From NCBI GenBank assembly GCA_002718595.1, contig PBFD01000004.1:73339-114269 (forward strand): a stretch of 40,931 nucleotides of DNA. Direction: 5' to 3'. This document shows positions 1 to 40,931 of this stretch, one piece after another. Position 1 is the first letter of the stretch, and each line of letters opens with the position of its first letter. Below the pieces are notes generated by a model. The model was given only the letters and a program-made list of their open reading frames with translations, ran no database searches and was not told the DNA's origin. The translations under genes and the position numbers were made by a program. The stretch comes from Gemmatimonadota bacterium (GTDB taxonomy: Bacteria; Gemmatimonadota; Gemmatimonadetes; Longimicrobiales; Gaopeijiaceae).

Positions 1-1
1 T

Positions 2-523
2 TACCTGGATCCAAGGACAGGCAAGTTGTATACGGGTTCTGCGTTTAAGATAGCTCCAGACGATGAGTCTATGGTGACTATGGAGCTGAATATTTTGGAT
101 GGATTGTTTCACGGTTCCTATACAATTCATAATCCAGAGCTGTACTATATTGCTGGTCCCTTTAGGACGGAACGTGGGGCGATAGTTATTCGGGAAAAAA
201 TGTATGAAAAGGGCGAGTTTCACCGAGGTGTAAAGACCGGTGGAGTGATGATTTACTATGGAGACGGGACTTTATTTCGGTCAGTGACTTATTTGGAAGA
301 CAAGTGGCATGGTCCCTTTCGCGAGTATAGGGAGAACGGAGAATTGATACTACAGGCCAATTTCATCAATGATGAAATGCATGGATTCTTCGAGAGCTAT
401 TGGCTGAACGACGAAATACTTAGAAGTGGCTCCTACAATCGAGGTGAAAGGTGTGGGACATGGTTCGACTATGGTAATAGGAACGAATACGATCTTTGCC
501 CTGATTTTGATGCTGATTCATGA
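2..523 (+). CDS. MORN-repeat (YwqK-like) protein, 5' end cut by window edge
   Basis: The frame is open to the left edge of the window, so the true start lies outside; a TTG at 26 is inside the protein, because the residues just before it continue a MORN-type repeat. Repeats of the 'Y.G....y..G.....' kind are visible (YTGS, LDGLFHGSY, DKWHGPFREY, DEMHGFFESY). The protein ends with a cysteine-framed tail, RCGTWFDYG...YDLCP, that is also found in two other genes of this window (26731 and 34799), so all three are paralogues. MORN repeats usually serve as membrane-associated or protein-binding beta-hairpins; some relatives are labelled YwqK-family antitoxins, but no toxin partner is visible. It overlaps the next gene by four bases (ATGA), so the two are probably co-translated. 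The precise function is unknown. Confidence 0.75.
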   Translation, partial: YLDPRTGKLYTGSAFKIAPDDESMVTMELNILDGLFHGSYTIHNPELYYIAGPFRTERGAIVIREKMYEKGEFHRGVKTGGVMIYYGDGTLFRSVTYLEDKWHGPFREYRENGELILQANFINDEMHGFFESYWLNDEILRSGSYNRGERCGTWFDYGNRNEYDLCPDFDADS

Positions 524-771
524 AGAATTATGATCAAGCAGAGCAGGGGTACATGCGGCTGGCCGAAGACACCTTGGAGGGAATGTCTGAAGAGGAGTTG
601 CAGGAGGCCCTGCAAGGACTAGAGGAGTGGGACACTCACTTCAATACTAGCAAGCACTATGCTCCACGTTTTGGACCTAAAATACAATCAGAAAACAGTA
701 GTTTCGTTAAACTGGCATTGTTGATTTCAGGAATACTGATTGTGATTTATTGCCTGACGATTCTTTTTTGA
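520..771 (+). CDS. Small acidic protein with C-terminal membrane anchor
   Basis: An 83-residue protein whose ATG overlaps the stop of the upstream MORN gene in an ATGA junction, which implies translational coupling. The first 60 residues are hydrophilic and rich in Glu (for example SEEELQEALQGLEEW), probably helical. The last 20 residues (LALLISGILIVIYCLTILF) form one hydrophobic segment at the very C-terminus, as in tail-anchored proteins. I recognise no family. The coupling suggests it works with the MORN protein, perhaps holding it at the membrane; this is inference. It ends 12 bases from the convergent gene on the other strand, and I see no terminator between them. Confidence 0.6.
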   Translation: MKNYDQAEQGYMRLAEDTLEGMSEEELQEALQGLEEWDTHFNTSKHYAPRFGPKIQSENSSFVKLALLISGILIVIYCLTILF

Positions 772-783
772 ATCTTACCTAGG

Positions 784-1194
784 TCAGAAACTTAAGAATT
801 CACCTATTTTGTGAGATATTCCTGCTACTGTAGCGGTTAATACGGTGCCCCAGATCAGGTCTACTATCACAACTTTGACAGGAAAATTCTTAAACAACGC
901 CAGACAGGTGAGGTCAAATGTGCTATAGGCGACTAGTCCTAGAAATGCTCCCAGGGCTAGAGTGCGATTTATAGATTGGTTTTCTAGACCAGGAAGTACC
1001 GCGAAAACTAAAATTGCTACCACGTAGAGCAAGTAGAAGAGAAGTGCTGCTGGCAAGATCGCGTCGGGGCGCATCAGATGACCCAAATGTTTTTGATAGA
1101 AGTCAGATGCTACCACGCCGAGCCAGACGATGTCTATAGCCAGGAATACAATTGCGGTAGAAGCATAGAGCTTCAAGATTTGTAGGCTAAACAT
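784..1194 (-). CDS. DUF2177-family integral membrane protein
   Basis: A 136-residue protein with about four hydrophobic segments: residues 8-28, 45-68, 78-98 and 107-128. The early 'DIVWLGVVASDFYQKHLGHLM' region and the 'STFDLTCLALFKNFP' region fit the DUF2177 family of small membrane proteins, whose function is not known. The start is an ATG at 1194 without an obvious Shine-Dalgarno. It lies 49 bases downstream of feoB on the same strand, so it may be the last gene of the iron-uptake operon, although a role in iron transport is only suggested by position. Confidence 0.7.
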   Translation of the reverse strand: MFSLQILKLYASTAIVFLAIDIVWLGVVASDFYQKHLGHLMRPDAILPAALLFYLLYVVAILVFAVLPGLENQSINRTLALGAFLGLVAYSTFDLTCLALFKNFPVKVVIVDLIWGTVLTATVAGISHKIGEFLSF

Positions 1195-1243
1195 TCAGTA
1201 GTTTTTGGGAGTGTTTAATGAGTTAAAGTAAAGGCCAGGACTG

Positions 1244-3151
1244 CTAAAATATATTAAATGCTATTAGGGCACCAAAATATCCGAGTGCAAGCATATAGAA
1301 AAATTGAAAAGACGCCCATTTCCATCCTCCTGTCTCCCGTTTTACTGTTGCCACTGTTGCCATACATTGTAGCGCAAAAGCAAAAAATACGAGCAGGCCT
1401 ATAGCGGCTGGGAATGAGACACTCTCTTGGAGCGCACTCTGTAGGTCAAGAGATTCTTCATCGGCAGCTTCCATGCCATAGATGGTACCAAGCGTTCCGA
1501 CAATCACTTCCCGGGCGGCCAGGGATGTGATTAGCCCGATACCGATCCGCCAGTCAAAACCCAGTGGTTCGATCGCAGGTTCAATGACATGGCCAATCTG
1601 ACCCAGCGCACTTTGTTCTATCTCAGGCGGTCCAAGTTCGGTTCTAGGAAATTGAGTCAGAATCCAAAGAACGATGGTCACAGCGAAGATAATTTTTCCG
1701 ACTCGTAAGAGAAAAATTTTGCCCCTGTCGAGTAGCCTGAGCCCCAATGATTGTACAGATGGGAGACGGTAAGGAGGCAATTCCATAAGAAATGTAGATG
1801 GCTCAGCTTTGAGAAGTGTGCGTTTGAGGATAAAGGCCGTCATTATGGCGGCAGCAATGCCTAGAGCGTAAAGCAGAATCAGCACACCTGCTCTCTGGTT
1901 AAGAAATGTTCCCATGAAGGGCTCATTGGGAATAAATGCCGCTATCAACAAAACGTATACTGGTAGTCTTGCAGAACAAGTCATAAAGGGAGTGACAAAG
2001 ATAGTGGCCATTCGATCGCGGTCATCTTCAATGGTTCTTGCTGAAAGGATGGCGGGAACTGCGCAGGCATAACCAGACAAGAGCGGCAGAAACGCTTTTC
2101 CCTGCAGTCCTATACGGTACATTACTCGATCCGCGATTACGGCGGCCCGTGCCATGTAGCCAGAATCTTCTAGGATACCGATGAAGAGGAATAGGATAAG
2201 GATTTGTGGAAGGAAGACTACCACAGACCCTACTCCAGCCCAGATACCATCAACTAAAAGAGACTTTAACCAAGTGTCAGGCAAGATTTCGGACATCCAT
2301 ATGCCCGAAGTCTCGATAAGAAGCTCGATTCCATCCATGAGCGGGACAGCCCATGTGAAAATAGACTGAAATACAAACACTACAACTGCAAAGAAAATCA
2401 TTGGTCCCCAGATCTTATGGAGAACTAGCGAGTCCAAGAATCCGCTAACTGCAGATGGTTCAGGAGGTATAAATTCTGCGTCAGAAACGGCTTCTTTCAC
2501 AGCCTCCTTTCTTTTAGAGAAACTTTCCAGGACAGGGAGTTTGTGGGCTGTTGTGGGATTTTTGATGTCATTGGAGGGGACGAAATCATTATCCTTGAGT
2601 CGAGAAATATATTCGATAATGGCTCCAGTTCCTTCCCCCGTTCTTCCATTAGTCCAAATCACTTCTATTCCCAGTTTTTCGGATAATGCATTTGTGTTGA
2701 CACTGCCACCGCGTCCCTTTAGCTCATCGGCCATATTGAGCACAAGCAGTGCAGGTAAATTGAGTTCAAGTACCTGTTCTACTAGCATGAGTTGATTTTC
2801 CAATCGTGTGGAGTCTGTGACTATCACAACTGCATCTGGTTTTTTTAGTCCATCGACACGACCTTCGAGTACGTCTTTAGTTATTTTTTCGTCGAGGGTG
2901 CGGGCAGAGAATCCATGTATTCCAGGCAGGTCAACCAGGTCTGCTAAGACTTGATCACCTGACCTCAACTCTCCAACATGTTTCTCTACTGTGACGCCAG
3001 GATAGTTGGCCACTTTTTGACGTAGGCCAGTTAATCTATTGAAAAGCGTTGTTTTGCCCGAGTTGGGTGCGCCTGCCAGAGCAATGAGCGGGATGTCTTT
3101 CGAGCTTTCCAGGACTTGGCCTAAGTGCTCCGTCTCCTCAGTAGGGCTCAA
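1244..3151 (-). CDS. feoB: Ferrous iron transporter FeoB
   Basis: The GTP-gated inner-membrane channel for Fe(II) uptake. The N-terminal G domain shows G1 GAPNSGKT (residues 27-34), G3 DLPG (74-77) and G4 NMAD (139-142), followed by a helical spacer and then about eight membrane segments from residue 250. Both Gate-type motifs with cysteines are visible (PLLSGYACAVPAI and PFMTCSARLPVY), as is the conserved SLAAREVIVGTLG stretch near the end. At 635 residues it is shorter than the E. coli protein (about 770) but within the range of compact FeoBs. The start is TTG at 3151, as no ATG lies nearby; it follows feoA by 25 bases. Expression is probably driven from the promoter and Fur box upstream of feoA. 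Confidence 0.96.
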   Translation of the reverse strand: MSPTEETEHLGQVLESSKDIPLIALAGAPNSGKTTLFNRLTGLRQKVANYPGVTVEKHVGELRSGDQVLADLVDLPGIHGFSARTLDEKITKDVLEGRVDGLKKPDAVVIVTDSTRLENQLMLVEQVLELNLPALLVLNMADELKGRGGSVNTNALSEKLGIEVIWTNGRTGEGTGAIIEYISRLKDNDFVPSNDIKNPTTAHKLPVLESFSKRKEAVKEAVSDAEFIPPEPSAVSGFLDSLVLHKIWGPMIFFAVVVFVFQSIFTWAVPLMDGIELLIETSGIWMSEILPDTWLKSLLVDGIWAGVGSVVVFLPQILILFLFIGILEDSGYMARAAVIADRVMYRIGLQGKAFLPLLSGYACAVPAILSARTIEDDRDRMATIFVTPFMTCSARLPVYVLLIAAFIPNEPFMGTFLNQRAGVLILLYALGIAAAIMTAFILKRTLLKAEPSTFLMELPPYRLPSVQSLGLRLLDRGKIFLLRVGKIIFAVTIVLWILTQFPRTELGPPEIEQSALGQIGHVIEPAIEPLGFDWRIGIGLITSLAAREVIVGTLGTIYGMEAADEESLDLQSALQESVSFPAAIGLLVFFAFALQCMATVATVKRETGGWKWASFQFFYMLALGYFGALIAFNIF

Positions 3152-3176
3152 TTTATTAGAACTCAGCGTTCAGGCT

Positions 3177-3458
3177 CTATTTGCCCTTAAGGTCTCTAAG
3201 AGCTTTAACGCAAAGACAGTCTGCGGTTTCACGCCGCAGGGCCATCTGAGAACCATCGATATCTACGATTGGGTCTCCGCTGGGAGAAGAGCGAACAGGG
3301 CAAATACGACATCCAGGTAGAAAACCACGCTCAAAGAGTGGTTCGGCTTGACTATCTGGAAGGTCTATCGAGACAAGCTCCACTTCTCGGTCCAATTGGA
3401 CTTGGCTGAGCCTGAGGTCGGTGGAGCTATTTTTGGCTACTTTTATTTCTGAACCCAT
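3177..3458 (-). CDS. feoA: FeoA-domain protein (Fe(II) transport accessory)
   Basis: A 93-residue cytoplasmic SH3-like FeoA domain with typical features: 'L.D.....PLFERGFLPGCRICPVRSSPSGDPIVDIDGSQMALRRETADCLCV' follows the FeoA pattern of a 'GllpG..i.v....gdp..v.i.g..ialR...a..i.v' core. It assists FeoB, probably by binding it and affecting GTPase or channel activity. The start is ATG at 3458, preceded by an AGGGA Shine-Dalgarno eight bases away. It is the first gene of the leftward feoA-feoB operon; a sigma-70-like promoter overlapped by a Fur box lies about 55-85 bases upstream. It is a little longer than typical FeoA (about 75-85 residues) owing to an N-terminal extension. Confidence 0.93.
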   Translation of the reverse strand: MGSEIKVAKNSSTDLRLSQVQLDREVELVSIDLPDSQAEPLFERGFLPGCRICPVRSSPSGDPIVDIDGSQMALRRETADCLCVKALRDLKGK

Positions 3459-3512
3459 TTGTATTCCCTAGTTCTACTCAATTACTGATCAGAGCATCAA
3501 CGTGTAAGGCCT

Positions 3513-3541
3513 TAAATAGTGCGAATGAAAATCACTCTCAA
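3513..3541 (-). promoter_or_regulatory. feoAB promoter with overlapping Fur box
   Basis: On the minus strand, TTGAGA (3541-3536) and TATTTA (3518-3513) are separated by exactly 17 bases, a good sigma-70 type promoter. On the plus strand, 3526-3540 reads TGAAAATCACTCTCA, which matches the 7-1-7 Fur consensus (TGATAATnATTATCA) at 12 of 14 defined positions. It covers part of the -35 box and the spacer, so Fe(II)-Fur binding would block RNA polymerase. This is read from sequence only. Confidence 0.65.
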
Positions 3542-3660
3542 CTATTCTACTATACATTCATCTATTTTAAAAGCCTTGTAATTGGCTGAGAGTGTTCGAA
3601 GAGTTTTTTTCGCAACACTATTGAGAATCGACATCTGCCTAGTTAGTCTATATCAGTCAT

Positions 3661-3675
3661 TGAGAATGGTTCTCA
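3661..3675 (+). promoter_or_regulatory. Second Fur box, upstream of the chelatase-like gene
   Basis: TGAGAATGGTTCTCA is an almost perfect inverted repeat (TGAGAA-TGG-TTCTCA) matching the 7-1-7 Fur consensus at 12 of 14 positions. It ends 24 bases before the ATG of the rightward gene at 3700. A -10-like TTTATA follows directly at 3677, with only a weak -35 upstream, so the exact promoter is uncertain. A weaker half-site (TTGAGAATC) occurs at 3621-3629. With the box at 3526-3540, the intergenic region looks like a divergent iron-controlled switch. Confidence 0.6.
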
Positions 3676-3699
3676 TTTATAAGCAAGGGAATATTGCAA

Positions 3700-4629
3700 A
3701 TGCGTATTGCTTCATTATTTCTTATAGGAATTCAGTTGGCTTGTGCGAGTGTCGCTACAGTTGGTGACATAGAGCCATCAAGGCTAGTCGAACAGGACAA
3801 AGTGGGCGTTCTCATTATGGCTCATGGTGCCGATGATGAGTGGAATCAATCGGTTGTTCAAGCGGTGGATCCTATCTCTGAAAATCTCCCTGTAGCCATA
3901 GCATTTGGAATGGCTAATCCCATGACTCTCCAGGCTGGACTCGATTCGTTGGATTCTGAGGGAGTAACTCACGTGGCGGTAGTCAGGATGTTTTTATCAG
4001 GACAGTCTTTCTTGGATCAAACCAATTACTTCCTTGGTCTTTCTGACGATCCTCCAGAGATGTTTGTTATGATGGGCCCAATGGCGCAGAATCCAGAAAT
4101 GAGGAAGCAGCTTCATCATAATCAAGTTGTTGCAACTCATCTTGAAGGTATAATCGACTCCGATATGCCTGCGGTCGTAATGTCTGAGAGAGCATCTGAC
4201 CTGAGTTCTTCGGCGTCTGATGAGGCAGTTTTGATTATCGCTCATGGTGCTGGTGATGAAGAGGAAAACAATACGATATTGGACGCAATGGATCGGGTCG
4301 TACAGAGGTTAGAGATGGCCGGATATGCTGACGTTCATGCAACGACCTTGAGGGAAGATTGGGAAGAAGAACGTATCGCCGCTGAAAAGGATATTCGGGC
4401 TTATGTCTCTCAAATGACCCAGGAAGGATATTCTGTGATAGTGTTGCCCATGCGATTGTCAGGGTTCGGCCCTTATGCTGAGGTCTTGGATGGTTTGGAT
4501 TTTTCTCCTGGCATAGGTCTTTTGCCGCATTCTGAGCTTTCAAATTGGGTTCGTTCTATGACACAGAAGGTCATCGAGTCGGAAGGGTGGAATGTAGATG
4601 TGGTAAAACTTCTTGGCGGTGGATTCTAG
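3700..4629 (+). CDS. Secreted tandem-domain CbiX/SirB-like chelatase homologue
   Basis: A 309-residue protein with a hydrophobic signal sequence (residues 1-16) followed by two similar halves. Each half begins with a beta strand leading to the metal-chelatase His motif: LIMAHGADDEW (His42) and LIIAHGAGDEEE (His182). This matches the fold and active-site His of class II chelatases such as CbiX, SirB and CbiK, which insert Co or Fe into sirohydrochlorin. Unlike the cytosolic enzymes it appears exported; a cysteine at residue 15 could be a lipidation site, but the lipobox (QLAC) is poor. ATG at 3700 is preferred over an in-frame TTG at 3694 because AAGGGA lies nine bases before it. A Fur box just upstream suggests iron control. 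No cobalamin or siroheme genes adjoin, so the substrate is unknown. Confidence 0.72.
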   Translation: MRIASLFLIGIQLACASVATVGDIEPSRLVEQDKVGVLIMAHGADDEWNQSVVQAVDPISENLPVAIAFGMANPMTLQAGLDSLDSEGVTHVAVVRMFLSGQSFLDQTNYFLGLSDDPPEMFVMMGPMAQNPEMRKQLHHNQVVATHLEGIIDSDMPAVVMSERASDLSSSASDEAVLIIAHGAGDEEENNTILDAMDRVVQRLEMAGYADVHATTLREDWEEERIAAEKDIRAYVSQMTQEGYSVIVLPMRLSGFGPYAEVLDGLDFSPGIGLLPHSELSNWVRSMTQKVIESEGWNVDVVKLLGGGF

Positions 4630-5744
4630 GGACCCAGCACTAAGGGTTTTCCAACCAGCCTTGAAGGATCTGCGTCGCTTCTTGGGACATACTTGTCCAT
4701 CCAACCTCCATCCCAACTAGCGATGTATAGATTTCCCTGTTGGTCTACATCCATCTGATGGGGACGCGAAAGGCCTCCTATAAAACCACCTCTTGTTCCA
4801 CCATATGCTCCCAGATAGTACTGCAGCTCCCCTTCTGTGCTGTATTTCAGGAGTCTATTTAAGCTAGCTGAGATTACCCACACTGCTTCATTTTCATCAA
4901 TAAATACGCCTACTGGATCTGAGACGTCTGGCCATTCTTCAATATATTCACCGTTTTCTGTGAATATCTGGATGCGGTTGTTGGTGCGATCGCCCACGTA
5001 GACTCTACGGTCTCGGTCCACTGCAACTCCATGTACCAAGTCAAACTGTCCAGGTCCATTTCCGAGTTCTCCCCACTCCATCAGATGCTCGCCTTCAGCA
5101 TTATACTTGATGATTCTTGAATTCCAGTAGCCGTCACCAACGTAAAAACTTCCGTCGGGGAGAAAGGCCATCACCGCGGGATCACCATAACTATAGGGTC
5201 CAGGGTTTGGATTGGCTCGAGCTTCAGCTCTGGTTGTAGGATGATCGTAATCCACGAGCCGCATTACCAATTCACTTCCATCATTAGTGAATTTGAGTAT
5301 CTGCATGTTCACTCCTCTTCCGCCACCCCTCTCTACAACCCAAACGTGACGGTCAGGGTCATAAGGGCTGATGTAAATTTGGTGTGGCTTATTGAAAATA
5401 GAGTCCCACTGCATCCAGCGCTCAGTGATATTGCCGTCGCCATCCACTACTACCAAGTAGTTGGTCCCCTCTACTCTTTCTTCACCTTCTGAATTCCGGT
5501 CGCCCCAAATGCCGACAATAATTCTGTCCGGTGTGTCTACTGCTACAGCAGATACTTGGCCCCAAGTCCACACATCATCGTGGTCGGGGGCAGGCTTCCA
5601 CCAGTTGGCTACGGCTTCATATTCGCCAGTTCGGTCGTCTCCTCCCTTTGTGATGGGCCCTCCAGCGTCACTAGATGCTTGGCATCCGAACAGGATGACT
5701 AAAGCAGTGGTGCTGATGACAGATAATGTCTTTTGGAACCTCAT
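4626..5744 (-). CDS. NHL-repeat (beta-propeller) lipoprotein
   Basis: A 372-residue exported lipoprotein. The start is ATG at 5744, because a GGAGG lies eight bases upstream and the following residues form a lipoprotein signal ending in VILFGC; an upstream in-frame extension has no support. Several NHL repeats are visible, for example 'VHGVAVDRDRRVYVGDRTNNRIQIFTENG' split over a propeller blade and 'PHQMDVDQQGNLYIASW'. The fold resembles six-bladed propellers such as peptidyl-alpha-hydroxyglycine lyase and SMP-30-like proteins, but no specific activity can be assigned. Its stop codon shares the bases CTAG with the stop of the convergent chelatase-like gene, leaving no room for a terminator between them. 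Confidence 0.85.
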   Translation of the reverse strand: MRFQKTLSVISTTALVILFGCQASSDAGGPITKGGDDRTGEYEAVANWWKPAPDHDDVWTWGQVSAVAVDTPDRIIVGIWGDRNSEGEERVEGTNYLVVVDGDGNITERWMQWDSIFNKPHQIYISPYDPDRHVWVVERGGGRGVNMQILKFTNDGSELVMRLVDYDHPTTRAEARANPNPGPYSYGDPAVMAFLPDGSFYVGDGYWNSRIIKYNAEGEHLMEWGELGNGPGQFDLVHGVAVDRDRRVYVGDRTNNRIQIFTENGEYIEEWPDVSDPVGVFIDENEAVWVISASLNRLLKYSTEGELQYYLGAYGGTRGGFIGGLSRPHQMDVDQQGNLYIASWDGGWMDKYVPRSDADPSRLVGKPLVLGP

Positions 5745-5765
5745 CACAAAAACCTCCATTAGAGA

Positions 5766-5800
5766 AGAAAAAGGGTCACCCAGGTTGGTCTGGGTGACCC
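5766..5800 (-). terminator. Intrinsic terminator of the three-paralogue membrane operon
   Basis: GGGTCACCCAG (5773-5783) and CTGGGTGACCC (5790-5800) form a perfect 11-bp stem with a six-base loop. Read on the minus strand the hairpin is followed at once by TTTTTCTTCTCT. It lies 70 bases downstream of the last membrane-protein gene and just upstream of the NHL gene start, so it separates the two units. Confidence 0.88.
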
Positions 5801-5869
5801 CCAAATATTACGCTAATCCACTACTGTTCAGCAAACCATTCAGAAAATCATTTGCCTCGGTTTAAATAA

Positions 5870-6229
5870 CTATGCAGCAAGCTTGTCGTAGACCGTTCCC
5901 AGTGTATAAGCCACAACTAAGCCGAAACCGACATCGATGCCAAAACTTATGAAGTCCAGCCCACCATTCAAAACATTACTAACATCAACAATCATTATCC
6001 GCACGAATTGAAATGTCAGAGCTGTTTTTATGCCGCTCATTCCAGTGTATCCGACAAGCCAATTAAAGAAGAAGCCCATTACGACTGCTAGGACTGCTAG
6101 GCTAGCCAGAGGGTTGGCTATCAGGTCAGTTCCTTCGCTCAGCATTCCATTTACATTGGGATTGACGTTGTAGAGGTATAGAAAGACAAATAGAACTAGC
6201 GTGTAGCCTCCGATCTGCTTCATATTCAT
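5870..6229 (-). CDS. Small four-helix membrane protein, tandem paralogue C
   Basis: A 119-residue hydrophobic protein, third of three tandem homologues read leftward. About four membrane segments are predicted (residues 6-22, 41-60, 66-84, 94-112). Shared with its two upstream siblings are an aromatic stretch before L..YTG (FFFNWLVGYTGMSG), TALT, FVRI, a following DV, a GG turn and a C-terminal GFGLVVAYTLGTVYDKL. Conserved polar residues inside helices (Arg in VRI, Asp in DV, Thr in TA.T) suggest a defined pore, oligomer or ligand role rather than a passive anchor. The start is ATG at 6229 with AAGGAG about ten bases upstream. I recognise no named family. A strong terminator follows. Confidence 0.72.
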   Translation of the reverse strand: MNMKQIGGYTLVLFVFLYLYNVNPNVNGMLSEGTDLIANPLASLAVLAVVMGFFFNWLVGYTGMSGIKTALTFQFVRIMIVDVSNVLNGGLDFISFGIDVGFGLVVAYTLGTVYDKLAA

Positions 6230-6272
6230 AGTTCACTCACTCCTTATTTGAATCACACAAAGAACCAATGGG

Positions 6273-6635
6273 TTATCCAGCAACTTTTTCGTAGGCCGTG
6301 CCAGCTGCATAGGCAACGACTAAACTAAATCCTGCATGAACAATAGAGCCCATGAGGTCACGGTCGCCATTCAGGAAGCCATATACGTCATAGGCCATGA
6401 TACGGACGAAGGCTATAGTCATAGCCGTTTGTAATGCTGCCATACCGGTATAACCCATTAGGAAATCGAAGAAAACTGCAGCAACAAGACCAAACACTAC
6501 CATGCCGAGCATGGCGTTAGCGAATAATGCAGATCCAGATCCAGCCCACATCTCTCCTATAAAGTTATCCCTAAGGAAAATGGCTATCATTATGACAACC
6601 GCGTAAGCCAAAATTTCTTTCATTCGTCCCATCAT
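6273..6635 (-). CDS. Small four-helix membrane protein, tandem paralogue B
   Basis: A 120-residue homologue of its neighbours on both sides. It has FFDFLMGYTGMAALQTAMT, then VRI, DV, and ends GFSLVVAYAAGTAYEKVAG when read in pieces along the last two helices. The N-terminus MMGRMKEILAYAVV matches paralogue A (MIGRAKEILAYSAV) closely, which supports the chosen starts. AAGGAGG lies nine bases before the ATG. The gap to the next gene is 43 bases, with no terminator in it, consistent with one transcript for the three genes. The function is unknown. Confidence 0.74.
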   Translation of the reverse strand: MMGRMKEILAYAVVIMIAIFLRDNFIGEMWAGSGSALFANAMLGMVVFGLVAAVFFDFLMGYTGMAALQTAMTIAFVRIMAYDVYGFLNGDRDLMGSIVHAGFSLVVAYAAGTAYEKVAG

Positions 6636-6676
6636 GATAAACTGCCTCCTTAATTTTAATTTACAGAAATAGAAAT

Positions 6677-7045
6677 TTAAATTTGTCGAGAAACTCGCTC
6701 ATAGGTTTTTCCAGCGGTGTATGAGAGAGAAAGGGTGAAAATAATATCGACGATCGCCCCACTAGCACTTTGAGTACCGCCCATAATTCCAAAGACATCG
6801 TAAAACAGGATCCTCACCACGCCGATGGTCATGGCCGTTTTGACAGCACTCAAGCCCGTGTAGTCCATAAGCCTGTCGAAGAACAAGCCTGTAACCAGAG
6901 ATGTCGCCATTAAGCTGAGGGTGGGGTTTGGAATCCAGTCCCTTCCACTGCCCATAAAGGTGGAGAGTTGCATGAACTGCCAAACGTAAAGAAAAATGAA
7001 CAGAACGGCACTGTATGCAAGAATTTCCTTGGCCCTTCCTATCAT
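6677..7045 (-). CDS. Small four-helix membrane protein, tandem paralogue A
   Basis: The first gene of the leftward three-gene array, 122 residues. A GTG at 7051 is possible, but ATG at 7045 is preferred: the AGGAG site then sits ten bases away and the N-terminus MIGRAKEILAYSAV aligns with paralogue B. Shared signature residues are FFDRLMDYTGLSAVKTAMT, VVRI, YDVFG and YTAGKTYERV at the C-terminus. About four hydrophobic helices are visible. No family is recognised. The upstream 270 bases to the divergent MFS gene should hold its promoter, but I found no convincing -35/-10 pair there. Confidence 0.72.
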   Translation of the reverse strand: MIGRAKEILAYSAVLFIFLYVWQFMQLSTFMGSGRDWIPNPTLSLMATSLVTGLFFDRLMDYTGLSAVKTAMTIGVVRILFYDVFGIMGGTQSASGAIVDIIFTLSLSYTAGKTYERVSRQI

Positions 7046-7319
7046 GATCACTCAGCTCCTCAAAGATTGAAGTCAAATGCAACCATACACTAATAAGAGC
7101 GTGTGAATGATCTAAAATCAAGGTGGGCAGTATTTTAACGGTTTTGGCGATGTGTCAGTTCCTTAGTGGCAGATTACACTGATTCCGGTACAATGTCTCG
7201 GTAATTTAGAACCATTTTTGATTGTTCATTCTTTTCACTGGGCCTTCCATAACGTTGTAGTGTGAAGAATGGGAGCGCGAATCCTCCTCTGAGCTAGAAA
7301 AAGGGTCTAGGTTGCTATT

Positions 7320-8609
7320 ATGTGGAAGCAGGCAATACTGTCTCTAACCATGACCTCCATTGAATCAACAACGCGACTGCGGCAAAGCCTTGTCTTAGGA
7401 ACACTGATCGCTGCAGGAGAAGCTGCATTTCTCCTACCCTTCGTTCTAGCAAGAGTTTTTCGCCCGACTTTTCTTTCAGTATTTGAAATCAATAACTTCG
7501 AGCTCGGTGTAGCTTTTTCTATGTATGGCTTAGTAGCTATGGGCTCATATTTTGCTGGAGGACCACTAGCGGATCGTTTTTCCGCTCGCTGGCTGATGGC
7601 AATAGCTCTAGGCGCGACTGGCCTGGGAGGCGCTGTATTGGCCGGGATTCCCTCCTCCCAAACTATGAGTATCCTTTGGTCTTTCTGGGGTATGACCAGT
7701 ATTCTTTTCTTCTGGGCTGCCATGATACGAGCCACTCGCGAATGGGGCCAGCTAACTGGTCAAGGCAAGGCGTATGGTTTTCTCGATGGTGGCCGCGGTT
7801 TACTGGCAGCAGCTATCGCATCTATTTCTGTGCTGATTTTTTCCTTGATGCTGCCTGAAGGGACGGCAGCGATAAGACCAGAGCAACGCGAACTGGCTTT
7901 CCGGTCAGTCATCTGGGTGTTTACTGGCTTCACAATAGCTATCGCTTTGTTGGTCTTGATAGTCATTCCAGATAACAATCAATCAATCAAGACCCCTGGA
8001 AAAACAAAGCTCTCCCTTGATGGGATTAAGTCGGCATGTCAGACTCCAGTAGTTTGGCTTCATGCTGTTATTGTCGTGTGTTCCTATACGGGATATAAGG
8101 CAACAGATGATTTCTCTCTTTTAGCAAGTGACGCACTTGGATTCAACGATGTTGATTCCTCTAGCGTTGGTGCACTTGGCTTTTGGATCAGAGCTCTTAG
8201 TGCCATAGGCGCTGGATTTCTTGGGGACCGATTCCAGTCCTCCAGGGTGATCGCTTGGAGCTTCGGAATTCTTATAATGGGAAGCCTTCTCATAGCCTCT
8301 GGAACGACGATAAACGTAGCTTGGATGTTGATCATGACGATTGCAGCAACTAGCGCCGGGATCTATGCTCTTCGGGGAGTATATTTTGCGCTGCTCGAAG
8401 AGGGACAGGTCCCACTAGCCACTACTGGCAGTGCTATCGGTATTGTTTCCTTTATTGGATTCACTCCCGATGTATTTATGGGGCCACTTATGGGGATTTT
8501 ACTGGATAATTTCCCGGGGGTATTGGGACATCAATACGTATTTGGTGTGGTAGCACTATTTGGTTTCATTGGCCTAGTGGCGACATCAATTTTCAGAAAA
8601 ATTGCCTAG
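7320..8609 (+). CDS. Major facilitator superfamily transporter
   Basis: A 429-residue inner-membrane permease with about 12 hydrophobic segments split by a central loop near residues 215-235 (NNQSIKTPGKTKLSLDGI). The MFS loop 2-3 signature is seen at residues 80-90 (GGPLADRFSAR), and a weaker copy in the second half reads GAGFLGDRFQSS. The substrate is not obvious; the overall look is of a nitrate/sugar-phosphate or multidrug-like MFS protein with no strong subfamily motif. The start is ATG at 7320, with TAGG eight bases upstream; a later ATG at 7350 would also keep the first helix. It is divergent from the three-paralogue operon and appears to be a single-gene unit. Confidence 0.9.
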   Translation: MWKQAILSLTMTSIESTTRLRQSLVLGTLIAAGEAAFLLPFVLARVFRPTFLSVFEINNFELGVAFSMYGLVAMGSYFAGGPLADRFSARWLMAIALGATGLGGAVLAGIPSSQTMSILWSFWGMTSILFFWAAMIRATREWGQLTGQGKAYGFLDGGRGLLAAAIASISVLIFSLMLPEGTAAIRPEQRELAFRSVIWVFTGFTIAIALLVLIVIPDNNQSIKTPGKTKLSLDGIKSACQTPVVWLHAVIVVCSYTGYKATDDFSLLASDALGFNDVDSSSVGALGFWIRALSAIGAGFLGDRFQSSRVIAWSFGILIMGSLLIASGTTINVAWMLIMTIAATSAGIYALRGVYFALLEEGQVPLATTGSAIGIVSFIGFTPDVFMGPLMGILLDNFPGVLGHQYVFGVVALFGFIGLVATSIFRKIA

Positions 8610-8792
8610 TACAACGTTTGACTTTGCATCGAAGTGTTGCAGTAAAAGATTTTACCCGACCCTGTCCTTTTCCCATCCAGTCACTAACTATTTGAAGATC
8701 TGGCCGATACTAAGTGTTGGTTTTAGGTTTGGTCTGTAGATCTGTCTTCTTCTGCAATGAAAGGCCAAACTTACACTCAACTAAGATTTCCT

Positions 8793-9356
8793 ATGAGACT
8801 CATTCTGTCCTGCTGGTTAGTAGTATTCTCAATATATCTTCTTCGACCGATAGAATTGAATGCCCAAAATCCAGACAATTTCTTGGGTGGGATCATTGGT
8901 GTCGTTCCAAGAGTATTTGTTGAATGGTCCCACAGTAGCAACAGTATAGAAGAGAGCACCTACAAAGAGGAAGTCGAAGAAGCATTCTACCAGAGCTTAC
9001 TCAGTGGCGGTATTGAAGTGATATCCGTGTACGATTTTGTTGGTGACATTAGGGAAGCAAACGTCTTAGACTGCAATGTCACGACAATGGATAGTGAGAC
9101 TGGAAATGGAGTCATTGAAGAGTACTATACAGAACTCCGACAGTTGGTAGTAAAATGGAGTGATTTTTCAAACTGGGCCAGATCATCTCTAGAATCTCCT
9201 GGAGATCTGGCACCATTCTTTAATTCTACGGCCACTTGGTCTTTTTCTGGAGATCATATGTCCGAACTGAATGAGTTTGGTTCTGAAGGAGCCAGCAGAA
9301 TTGGAGCTGCCTGTGCCCAAGCCTTTATCAGAGAATGGAATAGGATAAACAACTAA
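8793..9356 (+). CDS. Secreted protein of unknown function
   Basis: A 187-residue protein with a clear Sec signal (MRLILSCWLVVFSIYLL...ELNAQ, residues 1-25). The start is placed at ATG 8793 because it begins the signal peptide cleanly; an in-frame ATG at 8757 would add 12 polar residues and neither has a good Shine-Dalgarno. The mature part has no motif I recognise; it holds two cysteines (in NVLDCNVTT and GAACAQAF) that could form a disulfide, and ends in a helical segment typical of periplasmic proteins. It is the first gene of a tight rightward cluster (gaps 12, 54 and 2 bases) ending with a methyltransferase, so the products may act together. Confidence 0.6.
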   Translation: MRLILSCWLVVFSIYLLRPIELNAQNPDNFLGGIIGVVPRVFVEWSHSSNSIEESTYKEEVEEAFYQSLLSGGIEVISVYDFVGDIREANVLDCNVTTMDSETGNGVIEEYYTELRQLVVKWSDFSNWARSSLESPGDLAPFFNSTATWSFSGDHMSELNEFGSEGASRIGAACAQAFIREWNRINN

Positions 9357-9368
9357 GGAAAACTCGTT

Positions 9369-9857
9369 TTGAATTCTAAGACCATATTAATTGTTTCTGC
9401 ACTGATTGTTGTCCTACTAACTGGAATCAGCTACTGGGGAAATCAGAACACACTAAGATGCCCTTCAGATATCCCACTAATACTGGCAGGAGAAACCGAA
9501 GTGCTCTGGGGAGAATTAGAAGCTCCGTACTTTTCTGCTGAACTCACCTCAACCGATGTAAATTGTTCAGTTGATGACGGAGCTTTGCCCTCTCTTGTCA
9601 TGACTATTAACGTCCAGGGATATGGGCGCCTGATTGACCCCATTAGCTTACAAACTGTAGAGCGCCTAAGTTTCGACCTAGTAATCAAAGCCTTAGACAA
9701 AGAAGGTACTGCGTTGGCTGAACAACTAGTCCCAAAAACTTTATACGTTGAGGATGTGTCGACCGATGTAACCGACGTCTCTTGGTCTCAAACCATTGAA
9801 ATCGAAGCAAGGCAGGCACAGCTATTTGATATGATCACTGTCCAGTGGGCTTTTTAG
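9369..9857 (+). CDS. Signal-anchored or secreted unknown protein
   Basis: A 162-residue protein starting at a TTG; AAGGAA lies eight bases upstream and no ATG is available, so the TTG is well supported. Residues 5-22 (TILIVSALIVVLLTGISYWG) form a membrane segment or uncleaved signal. The remainder is rich in beta-forming residues and contains two cysteines (LRCPSD and VNCSVDD). The pattern of alternating hydrophobic residues suggests a beta-sandwich. No family is recognised. It follows the preceding secreted protein by 12 bases. Confidence 0.6.
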   Translation: MNSKTILIVSALIVVLLTGISYWGNQNTLRCPSDIPLILAGETEVLWGELEAPYFSAELTSTDVNCSVDDGALPSLVMTINVQGYGRLIDPISLQTVERLSFDLVIKALDKEGTALAEQLVPKTLYVEDVSTDVTDVSWSQTIEIEARQAQLFDMITVQWAF

Positions 9858-9911
9858 AAGTGACAAAAACCTCAGTACTTCCAACTTCTCGCCACATTTA
9901 AAGGATTTAAC

Positions 9912-10295
9912 ATGGTAAACATACGAACAAGTTCATTAATCCTCCTTTTTCTCTGCATATTCACGACGAAATCCGTTGCGGCTCAAGAGTCCTTCAACCC
10001 AATCGGGGAATATCAACTAACGACTTTCATCTCTGAATTTGGCATGAGCGTGTCGGCCAATCTTGAAATTATCGCCGACGAAGATGAGTATGCCGCACGT
10101 CTAAGAAGTGACTTGGACCCAGAAGGCTCGGTGACCACAAATGTAGGTGTCGAAGGTCGGGAAATAGAAATCGTAGTAGGCACCCCAGATGGAGATGTTT
10201 CGATTTTGCTTTCCATTGCCGATGACAATTCTGTCGAAGGTAGTTGGAGCACTTTTGGGGCTGGGGGCAGTTTCACTGGTAGAAAAGTTCGGTAA
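9912..10295 (+). CDS. Small secreted beta-rich protein
   Basis: A 127-residue exported protein with a Sec signal (SSLILLFLCIFTTKSVAAQ, residues 7-25). The mature 102 residues look like a single small beta-barrel or sandwich: 'GEYQLTTFISEFGMSVSANLEI', a charged turn, 'VGVEGREIEIVVGTPDGDVSILLSI' and a closing 'VEGSWSTFGAGGSFTGRKVR' as successive strands. The closing G-W...GGSFTG.K tail recurs in uncharacterised secreted proteins of Acidobacteriota/Gemmatimonadota-like bacteria, as far as I recall. A lipocalin-like ligand-binding role is a guess. AAAGGA lies about eight bases before the ATG. Confidence 0.6.
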   Translation: MVNIRTSSLILLFLCIFTTKSVAAQESFNPIGEYQLTTFISEFGMSVSANLEIIADEDEYAARLRSDLDPEGSVTTNVGVEGREIEIVVGTPDGDVSILLSIADDNSVEGSWSTFGAGGSFTGRKVR

Positions 10296-10297
10296 CA

Positions 10298-10951
10298 GTG
10301 AAGACTTTTAGACAGAACTACTCATTTAAAGTAGAACCCAAATCGTACAACCTCGATCTCTTAGATGTATGCTTCGATCAGGCCCAAACCTTTTTCGATA
10401 TGGGTTGTGGGAGAGGAGACTGGGCAGGATTTTTAATTGACCGGTATGGTTTAAAATTTGATTGTTTCGATGTCGATAAATCCAATGAGCAGATCGCAAA
10501 AGATAGGTTTGCTGAATATTTAGTAGCTGAAGAAGCCGATAGCCAACACTTCGATGTGGTATTTGTTTCCTTCGTTACCGAATTCGTCCCACCAGAGGAA
10601 ATGCATGAATTCGTTAATCAAATACGGAGCAAGCTCAAACCAGATGGCAAAGTTTATCTATCAAGTGCTTTCTACGCACCTTTCTCATTGAAATGGCTGA
10701 TTTACCGGATACTGGGAATGGGCAATCCTCAACAATATTTTCTTCGAAACAAGTACATAAGAAATTTCATGACCCAAAAGGAAGTTCTTAGTTACTTCAT
10801 TGGTGCTGGGTTCAAAGTTGTTACTTCCACTAGGGGCTCACTTGCACCTCGCCTTCCAAGACTTTTAGATCGAGTAGCGAGAGCACTGATTCCCTTCCCG
10901 TTGCTCTACGATACGGCTTACTTTATCCTGGAAATCGATAACGCGTTCTAG
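10298..10951 (+). CDS. Class I SAM-dependent methyltransferase
   Basis: A 217-residue protein with a GTG start two bases after the stop of the upstream gene. Motif I is FFDMGCGRGDWAG (residues 32-44), followed by an acidic residue ending beta-2 (DCFDVD), a motif similar to FDVVFVSFVTEFV for motif II, and LKPDGKVYLSS for motif III. The C-terminal part (KWLIYRILGMGNPQQYF...LIPFPLLYDTAYFIL) is hydrophobic, which suggests a lipophilic or membrane-linked substrate such as a quinone or lipid; the substrate cannot be named. It closes the secreted-protein cluster. Confidence 0.8.
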   Translation: MKTFRQNYSFKVEPKSYNLDLLDVCFDQAQTFFDMGCGRGDWAGFLIDRYGLKFDCFDVDKSNEQIAKDRFAEYLVAEEADSQHFDVVFVSFVTEFVPPEEMHEFVNQIRSKLKPDGKVYLSSAFYAPFSLKWLIYRILGMGNPQQYFLRNKYIRNFMTQKEVLSYFIGAGFKVVTSTRGSLAPRLPRLLDRVARALIPFPLLYDTAYFILEIDNAF

Positions 10952-10974
10952 TCACAACTTTCCCAAATGAAGTT

Positions 10975-11154
10975 TTAAGTATTAACCCGATCATGTCTCA
11001 GCTTCTCGTCATAGTAATGGAAGATCTTCAGGCCACTAGGTCTAGCTACTACGTCCTTGGAGATCTGTGCCTGCCAAGCGACTGGAGCCATTGTCAGTTT
11101 TAGTTTGCCTATGGCAGAGAACAGGAAATCATCAGGTTGTTTTATTCCTTCCAT
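10975..11154 (-). CDS. Possible 59-residue small protein
   Basis: Reading the minus strand of a gap otherwise without genes gives an uninterrupted ATG-to-TAA frame of 59 codons starting MEGIKQPDDFLFSAIGKL and ending LRHDRVNT. It starts 13 bases after the stop of the cytochrome gene on the same strand. Codon choice is ordinary and the sequence is mixed polar and hydrophobic with no signal peptide. The nearest AGGAG lies 18 bases before the ATG, within the end of the cytochrome gene, too far for a good ribosome site, which lowers confidence. It may be a real small gene co-transcribed with the cytochrome or the remains of a longer one. Confidence 0.42.
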   Translation of the reverse strand: MEGIKQPDDFLFSAIGKLKLTMAPVAWQAQISKDVVARPSGLKIFHYYDEKLRHDRVNT

Positions 11155-11167
11155 AACATTCGTGTGT

Positions 11168-11842
11168 TTAGTCTCCTGGTGTAGATTTTGTCCTGAGTGT
11201 TTGTATATAGGCTACTACATTCTCCATTGACACCTCTTCTAGGGCGATCGCAATCTGTCTCATGACTGGCCCCCAGGTATCCCCTGGATGGACCCCCCTG
11301 GCACCTACTCTGAAGTTCTCTAATTCCTGAATTAGGTACCAGTCGTCCAGCTGCACTATTGGAGGTGCACTCAGCTGTTGATTACCTTGGCCATCCAATC
11401 CATGGCAAGCTGCACAGACCTGATAGGGTTGTTTGCCTAATTCTGAGTCACCTTCTATAGTCGGTTCAGGCCAGGTGGTAGGAAGTGAGGACACGTACTG
11501 AGCGACCGAAGGAAGGTCGCCTTTTTCAGCTAGGGCCACGATTGACATGCGTTGCATGGTTTGGCCAGAGAGATCCTCTTCATGTACTCCTCTAAAGCCT
11601 GACTGGAAACCGATAAGCTGATTTTCTAGATACCACTCGGGTAGGCCTGCGATAGCTGGAGCTTTGTTTGAGGGATTACCTTGGCCATCAGCTCCATGGC
11701 ATCCTGAGCACCAGATCCCATAGAGATCTTCTCCCTGAGCTACGCTTGGAGTGACGTCCGATTCAGGTTGGGTTTGACAGGCGAATAGCAGGGGAAGAAA
11801 GAATAGAATTGGGTAGCGGTGACTCAGACTCAGCGAGGCCAT
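11168..11842 (-). CDS. Diheme cytochrome c lipoprotein (c4-like)
   Basis: A 224-residue exported protein with two class I cytochrome c domains. Haem-binding motifs are CSGCH (residues 45-49) and CAACH (143-147), each followed by G.DGQGN and, about 45-50 residues on, candidate axial methionines (M96/M99; M in GPVMRQIA). The N-terminus carries a lipoprotein signal with lipobox LLFAC (Cys22). The start is ATG at 11842, ten bases after AAGGAA; an in-frame extension upstream encodes an AT-rich, unlikely leader. Two-domain c4-type proteins shuttle electrons to terminal oxidases or from periplasmic dehydrogenases. The 5' region contains repeated TGTAYA elements, suggesting regulation by the adjacent CarH-type repressor. 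Confidence 0.92.
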   Translation of the reverse strand: MASLSLSHRYPILFFLPLLFACQTQPESDVTPSVAQGEDLYGIWCSGCHGADGQGNPSNKAPAIAGLPEWYLENQLIGFQSGFRGVHEEDLSGQTMQRMSIVALAEKGDLPSVAQYVSSLPTTWPEPTIEGDSELGKQPYQVCAACHGLDGQGNQQLSAPPIVQLDDWYLIQELENFRVGARGVHPGDTWGPVMRQIAIALEEVSMENVVAYIQTLRTKSTPGD

Positions 11843-11909
11843 TTTATGTCGATTCCTTGTTAGTATAACCCTGTTGTGGCAAAAGTTGTATAAAGAATAT
11901 TGAAGTAAT

Positions 11910-11940
11910 ATATACAATTTATTGTACAAAAGATATACAT
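11910..11940 (-). promoter_or_regulatory. TGTAYA repeat cluster upstream of the cytochrome gene
   Basis: On the minus strand three TGTAYA elements occur: TGTATA starting at 11939, TGTACA at 11928 and TGTATA at 11916, spaced 11 and 12 bases apart. They also form an inverted repeat TACAAT-TT-ATTGTA (11913-11926). Direct repeats with about 11-base spacing are the type of site that CarH-family tetramers bind. The cluster lies 70-100 bases upstream of the ATG, where a promoter is expected. The link to the neighbouring regulator is inference. Confidence 0.4.
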
Positions 11941-12070
11941 TTTGACAACAAAGATCCAGAGGGTGCTGTGTATTCTAGGCAGGGTAATACGGATGGCTTT
12001 TTTTATCTTTCAACCAAGAGGATCATAGATAAGATGACAGGATGATTAAGTCTTTTGATCTTTGTTATGA

Positions 12071-13009
12071 TCAGGGGTTAGACAGGGCACCTTTCAGTAG
12101 TGCTTCTCTCAGTCCAGGTAGTCCCTTGAGAATTACGAACATTCCATCTGGGAGTTGATCCAAATTAAGCAGATGGGCGGAGCCTCCACCCACCAAGAGG
12201 CGGACCTTCTGGTCCATTAATTTTCTTAATTCAAGTAACTGGTTGGCTGTTTGCTCAATGTTGGATCCTTTGGTGACACTTATTGCAACAGAGTGTGCTC
12301 CAAGGTTTTCAGCTGTACTCGCGATCTCTCCCACCGGAAGGTCAGTTCCGAGATGAGCGACTCTCCATCCTTCTAGAATGGCTGCTGACGAAGTCAACTG
12401 GGCTCCTAGGCCGTGCATTTCACCAGGGAGTGTGGCTACCACAAGAGTAGGTCCATTGTTATTTCTGTATTCAGTTATCCTATGTAATACCCTGACGATA
12501 ACTCCACTTGCAAGGTGTTCTTGGGCGGGTGCTATTTCGTCAGCTATCCATCCGGTGCCTATACGTTCCAGTAGAGCAGTTATCACTTCGTCTAATAGAG
12601 TATGTGCACCAATAGTCATGGCAGCTTGCCAGAGTGTGTCCTCGAGTCCGTGGCTATCCAATTTTAAGACTTGTGAATATGCTTGCTCCATCCAAACAGC
12701 TGGATCTGTAGTTTCAGATGGTGTAGGGGTGCTGTTGGCCATTACTTGGTCTTCTAGCAGTAGGGCTTCGGCAGCCGACTCGGTTAAAGTTGATACCACA
12801 CTGATGGTGCGCCCTCCGTCTGTGAGGGCCCTTAAGGTGGTTAATCTTTTAACGTCTTGATCTGAATACACGCGTTGTCCCCCTGCAGATCGCCCCGGAA
12901 TGACAGCTGAATATCGTCTTTCCCAGGCTCTTATCGTAGCGGCAGTGAGTCCTGTACGTTGTGCAACGACACGTATGGGGTGTCTAGGTATGTCATTGAG
13001 ATTGTTCAT
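12071..13009 (-). CDS. carH: CarH-type MerR repressor with B12-binding photoreceptor domain
   Basis: A 312-residue cytoplasmic regulator. Residues 10-60 are a MerR winged helix (HPIRVVAQRTGLTAATIRAWERR..., GGQRVYSDQDVKRL). Residues 105-180 form the helical cap with the Wx9EH motif (W154, E164, H165) that is diagnostic of CarH photoreceptors. Residues 185-300 are the cobalamin-binding Rossmann domain with EMHGLG (E197, H199, G202) and VGGG (273-276). In known CarH proteins adenosylcobalamin makes a DNA-binding tetramer and light breaks it, opening transcription. The residue after W154 is Ile, not the His (His132 of Thermus CarH) that forms the light-state bis-His link. The start is ATG at 13009; the frame continues upstream antisense to the fasciclin gene but a promoter sits immediately before 13009. 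Likely autoregulated. Confidence 0.9.
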   Translation of the reverse strand: MNNLNDIPRHPIRVVAQRTGLTAATIRAWERRYSAVIPGRSAGGQRVYSDQDVKRLTTLRALTDGGRTISVVSTLTESAAEALLLEDQVMANSTPTPSETTDPAVWMEQAYSQVLKLDSHGLEDTLWQAAMTIGAHTLLDEVITALLERIGTGWIADEIAPAQEHLASGVIVRVLHRITEYRNNNGPTLVVATLPGEMHGLGAQLTSSAAILEGWRVAHLGTDLPVGEIASTAENLGAHSVAISVTKGSNIEQTANQLLELRKLMDQKVRLLVGGGSAHLLNLDQLPDGMFVILKGLPGLREALLKGALSNP

Positions 13010-13019
13010 AATGAACAGG

Positions 13020-13048
13020 ATGATAAAGCAATGTCTAACTAATGTCAA
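13020..13048 (-). promoter_or_regulatory. carH promoter with 11-bp direct repeats
   Basis: On the minus strand TTGACA (13048-13043), a 17-base spacer and TATCAT (13025-13020) make a near-consensus promoter. Transcription would begin about 13013, leaving only about four bases before the ATG at 13009, so the message would be nearly leaderless, consistent with the lack of a Shine-Dalgarno. The -35 box lies in an 11-base direct repeat, TTGACATTAGT followed by TAGACATTGCT, which could be the autoregulatory operator. Confidence 0.68.
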
Positions 13049-13067
13049 ATGTAATTTTATAAAAACC

Positions 13068-13095
13068 TTGACAAAGGAGTAACAAATAATATTAT
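13068..13095 (+). promoter_or_regulatory. Fasciclin-gene promoter, divergent from carH
   Basis: TTGACA (13068-13073), a 16-base spacer and TATTAT (13090-13095). Its -35 box is only 19 bases from the -35 box of the divergent carH promoter, so one regulator bound between them could control both. A small inverted repeat TTACA-ACAA-TGTAA (13111-13124) lies just downstream in the leader. Confidence 0.62.
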
Positions 13096-13148
13096 TATTA
13101 GACAATACTTTTACAACAATGTAATAAACGAGTTTAGGAGATGAACAA

Positions 13149-13640
13149 ATGAAGTACACAATTCTTGCAGTCGGGTTGTTAGCGGGCTCATTTTTAAGTC
13201 CATCCTTGAGTAGTGCACAAATGGTGGAAAAGGATATTGTGGACACCGCTATCGAAGCTGGTTCTTTCACCACATTGGCTACTGCTCTAGAAGCAGCTGG
13301 TCTGGTGGATGTCCTAAAAGGCGAAGGGCCCTTTACGGTTTTTGCTCCAACAGATGCAGCTTTTGAGAAGTTGCCTGATGGGATCTTGGAATCCCTTCTA
13401 GCTGACAAGGAGGCGCTTACACAGGTGCTGACCTTCCATGTAGTTGCGGGTGCAGTTATGGCCGAAGAGGTTACAAAGATGACCGCAGCCGAAACAGTAA
13501 GCGGTTTCAAAGCAGAACTGAAAGTCGAATCAGGTCAAGTCTATGCTGCGGGGGCAAAAGTGATAACAGCCGATATCATTGCTTCCAACGGGGTAATCCA
13601 TGTGGTAGACAACGTGATGTTACCACCAGCACTTCCGTAA
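13149..13640 (+). CDS. Secreted fasciclin (FAS1) domain protein
   Basis: A 163-residue protein with a Sec signal (residues 1-23, ending LSSAQ) and one complete FAS1 domain of about 135 residues. The conserved H1 box appears as GPFTVFAPTDAAFEKLP and the H2 box as NGVIHVVDNVMLPP; between them is the usual LTFHVVAG strand. FAS1 domains mediate surface adhesion or bind ligands such as carotenoids in some marine organisms. AGGAG lies eight bases before the ATG. It is driven by a promoter facing that of carH, so light/B12 control is likely, and is followed by its own terminator. Confidence 0.93.
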   Translation: MKYTILAVGLLAGSFLSPSLSSAQMVEKDIVDTAIEAGSFTTLATALEAAGLVDVLKGEGPFTVFAPTDAAFEKLPDGILESLLADKEALTQVLTFHVVAGAVMAEEVTKMTAAETVSGFKAELKVESGQVYAAGAKVITADIIASNGVIHVVDNVMLPPALP

Positions 13641-13660
13641 TCAAGCTATTCAACGCGCTG

Positions 13661-13706
13661 AGGTGGCAGGAAGGCTGTGCTGGGTCTTCCTGTCACTTCC
13701 ATTTTT
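13661..13706 (+). terminator. Intrinsic terminator after the FAS1 gene
   Basis: AGGTGGCAGGAAG (13661-13673) pairs with CTTCCTGTCACTT (13686-13698) over 13 positions including two G-U pairs, with a 12-base loop, followed by CCATTTTTAATT. It begins 21 bases after the stop codon, which fits a rho-independent terminator with a moderate U-run. Confidence 0.72.
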
Positions 13707-13865
13707 AATTCCAAGGTAGTTTGGTAAATTCTGAGCCTGTCCAACCCCTAATGAATTCGCACAAGAAGTCTAACAAGGAGAGGTCCAGTGGAGTTAACGA
13801 ACATCATACTTATATTTATTGCTTATCACGTGTGGCAGATCAACAGGAATATTTCCTTTCCGCGA

Positions 13866-13907
13866 CGGTAAAAGAAGGCACAGGTATTCATCCAAAGTCT
13901 TTTACCG
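13866..13907. repeat. Perfect 10-bp inverted repeat before the next gene
   Basis: CGGTAAAAGA (13866-13875) and TCTTTTACCG (13898-13907) are exact reverse complements separated by 22 bases, ending 22 bases before the ATG at 13930. It is followed by no U-run, so a terminator is unlikely. It could be a leader hairpin or a two-site operator for the small gene downstream. Confidence 0.5.
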
Positions 13908-13929
13908 AAATTTGAGTCGGGAGATAATT

Positions 13930-14271
13930 ATGAAAGACAATGTGGTTTCTAGTTTGATCGTAGGTGGTTTGATAGGAGGATCCATCATTTTGAATGGACA
14001 GCTTAATCAAGAACAAGGTGTTAATTCAGGTGAGGACTCAGAGGTTAGGGAAGTACGTGTTTTGCGATCTGGAGATATGGACGAGCTAAATGTAGGTGAG
14101 GGCGGAATCGACTTTCAATTTGAAGGATCCATCAGTGAATTCGAAAATCTAGCTTTGGAATCACTGAATCTCAGCGAAGCCCTCGAAGAAACTATTAGAG
14201 AGGCCTTGTCTAACAGTGGGTCAATGGATGGAGAGGGCAAAATCAAGATTCAGTTGAAAGGAACACAATAG
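13930..14271 (+). CDS. Small acidic signal-anchored protein, unknown
   Basis: A 113-residue protein. The start is ATG at 13930 because GGGAG lies six bases upstream; in-frame codons further upstream have no ribosome site. Residues 5-22 (VVSSLIVGGLIGGSIILNG) form one glycine-rich membrane segment or signal. The rest is strongly acidic (many Glu and Asp), with a repeating EF/ENL pattern (FEGSISEFENLALESLNLSEAL broken at residue 85) that looks amphipathic, and ends in a positively charged KIKIQLKG strand. No family is recognised. A perfect inverted repeat precedes it. It may be a stress-related membrane protein given its neighbour Hsp20; this is a guess. Confidence 0.55.
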   Translation: MKDNVVSSLIVGGLIGGSIILNGQLNQEQGVNSGEDSEVREVRVLRSGDMDELNVGEGGIDFQFEGSISEFENLALESLNLSEALEETIREALSNSGSMDGEGKIKIQLKGTQ

Positions 14272-14414
14272 AATTTCTGCACTTATTTACACTCCCGGAA
14301 AAAATTAGTCATAGGTTAAGATTGGACGGTATTACTTTCCTTGGGCTGAAGACAATATTTTTGTGAGAGGACTGTGCCAAAACAGCAGGACATTTTGAGC
14401 AATCTGAGTTCTGC

Positions 14415-14428
14415 TGACACAATTGTCA
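14415..14428. promoter_or_regulatory. Palindrome in the hsp20 upstream region
   Basis: TGACA-CAAT-TGTCA is an inverted repeat of two five-base arms with a four-base centre. It lies about 80-90 bases upstream of the start point predicted for the sigma-54-like promoter at 14480-14494, the distance where enhancer-binding activators of sigma-54 sit. The role as an activator site is inferred from position. Confidence 0.38.
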
Positions 14429-14479
14429 TATACTGACGAGTATCCTTTGCTATTTTGGCAGAATATTAGGCTGAAAGAC

Positions 14480-14494
14480 TGGCACAGCTGTTGC
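14480..14494 (+). promoter_or_regulatory. Sigma-54 (-24/-12) promoter upstream of hsp20
   Basis: TGGCAC (14480-14485), five bases, TTGC (14491-14494): the GG and GC doublets have the ten-base spacing required by RpoN, and every core position of TGGCAC-N5-TTGC is met. The start point would be about 14506, giving a leader of roughly 29 bases with AGGAGG in place before the ATG at 14535. Confidence 0.58.
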
Positions 14495-14534
14495 GTTACA
14501 TAGTGGTAGCCGAAACAACAAACTAGGAGGTAAT

Positions 14535-14990
14535 ATGGCTATCATGAAATATTCTTACAGGCGTCCCTTCTACTCGACCTGGGATCCCCTTACCGAAATT
14601 TCCAACAGAGTGTCTGGCTTATTTGAGGAGCCATTTTTCGAGTCGAGAAGCTCTGTCCAATGGAGTCCCAGGTTCAACTTGTCAGAAAGTGCCGATGATC
14701 TGAATCTAAGTGTGGAGCTTCCCGGGGTCAGCAAAGAAGACATTTGTATTGTGGTTGAAGACAATGTGCTGAAACTGACTGGTGAGAAAGGTAGCACAGG
14801 GAAGGCTGTTGAGGGTGACTCAGTGACCCACGTTCGCGAAAGAAATGTCGGTTCATTCACTAGGTCAGTCAGGCTGCCTAGAACGGTTGATTCTTCAAAG
14901 ATTAGTGCTGAGCTAAAGAATGGTGTCCTCGAAGTTAGACTACCTAAAGCTGCTGAGTCCAAGGGGAGACAAATTCCTATCAAGACCTGA
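14535..14990 (+). CDS. Small heat shock protein Hsp20 (alpha-crystallin family)
   Basis: A 151-residue cytoplasmic holdase chaperone. The N-terminal arm (1-45) contains the typical WDPLTEISNRVSGLFEE region; the alpha-crystallin domain (about 46-140) shows LSVELPGVSKEDI, VLKLTGEK, ERNVGSFTRSVRLP and the A-x-x-x-NGVLEVRLPK signature. It ends with an IPIKT tail carrying the I-x-I oligomerisation motif. AGGAGG lies four bases before the ATG. A sigma-54-like promoter precedes it. It stands alone on the plus strand and is probably induced by heat or envelope stress. Confidence 0.96.
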   Translation: MAIMKYSYRRPFYSTWDPLTEISNRVSGLFEEPFFESRSSVQWSPRFNLSESADDLNLSVELPGVSKEDICIVVEDNVLKLTGEKGSTGKAVEGDSVTHVRERNVGSFTRSVRLPRTVDSSKISAELKNGVLEVRLPKAAESKGRQIPIKT

Positions 14991-15042
14991 TTATTGGTCA
15001 AAAAGACTGGGAAAATGGGAGGGAAGTCTCGATTTTATTGGA

Positions 15043-15060
15043 GTGGAGGCTTCTCTCCAC
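15043..15060. repeat. Small hairpin between hsp20 and amidase
   Basis: GTGGAG (15043-15048) and CTCCAC (15055-15060) form a six-base perfect stem with a six-base loop, about 50 bases after the hsp20 stop. No U-run follows on either strand, so it is at best a weak or Rho-assisted transcript end. Confidence 0.3.
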
Positions 15061-15170
15061 CCCCGAAACATTTGGTGGCCTTCGGTAGAGACTCGACTTA
15101 TGTTGGATCTCTTGCTAGGGTGACCAACAGGGTGGCCCGAATCGTTCGGCTCTGAAAGGAAGGTTTTCTA

Positions 15171-16838
15171 ATGCTCAGCAAAGACCGTCACATTCCATCT
15201 CTCGTTTTACTAATGAGTTTATATGCTATTGCGGGTTGTGCTCCTGGAGGGAGCTCAGAGCAGTTCGATGTCGTCGAAGCGACTATTCCTCAAATGCAGC
15301 AGGCAATGGAGGAAGGACGTATAACTTCCCGCGATTTAGTTGAAGCTCATTTAGTTCGGATCGCCATGTACGAGGAAGTGGTCAATGCTACGATTGCAGT
15401 TAACCCGAGTGCACTTGAAGACGCTGACCGGCTGGACCAAGAGCGTGCCGAGGGTACTGTCCGTGGACCACTGCATGGAATCCCAATCGCTCTCAAAGAC
15501 AACGTACATACAATGGACGTAGCTACCACTGGTGGAGCTATGGCCTTCCAGGATTATATCCCTCCATATGAAGCGACTTTGACGGAGAATTTGAGAGAAG
15601 CTGGCGCAGTCATTCTGGCCAAGACAGTCATGACTGAGTTGGCTAATTTTACTGCAGCGGGAATGCCAGGGAATTATAGTGCTGTGGGGGGCTATGGTCT
15701 GAATCCATATGATCCTCGTCGAGATCCTAGAGAAGGGAGGAACGACGGCCGGCCAGTTATGGGAGTTGGAGGTTCAAGCTCGGGAATAGGTACAGCCATG
15801 AGTTTCTGGGCTGCAAATGTGGGAACGGAGACTTCAGGTTCGATTCTGTCACCTTCAAATTCTAACATGTTGGCCGGTATCAAACCTACTATTGGGAGAA
15901 TCAGTCGTTACGGGATCATTCCCATTACTGCGGATCAGGATACCGCTGGTCCAATGGCTCGGACGGTTACGGATGCAGCAATTTTCTTTGGAGCCCTGGA
16001 AGGTGCCGCTCCAGACCCCAACGATCCCGCCACAAACCGTTGTGAAGCCCCTCTAAACAGAGACTACACTGCCTTCCTTAATGCCGACGGATTGCAAGGA
16101 GCCCGAATCGGTATTCCAAGAGCTGCCTACTACGACTCTATACTTGTGCCAGGTACTGATCGCTACCAGAACCGAATGAGTGATGAAGGCAGGGCTGTCA
16201 TGGCTGAAGTGATACAGATTTTGGAGGCTCAGGGAGCGATTATTGTCGATCCAGCTAATATTCCAAGTGTGGTAGATCCAGATCCATCGACAAGTCTTTT
16301 GACGAACAGTGGTAGTAGTGTTTTGAACTACGGGATGAAAAGGGATTTCAATTTGTGGCTCGCCAGTTTAGGAGGTACTGCTCGGGTAAACACACTCACA
16401 GAACTTCGAGAATGGAACCTCGACAACAGGAGTTCTGGAGCTATCAAATATGATCAAGCCCGGCTAGATGGGTCAGACGAAATTGATCTCGAAGCTGATA
16501 GGGCCACTTACGAGGCTGACAGGGCACGAGACCTCGAATTGAATGGCGAAAAAGGAATCGACCAGGCTATGGAAGAAAATCAATTGGATGCGCTTCTCTT
16601 TCCAGCGTCCAGTGGGGCAGGAATCGCAGCGAAGCCAGGGTATCCAACGGTGATAGTTCCGTTCGCTTTTGTCATGGATAATACTGGCCCCGATTTTCCA
16701 GAGGGTTTTGAGCCCAAGCCACGGCCATTCGGAGTCAGTTTTACGGGTTCGGCTTGTTCAGAACCTCGTCTCATTGAGTTGGCATTTGCATTCGAACAGG
16801 CAACAAAAAGGCGAATTGCACCTCCAGGAATGAATTAA
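15171..16838 (+). CDS. Exported amidase-signature (GatA/FAAH family) hydrolase, lipoprotein
   Basis: A 555-residue protein with a lipoprotein signal ending AIAGC (Cys23). The amidase signature triad is visible: Lys109 in GIPIALKDN, cis-Ser203 in GVGGSSSGIG and nucleophile Ser224 in GTETSGSI. The loop before the Ser motif (about residues 178-197, DPRRDPREGRNDGRP) is longer and more charged than the usual NPWDPSRTPGGSSGG. Such exported enzymes hydrolyse amides of carboxylic acids, peptides or fatty acids; the substrate is unknown. The C-terminal third contains GYPTVIVPFAFV, as in the family. AGGAAGG lies seven bases before the ATG. Confidence 0.93.
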   Translation: MLSKDRHIPSLVLLMSLYAIAGCAPGGSSEQFDVVEATIPQMQQAMEEGRITSRDLVEAHLVRIAMYEEVVNATIAVNPSALEDADRLDQERAEGTVRGPLHGIPIALKDNVHTMDVATTGGAMAFQDYIPPYEATLTENLREAGAVILAKTVMTELANFTAAGMPGNYSAVGGYGLNPYDPRRDPREGRNDGRPVMGVGGSSSGIGTAMSFWAANVGTETSGSILSPSNSNMLAGIKPTIGRISRYGIIPITADQDTAGPMARTVTDAAIFFGALEGAAPDPNDPATNRCEAPLNRDYTAFLNADGLQGARIGIPRAAYYDSILVPGTDRYQNRMSDEGRAVMAEVIQILEAQGAIIVDPANIPSVVDPDPSTSLLTNSGSSVLNYGMKRDFNLWLASLGGTARVNTLTELREWNLDNRSSGAIKYDQARLDGSDEIDLEADRATYEADRARDLELNGEKGIDQAMEENQLDALLFPASSGAGIAAKPGYPTVIVPFAFVMDNTGPDFPEGFEPKPRPFGVSFTGSACSEPRLIELAFAFEQATKRRIAPPGMN

Positions 16839-16862
16839 TCTGATCCTAGGGAAACTGTTGAA

Positions 16863-16886
16863 AACATTGACCTTTCAGTCAATGTT
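16863..16886. repeat. Perfect 9-bp hairpin downstream of the amidase gene
   Basis: AACATTGAC (16863-16871), loop CTTTCA, GTCAATGTT (16878-16886). The stem is perfect but no run of T follows on the plus strand; it starts 25 bases after the amidase stop. It may stabilise the mRNA 3' end or be an operator for the downstream gene at 16985. Confidence 0.42.
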
Positions 16887-16984
16887 GCACTGCTATTAGC
16901 CTACTATATGTTGCGCATTTATCTAAAACACCCCCTATTTATAGTGTTGTTATATCCTAAGTTTCTTTAGCTTGGAGGTATTCT

Positions 16985-17308
16985 ATGGGTTCGTTATTGA
17001 GTAACAGGAACGTCGTGGCCGTGGCATTTGTACTGTCGTTTGTAGCTCATTTTGGCGTTTCCTTTCCTTATATGGGCTTGGTCATGGTACTCCTCGGTGC
17101 AGTAGGTGGTTTTAATGCTGGCCCGAATGATCAGACTCGTCTATTCCTCACAGCCCTCGTTTTGAACTATATGGGTGACGCATTCGATGCTGTCCCAGTA
17201 CTTGGCCCCGTAGTCACAGGTACGAATGAAGGGCTTGCAACAGTTACCGCTGCTGCTGCAGTGATGATTGTTATGATGAACATCAAGAACAGAGTGATGG
17301 GGGGATAA
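16985..17308 (+). CDS. Small multi-helix membrane protein, unknown
   Basis: A 107-residue hydrophobic protein with about four membrane segments (residues 8-24, 28-43, 52-66, 83-100) joined by short loops, one containing GGFNAGPNDQTR and one DAFDAVPVLG. A GGAGG site lies six bases before the ATG. It resembles the three tandem proteins at 5870-7045 in size and topology but lacks their YTG and VRI motifs, so common ancestry cannot be claimed from reading alone. The family is not recognised. Confidence 0.6.
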   Translation: MGSLLSNRNVVAVAFVLSFVAHFGVSFPYMGLVMVLLGAVGGFNAGPNDQTRLFLTALVLNYMGDAFDAVPVLGPVVTGTNEGLATVTAAAAVMIVMMNIKNRVMGG

Positions 17309-17535
17309 GCTACCCGACTTAGGATCCTTTGTAGCAGTACAATCGAAAGATTCAAAGTTTATATAGAAGGCTCGGGATTTTCTTCGGGGGCGCTTGTAGT
17401 CTCTGGAGGGAGTCGTGGGCCTTCTGTGATATATGTCAACACTGGAATTGTCCACTTGACCTTCCGATGACAAAGGTGAGACTAAGGCCTAAAGTCCCTG
17501 GGATTATTGTTATTGTCGATTTCAACGAAAGTTTC

Positions 17536-18363
17536 ATGAAACATATCTGGGCTTCAATCCTTACAATTCTTGCAGTGACCCCGGTTGTTTCTTTGGCTCA
17601 GAAACCGTTGGTTACCGATCGTCCAGATTTTGTAGAATCGAGTTCAACCGTTGATCCTGGGGGATTGCAAATAGAAGCCTCTTGGGCCTTTGACAGAACA
17701 GAAGTCCAACAGGGGAATCTAGAAAACTGGAGTACGCCAATTCTCTTAAGGTTTGGAGTTTTCCCGGAAATAGAAGCAAGGCTAGAGTCAGATTGGTACA
17801 CGAGAACAAACGATGGTTTACGTACCAATACGTCATCCAAAGGAGGTGTTTCCGACCTATCTCTGGGGATCAAATGGGCATTCTCCGAGGGAGAGGAGGA
17901 GATTGGGATGCCTGCTATGGCTGCGTTGGTGCACGCTGATCTCCCAACTGGATCACAGGTATTCAAGGGGAGTGGGGCTAGACCTTCCCTGCGCGTGGCA
18001 GCGGAATGGAGCTTACGTATGCCCTGGGAAGATCCAGCCACTACCGAAAGAGATTGGGGCGTGGGAGTCATGCCTGGAGTGATGATCGATAGAAACGAAC
18101 GGGATAAATCTTACTCTTCTGGAATCTTGGGTTTTGTAATCAGCAAGGGCATAATAGTACCTGAACTTAGAGTCTTCAGTGAAATCGCTTTTGAACAGAT
18201 CAGTTCAGTCCAAAATGGAGGTAACTTGGGGTTCTTCCAAACAGGTGGAACTTATCTGTTAAATCGAAGTTGGCAGTTGGATGTGGCTTTTAGTTTTGGG
18301 ATTACTGAAAATGCAATTGGCTCAGGAATGACTATGGGTCTTTCGGGGTTCTTGTTGGACTAG
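17536..18363 (+). CDS. Outer-membrane beta-barrel of the phenol MetA/transporter-like type
   Basis: A 275-residue protein with a Sec signal (MKHIWASILTILAVTPVVSLAQ). The mature part starts with KPLVTDRPDFVESSSTV, the usual opening of the 'MetA-pathway of phenol degradation' (PF13557-like) barrel family, and continues with alternating strands such as LRFGVFPEIEARLESDWYT, SLGIKWAF and ATTERDWGVGVMPGVM, with the final strand ending in a hydrophobic residue then Asp. It probably forms a passive outer-membrane channel or lies at the cell surface. The start is ATG at 17536, although its Shine-Dalgarno is poor; the in-frame ATG at 17467 would add 23 residues before the signal. Its stop shares CTAG with that of proA. 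Confidence 0.75.
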   Translation: MKHIWASILTILAVTPVVSLAQKPLVTDRPDFVESSSTVDPGGLQIEASWAFDRTEVQQGNLENWSTPILLRFGVFPEIEARLESDWYTRTNDGLRTNTSSKGGVSDLSLGIKWAFSEGEEEIGMPAMAALVHADLPTGSQVFKGSGARPSLRVAAEWSLRMPWEDPATTERDWGVGVMPGVMIDRNERDKSYSSGILGFVISKGIIVPELRVFSEIAFEQISSVQNGGNLGFFQTGGTYLLNRSWQLDVAFSFGITENAIGSGMTMGLSGFLLD

Positions 18364-19634
18364 GTACGAATATGATGTTCTCCATAAACGACAAACTTGC
18401 GAGTCGTGAGATCTTTGGCTCCCATCGGCCCGAAGGCATGTAATTTTGAAGTAGAAATTCCTATTTCTGCACCCAGGCCTAGTTCTCCACCGTCTGCGAA
18501 CCGTGTACTAGCGTTAACCAAAATTGTTGAAGACTGAACCGCGGATATGAATTTCGCTGCACTATCCTCATCTTCAGTCAGGATTGCTTCGGTATGAGAA
18601 GATCCGTAGTCGGCTATGTGGCTAATGGCATCTTCCAAGCTGGTTACTACTCTGATTGCCAGAGTAAGATCTAGATATTCTGCCTGCCAATCATCCTCTG
18701 TAGCTGGGGCGACGTCAAATTCTTCTAGTATTTTTTGGGTCTTCGTGCAGCCACGTATAGATACGCCTTCATCAGTGAGCTGAGATCCGATCTTAGGTAG
18801 AACGGTTTCTGCAACGTTAGAGTGCACCAAAAGAGTCTCCAGTGCGTTACAGACTCCTGGTCGCTGTACTTTCGCATTACTGATAATTTCCGGAACTCTT
18901 TCTATAGAAGCACTTTTGTCGACGAATATATGACACACTCCTTTATAGTGCTGAATGACTGGGATCCGGCTTTTTTCAGTAACTGCTCGAATAAGACTTT
19001 CTCCGCCTCTGGGGATTACAAGATCAATCCATTCTTCTTGCTGTAGCAGTGCATCCACCGCATCCCGATTAGGAGTTGTTATCAATTGGATAGCACTCTT
19101 AGGGAGCGAAGTCTTGGAGAGTCCCTCTCTCAAAGCTTCCGCTATTGCTTGATTAGAATGGAAAGCTTCGGATCCGCCCCGGAGGATGACTGCATTTCCC
19201 GCTCTTAAGCAAAGAGCCGCCGCATCCGAAGTGACATTGGGACGGCTTTCATAAATCATAGCTATGACACCAAGCGGTATCCTCATGCGTCCTACTTCGA
19301 GGCCGTTCGGTCGCACTTGTTTGTCTTCTATGGAATCCAATGGATCGGGCTGTTCTGAAACTTCTGTGACTGCCGACGCTATTTTTTCTATGCCATCTTT
19401 TCCTAAATCTAACCTGTTCAGCATGGCTCCAGATATTCCGTTTTCTTCCGCTGCTTTCAGGTCAATTGAGTTTGCCTTAATGATTGACTCTTGTTGGTTA
19501 AGCAATTCCCTGGCCATGGCCCTTAGGGAGGCACTTCTCTCCTCTGCAGAGGATCTCACCAGCAACCTAGCCGCGCGCCTAGCTTCTTGGGCTACTTTAG
19601 CGATCATTTCTGCGATTTCTTTGCTATGGTTCAA
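18360..19634 (-). CDS. proA: Gamma-glutamyl phosphate reductase ProA
   Basis: A 424-residue cytoplasmic enzyme for the second step of proline synthesis, reducing glutamyl-5-phosphate to glutamate-5-semialdehyde with NADPH. Family motifs are clear: PLGVIAMIYESRPNVTSDAAALCLRAGNAVILRGG split across two strands, the catalytic Cys262 in RPGVCNALETLLVH, and the C-terminal GAEIGISTSKLHAFGPMGAKDLT. The start is a TTG at 19634 that overlaps the proB stop in TTGA, preceded by a purine-rich AGGAAGGGA site; an in-frame ATG at 19667 would overlap proB by 37 bases. The proB-proA order and coupling fit balanced synthesis of the unstable intermediate. Confidence 0.95.
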   Translation of the reverse strand: MNHSKEIAEMIAKVAQEARRAARLLVRSSAEERSASLRAMARELLNQQESIIKANSIDLKAAEENGISGAMLNRLDLGKDGIEKIASAVTEVSEQPDPLDSIEDKQVRPNGLEVGRMRIPLGVIAMIYESRPNVTSDAAALCLRAGNAVILRGGSEAFHSNQAIAEALREGLSKTSLPKSAIQLITTPNRDAVDALLQQEEWIDLVIPRGGESLIRAVTEKSRIPVIQHYKGVCHIFVDKSASIERVPEIISNAKVQRPGVCNALETLLVHSNVAETVLPKIGSQLTDEGVSIRGCTKTQKILEEFDVAPATEDDWQAEYLDLTLAIRVVTSLEDAISHIADYGSSHTEAILTEDEDSAAKFISAVQSSTILVNASTRFADGGELGLGAEIGISTSKLHAFGPMGAKDLTTRKFVVYGEHHIRT

Positions 19635-20806
19635 GGCTTCCCTTCCTCTCCTGCCAGCACAGCCCAATCTGGACGCATTACTACGTGGCCTTTTTGGTGT
19701 CCTAGGGTTGTTTTTACTTCATCTGTGTGCATACCTAAAATACGGATCATTTCTCGATCATCAAATCGCACTATTCCTCGAGCCTGTTCAGTTCCTGCCT
19801 TATCCAGGACGCCGATCAGGTCACCTCGTCGGAAGTGTCCTTTCACATTAACCACCCCACTCGGTAATAAGTTAGCCCTTTTCTTGATAGCTCTGACTGC
19901 ACCGTCGTCAATTACTATGAATCCAGTCAAACCTTTTTGAACTGCCATCCAATGCCTGCGCGCTCTGAGAGGGTTTTTATTTGCTGCTATAAATGTTCCA
20001 GCTGGCTTTCCTCGGACTACCGCAGCTAGGACTTCTGGATCGCTCCCCGAAGCTATCACAGTTGGTATGCCGTAACGGCCAGCTCTTTCTGCCGCCTCCA
20101 ATTTTGTTGGCATTCCTCCCCTCGCACCTGGCGCGGTTTTTCCGAAGACGAGCTTACGTAATTCTTCTGCATTTTCAGCAGTAGGGATTACCTTGGTGCC
20201 ACCTTCTTCGTCCGGTTTACCGTCGAGTACTCCAGGCACATCAGTCAACAGTGCAAGTAGATCTGCATTTACTAAGGCAGCGGCCATGGCAGCAAGATTG
20301 TCGTTATCTCCCACCACCGTTTTATCGTCTGTCACTGTGTCGTTCTCGTTGATGATAGGAATGATTCCGACTTGGATTAGTTTTTCCAAAACATTTCTTG
20401 CGGAGACGTAGCGTTTTCGGTTTGTGAAACAGTCATTTGTCAGCAGAATCTGTGCTACTTCTAAGTTTACCTGACGAAAAGCATTGCCCCATAGACCTAT
20501 CAGGTGTCCTTGGCCAACTGCGGCGGCGGCTTTACGGTCTTCCGCTCTCGTGGGAGGAGTAGTATGGCCTATACTTTTAAAGCCAGCTGCTACACTTCCA
20601 CTGGAGACGATGATCATATCGGTACTAGGCTCAGAAGCTACTTTTTGGGCTATCATTTCCAGGTAGGAATAATCGATCTCATTATTCCCTCCAGTTAGGA
20701 GGCTGCTCCCTAGCTTCAGAACGACCCGCTGCTTTTTCTGAGCAAAATCTTCTGACGTGATGTGCTTGGAGTCAGACTCTAATTGCCCGTGAGAATATTT
20801 ATGCAT
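19631..20806 (-). CDS. proB: Glutamate 5-kinase ProB with PUA domain
   Basis: A 391-residue first enzyme of proline synthesis, phosphorylating glutamate. The amino-acid-kinase domain (about 25-280) shows VVLKLGSSLLTGGN, IIVSSGSVAAG, PIINENDTV and GDNDNLAA, and GGMPTKLEAAERAG for the late motif. A PUA domain follows near the C-terminus (LLPSGVVNVKGHFRRGDLIGV). The start is uncertain: ATG at 20806 and GTG at 20824 both lack a Shine-Dalgarno, and about 25 extra residues precede the conserved kinase core. It lies 81 bases from the PLP enzyme gene on the same strand and may be in the same unit. Confidence 0.94.
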   Translation of the reverse strand: MHKYSHGQLESDSKHITSEDFAQKKQRVVLKLGSSLLTGGNNEIDYSYLEMIAQKVASEPSTDMIIVSSGSVAAGFKSIGHTTPPTRAEDRKAAAAVGQGHLIGLWGNAFRQVNLEVAQILLTNDCFTNRKRYVSARNVLEKLIQVGIIPIINENDTVTDDKTVVGDNDNLAAMAAALVNADLLALLTDVPGVLDGKPDEEGGTKVIPTAENAEELRKLVFGKTAPGARGGMPTKLEAAERAGRYGIPTVIASGSDPEVLAAVVRGKPAGTFIAANKNPLRARRHWMAVQKGLTGFIVIDDGAVRAIKKRANLLPSGVVNVKGHFRRGDLIGVLDKAGTEQARGIVRFDDREMIRILGMHTDEVKTTLGHQKGHVVMRPDWAVLAGEEGKP

Positions 20807-20887
20807 AAATAATGAATAAAACACCGCTAAATAAAATACTAGTGTCTTGTTTTAAGGAACTCGATTTCTAGGATCACTGTATTGAAC

Positions 20888-22102
20888 TTAGGAATTGACA
20901 AATGTTTTTGTAGACTCAAGTGCGTTATCCATATCGTCCCATAGGTCTTCAACGTCTTCAATGCCGACACTCATTCGAACAAAACCAGGGACGATACCTA
21001 GTTCATTACGGACCTCTTCTGGTACAAACATATGACTTGTGTTGAAGGGGCATTCGGCCAAGCTTTCCACTCCACCCAGACTCGTAGCTTCGAATATTAA
21101 TTCGAGGGATCGTAGATAATGCAGGGCTGCCTCATTACCACCTTTAACGACGTAAGATAACATGCCGTTTCCTTTTGGTATTATGCGCTGAGCTACCTGG
21201 TAGTCTGCATAGTCTGGTAACGAGCAATGGTTAACGCTTTCAATCATAGGGTGGACATTCAGTCTCTTGGCGAGCTCTGCAGCATTTTGGGTGTGGGCTG
21301 GCATGCGAACATGTAAGGTTTTGATACCTCTTTCCAGTAAGAAGCACATATTTGGATCTGCCGCGCCTCCCATAGTAATTTTCTTACTGAAAATTTCTGA
21401 AATAAGTTCTTTGTTGCCAACCACAAGTCCACCGATCAGGTCCGAATGGCCTCCTAGATATTTGGATCCAGAATGTATCACGAGATCGAACCCCATCGAG
21501 ATAGGGTTGCAGGCCCATGGACTAGCAAATGTGTTGTCACAGATTGCAATAAGGTTGTTTTTTTTCGCTATAGCAGCCATGGCTTCTAAGTCGCATACCT
21601 TAAGAACGGGATTGGTAATAGTTTCGACGTAGAGAATTTTTGTATTTGGCTTAATGGCAGCTGCATAAGAACTAGGGTCTCGAATATCAGCCATAGTAGC
21701 TTCTATTCCAAACCTAGGAAGGTCTTCAGTGATCAAGCCATAAGCTCCGCCATACATGTCTCCACACCCAACCATGTGGTCTCCTTTGGACAGAAGCGCC
21801 AGAAGGGTTGCACTGATAGCTGACATCCCACTGTCAAACATCTCTCCATCTTCAGCATTTTCCAAAGTTGCAACTCTTGCTGCAACGGCTTCGGAATTGA
21901 GACTGGAAACGCGACTGTAAAGAAGAGTATGTTGAGCTCCCTCTTCCCATCCGTCGTAGATATCATCTGTGAGCTGGTAGGTTGAACTGTTGAATATGGG
22001 AGTGACTACCGAACCTTCTATAATGTGGGTGCCATGCCAGACTGCTTTCGTTCCAAATCTACTATCCAAACATTTTTTTCTCATGGTTCCTATGCCCGAC
22101 AT
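20888..22102 (-). CDS. Trans-sulfuration PLP enzyme (cystathionine gamma-synthase/lyase or Met gamma-lyase type)
   Basis: A 404-residue Cys/Met-metabolism PLP-dependent fold I enzyme. The PLP lysine is K214 in IHSGSKYLGGHSDL, the cofactor aspartate D189 lies in AICDNTFASPW, and the ring-stacking Tyr and Gly-rich turn are in CGDMYGGAYGL. YSRVSSLNSEAV replaces the common YSR..NPT...LE motif that contacts the phosphate from the neighbouring subunit. From sequence alone it could be a synthase, a beta- or gamma-lyase or a methionine gamma-lyase. Translation may start at ATG 22102 or at ATG 22084, which has AGGA close by. No SAM riboswitch is evident upstream. Confidence 0.88.
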   Translation of the reverse strand: MSGIGTMRKKCLDSRFGTKAVWHGTHIIEGSVVTPIFNSSTYQLTDDIYDGWEEGAQHTLLYSRVSSLNSEAVAARVATLENAEDGEMFDSGMSAISATLLALLSKGDHMVGCGDMYGGAYGLITEDLPRFGIEATMADIRDPSSYAAAIKPNTKILYVETITNPVLKVCDLEAMAAIAKKNNLIAICDNTFASPWACNPISMGFDLVIHSGSKYLGGHSDLIGGLVVGNKELISEIFSKKITMGGAADPNMCFLLERGIKTLHVRMPAHTQNAAELAKRLNVHPMIESVNHCSLPDYADYQVAQRIIPKGNGMLSYVVKGGNEAALHYLRSLELIFEATSLGGVESLAECPFNTSHMFVPEEVRNELGIVPGFVRMSVGIEDVEDLWDDMDNALESTKTFVNS

Positions 22103-22358
22103 TGTGAAACAGTTGTAAGTGATGATGCAGTGGTGTGTTGGAAATTCAAAGCAACTGCTGGGAGTATTTTACATGATGAGGTCAGCTTTGCAAGAGTTAG
22201 AACTCAGGGTTCACCTTCGCGACGAGGTGGTGATAATAGTCAAGATATCAGACTCTTATAAAGGTGCTTTTTCTTAGCCTATCGGCTATGGTGAAGCCTG
22301 GGTCAGGGCAGTATTTTAGGTCTATGAACATATCATCTGTGACTATGGAGGTCCCTAA

Positions 22359-23075
22359 GTGAAACTCTCCCGCCGTGAAGCAATTCGAGTTTCAGGAGCA
22401 ACAGTGGCTGGTTTATCTATGGGAGTAGCTAATCCCATAGATGTGGTAGCGAAAACTCAGGCAATTCAGGAGTGGCCTGATCATTTGGTTGAAGGAGAAT
22501 TGCGCCAGAGAGCACATCTACCCCTTAACCCCGATGGTTCTGCTCCAGAGCATCCTCCCGAAAGTGCTGGAGACATAACTGGTACGATTTGGCGTTACAC
22601 TCAAGGTCAGGCTCCAGAGATTGAATACGATTTTCGTAAAATGGCCATCAGGTTGGATTCAAGAGGATTGGCGAAATTGGGTGGTACCCTGCGCTTCAGT
22701 GATTTGGAAGATTTGCCCCAAAACTCTTATACCACGTTGTTGCAGTGCGGTGCTCCGCAGCCCACTGGCATTGTTAAATGGACAGGGGTTCGCTTCAGTG
22801 ACTTCGCTGAAATGATTGGAGTCCAAGATCCCGCTCACTACTGCAGGATCATTTCCCACGACGGATACTGGATTGACGAAGAAATGCCCACTATGATGGA
22901 CCCTCAAGTGATGTTGGCATGGTTAATGAATGATGAGCCTATTCCGCCTATTAATGGCGCACCCCTTCGTTTGGTGATTCCATTCCGTTACGGAGCCCGG
23001 AGCATAAAGGCAGTTTCTGAAATTACTCTTGGATCGCCAGGTTTACCGATGAGGGAACCGCCGACCCGAGGATGA
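22359..23075 (+). CDS. Tat-exported molybdopterin oxidoreductase (sulfite oxidase fold)
   Basis: A 238-residue protein starting at a GTG with GGAGG seven bases upstream. The N-terminus has a twin-arginine signal (LSRREAIRVSG, R5-R6), so folded cofactor-loaded protein is exported. The remainder is an oxidoreductase molybdopterin-binding (SUOX-type) domain: Cys130 in TTLLQCGAPQPTG is the likely Mo ligand, followed by VKWTGVRFSDF, the SHDGYW segment, MLAWLMNDEPIPPINGAPLRLVIPFRYGARSIKAV. No haem or membrane partner gene lies next to it, so its electron acceptor may be a cytochrome such as those elsewhere in this window. The substrate is unknown. Confidence 0.9.
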   Translation: MKLSRREAIRVSGATVAGLSMGVANPIDVVAKTQAIQEWPDHLVEGELRQRAHLPLNPDGSAPEHPPESAGDITGTIWRYTQGQAPEIEYDFRKMAIRLDSRGLAKLGGTLRFSDLEDLPQNSYTTLLQCGAPQPTGIVKWTGVRFSDFAEMIGVQDPAHYCRIISHDGYWIDEEMPTMMDPQVMLAWLMNDEPIPPINGAPLRLVIPFRYGARSIKAVSEITLGSPGLPMREPPTRG

Positions 23076-23130
23076 GCGAATTGTCAATCGAAGCTTTCAC
23101 ACAAGATCAATGGACTTCTGGAGGTTAATA

Positions 23131-23973
23131 ATGAAAGGAAATGTCGGAATAGTGCCCGGAATGATTTCTTTGTCCTTTGCTTTGATTCTTGGTACTGCAA
23201 AGAACCCGATTATTGCTCAAACTATCCCAGCTGATGAAGAGGGGGCTGTGGCTAGATTGAATGAATCTCCCCGTCACGGAGAGTGGCTTACTTATGATGC
23301 TGGGAATGGAGATATGGTGAGAGCTTGGGTGACTTTTCCAGAGAGAAGTGGACCAGCACCAGTAGTAATAGTCATACATGAGATTTATGGTTTGACGGAT
23401 TGGATAAGAAATGTGGCTGACCAGCTTTCTAGGGATGGATTTATCGCGGTAGCTCCAGACCTTCTTGACGGACATGGTCCCAATGGTGGTGGGTCCGATT
23501 CGATGGATCGTCAACAAGTAGTCGCAACTATACGCACTCTGGATAGAGGGGATGTGAACAGACGCTTGAAGGCTGCGGCAGAGTTTGGTACAAGTTTACC
23601 AAGTGCGACGGATCAGGTGGGTGTCGTTGGTTATTGTTGGGGGGGAAGTTCGAGTTTTCTCTTTGCACTGGATGATGCGGACTTAGATGCTGCCGTAGTG
23701 TACTACGGCTCATCCCCAGAAACAGGATTTGAATCGATCAGCGCGCCAGTACTGGGTCTTTACGGAGGTAACGACGAGAGGGTGAATTCAACAATCAATC
23801 GGGCGGAAGTAGCAATGTCCAGATTCAATAAGACCTTTGTACCTAATATCTTCGAAGGAGCAGGCCATGGGTTTTTGCGCAATCAGGGCGGCCAGGACGG
23901 AGCGAATATGCGGGCAACTGAAGAAGCTTGGCCACTAACGATAGAGTTTTTTAGGAGATATTTGGAATCTTGA
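23131..23973 (+). CDS. Secreted dienelactone hydrolase-family esterase
   Basis: A 280-residue alpha/beta hydrolase with an N-terminal Sec signal (about residues 1-30, ending IIAQ). The start is ATG at 23131 because GGAGG lies six bases before it; an ATG at 23110 is in frame but unsupported. Catalytic residues typical of dienelactone hydrolases are visible: Cys169 in GVVGYCWGGS, Asp215 in YGGNDERV and His246 in GAGHGFLR, with HEIYGL (Glu84) before the oxyanion region. It may hydrolyse lactones or small esters outside the cytoplasm. The next gene begins in its stop codon (TTGA). Confidence 0.92.
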   Translation: MKGNVGIVPGMISLSFALILGTAKNPIIAQTIPADEEGAVARLNESPRHGEWLTYDAGNGDMVRAWVTFPERSGPAPVVIVIHEIYGLTDWIRNVADQLSRDGFIAVAPDLLDGHGPNGGGSDSMDRQQVVATIRTLDRGDVNRRLKAAAEFGTSLPSATDQVGVVGYCWGGSSSFLFALDDADLDAAVVYYGSSPETGFESISAPVLGLYGGNDERVNSTINRAEVAMSRFNKTFVPNIFEGAGHGFLRNQGGQDGANMRATEEAWPLTIEFFRRYLES

Positions 23974-24887
23974 GTTTCCCGTTAGTCATTTTGGCGGCCG
24001 GGTTGTCTAGTCGCTACGGACACCTGAAACAGGTTGATCCCTTAGGTCCATCAGGCGAGTCGATCATGACCTACAATATGTATGATGCTGCGCGCGCTGG
24101 TTTTGATAGCTTCCTCATAGTAACACGTCCAGAAATTGAGGTTGAAATAAGGAACCATATTTCAACCGTCGTCGGAGACAGCTTTCCGATCAAGTATGTC
24201 CATCAAACTTTGGATCGTATTCCTGAACCCCAAGCGCTGAGCGCTGATAGAGATCGTCCTTGGGGAACAGGTCATGCGGTTATCTGCGCGAGTGCTCATA
24301 TAGAGAATTCTTTTGCGGTGGCGAATGCGGATGACCTCTATGGTGCCGAAGCCTTTTCAGGATTGTTTGAGGGTATGGTTTCCAGCTCCGATGATCCTGT
24401 ACTGGTGACGTATAGCTTGCAAAATACTCTCTCTGAACATGGTGGAGTGAATAGGGGAGTGTGCACACTGAACAAAGACGGTTTTCTTCGTGGAATAAGT
24501 GAGTTTACGGATGTACATCGAAGCTCTTCTGGTATCACAGGGAAGGGATCTGATGATCATTTGACCAGTTTGTCTGGTGATTCTCCCGTTTCGATGAATC
24601 TCTGGGGTCTAACTAAGCCTTTTATGGAACGGATGGAAGAACAATTCAAGGAATTTCTGAGAGAAAATCATGGAGATACATCAAAGGAATTTTTTCTCCC
24701 GGACGCAGTAGGTGTTCAGATTCAAGGTGGAATGATAGAGGTAGCCGTCGTTGAGACTGAAGGAGAATGGCTGGGTGTAACATTTCCATCGGATAGAGAA
24801 CGAGCGGTTCGTCTCCTAGGAAAGAAAATGGACCAAGGATATTATTCGCGATCACTCGCACAAGATTTCAGGAATAACTTAAGTTAA
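23970..24887 (+). CDS. Nucleotidyltransferase (sugar-phosphate type)
   Basis: A 305-residue GT-A fold NTP-transferase. The signature LAAGLSSRYGHLKQVDPLG (residues 8-26) contains the GLSSRYG nucleotide loop and the metal/substrate lysine. The middle shows WGTGHAVICA and VANADDLYG with the catalytic Asp pair. Such enzymes activate sugar phosphates or choline/hexitol phosphates for envelope polymers; the exact NTP and sugar are unknown. The TTG start at 23970 overlaps the hydrolase stop by four bases, in TTGA, which implies coupling; AGGAG is about 14 bases away. Confidence 0.86.
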   Translation: MSFPLVILAAGLSSRYGHLKQVDPLGPSGESIMTYNMYDAARAGFDSFLIVTRPEIEVEIRNHISTVVGDSFPIKYVHQTLDRIPEPQALSADRDRPWGTGHAVICASAHIENSFAVANADDLYGAEAFSGLFEGMVSSSDDPVLVTYSLQNTLSEHGGVNRGVCTLNKDGFLRGISEFTDVHRSSSGITGKGSDDHLTSLSGDSPVSMNLWGLTKPFMERMEEQFKEFLRENHGDTSKEFFLPDAVGVQIQGGMIEVAVVETEGEWLGVTFPSDRERAVRLLGKKMDQGYYSRSLAQDFRNNLS

Positions 24888-24982
24888 TTTGGGTTTTCTG
24901 GGTCAGTTCTGTCCTTTCCATTAAGATTGTAGGACACATATTCCTGTGAGAAAAGTCGTTTTAGATTAAAAGAGGGGGGTAT

Positions 24983-26605
24983 ATGGGGCATACTTGGCTT
25001 ATTTTTATTTTGACTTTTTATGGCCAAATCGTAGCGCCAGTCCTGCTAAGTGCTCAGGTCAGTGATTTTGACATAGAAGTTGAGCAAAAGTGGGATATCT
25101 TGATTCAAAATGGTGCTGTGGTGGACGGGACGGGTGGGTCACGATTTATAGCTGACGTCGCCGTGTTAGGCGACCAAATAGTGGCAGTTTCTTCTGTCAG
25201 ACTGGATCCAGGTCTAGCCAGAGAGGTAATAGATGCGAGCGGGAAGATAGTCAGTCCTGGTTTTGTGGATATCCATACTCATTTAGAGCCACTGCTCAAT
25301 TTGCCAGGCGGGGAAAGTCATGTTCGTCAGGGTGTGACCACAGCTCTCGGAGGGCCAGACGGAACAGCTCCTTGGCCACTGGAGCAGTATTTAGATAGAG
25401 CAGATGAGATAGGAGTGGGCCTGAATGTGGGTTTTATGGTCGGTCATAATACGATTCGTCGAGAAGTAATAGGTCTAGAAGACCGAGCTCCAACTGCAGC
25501 GGAGTTGGTTCAAATGCAGGACATGGTGGACCAAGGTATGATTGAAGGTGCTTGGGGTATCTCAACTGGACTTAAGTATCTTCCGGGTGCTTTTGCTGAG
25601 CTGGATGAATTGGTAGCACTGTCCAGTGTAGTAGTGCCTTACGGAGGATTTTACACCTCCCATCTTCGCGAGGAAGGGTTGGGCTTGTTAGAAAGTGTTT
25701 CAGAGGCTTTGGAAATAGGTAAGCAGGCTAATATTCCAGTTGTTCTAACTCATCACAAAGTGGTGGGTCAACCTATGTGGGGGTCGTCCGATATTACTCT
25801 TGCGATGGTCGATTCGGCACGAATCGCGGGCACGGATGTAATGATTGATCAGTACCCATATACTGCCAGTCACTCGGGTATCACTATTTTGATACCAGCC
25901 TGGGCTATGGAAGGTGGCACGGATGCTCTGCTGACTAGAATGGAAGATCCATTTCTCGCCGATAGTATTTTGTCTGGTATTGAATTCAATATCAAATATG
26001 ATCGGGGAGGCAATGATTTAAAAAGAGTCCAGTTCTCCAGTGTTTCTTGGGACAAATCTCTTGAGGGGAAGACATTATATGATTGGGCGGTTCGTGATGG
26101 ATTAGAACCAACTCCAGCGAATGGTGCAAAACTAGTCGTCGAATCAGTTAGACGTGGTGGTGCGAATGGAATTTACCATGCCATGGAAGAGGGGGATGTA
26201 GAGGCTATAATGTCTCATCCACAAACGATGATAGCGTCCGATGGTAGGTTGGTAGCTCTGGGTGATGGGCATCCTCACCCACGTTGGTATGGGACATTCC
26301 CTCGGGTCTTGGGTTTATACTCAAGAGAACGTGGCATTTTAGAATTGGAAGAGGCAGTACTCAAGATGACTTTCATGCCAGCCAAACGAATTGGTCTGGC
26401 GAAACGAGGTCAGGTGAAAATAGGCTGGTTTGCGGATTTAGTCGTATTCGATTCGGAGACCATTATTGATCGGGCAACTTTCCAAAATCCACACCAATAC
26501 CCAGTCGGTATAGAATGGGTGTTGGTGAATGGCAAGATAGCGTTGGCAAATGGAGATTACAGAGACTCAAGGTCAGGAAAAGTCTTGAGAAAAGAGATTC
26601 CCTGA
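24983..26605 (+). CDS. Exported D-aminoacylase-like amidohydrolase
   Basis: A 540-residue metal-dependent amidohydrolase of the N-acyl-D-amino-acid deacylase family. A signal peptide of about 25 residues (ending LLSAQ) precedes a start-of-domain strand WDILIQNGAVVDGTGG. The metal-binding HxH is H98/H100 in FVDIHTHLEP, with THHKVVG and SDG further on as later ligands. The C-terminal composite domain (VKIGWFADLVVFD) is typical. It probably removes acyl groups from D-amino acids or related amides in the periplasm. GAGGGGGG lies before the ATG. The upstream 95 bases have no terminator. Confidence 0.93.
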   Translation: MGHTWLIFILTFYGQIVAPVLLSAQVSDFDIEVEQKWDILIQNGAVVDGTGGSRFIADVAVLGDQIVAVSSVRLDPGLAREVIDASGKIVSPGFVDIHTHLEPLLNLPGGESHVRQGVTTALGGPDGTAPWPLEQYLDRADEIGVGLNVGFMVGHNTIRREVIGLEDRAPTAAELVQMQDMVDQGMIEGAWGISTGLKYLPGAFAELDELVALSSVVVPYGGFYTSHLREEGLGLLESVSEALEIGKQANIPVVLTHHKVVGQPMWGSSDITLAMVDSARIAGTDVMIDQYPYTASHSGITILIPAWAMEGGTDALLTRMEDPFLADSILSGIEFNIKYDRGGNDLKRVQFSSVSWDKSLEGKTLYDWAVRDGLEPTPANGAKLVVESVRRGGANGIYHAMEEGDVEAIMSHPQTMIASDGRLVALGDGHPHPRWYGTFPRVLGLYSRERGILELEEAVLKMTFMPAKRIGLAKRGQVKIGWFADLVVFDSETIIDRATFQNPHQYPVGIEWVLVNGKIALANGDYRDSRSGKVLRKEIP

Positions 26606-26730
26606 CCTCCAGACGTCTCTAAAATTTGAACTGATGCCAATTAGCCACGGTGCTACGTATGGCTTGCGAGTTTTCATTAAGTGGTGTCAGAATGTCTCTG
26701 TGTCAGGATGCTCTTCAACAAGGAGGTTTG

Positions 26731-27165
26731 ATGTCACAGTTCTCTTTGGTAGCTAGAATGTTAGGGTGCATGGTGATTTTTGGAGTGAGTCTTGTGAACG
26801 CACAGGAACAAAGACTGCACATGAACGAATTAGTGCTAGAGGAGGGCCGATTCATTCGTTCTTCAGATGGTGAACCCTATTCTGGAGATGTCATTTCAGT
26901 ATTTGCGACGGACGAAACCAAGACCCGGGAGCTGGGGACTCTGAGAGATGGCAGGTGGCATGGGATTTATGAGACCTATTATTTTAACGGCCAATTGGAG
27001 TCAAAGATCAGCTACTCGAATGGTGAATTCGATGGGCCACTAGAGCGGTACTACTTCGATGGCCAGGTAATTGCCAGAGGTACATACGACAAAGGGGCTC
27101 GCTGTGGGGAATGGTTTGATGTTGATGGAACAGAGGATAGCTATCCTCCATGTCCTGACAGCTAA
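26731..27165 (+). CDS. Secreted MORN-repeat protein, second paralogue
   Basis: A 144-residue protein. The start is ATG at 26731, four bases after AGGAGG; an in-frame ATG at 26650 would add 27 unlikely residues. It has a signal peptide (ending VNAQ) and three to four MORN-like repeats: DGEPYSGDVI, RDGRWHGIYETYYFNGQLES, SNGEFDGPLERYYFDGQVI. It ends with CGEWFD......CP, the cysteine-framed tail shared with the genes at 2 and 34799. The function is unknown; extracytoplasmic location and the shared tail define the group. Confidence 0.78.
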   Translation: MSQFSLVARMLGCMVIFGVSLVNAQEQRLHMNELVLEEGRFIRSSDGEPYSGDVISVFATDETKTRELGTLRDGRWHGIYETYYFNGQLESKISYSNGEFDGPLERYYFDGQVIARGTYDKGARCGEWFDVDGTEDSYPPCPDS

Positions 27166-27193
27166 GCCTGAATAGCAGAGGAGAGATCAAATT

Positions 27194-28237
27194 ATGTATA
27201 GGCAAATAAGTTTGTTGGACTTGAAGATGGTGACTTTCGTGACACTAGCATTCTTGGCGACCACAGATTTTAGTTCTTTAGCGGGTCAGGACTTGCCACC
27301 AGATGAACCTCCCCATGATTGGACACCTACTGCTATTAATTATGAAAATGTTCCATATCCATATCCTGTCGATTTCCTTGAAGTAAGTCTTTATGGTGAG
27401 GATCACAGGATGGCTTATATGGACGTAGCGCCTTTCGGGGAGTCAAACGGTCAAACCGTAGTTCTTTTTCATGGCATGAATTTTTTTGCAGCAGCATTTA
27501 GACCCACTATCGATGCTCTCAGGAAAGAAGGCTTCCGGGTTATTGCAGTCGATCGTCTTGGTTATGGACGTTCTTCTAAACCCCTTATTCATTACAACCT
27601 GCATATGCCAGCTAGGAATACAAAATTCCTGCTGGATAAGTTGGGTATAGAGCAGGCTGCGATCGTCGGCCATTCTATGGGAGGAATGGTGGCTACTCGC
27701 TTCGCTTCTACCTATCCAGGAATCGCTACACATGTGGTCATGGTTAATCAAATCGGTTTGACGGACGTTCGTCAGTCTCGTCCTTGGACGGACCTTGAAG
27801 AGGGTTACAAAAGTGCTTTGGAAACCAGTTACGAATCAGTGCTGCGTGGCCATCTTCGATATTATCCAAATGGTTGGAAGAATGAGTACCTGGAGTGGGT
27901 TAAATATCAGTACGGCCTGACCTTAAGTGGTGATTGGCCTAGAATGGCAAGAATCCGTGCTTCCCAACGACAAATACTCTATGAGGATCCAGTGGTATAT
28001 GAGTGGCAACATATTGCCACTAAAGCTATGGTGATTGGTGGAGCCGAAGACAGACTTGTAGCTGACTATCCAGCGGCGGCTCGCAATGTCGCTGAACAGC
28101 TGCAGAATGCCGAATTAGTCATCTTTCCTAAAGTCGGACACGCACCTGCCTTCGAAATACCAGATCAATTTCATGCTGAGTTAGTAAGATTTCTAAAATC
28201 GGATCCAACTGAACCCGCATCTCAGTCTTGGAAATAA
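27194..28237 (+). CDS. Secreted alpha/beta hydrolase
   Basis: A 347-residue protein with a signal peptide (about 1-31, ending SLAG). The hydrolase core has the oxyanion loop VVLFHGMN, VIAVDRLGYGRSSKP, nucleophile Ser161 in GHSMGG, an Asp in GGAEDRLV and His in VGHAPAFEIPDQFH. It resembles haloalkane dehalogenase/epoxide hydrolase/lipase relatives, but the specificity is open. It follows the MORN gene by 28 bases, so the two may be co-transcribed. The gene ends 42 bases before the convergent cupin gene. Confidence 0.91.
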   Translation: MYRQISLLDLKMVTFVTLAFLATTDFSSLAGQDLPPDEPPHDWTPTAINYENVPYPYPVDFLEVSLYGEDHRMAYMDVAPFGESNGQTVVLFHGMNFFAAAFRPTIDALRKEGFRVIAVDRLGYGRSSKPLIHYNLHMPARNTKFLLDKLGIEQAAIVGHSMGGMVATRFASTYPGIATHVVMVNQIGLTDVRQSRPWTDLEEGYKSALETSYESVLRGHLRYYPNGWKNEYLEWVKYQYGLTLSGDWPRMARIRASQRQILYEDPVVYEWQHIATKAMVIGGAEDRLVADYPAAARNVAEQLQNAELVIFPKVGHAPAFEIPDQFHAELVRFLKSDPTEPASQSWK

Positions 28238-28279
28238 ACTGATCTGTCTTTGCTGAAATCGCTAGAGTTAAAGGCACAT

Positions 28280-28822
28280 TTAACGCAGTGTTACAAATTG
28301 ATCTGGGTCGACTCGGACCACGGTATAGACTACAGATTCCTCGACGGAACTCCACCAGTGAGGGGTGCCAGCGGGTATAATGACCATGTCACCTTCGCGG
28401 AGCACTCTGCTGACCCCCCCAGAGATGCCTTTTCCACTAACTCCTGGGCCATTAATTAGAGTGACTTGAGATGCATCATCTCCTCTAATCACTGGGTCAA
28501 TCAGAGACCCTCCAGTGACCAAGGTTCCGACACCCTCTAACATGTAATAAACTTCTGTCACATAGTTATGCAGAGCTCCCCCTAATGTATTTCCAGCGGT
28601 TCGTTGGACTACTCCGATTCCTACATTGTGTCCACCAGCATCTACGGTGCGTATTGGCGTATCTGTTCTTGATTCTTCTTGCGCTTCGAGGACTGTATTT
28701 TGGATTGTGCTTGCATAGACATCAGTAGCAGGGAGGGGGGCTTGAGCACTAGCGGGAGTATAGAGTAGTGTTAATCCCAGAAGTATGGTGTTGATTAAAA
28801 TGGATGATTGTCCTTTGGTCAT
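28280..28822 (-). CDS. Secreted cupin-domain protein
   Basis: A 180-residue exported protein; start ATG at 28822, because AGGAG lies five bases upstream and a signal peptide (ending PASAQA) follows directly. The cupin core is visible as HNYVTEVYYMLEGVGTL (motif 1) and GDMVIIPAGTPHWW (motif 2). Motif 1 keeps one His and the Glu but not the usual second His, so metal binding may be altered. Cupins of this type bind sugars, amino acids or small aromatics or act as isomerases/dioxygenases. It is the last of a three-gene leftward unit (SLC13 permease, methyltransferase, cupin). Confidence 0.83.
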   Translation of the reverse strand: MTKGQSSILINTILLGLTLLYTPASAQAPLPATDVYASTIQNTVLEAQEESRTDTPIRTVDAGGHNVGIGVVQRTAGNTLGGALHNYVTEVYYMLEGVGTLVTGGSLIDPVIRGDDASQVTLINGPGVSGKGISGGVSRVLREGDMVIIPAGTPHWWSSVEESVVYTVVRVDPDQFVTLR

Positions 28823-28877
28823 GGTGTCTCCTGTCTGGGCTCGAGGGTTTTTACGGATTGCTTTTTGATAGTTAAAG

Positions 28878-29549
28878 CTAGCGCCTCCCGACAATTACTG
28901 CATTGGGTCCTTCTCGCCAGACGCAATGTGGATCGAAACCAGCGTTCTCAAGAGCTCTTAGTTCATCTCCCAGAGAGAAATAGGCGTCTTCTTCGGCCCA
29001 TTCTTCAAAATGTTTCCATGCTTGATCTTCGTTGATTCCATTAGCGACTAGATGGTCAGCCCAGTATCTGTAAAGCCTTTGCTTTTCAAGGCCACTAGTG
29101 GGTATGGCTGTATCAGCGTTAACAAAAATCCCTCCGTCATCAAGAGCATCGAAAGCTCTTGCATACAGGAGGGTTTTTTGTTTTAGATCTAGAATATGAT
29201 GTAGCGATATGCAAGCTGTAATGGCGGCGCAATGGGGAAAAGGATCGTGGAAGGATTTAACTGAAAATTTTGTGCGATTTCCATAGGCCGAAAGTCGAGT
29301 CTTAGCTCGTTCCAACATTTCCTCATCTATATCCCACAATTCCACCGTTCCTATCTCGTGATGCTTAAGCAGTTGTTCGGAGAGCCCGCCAGATCCAGAG
29401 CCCAGATCGAGGACATGAGTTGGGCGTACATGTGCAGCCATAGCTGCGGCTCTGTCGAGCATAGTTTCATATCCTGGAACGAACTGTCTGATTTTCTGGT
29501 CGTAATTTTCGAGTTCGATACGCAAATGGCGGCTAACGCTGTGGGGCAT
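28878..29549 (-). CDS. Class I SAM-dependent methyltransferase
   Basis: A 223-residue protein with motif I VLDLGSGSGGLSEQL (46-60), acidic end of beta-2 in ELWDIDEEM, and a central 'AAITACISLHHILDLKQK' region of the type seen in small-molecule methyltransferases. Its start is ATG at 29549, two bases after the stop of the permease gene; a TTG at 29564 inside that gene is the alternative. The coupling with an SLC13 permease suggests it modifies an imported or exported carboxylate, although this is inference. Confidence 0.84.
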   Translation of the reverse strand: MPHSVSRHLRIELENYDQKIRQFVPGYETMLDRAAAMAAHVRPTHVLDLGSGSGGLSEQLLKHHEIGTVELWDIDEEMLERAKTRLSAYGNRTKFSVKSFHDPFPHCAAITACISLHHILDLKQKTLLYARAFDALDDGGIFVNADTAIPTSGLEKQRLYRYWADHLVANGINEDQAWKHFEEWAEEDAYFSLGDELRALENAGFDPHCVWREGPNAVIVGRR

Positions 29550-29551
29550 AT

Positions 29552-31339
29552 TTAGAACGGCCAAAATTTCGGGATATAGACGCTAGCCAAAATCCAGAAA
29601 GTTAAATTCAATGGCAGCCCAGCCATCAGAAAATCTTTGAAGTGATATCGTCCAGGGCCATAAACCATAAGATTAGTTTGGTACCCCATGGGTGTCATAA
29701 AAGAAGTGGAGGCTCCGAAACACACCGCCAAGAGCATTCCTCTTGAGTCGATACCGAGTTGTTCAGAGATTGCTATAGCAACAGGCACCAGAACAATAGC
29801 TGCTGTATTATTGGAAAGAACTTCCGTAAGGATGGCGGCTACTAGGTATAGCAAAGAAAGTGAGGCATAAGGTGCCATGTCTGGAGGAAATAAGTTTCCC
29901 ACCCCAACGATGTTGCTTGCAACCATATGGGCGACACCAGATCTTTCCATAGCTATACCAACTGGCACAAAGGCAGCAATAAGGACAATTACTGACCAAT
30001 TAATGGCCTTGTAAGCTTCTTGGATGGAAATACTCCCGGCCAGCAACAATATGACGGTGCCGATTAGTGCTGCTTCCAGGATATCCATCAATCCCAAGGA
30101 CGCGACGAGCATAATCAATGGAATAACGGCTATAGCTAACCACCAAAATCGGACTTTATGAAGATTCAAGTCTAGTTCCTGAAGAATAGCTAGACCGTCC
30201 TGGTTTTTTAGTGATTCAATTCTGTTTTTTGGCATGAAGATAAGCAATGTGTCTGCGAACTGTAGTGGAATTCTAGACACCCTTTCTCTCAGCGTTTTTT
30301 CCTCACGCCTGACCGCTACAACAAAACCGTCGTATGTATTTCTGAAGTCAAGACTTCGAAGTGTTTTGCCAATTAATTCAGAACCTTGTGTCACAAGACC
30401 TTCAACTATAGTGCTTTCCTTACCAAGTAGCTCGGCTTGGTCAATTTTCATATCAGTCAGTAACAACATGGATTCTTTATCTCTTAGTTGGATAAACTTT
30501 TCCAAGGTTCCATGAACTAAAAGGATGTCTCCTTCCTTTAGTTTTAGACTGCTGAAGTGCCTGTCGAACCTGAAATTCCCCCTAATGACGGCGAGGATAT
30601 CGACACCATAGTTCTTTCCTATTTGACGATCCATCAGGCTAGTGTCTATCAGGCCTGACCCCGAATCAATTTTCATTTCTGTCAAATAGGGGCTGATCTT
30701 GTAATTCTTTGCCAGTGATGAAACTCCAACTCGTGCAGGGAGAATCCTAGGAACAATGAATACAGTATATAGTGTACCAAATACCAAAAAAATGAAGCCC
30801 ATTCGAGAGAACTCAAACATACTAAGCGGGGCTATTCCGTTGTCGATTGCAATTGAGTTTACCAATAAATTGGTCGAAGTTCCGATGAGGGTAATCGTTC
30901 CCCCATAAATTCCAGCATATGATAGTGGTATCAATAATTTGGATGGGGAGATATTGAGCCGTTTGCTCAAATGCATCGCCAATGGGATGAAGATAGCGAC
31001 TGCAGCGGTATTGTTAATGAATGCGGAACTGATACTAGTGATCACCAGGAAAAGACCTATGGTAACCCAAGGAGTTTTGTTTCCGGAGCTGAGTCTGTCA
31101 GCCACTACTTCGAGGAATCCTGTTTTCACCAAAGCAGAGCTCAGAACAAACATTAGGCCTACAGTCAGCACAGCTTGATTGCTGAAGCCAGAAACAGCTT
31201 CTTCAATTGACAGAAGGTCAGTTGCCAGGAGGATGGCTAATAGTGCGAGAGCTGTCACATCGAGAGGGAATATTTCTTTGACGAAAAGTATGAAAGCAAC
31301 AAAAATTATCGCCAAAAAAAGAAGGGACTCTCCAGGCAT
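29552..31339 (-). CDS. SLC13-family (DASS/CitT-like) permease with two RCK_C domains
   Basis: A 595-residue inner-membrane carrier with about 11 or 12 hydrophobic segments, split by a cytoplasmic insert. First half: GTSTNLLVN (152-160), which is the SNT motif of the divalent-anion symporters; second half: EVLSNNTAAIVLVP. The insert holds two TrkA-C/RCK_C domains (about 218-288 and 305-370) that can bind small ligands and regulate transport. Substrates in the family include dicarboxylates, sulfate and arsenite-like oxyanions; none can be fixed here. GAGGTGAG lies before the ATG. The methyltransferase and cupin genes follow. Confidence 0.92.
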   Translation of the reverse strand: MPGESLLFLAIIFVAFILFVKEIFPLDVTALALLAILLATDLLSIEEAVSGFSNQAVLTVGLMFVLSSALVKTGFLEVVADRLSSGNKTPWVTIGLFLVITSISSAFINNTAAVAIFIPLAMHLSKRLNISPSKLLIPLSYAGIYGGTITLIGTSTNLLVNSIAIDNGIAPLSMFEFSRMGFIFLVFGTLYTVFIVPRILPARVGVSSLAKNYKISPYLTEMKIDSGSGLIDTSLMDRQIGKNYGVDILAVIRGNFRFDRHFSSLKLKEGDILLVHGTLEKFIQLRDKESMLLLTDMKIDQAELLGKESTIVEGLVTQGSELIGKTLRSLDFRNTYDGFVVAVRREEKTLRERVSRIPLQFADTLLIFMPKNRIESLKNQDGLAILQELDLNLHKVRFWWLAIAVIPLIMLVASLGLMDILEAALIGTVILLLAGSISIQEAYKAINWSVIVLIAAFVPVGIAMERSGVAHMVASNIVGVGNLFPPDMAPYASLSLLYLVAAILTEVLSNNTAAIVLVPVAIAISEQLGIDSRGMLLAVCFGASTSFMTPMGYQTNLMVYGPGRYHFKDFLMAGLPLNLTFWILASVYIPKFWPF

Positions 31340-31541
31340 TTCTATCTCACCTCAAATTTGTTGTTTTTCAGCCTAAGTAATGCGGTCGAGGTGTAATTCT
31401 ATCCGTATAAGAGCTTTTTGACGATACCACTGCCAACAATCTTCCTTCTTCCACATTTTCACGTCTGTTTGCCTTATGGCCCGGAAGTCTTACTTTTAGG
31501 GTGAGGAATACCCAGTTGTCCTTAAGGTTATGGAGTGAGTC

Positions 31542-32912
31542 ATGGTAAAGAATCTATCCAATTCATACACGTCATGGGTGGCGTCAGCCCTTTATATATT
31601 AGCTTTCTCATTGGTTTCTTTTGGGGGAGTTTCTGGACAGACAGTGAGGTTGGTCTCGGATCCAGGTGACGAGGAAGTGACTTTTACCAGAGATGTGATG
31701 CCAATCTTGCAGGAGAATTGCACTGGTTGCCATCGTGAGGGTTCAATAGCTCCAATACATTTGGAGACTTATGAACAAGCAAGAAGGTATTCCCGTCGTA
31801 TCAGAGATAAAGTCGTGACCCGTGAGATGCCTCCGTTCCATCTTGATACCGATGTTGGTATTCAGGAAATCAAGGGTGATTGGAGGTTGAGTGAAGATGA
31901 GATCAAGGCCATTGCAGCATGGGTGGATAATGGATCACCAAGAGGAGACATCGCAGATATGCCTCCAGCGGTGGAGTGGTCGGATGAACTGGTATGGCAG
32001 TTGGGAGAAACACTAGGACCTCCTGATCATGTGATTAAATCGAAGCCATTCGATGTGCCGGCCGAAGGAGGCGATCAATGGTGGCGTCCTATAGTAGAAA
32101 CCGGGCTAGATAAGGATCGTTATGTAAAAGCCTTCGAAACCAGGCCTTCCCGCAAAGGTCGTGAGGTGGTACACCACGCTATTCCTAGACTTCAAGTCCT
32201 TCAGGAGAACGGTGAATACCGCAGGACAGCGTCCCTTTCAGAGTATGCAATGGGTAAGATAGGAGAGATTCTACCACTTGATGCAGCGCGTTTACTTCCA
32301 AAAGAATCAAGGATCGAATGGGACGCTCATTATTATCCGATGGGTTATGATGTGGAAGATGATCAAGTCGAGCTTGGAATTTGGTTTCATCCAGAGGGCT
32401 TTGAGCCAGACTTCATCCAAGATTTAAGGCTTTATCCACTGCAGGGTGATATAGCTTTAGCTCCTGGTGGAACTGCTATGACACAAGGGTTTTTCAGGTT
32501 TGACCATCCGGTGAGGATAGATAGCTTCCAGCCACACGGCCATGTTCACCTGCATGCGAAGTCAATGGAAGTAATTTATCCGGACGGTAAGAGGGAACTG
32601 CTCAGCATGGTGACCAACTTTAATGCAAAGTGGCATCACAGTTACATATATGAAGATGATGTAGCACCACTCTTGCCTGAAGGTAGCGTGTTAGTTGTGA
32701 CTGCCTGGTACGATAACACTGCGGACAATCCTCTCAATCCTGATCCAGAGGTCTGGAAAGCCAGAGGTAGTCGAACCGTAGATGAGATGTCACATGCTTG
32801 GATAGCTGTAACGCATCTGAACCAAGAGGGTTTTGAGCGGCTTGTCAGTGAGAGAGAAGCTAAGAAGGAAGCAGTGACTGCTACAGAGCAAGCATCTGGA
32901 AGCCACCGCTAA
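31542..32912 (+). CDS. Secreted monoheme cytochrome c with a Cu-monooxygenase (PHM)-like domain
   Basis: A 456-residue exported protein. After a signal (about 1-33) comes a haem site CTGCH (C60, C63, H64) in DVMPILQENCTGCHREGSIAPI, followed by REMPPFH with the likely Met ligand. The C-terminal half resembles the Cu(II) ascorbate-dependent monooxygenase C domain: PHGHVHLHAKSMEV, KWHHSYIYEDD, VVTAWYDNTADNPLNPDP and DEMSHAWIAVTH hold the His and Met residues that could bind copper. A haem protein fused to a copper enzyme suggests electron delivery to a mono-oxygenation or oxidation site. GGAG lies seven bases before the ATG. A creatininase-like gene follows 46 bases on. Confidence 0.83.
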   Translation: MVKNLSNSYTSWVASALYILAFSLVSFGGVSGQTVRLVSDPGDEEVTFTRDVMPILQENCTGCHREGSIAPIHLETYEQARRYSRRIRDKVVTREMPPFHLDTDVGIQEIKGDWRLSEDEIKAIAAWVDNGSPRGDIADMPPAVEWSDELVWQLGETLGPPDHVIKSKPFDVPAEGGDQWWRPIVETGLDKDRYVKAFETRPSRKGREVVHHAIPRLQVLQENGEYRRTASLSEYAMGKIGEILPLDAARLLPKESRIEWDAHYYPMGYDVEDDQVELGIWFHPEGFEPDFIQDLRLYPLQGDIALAPGGTAMTQGFFRFDHPVRIDSFQPHGHVHLHAKSMEVIYPDGKRELLSMVTNFNAKWHHSYIYEDDVAPLLPEGSVLVVTAWYDNTADNPLNPDPEVWKARGSRTVDEMSHAWIAVTHLNQEGFERLVSEREAKKEAVTATEQASGSHR

Positions 32913-32958
32913 TACCAATCATTTAGCTTGGTAAAGTTAAGAAAGTTGGGGGGCTCTA

Positions 32959-33864
32959 ATGAATAAAAGCTTGATATTCTTGATAGCATTGTTTTCGATG
33001 ACGTCCACGGTATTGGCGCAACGACCTAACAGACAGTTGACTCCTGAACAGATGAGGGCGAGGCAGGAAGCTCGTCAGGCTGAATTAGATGCTGCGGAAC
33101 GACCCATCAGAGCTCTGAATAGTCTATGGATTGAAGAACTGACTTGGATGGAAATTCGTGATGCTATCCGTGATGGGAACACTACGGTTCTAGTCCTTAC
33201 TGGTGGTGTCGAATCTAATGGTCCACACCTGGCCTCTGGAAAGCACAACTATTCCAATAAGTTGATGGGTGAATCAGTAGCGCAAGCTCTCGGTGCAACA
33301 CTTATTGCTCCCCTAGTTACTCTTGAACCAGGAAATCCTACTGGGCCGGTTACCATAGGAAGCACTGGTCCCATGGTTTCGCAGGCGACCTATATAGCCT
33401 GGTTGACTGATATTGGTGATAGCTTGAGGAGTATGGGTTTTACACAGGTCTATTTCCTCGGTGACAGTGGTGGAAACAGACGTGGCATGCAGGCAGCGGC
33501 GGACGAACTCAATGATCGATATCGGGGGGTTCCAACCCAGTTCCATCATGTTCCAGAGTTTTATAACCATGACAAAGTTCGACAGTATATTCAGGAAACA
33601 CTGGGTATTCCAGAGGAAATGGAATATCAGGCGAGTTCTGGATCAGACGGGATTCACGAAGAGTTATCCATCACCTCAGTCATGTCGGTCATTGACCCGA
33701 CTTCAATTCGTTTTGATCAAAGGGTGGAAGCGGGTAGAGCTTCGATCAATGGTATCAGCCTATTACCTCTGTCAGATACACAGTCTTTAGGGAGAATGGT
33801 GATTGACTTCCGGACCCGACTTACCGTGGAGGCCATTAAAACATTGCGGGATGGTCCTGAATAG
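32959..33864 (+). CDS. Secreted creatininase-like protein, ligand-divergent
   Basis: A 301-residue protein with a signal peptide (1-20). The domain matches creatininase (creatinine amidohydrolase): GGVESNGPHLASGKHNY, VTLEPGNP, and FLGDSGGNRRGM in place of GNGGN. The canonical metal ligands E-x-H...D are changed to E85-S-N87 and H96, so a Mn/Zn site like that of creatininase is not intact; a similar set (EQNGPY..GKHN) occurs in a distinct subfamily as I recall it. The physiological substrate is unknown. GGGGGG lies five bases before the ATG. The upstream cytochrome/PHM gene and the unknown gene downstream may belong to one unit. Confidence 0.82.
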   Translation: MNKSLIFLIALFSMTSTVLAQRPNRQLTPEQMRARQEARQAELDAAERPIRALNSLWIEELTWMEIRDAIRDGNTTVLVLTGGVESNGPHLASGKHNYSNKLMGESVAQALGATLIAPLVTLEPGNPTGPVTIGSTGPMVSQATYIAWLTDIGDSLRSMGFTQVYFLGDSGGNRRGMQAAADELNDRYRGVPTQFHHVPEFYNHDKVRQYIQETLGIPEEMEYQASSGSDGIHEELSITSVMSVIDPTSIRFDQRVEAGRASINGISLLPLSDTQSLGRMVIDFRTRLTVEAIKTLRDGPE

Positions 33865-33932
33865 AGATTGAACTTTGGCAGAATAAAAAGACGAATTAAG
33901 AACTGTTGTTGTTCATTTAGGAGGAAGAGTAA

Positions 33933-34799
33933 ATGAGGAGTCATCGGATAGTTGGGAGATTATTAATATTGTTCCTGGCTCTGGGTGTGGTAGAGGTTTA
34001 TGGTCAACAGGTACAGCGACTACCACTAGCCCCACGCCCCCCTAGAGGAGAACCGGTAGCGCCTTTTTTTGAAGGTTGGTATAGCAATACAGATGGGACG
34101 TTCACACTCTCGTTCGGATACTTTAATTTGAATTTAGCGGAATCACTTGATGTACCGTTAGGTCCAGACAACTTCATTGAACCAGCAGAATTTGACGGGA
34201 TGCAACCGACCCATTTTCCGAGCAATCCTAGAAGAGACAGGGGTGTATTTACTGTTGACGTTCCTGCGTCTTTTTCAGATGAAGAACAGAGGGTCGTTTG
34301 GACTATCACCGCGAATGATGTGACTCACTCAGTACCAGGAAGAGTAGGAGTAGATGCTTTTCAGCTTGACTACGGACCACGGGCTATGGGCTCTGTACCA
34401 CCATTAGTTAGGTTGGAAGGTAGTGAAGTTGAGGGCCAACATCCCACGGGAATAATGCTAGATGAAATTCGTTCCGCTACTGTTGGCACTCCTATGGAAT
34501 TGACCGTGTGGGCATCGGAAGTATCAATCAGGTCTGAAGACGATATAGCGAATCGAGATGGTGTTGTGGTGAGGCTATTATGGTTCAAGCATCAGGGCCC
34601 TCGTGGAGAAGTCAGCTTTGAAGATCGTTCGATGGTTCTGGAAGAGGGAGAAGGGGAAGCTGTTACCACGGTCACATTTAGTGAGCCTGGTGATTATGTG
34701 CTCAGGGTAAGAGTTGATAATTGGGACGCGAATGATAGCACGGGTGGAGATCAATGTTGTTGGACAAATGGGTATGTGCGAGTGAGCGTTACGGAATAA
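33933..34799 (+). CDS. Secreted protein of unknown function
   Basis: A 288-residue exported protein with a signal peptide (residues 1-24, ending VYGQQ). The mature chain is beta-rich: GWYSNTDGTFTLSFGYFNLN, a proline-rich region PAEFDGMQPTHFPSNPRRD, then a C-terminal Ig-like or PKD-like domain (GDYVLRVRVDNWDANDST). A pair of cysteines in GGDQCCWTNGY sits close to the end. It belongs to a group of uncharacterised secreted proteins seen in marine metagenomes as far as I can tell. AGGAGG lies eight bases before the ATG; its stop shares a TAATG junction with the next gene. Confidence 0.65.
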   Translation: MRSHRIVGRLLILFLALGVVEVYGQQVQRLPLAPRPPRGEPVAPFFEGWYSNTDGTFTLSFGYFNLNLAESLDVPLGPDNFIEPAEFDGMQPTHFPSNPRRDRGVFTVDVPASFSDEEQRVVWTITANDVTHSVPGRVGVDAFQLDYGPRAMGSVPPLVRLEGSEVEGQHPTGIMLDEIRSATVGTPMELTVWASEVSIRSEDDIANRDGVVVRLLWFKHQGPRGEVSFEDRSMVLEEGEGEAVTTVTFSEPGDYVLRVRVDNWDANDSTGGDQCCWTNGYVRVSVTE

Positions 34800-35290
34800 T
34801 GATCTGTAGGTTGTTGATTTGTGTACTGATTATTTCGACTGTTCTACTAGACAGTGTTGTGGCACAGAGTCCAAGGGATTTATCCACTCTTTTCTTTGAT
34901 GGTAAATCCTATCTTACGGAGGAGGATGGTCAGCCATATTCTGGTCCTGTAGTCATTACTAATACCCACTCGAGTAGTAAAGAAGAGGGGACACTTAAGG
35001 ATGGGGTGAGGGACGGGGTCTTTGAGTGGTTTTTTGAGAATAACCAAGTGGGTTTCCGAGACACTTATCGCAATGGAGAACGGGACGGGCCATTCGAATA
35101 TTATTACAAGAATGGTTTCCTTCTGGAGAAGGGTTCAATGAGAAATGGCAGGAGACATGGTCCTTCAGAGGAATATGCTTTTAGATTATATCGACTGACC
35201 CATAAGGGTAATTACGATTTAGGTTATAAGTGTGGCTCATGGGTGGAAAATGGAAAATCTCGATCCTACGATCCATGCCCGACAAATTGA
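34799..35290 (+). CDS. Secreted MORN-repeat protein, third paralogue
   Basis: A 163-residue protein. The ATG at 34799 overlaps the stop of the preceding gene as TAATG, so translation is coupled; an upstream ATG inside that gene is rejected. The signal peptide ends VVAQ. Repeats are DGQPYSGPVV, KDGVRDGVFEWFFENNQV, RNGERDGPFEYYYKNG and the cysteine-framed tail CGSWVENGKSRSYDPCP. It is the third member of the group with 2-523 and 26731-27165. The lipoprotein gene after it begins five bases later. Confidence 0.78.
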   Translation: MICRLLICVLIISTVLLDSVVAQSPRDLSTLFFDGKSYLTEEDGQPYSGPVVITNTHSSSKEEGTLKDGVRDGVFEWFFENNQVGFRDTYRNGERDGPFEYYYKNGFLLEKGSMRNGRRHGPSEEYAFRLYRLTHKGNYDLGYKCGSWVENGKSRSYDPCPTN

Positions 35291-35294
35291 TAAT

Positions 35295-35762
35295 ATGATG
35301 AAAAATTATTTAAAATCGATCCTACTGACAATTTCGATGTTATTGTTACAGTCATGCTCCCCAGTCGAGCAGGCTACGGACCCAGAGCGGGAGGCTGTAA
35401 TTGACGTGGCAGAGAAAGTTCTCGACGCCATCGGAAATGCGGATGCGGACTTACTTCGTAGCGTAATGGTTCCAGATGCGCGCATGAACGGTCGTTTGGT
35501 GGAGGAATATGCAAGTGGTTTTGCTGGAAGAGAAGAACCAATGGTAGAGAGGATGTGGGACCCAGAAGTATCCATTGATGGTCAAATAGCATCTATCTGG
35601 ACCCCTTATGATTTCTATAGGAATGGTGAGTTCAGTCATTGTGGTATAGACGCCTTCCAGATGCGCAAGATAGACGGTGAATGGAAAGTGGTGGGGCTGA
35701 TATGGAATAGCTTGCAGCCACCTGACTGTCAGATGCATCCAGCGGGTCCTCCCGTCCAATAA
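35295..35762 (+). CDS. NTF2-like (SnoaL/DUF4440-type) lipoprotein
   Basis: A 155-residue lipoprotein. The start is ATG at 35295 (or ATG at 35298), four bases after the stop of the MORN gene. Lipobox LLQSC gives Cys21-22. The rest is a cystatin-like NTF2 fold: VAEKVLDAIGNADADLLRSVMVPDA, WTPYDFYRNGEFSHCGIDAFQMRKIDGEWKVVGLIWN, broken here into two pieces. Members bind or isomerise small hydrophobic molecules, but many have no activity. The coupling with the MORN gene suggests joint function at the cell surface. Confidence 0.82.
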   Translation: MMKNYLKSILLTISMLLLQSCSPVEQATDPEREAVIDVAEKVLDAIGNADADLLRSVMVPDARMNGRLVEEYASGFAGREEPMVERMWDPEVSIDGQIASIWTPYDFYRNGEFSHCGIDAFQMRKIDGEWKVVGLIWNSLQPPDCQMHPAGPPVQ

Positions 35763-35878
35763 ATCTCAAATGGGGGTGCGGTTGGTCACTCACTGCTAAA
35801 CATTTCCTAAGACTCGATTACTCCCTATACTGGATTCCTTCGGCAGGTCCTCCATTTCAACAAGAGGGAGATTGGTAT

Positions 35879-37660
35879 ATGATTACTCGGTCAACCCACT
35901 GGGCTATCAGAATTTGTTTAGGCGTTTCATTTGTTTTTGGTCTCGGACCGTCAGGTGCGCAAAGTCAAGCGGCTACTATTGGTCAAGCTTCTCCGATCAA
36001 TGAATATAGTGCCATCCACCACCCTGTCGTTGGTCGTAAGGGGATGGTTTCTAGCCAAAATGAAGCTGCTACTAGAGTGGGAGTTGAAATCCTAAAGCAA
36101 GGTGGAAACGCTATTGATGCAGGAGTCGCAGTAGGGTTGGCTTTGGCTGTGACTCTGCCTAGGGCTGGGAACATAGGCGGCGGCGGGTTTATGTTGGTCC
36201 ACATTGCTGAAGAACAGCGCACTGTGGCAATAGATTTCAGAGAAACAGCACCCTCGCTTGCCCATCCAGATATGTATTTTGGACCAGATGGAGAAGTCGA
36301 TAACGCAGAGTATCGGTCAACTCATAAATCATCTGCTGTGCCAGGAACCATCGCTGGGCTCGCCCACATTCTTGAGAAATACGGAACGATGGACTGGGCT
36401 GAACTTGTAGAACCCGCACTGAAACTAGCTCGAGAAGGCTTCCCAGTGACACAGGATCTAGCCAATAATCTGCGGGCGAGTAAGGCTAGGCTGACAATCA
36501 ATCCAGTGACGGCTTCTATTTTCTATAAAGAAGAAGGCCAGGACTATCAGGTAGGAGATATTTTTCGGCAATCACAGCTGGCTTGGACACTTGAACAACT
36601 TAAGACACACGGTCCTAGAGCCTTTTATGAAGGTGAGATAGCGAAGAGACTGGTCGGTGGAATGGAAAGCCATAACGGTTTAATAACTATGGAGGATCTT
36701 AAGAATTACAGTGTCATAGAACGTGAGCCAGTAAGGGGAACTTTTAGAGATTTTGACATTACTGCAATGTCAGCACCCAGTTCGGGTGGGATGGCTATTG
36801 TACAAATGCTCAACATTTTGGAGAATTTTCCGATACGGGAGCTAGGATACGGAAGTGCAGATGCGATGCATATAATGACCGAGTCTATGAAGCTGGCGTA
36901 TGCTGACCGTTCAAAGTATTTAGGTGATCCAGATTATTTGGATCTTCCTGTGGAAGAGCTCACCAGCAAACTATACGCTAAGCACTTGGCAGATGGAATT
37001 TTGATGGAAGAGGCTAGGGCCTCAGATGATATTCTTCCAGGTGATCTGACTCCCTATGAAAGTTCAGAAACGACGAACTATTCAATTCTCGATGAGGAGG
37101 GGAATGCAGTAGTAAACACCTATACTTTAATGGCATCATATGGGTCGGGCGTAGTCATTGAAGGCCTAGGATTTCTGATGAACAACAACATGGGAAACTT
37201 TACTCTGAGGCCAGATATACCAGATCCTTTTGGACTCATGGGAAGTGCTGATAATCAGATTATGCCCGGAAGGAGGCCGGTAAGCTCTATGACTCCACTC
37301 ATAGTCTTGAGGGATGGAGTTCCGTTTTTGCTTACTGGAAGTCCTGGGGGTAGTAGGATCATAACTACAAATCTTCAGTTACTGGTCAACGTGTTAGAAC
37401 ACGGAATGAACATAGCTGATGCAACGGCTGCTCCCCGCATTCACCATCAGTGGTATCCTGACCGGCTGCAGGTAGAGAGCGGATTTAGTCCAGACGCTTT
37501 GCGAATTCTAGAGGAAAGAGGTCATGGTCTAAGTCTTAGTGCAGGCATGGGTAGCTTGCAGACGGTACTTTTTGACGGCGATTTATATTACGGTTACTCA
37601 GACCCGCGTCGCCCTGGAGCCATGAGCTTAGGAGTACAGGGCCAGGGAGGATGGCAGTAG
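35879..37660 (+). CDS. ggt: Gamma-glutamyltransferase (Ntn hydrolase)
   Basis: A 593-residue periplasmic enzyme with a signal peptide (about 1-32). It should self-cleave at Thr398 in SETTNYSILDEEGNAVVNTYTL to form the large and small subunits; Thr398 matches Thr391 of E. coli. Gly-rich IGGGGFMLVH and the C-terminal SSMTPLIVLRDG...LTGSPGGSRI are typical. It cleaves gamma-glutamyl bonds of glutathione and related peptides. GAGGGAG lies before the ATG. A 230-base gap follows before the PQQ gene; apart from the possible 29-residue ORF in it I see nothing. Confidence 0.96.
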   Translation: MITRSTHWAIRICLGVSFVFGLGPSGAQSQAATIGQASPINEYSAIHHPVVGRKGMVSSQNEAATRVGVEILKQGGNAIDAGVAVGLALAVTLPRAGNIGGGGFMLVHIAEEQRTVAIDFRETAPSLAHPDMYFGPDGEVDNAEYRSTHKSSAVPGTIAGLAHILEKYGTMDWAELVEPALKLAREGFPVTQDLANNLRASKARLTINPVTASIFYKEEGQDYQVGDIFRQSQLAWTLEQLKTHGPRAFYEGEIAKRLVGGMESHNGLITMEDLKNYSVIEREPVRGTFRDFDITAMSAPSSGGMAIVQMLNILENFPIRELGYGSADAMHIMTESMKLAYADRSKYLGDPDYLDLPVEELTSKLYAKHLADGILMEEARASDDILPGDLTPYESSETTNYSILDEEGNAVVNTYTLMASYGSGVVIEGLGFLMNNNMGNFTLRPDIPDPFGLMGSADNQIMPGRRPVSSMTPLIVLRDGVPFLLTGSPGGSRIITTNLQLLVNVLEHGMNIADATAAPRIHHQWYPDRLQVESGFSPDALRILEERGHGLSLSAGMGSLQTVLFDGDLYYGYSDPRRPGAMSLGVQGQGGWQ

Positions 37661-37701
37661 AGCAGGTTTTGTAAGGTGCCGCTTATGTAGGGAGGGTCGG
37701 G

Positions 37702-37791
37702 GTGTCGCCAAGAAGACGAAGCTCAAGAAATAGTGGCAAGAAAGCTGCATTTGATGCCAGGGATAGAGTGAGTGGCGTGAACGAACTCTGA
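37702..37791 (+). CDS. Possible 29-residue basic peptide
   Basis: GTG start at 37702 with GGGAGGG five bases upstream, then 29 codons to TGA: MSPRRRSSRNSGKKAAFDAR and so on. It is strongly basic at the N-terminus. It lies in an otherwise empty 230-base gap. The good ribosome site is the only support; the amino-acid pattern is not known to me. It may be a small regulatory peptide or chance. Confidence 0.28.
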   Translation: MSPRRRSSRNSGKKAAFDARDRVSGVNEL

Positions 37792-37891
37792 GGTTAGCTA
37801 ATTAACCAAGTACTAGCCGAGTTATTCTTGTAGTACTAATCTATCTTTTTCGGATTACAGTTCGTTTAAGGTTCTAGCCGGTCAGGAAACC

Positions 37892-39934
37892 ATGACAAGT
37901 TCATCGCAGCAAAATCTGAGTATTCACAAACTAGCTTTATTTTTCAGCGTGCTACTGGGTTCTATTGTTCCGTTATACGGTCAAGGACAGAACCGACAAA
38001 ATCCCTATGGTGAATGGCGATACCAGAGTGGTGATGCTTGGGGAACTCGTTATTCTCCAGTAGATCAGATTAACGGTGATAATTTCGTGGATTTGGAGGA
38101 AGCTTGGGTGTGGAGAGCGGATAATTTCGGTCCCGAAGCTGATTATCAAATGAAATCGACTCCGACCTATATAGATGGCATTCTGTATACTGTAGCTGGT
38201 GAGCGGAGAACAGTAGTAGCACTTGATCCAGAGACGGGTGAGACACTGTGGACTTATCGGGAGCCGAACACGACTCGTTGGGAACGTTCAATGAGGAAGA
38301 ACTATGGTAAAGGGGTTGCTTATGGAGAAATAGATGGGAGAGGTGTCATCTATTATGTGTCTCCAGGATTTTTCCTTCACGCATTGGACGCAAAAACGGG
38401 ACTCCCTTTGGAAAATTTTGGATCCCCTGTCCCACTAGATGGATTTCCGCAGACTGGTGTGGTTGATTTGATACCCGATTTGGTGGCAGACTGGGCGCCC
38501 TGGCATGAATTTGACCAGCCCTATGATCCTGATTTTGGCATTCCTAGAGAACTGGGATATATAACAAACTCCTCTCCGGCTATTGTGGTCAATGGCACGG
38601 TCGTAGTAGGTAACTCAGCTGAGCAGGGGTATAACCAGACCCGTATAGAAAACGTGCCAGGCGATATTCTGGGATTCGACGCCGAAACAGGGGAATTTAA
38701 ATGGAAATTCCATGTCATCCCCCGGCCAGGGGAAGTTGGTCACGAGACTTGGCTTAACGACGCTTGGAAGTGGACAGGAGACGTATCTTCTTGGGCCCCA
38801 ATGTCCGCGGACTATGATAGAGGTATAGTCTATATTCCAACTAATCCTCCAACTATAGACTATTTCGGTGGATTTCGTCCTGGCAACAATCTATTCGGTA
38901 CTACTGTAATCGCTCTTGATGTAGAAACAGGAGAAAGGGTTTGGCACTTCCAGACGGTACACAGTGACGAGTGGAATTATGATCTTCCTAATGTTCCGCT
39001 AGTCGTGGATTTAGAGGTAGACGGAGAGGAAATACCCGCTGTTATTCAAACTACTAAACAAGGCCTAATGTTCACTTTCAATAGAGAAACTGGTGAACCG
39101 GTGTGGCCCATTGAAGAAGTTGAAGTATTGCAAACAGAGGTGCCGGGTAACTGGACAGCAGCGACCCAGCCGATTCCGACTTGGCCAGAACCGTTTGAGC
39201 CTTTGGGATTACCCCTGGAAGATGTGATTGATTTTACACCAGACCTGAGGGAACAAGCTCTCGAGATTATTAGCGATTATAGAGTTGGAGGTCCTTATCT
39301 TCCTAGGCTACATGAGGGTCATAATTCTAGCGTGGTAGATAATATTCGTTGCTATGGGGGCTTGAATATCACCAATCCAGCTACACTCGATCCTTCCACT
39401 GGAATTTTATACGCATCACATTCTCGTCGTTGCGGAGGTGGAACGGTGGTTTCGGGTGCTGATCAGGATCAGCCAGACAGAATGATGACGACTGGAACGA
39501 CTATCGCAGACTGGGTTGCTGGGCCAGGAGGAGGAATGGGTCAGATAGAGGGACTGCCACTTCACAAACCCCCCTATAACCGGCTGTCAGCTTACGACAT
39601 GAATACAGGAGAACGTCTTTGGTGGATTCCAATCGGAGAAGTGTCCGCAAATATAAGGAATCATCCAGATCTTCAGGATGAAGATTTTTCCACGATGGGT
39701 GGAGGAGGAAACTCGATACAAATGGTGGCTGGCGATCTGTTGTACGCTACTGAGGGATCAGCTGGACCTCCCGTTCTGAATGCCTATAACAAATTAACAG
39801 GTGAACATGTAGGTGAGGTAGAGATGTCCGGTTCTGGGCAGTATGGCATGATGACATATAGCCACGAAGGGAATCAGTATATAGTGGTGCAAGTAGGACG
39901 TCCTGGACGTTTGGTGGCGATGAGGTTGTTCTAA
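37892..39934 (+). CDS. PQQ-dependent dehydrogenase (quinoprotein, eight-bladed propeller)
   Basis: A 680-residue periplasmic enzyme with a signal (about 1-31, ending LYGQ). Tryptophan-docking and PQQ-binding repeats are visible: GDAWGTRYSPVDQIN, VVALDPETGETLWTYREP, VIALDVETGERVWHFQTVHSDEWNYDLPNVP with the catalytic Asp region, and VSPGFFLHALDAKTG. No cytochrome c domain is attached, so it resembles glucose or alcohol dehydrogenases that pass electrons to a separate acceptor such as the cytochromes in this window. The substrate is not clear. AGGAAACC lies just before the ATG. PQQ synthesis genes are not in the window. Confidence 0.93.
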   Translation: MTSSSQQNLSIHKLALFFSVLLGSIVPLYGQGQNRQNPYGEWRYQSGDAWGTRYSPVDQINGDNFVDLEEAWVWRADNFGPEADYQMKSTPTYIDGILYTVAGERRTVVALDPETGETLWTYREPNTTRWERSMRKNYGKGVAYGEIDGRGVIYYVSPGFFLHALDAKTGLPLENFGSPVPLDGFPQTGVVDLIPDLVADWAPWHEFDQPYDPDFGIPRELGYITNSSPAIVVNGTVVVGNSAEQGYNQTRIENVPGDILGFDAETGEFKWKFHVIPRPGEVGHETWLNDAWKWTGDVSSWAPMSADYDRGIVYIPTNPPTIDYFGGFRPGNNLFGTTVIALDVETGERVWHFQTVHSDEWNYDLPNVPLVVDLEVDGEEIPAVIQTTKQGLMFTFNRETGEPVWPIEEVEVLQTEVPGNWTAATQPIPTWPEPFEPLGLPLEDVIDFTPDLREQALEIISDYRVGGPYLPRLHEGHNSSVVDNIRCYGGLNITNPATLDPSTGILYASHSRRCGGGTVVSGADQDQPDRMMTTGTTIADWVAGPGGGMGQIEGLPLHKPPYNRLSAYDMNTGERLWWIPIGEVSANIRNHPDLQDEDFSTMGGGGNSIQMVAGDLLYATEGSAGPPVLNAYNKLTGEHVGEVEMSGSGQYGMMTYSHEGNQYIVVQVGRPGRLVAMRLF

Positions 39935-39956
39935 CAAGCGTGCACTACGACTGCTG

Positions 39957-40931
39957 ATGTTTTTACGACTCTGCTGTGCTCTGCTCACTATAACAGCCCT
40001 TTACGCTTCCTCGGGCTGTACTGATCCAAGTACCCAGACCGACTCGCAAACGGTGACAGAGCTACCTTTTCCGGACAACCCTGATTTGTGGCCCTCAATT
40101 CGTCAAGAGCGGATTCGTACACTGCTCGGACCCGCTATGGCCAGAGCGGGTGTAGATGCTTGGATCGTACTCGCCAGGGAGAATGCAAATGACCCAATCG
40201 CATCGCACCTTGGAGCCGAAAATGCTGGCAGTTTAGCAGCCTTCCTTTTCTTCGCTGATGCCGAAGGAAACCTCGAGTCGTTAGCGATATCGCCAGAAAC
40301 GGAAGCCACTGCCCTGTCTGAGGTGAGCCCACTCGATGATGTCCGCTCAGTGCCTAGAGGAACAAGTATGTACAGGGCGGCTGCAGACGAACTCAGGAAT
40401 CGTAATCCTCGATCAATCGCTGTGAACAGTAGCAATCGCAACATCGCAGATGGGCTTTCTTACACTCAGCGGGTTGCACTTGAAGAGGCTTTGGGCTCAA
40501 CGCTATCCAGTCGACTGGTTTCTTCAGAGGAAATTGTCATCGAGTGGCTGTCGGTGAAACTGCCCCAAGAGGTCGAGATCATGCGGAGGGCAGCCAAACT
40601 AACCGAGCAACTGGAGCTCGAGGCATACGATCAGGTCGTACCCGGTGAAACTACTGACGCAGATCTGGCCAGATTTCTTAAGACTCGCATGGCGGAGCTC
40701 GGTGTGGTCGACGGGTGGGCACCAGACCAAAACCCGAACGTCAATTCGGGACCGGACCGAGGACACTCACACTCGACTGAAAAGGTCATTATGCCTGGAG
40801 ACGTGATTCAGACAGACTTCGGGATCCGTGTGCATGGAATGTGGGTTTCGGACATCCAGCGATTCGCCTACGTGCTGCGCTCAGGCGAATCAGAGGCACC
40901 TCCTGAGGTAAGGGCTCGCTGGGAGTACGCA
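39957..40931 (+). CDS. M24-family (Xaa-Pro aminopeptidase-like) lipoprotein, 3' end cut by window edge
   Basis: A protein open to the right edge, 325 codons so far. It has a lipoprotein-like signal (MFLRLCCALLTITALYASSGC, Cys21 when read in two pieces), an N-terminal creatinase-like domain (about 45-195) and the start of the metallopeptidase pita-bread domain: KLPQEVEIMRRAAKLTEQLE, then HSHSTEKVIMPGDVIQTDFG with the first metal Asp and VSDIQRFAYVL with the second. It would remove N-terminal residues before proline or cleave related dipeptides. Six lines of 60 bases I tallied average about 57% G+C against 43-47% in two lines of the PQQ gene, so it may be a recent arrival. No clear Shine-Dalgarno precedes the ATG. 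Confidence 0.85.
   Translation, partial: MFLRLCCALLTITALYASSGCTDPSTQTDSQTVTELPFPDNPDLWPSIRQERIRTLLGPAMARAGVDAWIVLARENANDPIASHLGAENAGSLAAFLFFADAEGNLESLAISPETEATALSEVSPLDDVRSVPRGTSMYRAAADELRNRNPRSIAVNSSNRNIADGLSYTQRVALEEALGSTLSSRLVSSEEIVIEWLSVKLPQEVEIMRRAAKLTEQLELEAYDQVVPGETTDADLARFLKTRMAELGVVDGWAPDQNPNVNSGPDRGHSHSTEKVIMPGDVIQTDFGIRVHGMWVSDIQRFAYVLRSGESEAPPEVRARWEYA

Follow-up and report, generated by a model that had tools for sequence, protein, structure and literature searches.

The stretch of DNA analysed here (the window; 40,931 nucleotides, G000:C4:73339-114269) carries three consecutive genes for small membrane proteins at positions 5870-7045, raising the question of whether such adjacent paralogs form one multi-subunit complex or are variants of a single protein. 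The preliminary description of the locus favoured a complex, reading the genes as an operon of four-helix membrane proteins from a family that it could not name. The host genome (G000; 2.02 Mb, 7 contigs, 94% complete) was compared with those of congeners and with a wider sample of Gemmatimonadota.

The gene trio, its family and the predicted fold

All three genes lie on the minus strand. Gene A (6677-7045), the first of the unit, encodes a four-helix membrane protein of 122 aa from an ATG start, a GTG at 7051 being likewise open as an alternative, and is followed by its paralogs B (6273-6635, 120 aa) and C (5870-6229, 119 aa). The genes are co-directional with gaps of 41 and 43 bp, and the ribosome sites GAGGAG, AAGGAGG and AAGGAG lie 5' of the three starts. 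The proteins are mutually 36-43% identical, their alignment contains 28 invariant columns, and the motifs YTG, TA.T, VRI...DV and [AS]Y..G..Y are common to all three. When the host genome was searched with B, gene A was recovered at E=4.6e-25 and gene C at E=4.6e-21, and at the level of sequence the homology of the trio is far above chance. Coordinates, alignment and E-values confirm three adjacent paralogous genes for proteins of 119-122 aa, each with a ribosome site and all of the claimed motifs.

No match above the curated cut-off was obtained in Pfam, NCBIfam, PHROGs or PADLOC, a PDB sequence search gave no match and a PDB fold search with a model of B returned nothing below E 1.7, in agreement with the earlier assignment to no known family. 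Weak matches to NADH5_C, Cation_efflux, HtpX, FraC and CDF, each seen in one or two members and mutually unrelated, were rejected as chance. Relatives of A, B and C were found neither on the viral contigs nor on the plasmids searched, and no account of tandem paralogous membrane proteins in Gemmatimonadota emerged from a literature search on that subject. The host genome itself contains six members, A, B and C plus three more distant genes elsewhere, the latter detected with B as query at E = 3.2e-7, 1.9e-5 and 4.0e-4 and with an all-member profile at E < 1e-35. Counting genomes with at least one match to a 17-member alignment, the family is present in 26 of the 395 genomes sampled from Gemmatimonadota and in 27 of 121 genomes of the host's own family, the closest named public record with relatives of these genes being Gemmatimonadetes bacterium UWMA-0339. 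Members are mostly single genes scattered over unrelated neighbourhoods. Neighbourhood clustering across the family revealed no conserved neighbour pointing to a pathway; genes were shared only between orthologous loci, with the exception of amidase, gamma-glutamyltransferase and NHL-type genes, whose similarity between clades is only about 30-39%. Amidase-type hydrolases lie near family members in three clades (loci L048, L051, L053, L060, L083, L084 and L090; approximately 29-39% identity between clades), which could be coincidence, such genes being common.

An AlphaFold2 model of B, built from five sequences, consists of four long helices (residues 2-25, 41-63, 67-88 and 94-119) at a mean pLDDT of 81.9, with loop 1 (residues 27-34) poorly defined, and this confident model supports the predicted four-helix membrane topology. 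The best-kept positions of the family (B numbering) are K6, F55, D57, G64, Q78, I79, D83, G90, R92 and Y115. Conserved polar residues inside the bundle comprise Asp57 in helix 2 and Gln/Arg78 and Asp83 in helix 3, bearing out the earlier remark that polar residues are conserved within the helices; in C and its ortholog from the congener G001, Asn takes the place of D57. At position 78, midway along helix 3, each of the six proteins encoded at the A-B-C locus in the host and its congeners has Arg; 45 of the 49 other members have Gln there, and the remaining four have G, G, S and E. Judged from this alignment, Gln78 is typical of the family, not strictly defining, and Arg78 is a clade-specific change at the A-B-C locus. 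In 47 of the 55 members, the six of the A-B-C locus all among them, Lys and Arg are more frequent on the side formed by the N-terminus, loop 2 and the C-terminus, by a count in which the limits of the regions were set by the analyst. Application of the positive-inside rule to this bias predicts an N-in/C-in orientation for A, B and C; with all copies predicted to face the same way, nothing points to an antiparallel pair.

Among small four-helix proteins, those best known for tandem pairs are the SMR transporters and the Fluc channels: SMR proteins of the paired EbrAB/MdtIJ type are encoded as tandem paralogs, and Fluc/CrcB fluoride channels can occur as such. Unlike SMR proteins, A, B and C have no PF00893 match and no conserved acidic residue inside helix 1, their copies share one orientation and the fold match to EmrE has a TM-score of 0.30 at E 2.0. 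Membership of SMR is not supported, given the missing PF00893 match, the missing conserved helix 1 Glu and the E-value for EmrE, and neither is that of Fluc/CrcB (PF02537), with no Pfam match and no Fluc structure among the 50 PDB fold matches listed.

Copy number and selection at the A-B-C locus and elsewhere

The downstream neighbour of the trio, outside the unit proper, is an NHL-repeat lipoprotein gene (4626-5747, minus strand) kept in all three genomes of the genus that were compared (the host, G001, which is 82% complete, and G002). Since this gene is 88.5-89% identical between species, the three loci are the same locus. The host has three copies beside it (A, B and C), G001 has two (A and C without B; public contig DUCW01000048.1, locus L007) and G002 has A alone, approximately 100 bp from the NHL gene (loci L010 and L040). 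In each congener the copies are contiguous with the NHL gene, with no space for remnants. A is the only copy kept in all three, B is found only in the host, and C has an ortholog in G001 (63% identity) and none in G002. A 55-member tree places the six proteins of the locus in one clade (100/99). Inside it, host A clusters with the lone copy in G002 and with the G001 copy that comes first (99/90), and host C pairs with the second G001 copy (100/99). When the profile of this clade was compared by hhalign with that of the remaining members, the probability was 99.5 and E=2.4e-23, a clear relationship. With three, two and one copies at the NHL locus, not even the genus itself keeps the triplet as a unit.

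Gene order at the locus has also changed. In G002 a block of genes for an MFS transporter and for three small proteins of exported type is found upstream of A and co-directional with it; in the window this block is inverted with respect to A and the NHL gene (7320-10295 in the window against 3263-7127 of L040). The three successive genes at window positions 8757-10295 (199, 162 and 127 aa) have signal-peptide-like starts, gave no Pfam match and are kept as a set in G001 and G002. Conservation of the triplet in relatives, on which the hetero-oligomer proposal could be judged, was not observed: one congener has a single copy, gene order is altered, and the argument that the tandem copies were kept as parts of a hetero-oligomer is contradicted by the varying copy number at this one locus.

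Downstream of C is a hairpin with a perfect 11-bp stem and a T-run (5773-5800, minus strand; arms 5773-5783 and 5790-5800; GGGTCACCCAG-ACCAAC-CTGGGTGACCC, then TTTTTCTTCTC on the minus strand). Its stem is also perfect in G001, where a compensatory exchange on both sides has replaced one G-C pair by A-U, and is degraded in G002, with two mismatches by inspection of the sequences. In all three species an element TTGCTG-N18-TA[AG]TAT, promoter-like by consensus match only, occurs 5' of the hairpin, and the ribosome site of the NHL gene directly follows it; in the window TTGCTG-N18-TAATAT and the hairpin occupy 5747-5845 (minus strand), immediately upstream of the NHL gene. Given this arrangement, the hairpin is possibly an NHL 5' leader as well as a terminator: we read it as lying close to the start of the NHL transcript, or right at it, and it could also halt read-through from A-B-C. 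The perfect stem and T-run of the preliminary description stand, and the hairpin may be the terminator of the unit, the leader of the NHL gene or both. In G001 (L007 1400-1425) and G002 (L040 7310-7330) a near-palindrome, GATTTTTGCACTGCAAAATC, lies directly 5' of the ribosome site of gene A; it is not obvious in the window and is a possible operator.

Copy number also varies at a second syntenic locus, in genus g38, where one copy is present in G114, two in G131 and in G291 and three in G203, the third copy of G203 being a distant family member. This locus adjoins genes for a PQQ-type dehydrogenase and a methyltransferase, and the order of its tandem pairs is conserved in three genomes. An independent pair of sister copies (100/95) is present in G157. 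Changes in copy number recur across the family.

The A and C orthologs of the host and its congeners are 63-65% identical, with dN of approximately 0.27-0.30 and dN/dS of approximately 0.11-0.17, dS being at or near saturation. For gene A of G001 and G002, dN is 0.10 and dS 0.29, giving a dN/dS of approximately 0.33. These ratios indicate that the copies are under purifying selection, and only in this sense does the earlier contention that they were retained rather than drifting hold. The NHL neighbour has a dN of 0.06 between host and congeners and 0.03 between G001 and G002, so that the copies evolve approximately 4-5 times faster at the protein level (3 times for G001 against G002), a rate more in keeping with accessory, replaceable proteins than with the fixed core of a multi-subunit complex.

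The alternative that survives best is that A, B and C mix where they co-occur and are homo-oligomeric in single-copy species, in the manner of paired small transporters evolved from homodimers. One co-directional unit with short gaps and separate ribosome sites, three diverged yet constrained copies and the conserved order of the g38 pairs are all consistent with optional mixing, and the old divergence of A, B and C, for which dS is saturated, would also fit specialised subunits lost in some species. The same locus nevertheless lacks B and C in one congener and B in another, and the common predicted orientation offers no antiparallel pair logic; we regard such mixing as rather unlikely. Distinctly less likely is a more elaborate scheme, in which an undescribed phylum-specific family, perhaps with a DUF2177-like fold, underwent in this genus first the Gln to Arg change and then gene multiplication, giving mixed-subunit pores or carriers.

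Resemblance to DUF1761 and DUF2177

Remote membership of one of two known four-helix families, DUF1761 or DUF2177, would imply that the trio shares the function of that family. DUF1761 (PF08570) is common in Gemmatimonadota and resembles the trio in size (approximately 123 aa), in hydrophobicity and in roughly collinear sub-threshold matches in a few members. Weak hmmscan matches were obtained for 3 of 17 members, the best at 3.7e-4 and below the cut-off; C scored 17.0 bits, B 12.6 bits and A not at all, against 18.1 bits for the best match in the host genome and a curated cut-off of 31 bits. Profile comparison by hhalign gave probabilities of 0.4-2.6, and members scored no higher against the DUF1761 and DUF2177 models than did class-preserving shuffles. 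On cut-off, profile probability and shuffle-level scores, membership of DUF1761 was rejected at the level of sequence.

For DUF2177 (PF09945) there was no hmmscan match and the hhalign probability was 0.04-0.2, and a sequence relation was rejected on the profile comparison and shuffled controls; a likeness seen by eye in helices 3 and 4 (YD...VD...G..Y-K) failed both tests. A DUF2177 four-helix membrane protein is encoded in the window itself (784-1194, minus strand; E 1.9e-44), approximately 4.7 kb from the triplet and adjoining feoB. The same region contains a gene for a CbiX-like protein (3694-4629, plus strand; PF01903, 2.4e-6), possibly an exported chelatase-like protein, adjoining feoA/feoB. 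DUF2177 genes have been described in operons flanking heliorhodopsin genes (2024; PMC11109279), and the family is uncharacterised in PMC6163359 and PMC11109279. The top fold match of the B model in a viral library was a Klosneuvirus membrane protein (A0A1V0SKS7; Foldseek probability 1.00, TM-score 0.53-0.56, E 0.05), which was also the top match of the window's DUF2177 protein (E 0.013, 27% identity), the model of the latter being weak (pLDDT 65). The likeness to DUF2177 extends to size, four helices and a common top viral structural neighbour at a TM-score of only 0.53-0.56, and a shared fold is possible on these models. Set against the profile probabilities, the shuffle-level scores and the weakness of the DUF2177 model, the few DUF1761 matches and the common viral neighbour leave remote membership of either family, with its function, very doubtful.

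Probable interchangeable variants and their possible role

Two further explanations are highly improbable. An obligate hetero-trimer, or fixed three-component channel, as suggested in the preliminary description, would suit the co-directional triplet of the host genome but is largely refuted by the copy-number data within the genus and by members that elsewhere are mostly scattered single genes. The other explanation, that the copies are functionless or decaying duplicates and the genome is drifting, would account for repeated copy loss and for evolution faster than that of the NHL neighbour, but hardly for the intact reading frames and ribosome sites, for the invariant columns or for a dN/dS far lower than 1 in the A and C orthologs.

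The trio probably arose by tandem expansion, at the level of the genus, within a family of small inner-membrane proteins, its products being interchangeable variants that act alone or as homo-oligomers. Each protein would consist of four transmembrane helices bundled in an N-in/C-in orientation around a few conserved polar residues, and its copies would come and go over short times, as might be expected of a dispensable, fast-evolving envelope protein. This quick gain and loss makes independent action or self-association the most likely mode for each paralog, homo-oligomerisation being suggested by the copy-number variation. A tentative guess at the activity is that the bundle lets a small solute or ion pass via the D57-Q/R78-D83 cluster, and a role as an accessory or stabiliser of membrane proteins is about as likely. 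Paralogy, the wider family, copy-number turnover, purifying selection and the four-helix model are supported directly, and these data lend no support to a new kind of machine. The analysis defines an unnamed four-helix membrane-protein family of Gemmatimonadota, with an alignment and residue list useful for annotation, and documents that the number of tandem copies changes rapidly at two loci, in two genera with genomes of approximately 2.0 and 2.4-2.7 Mb.
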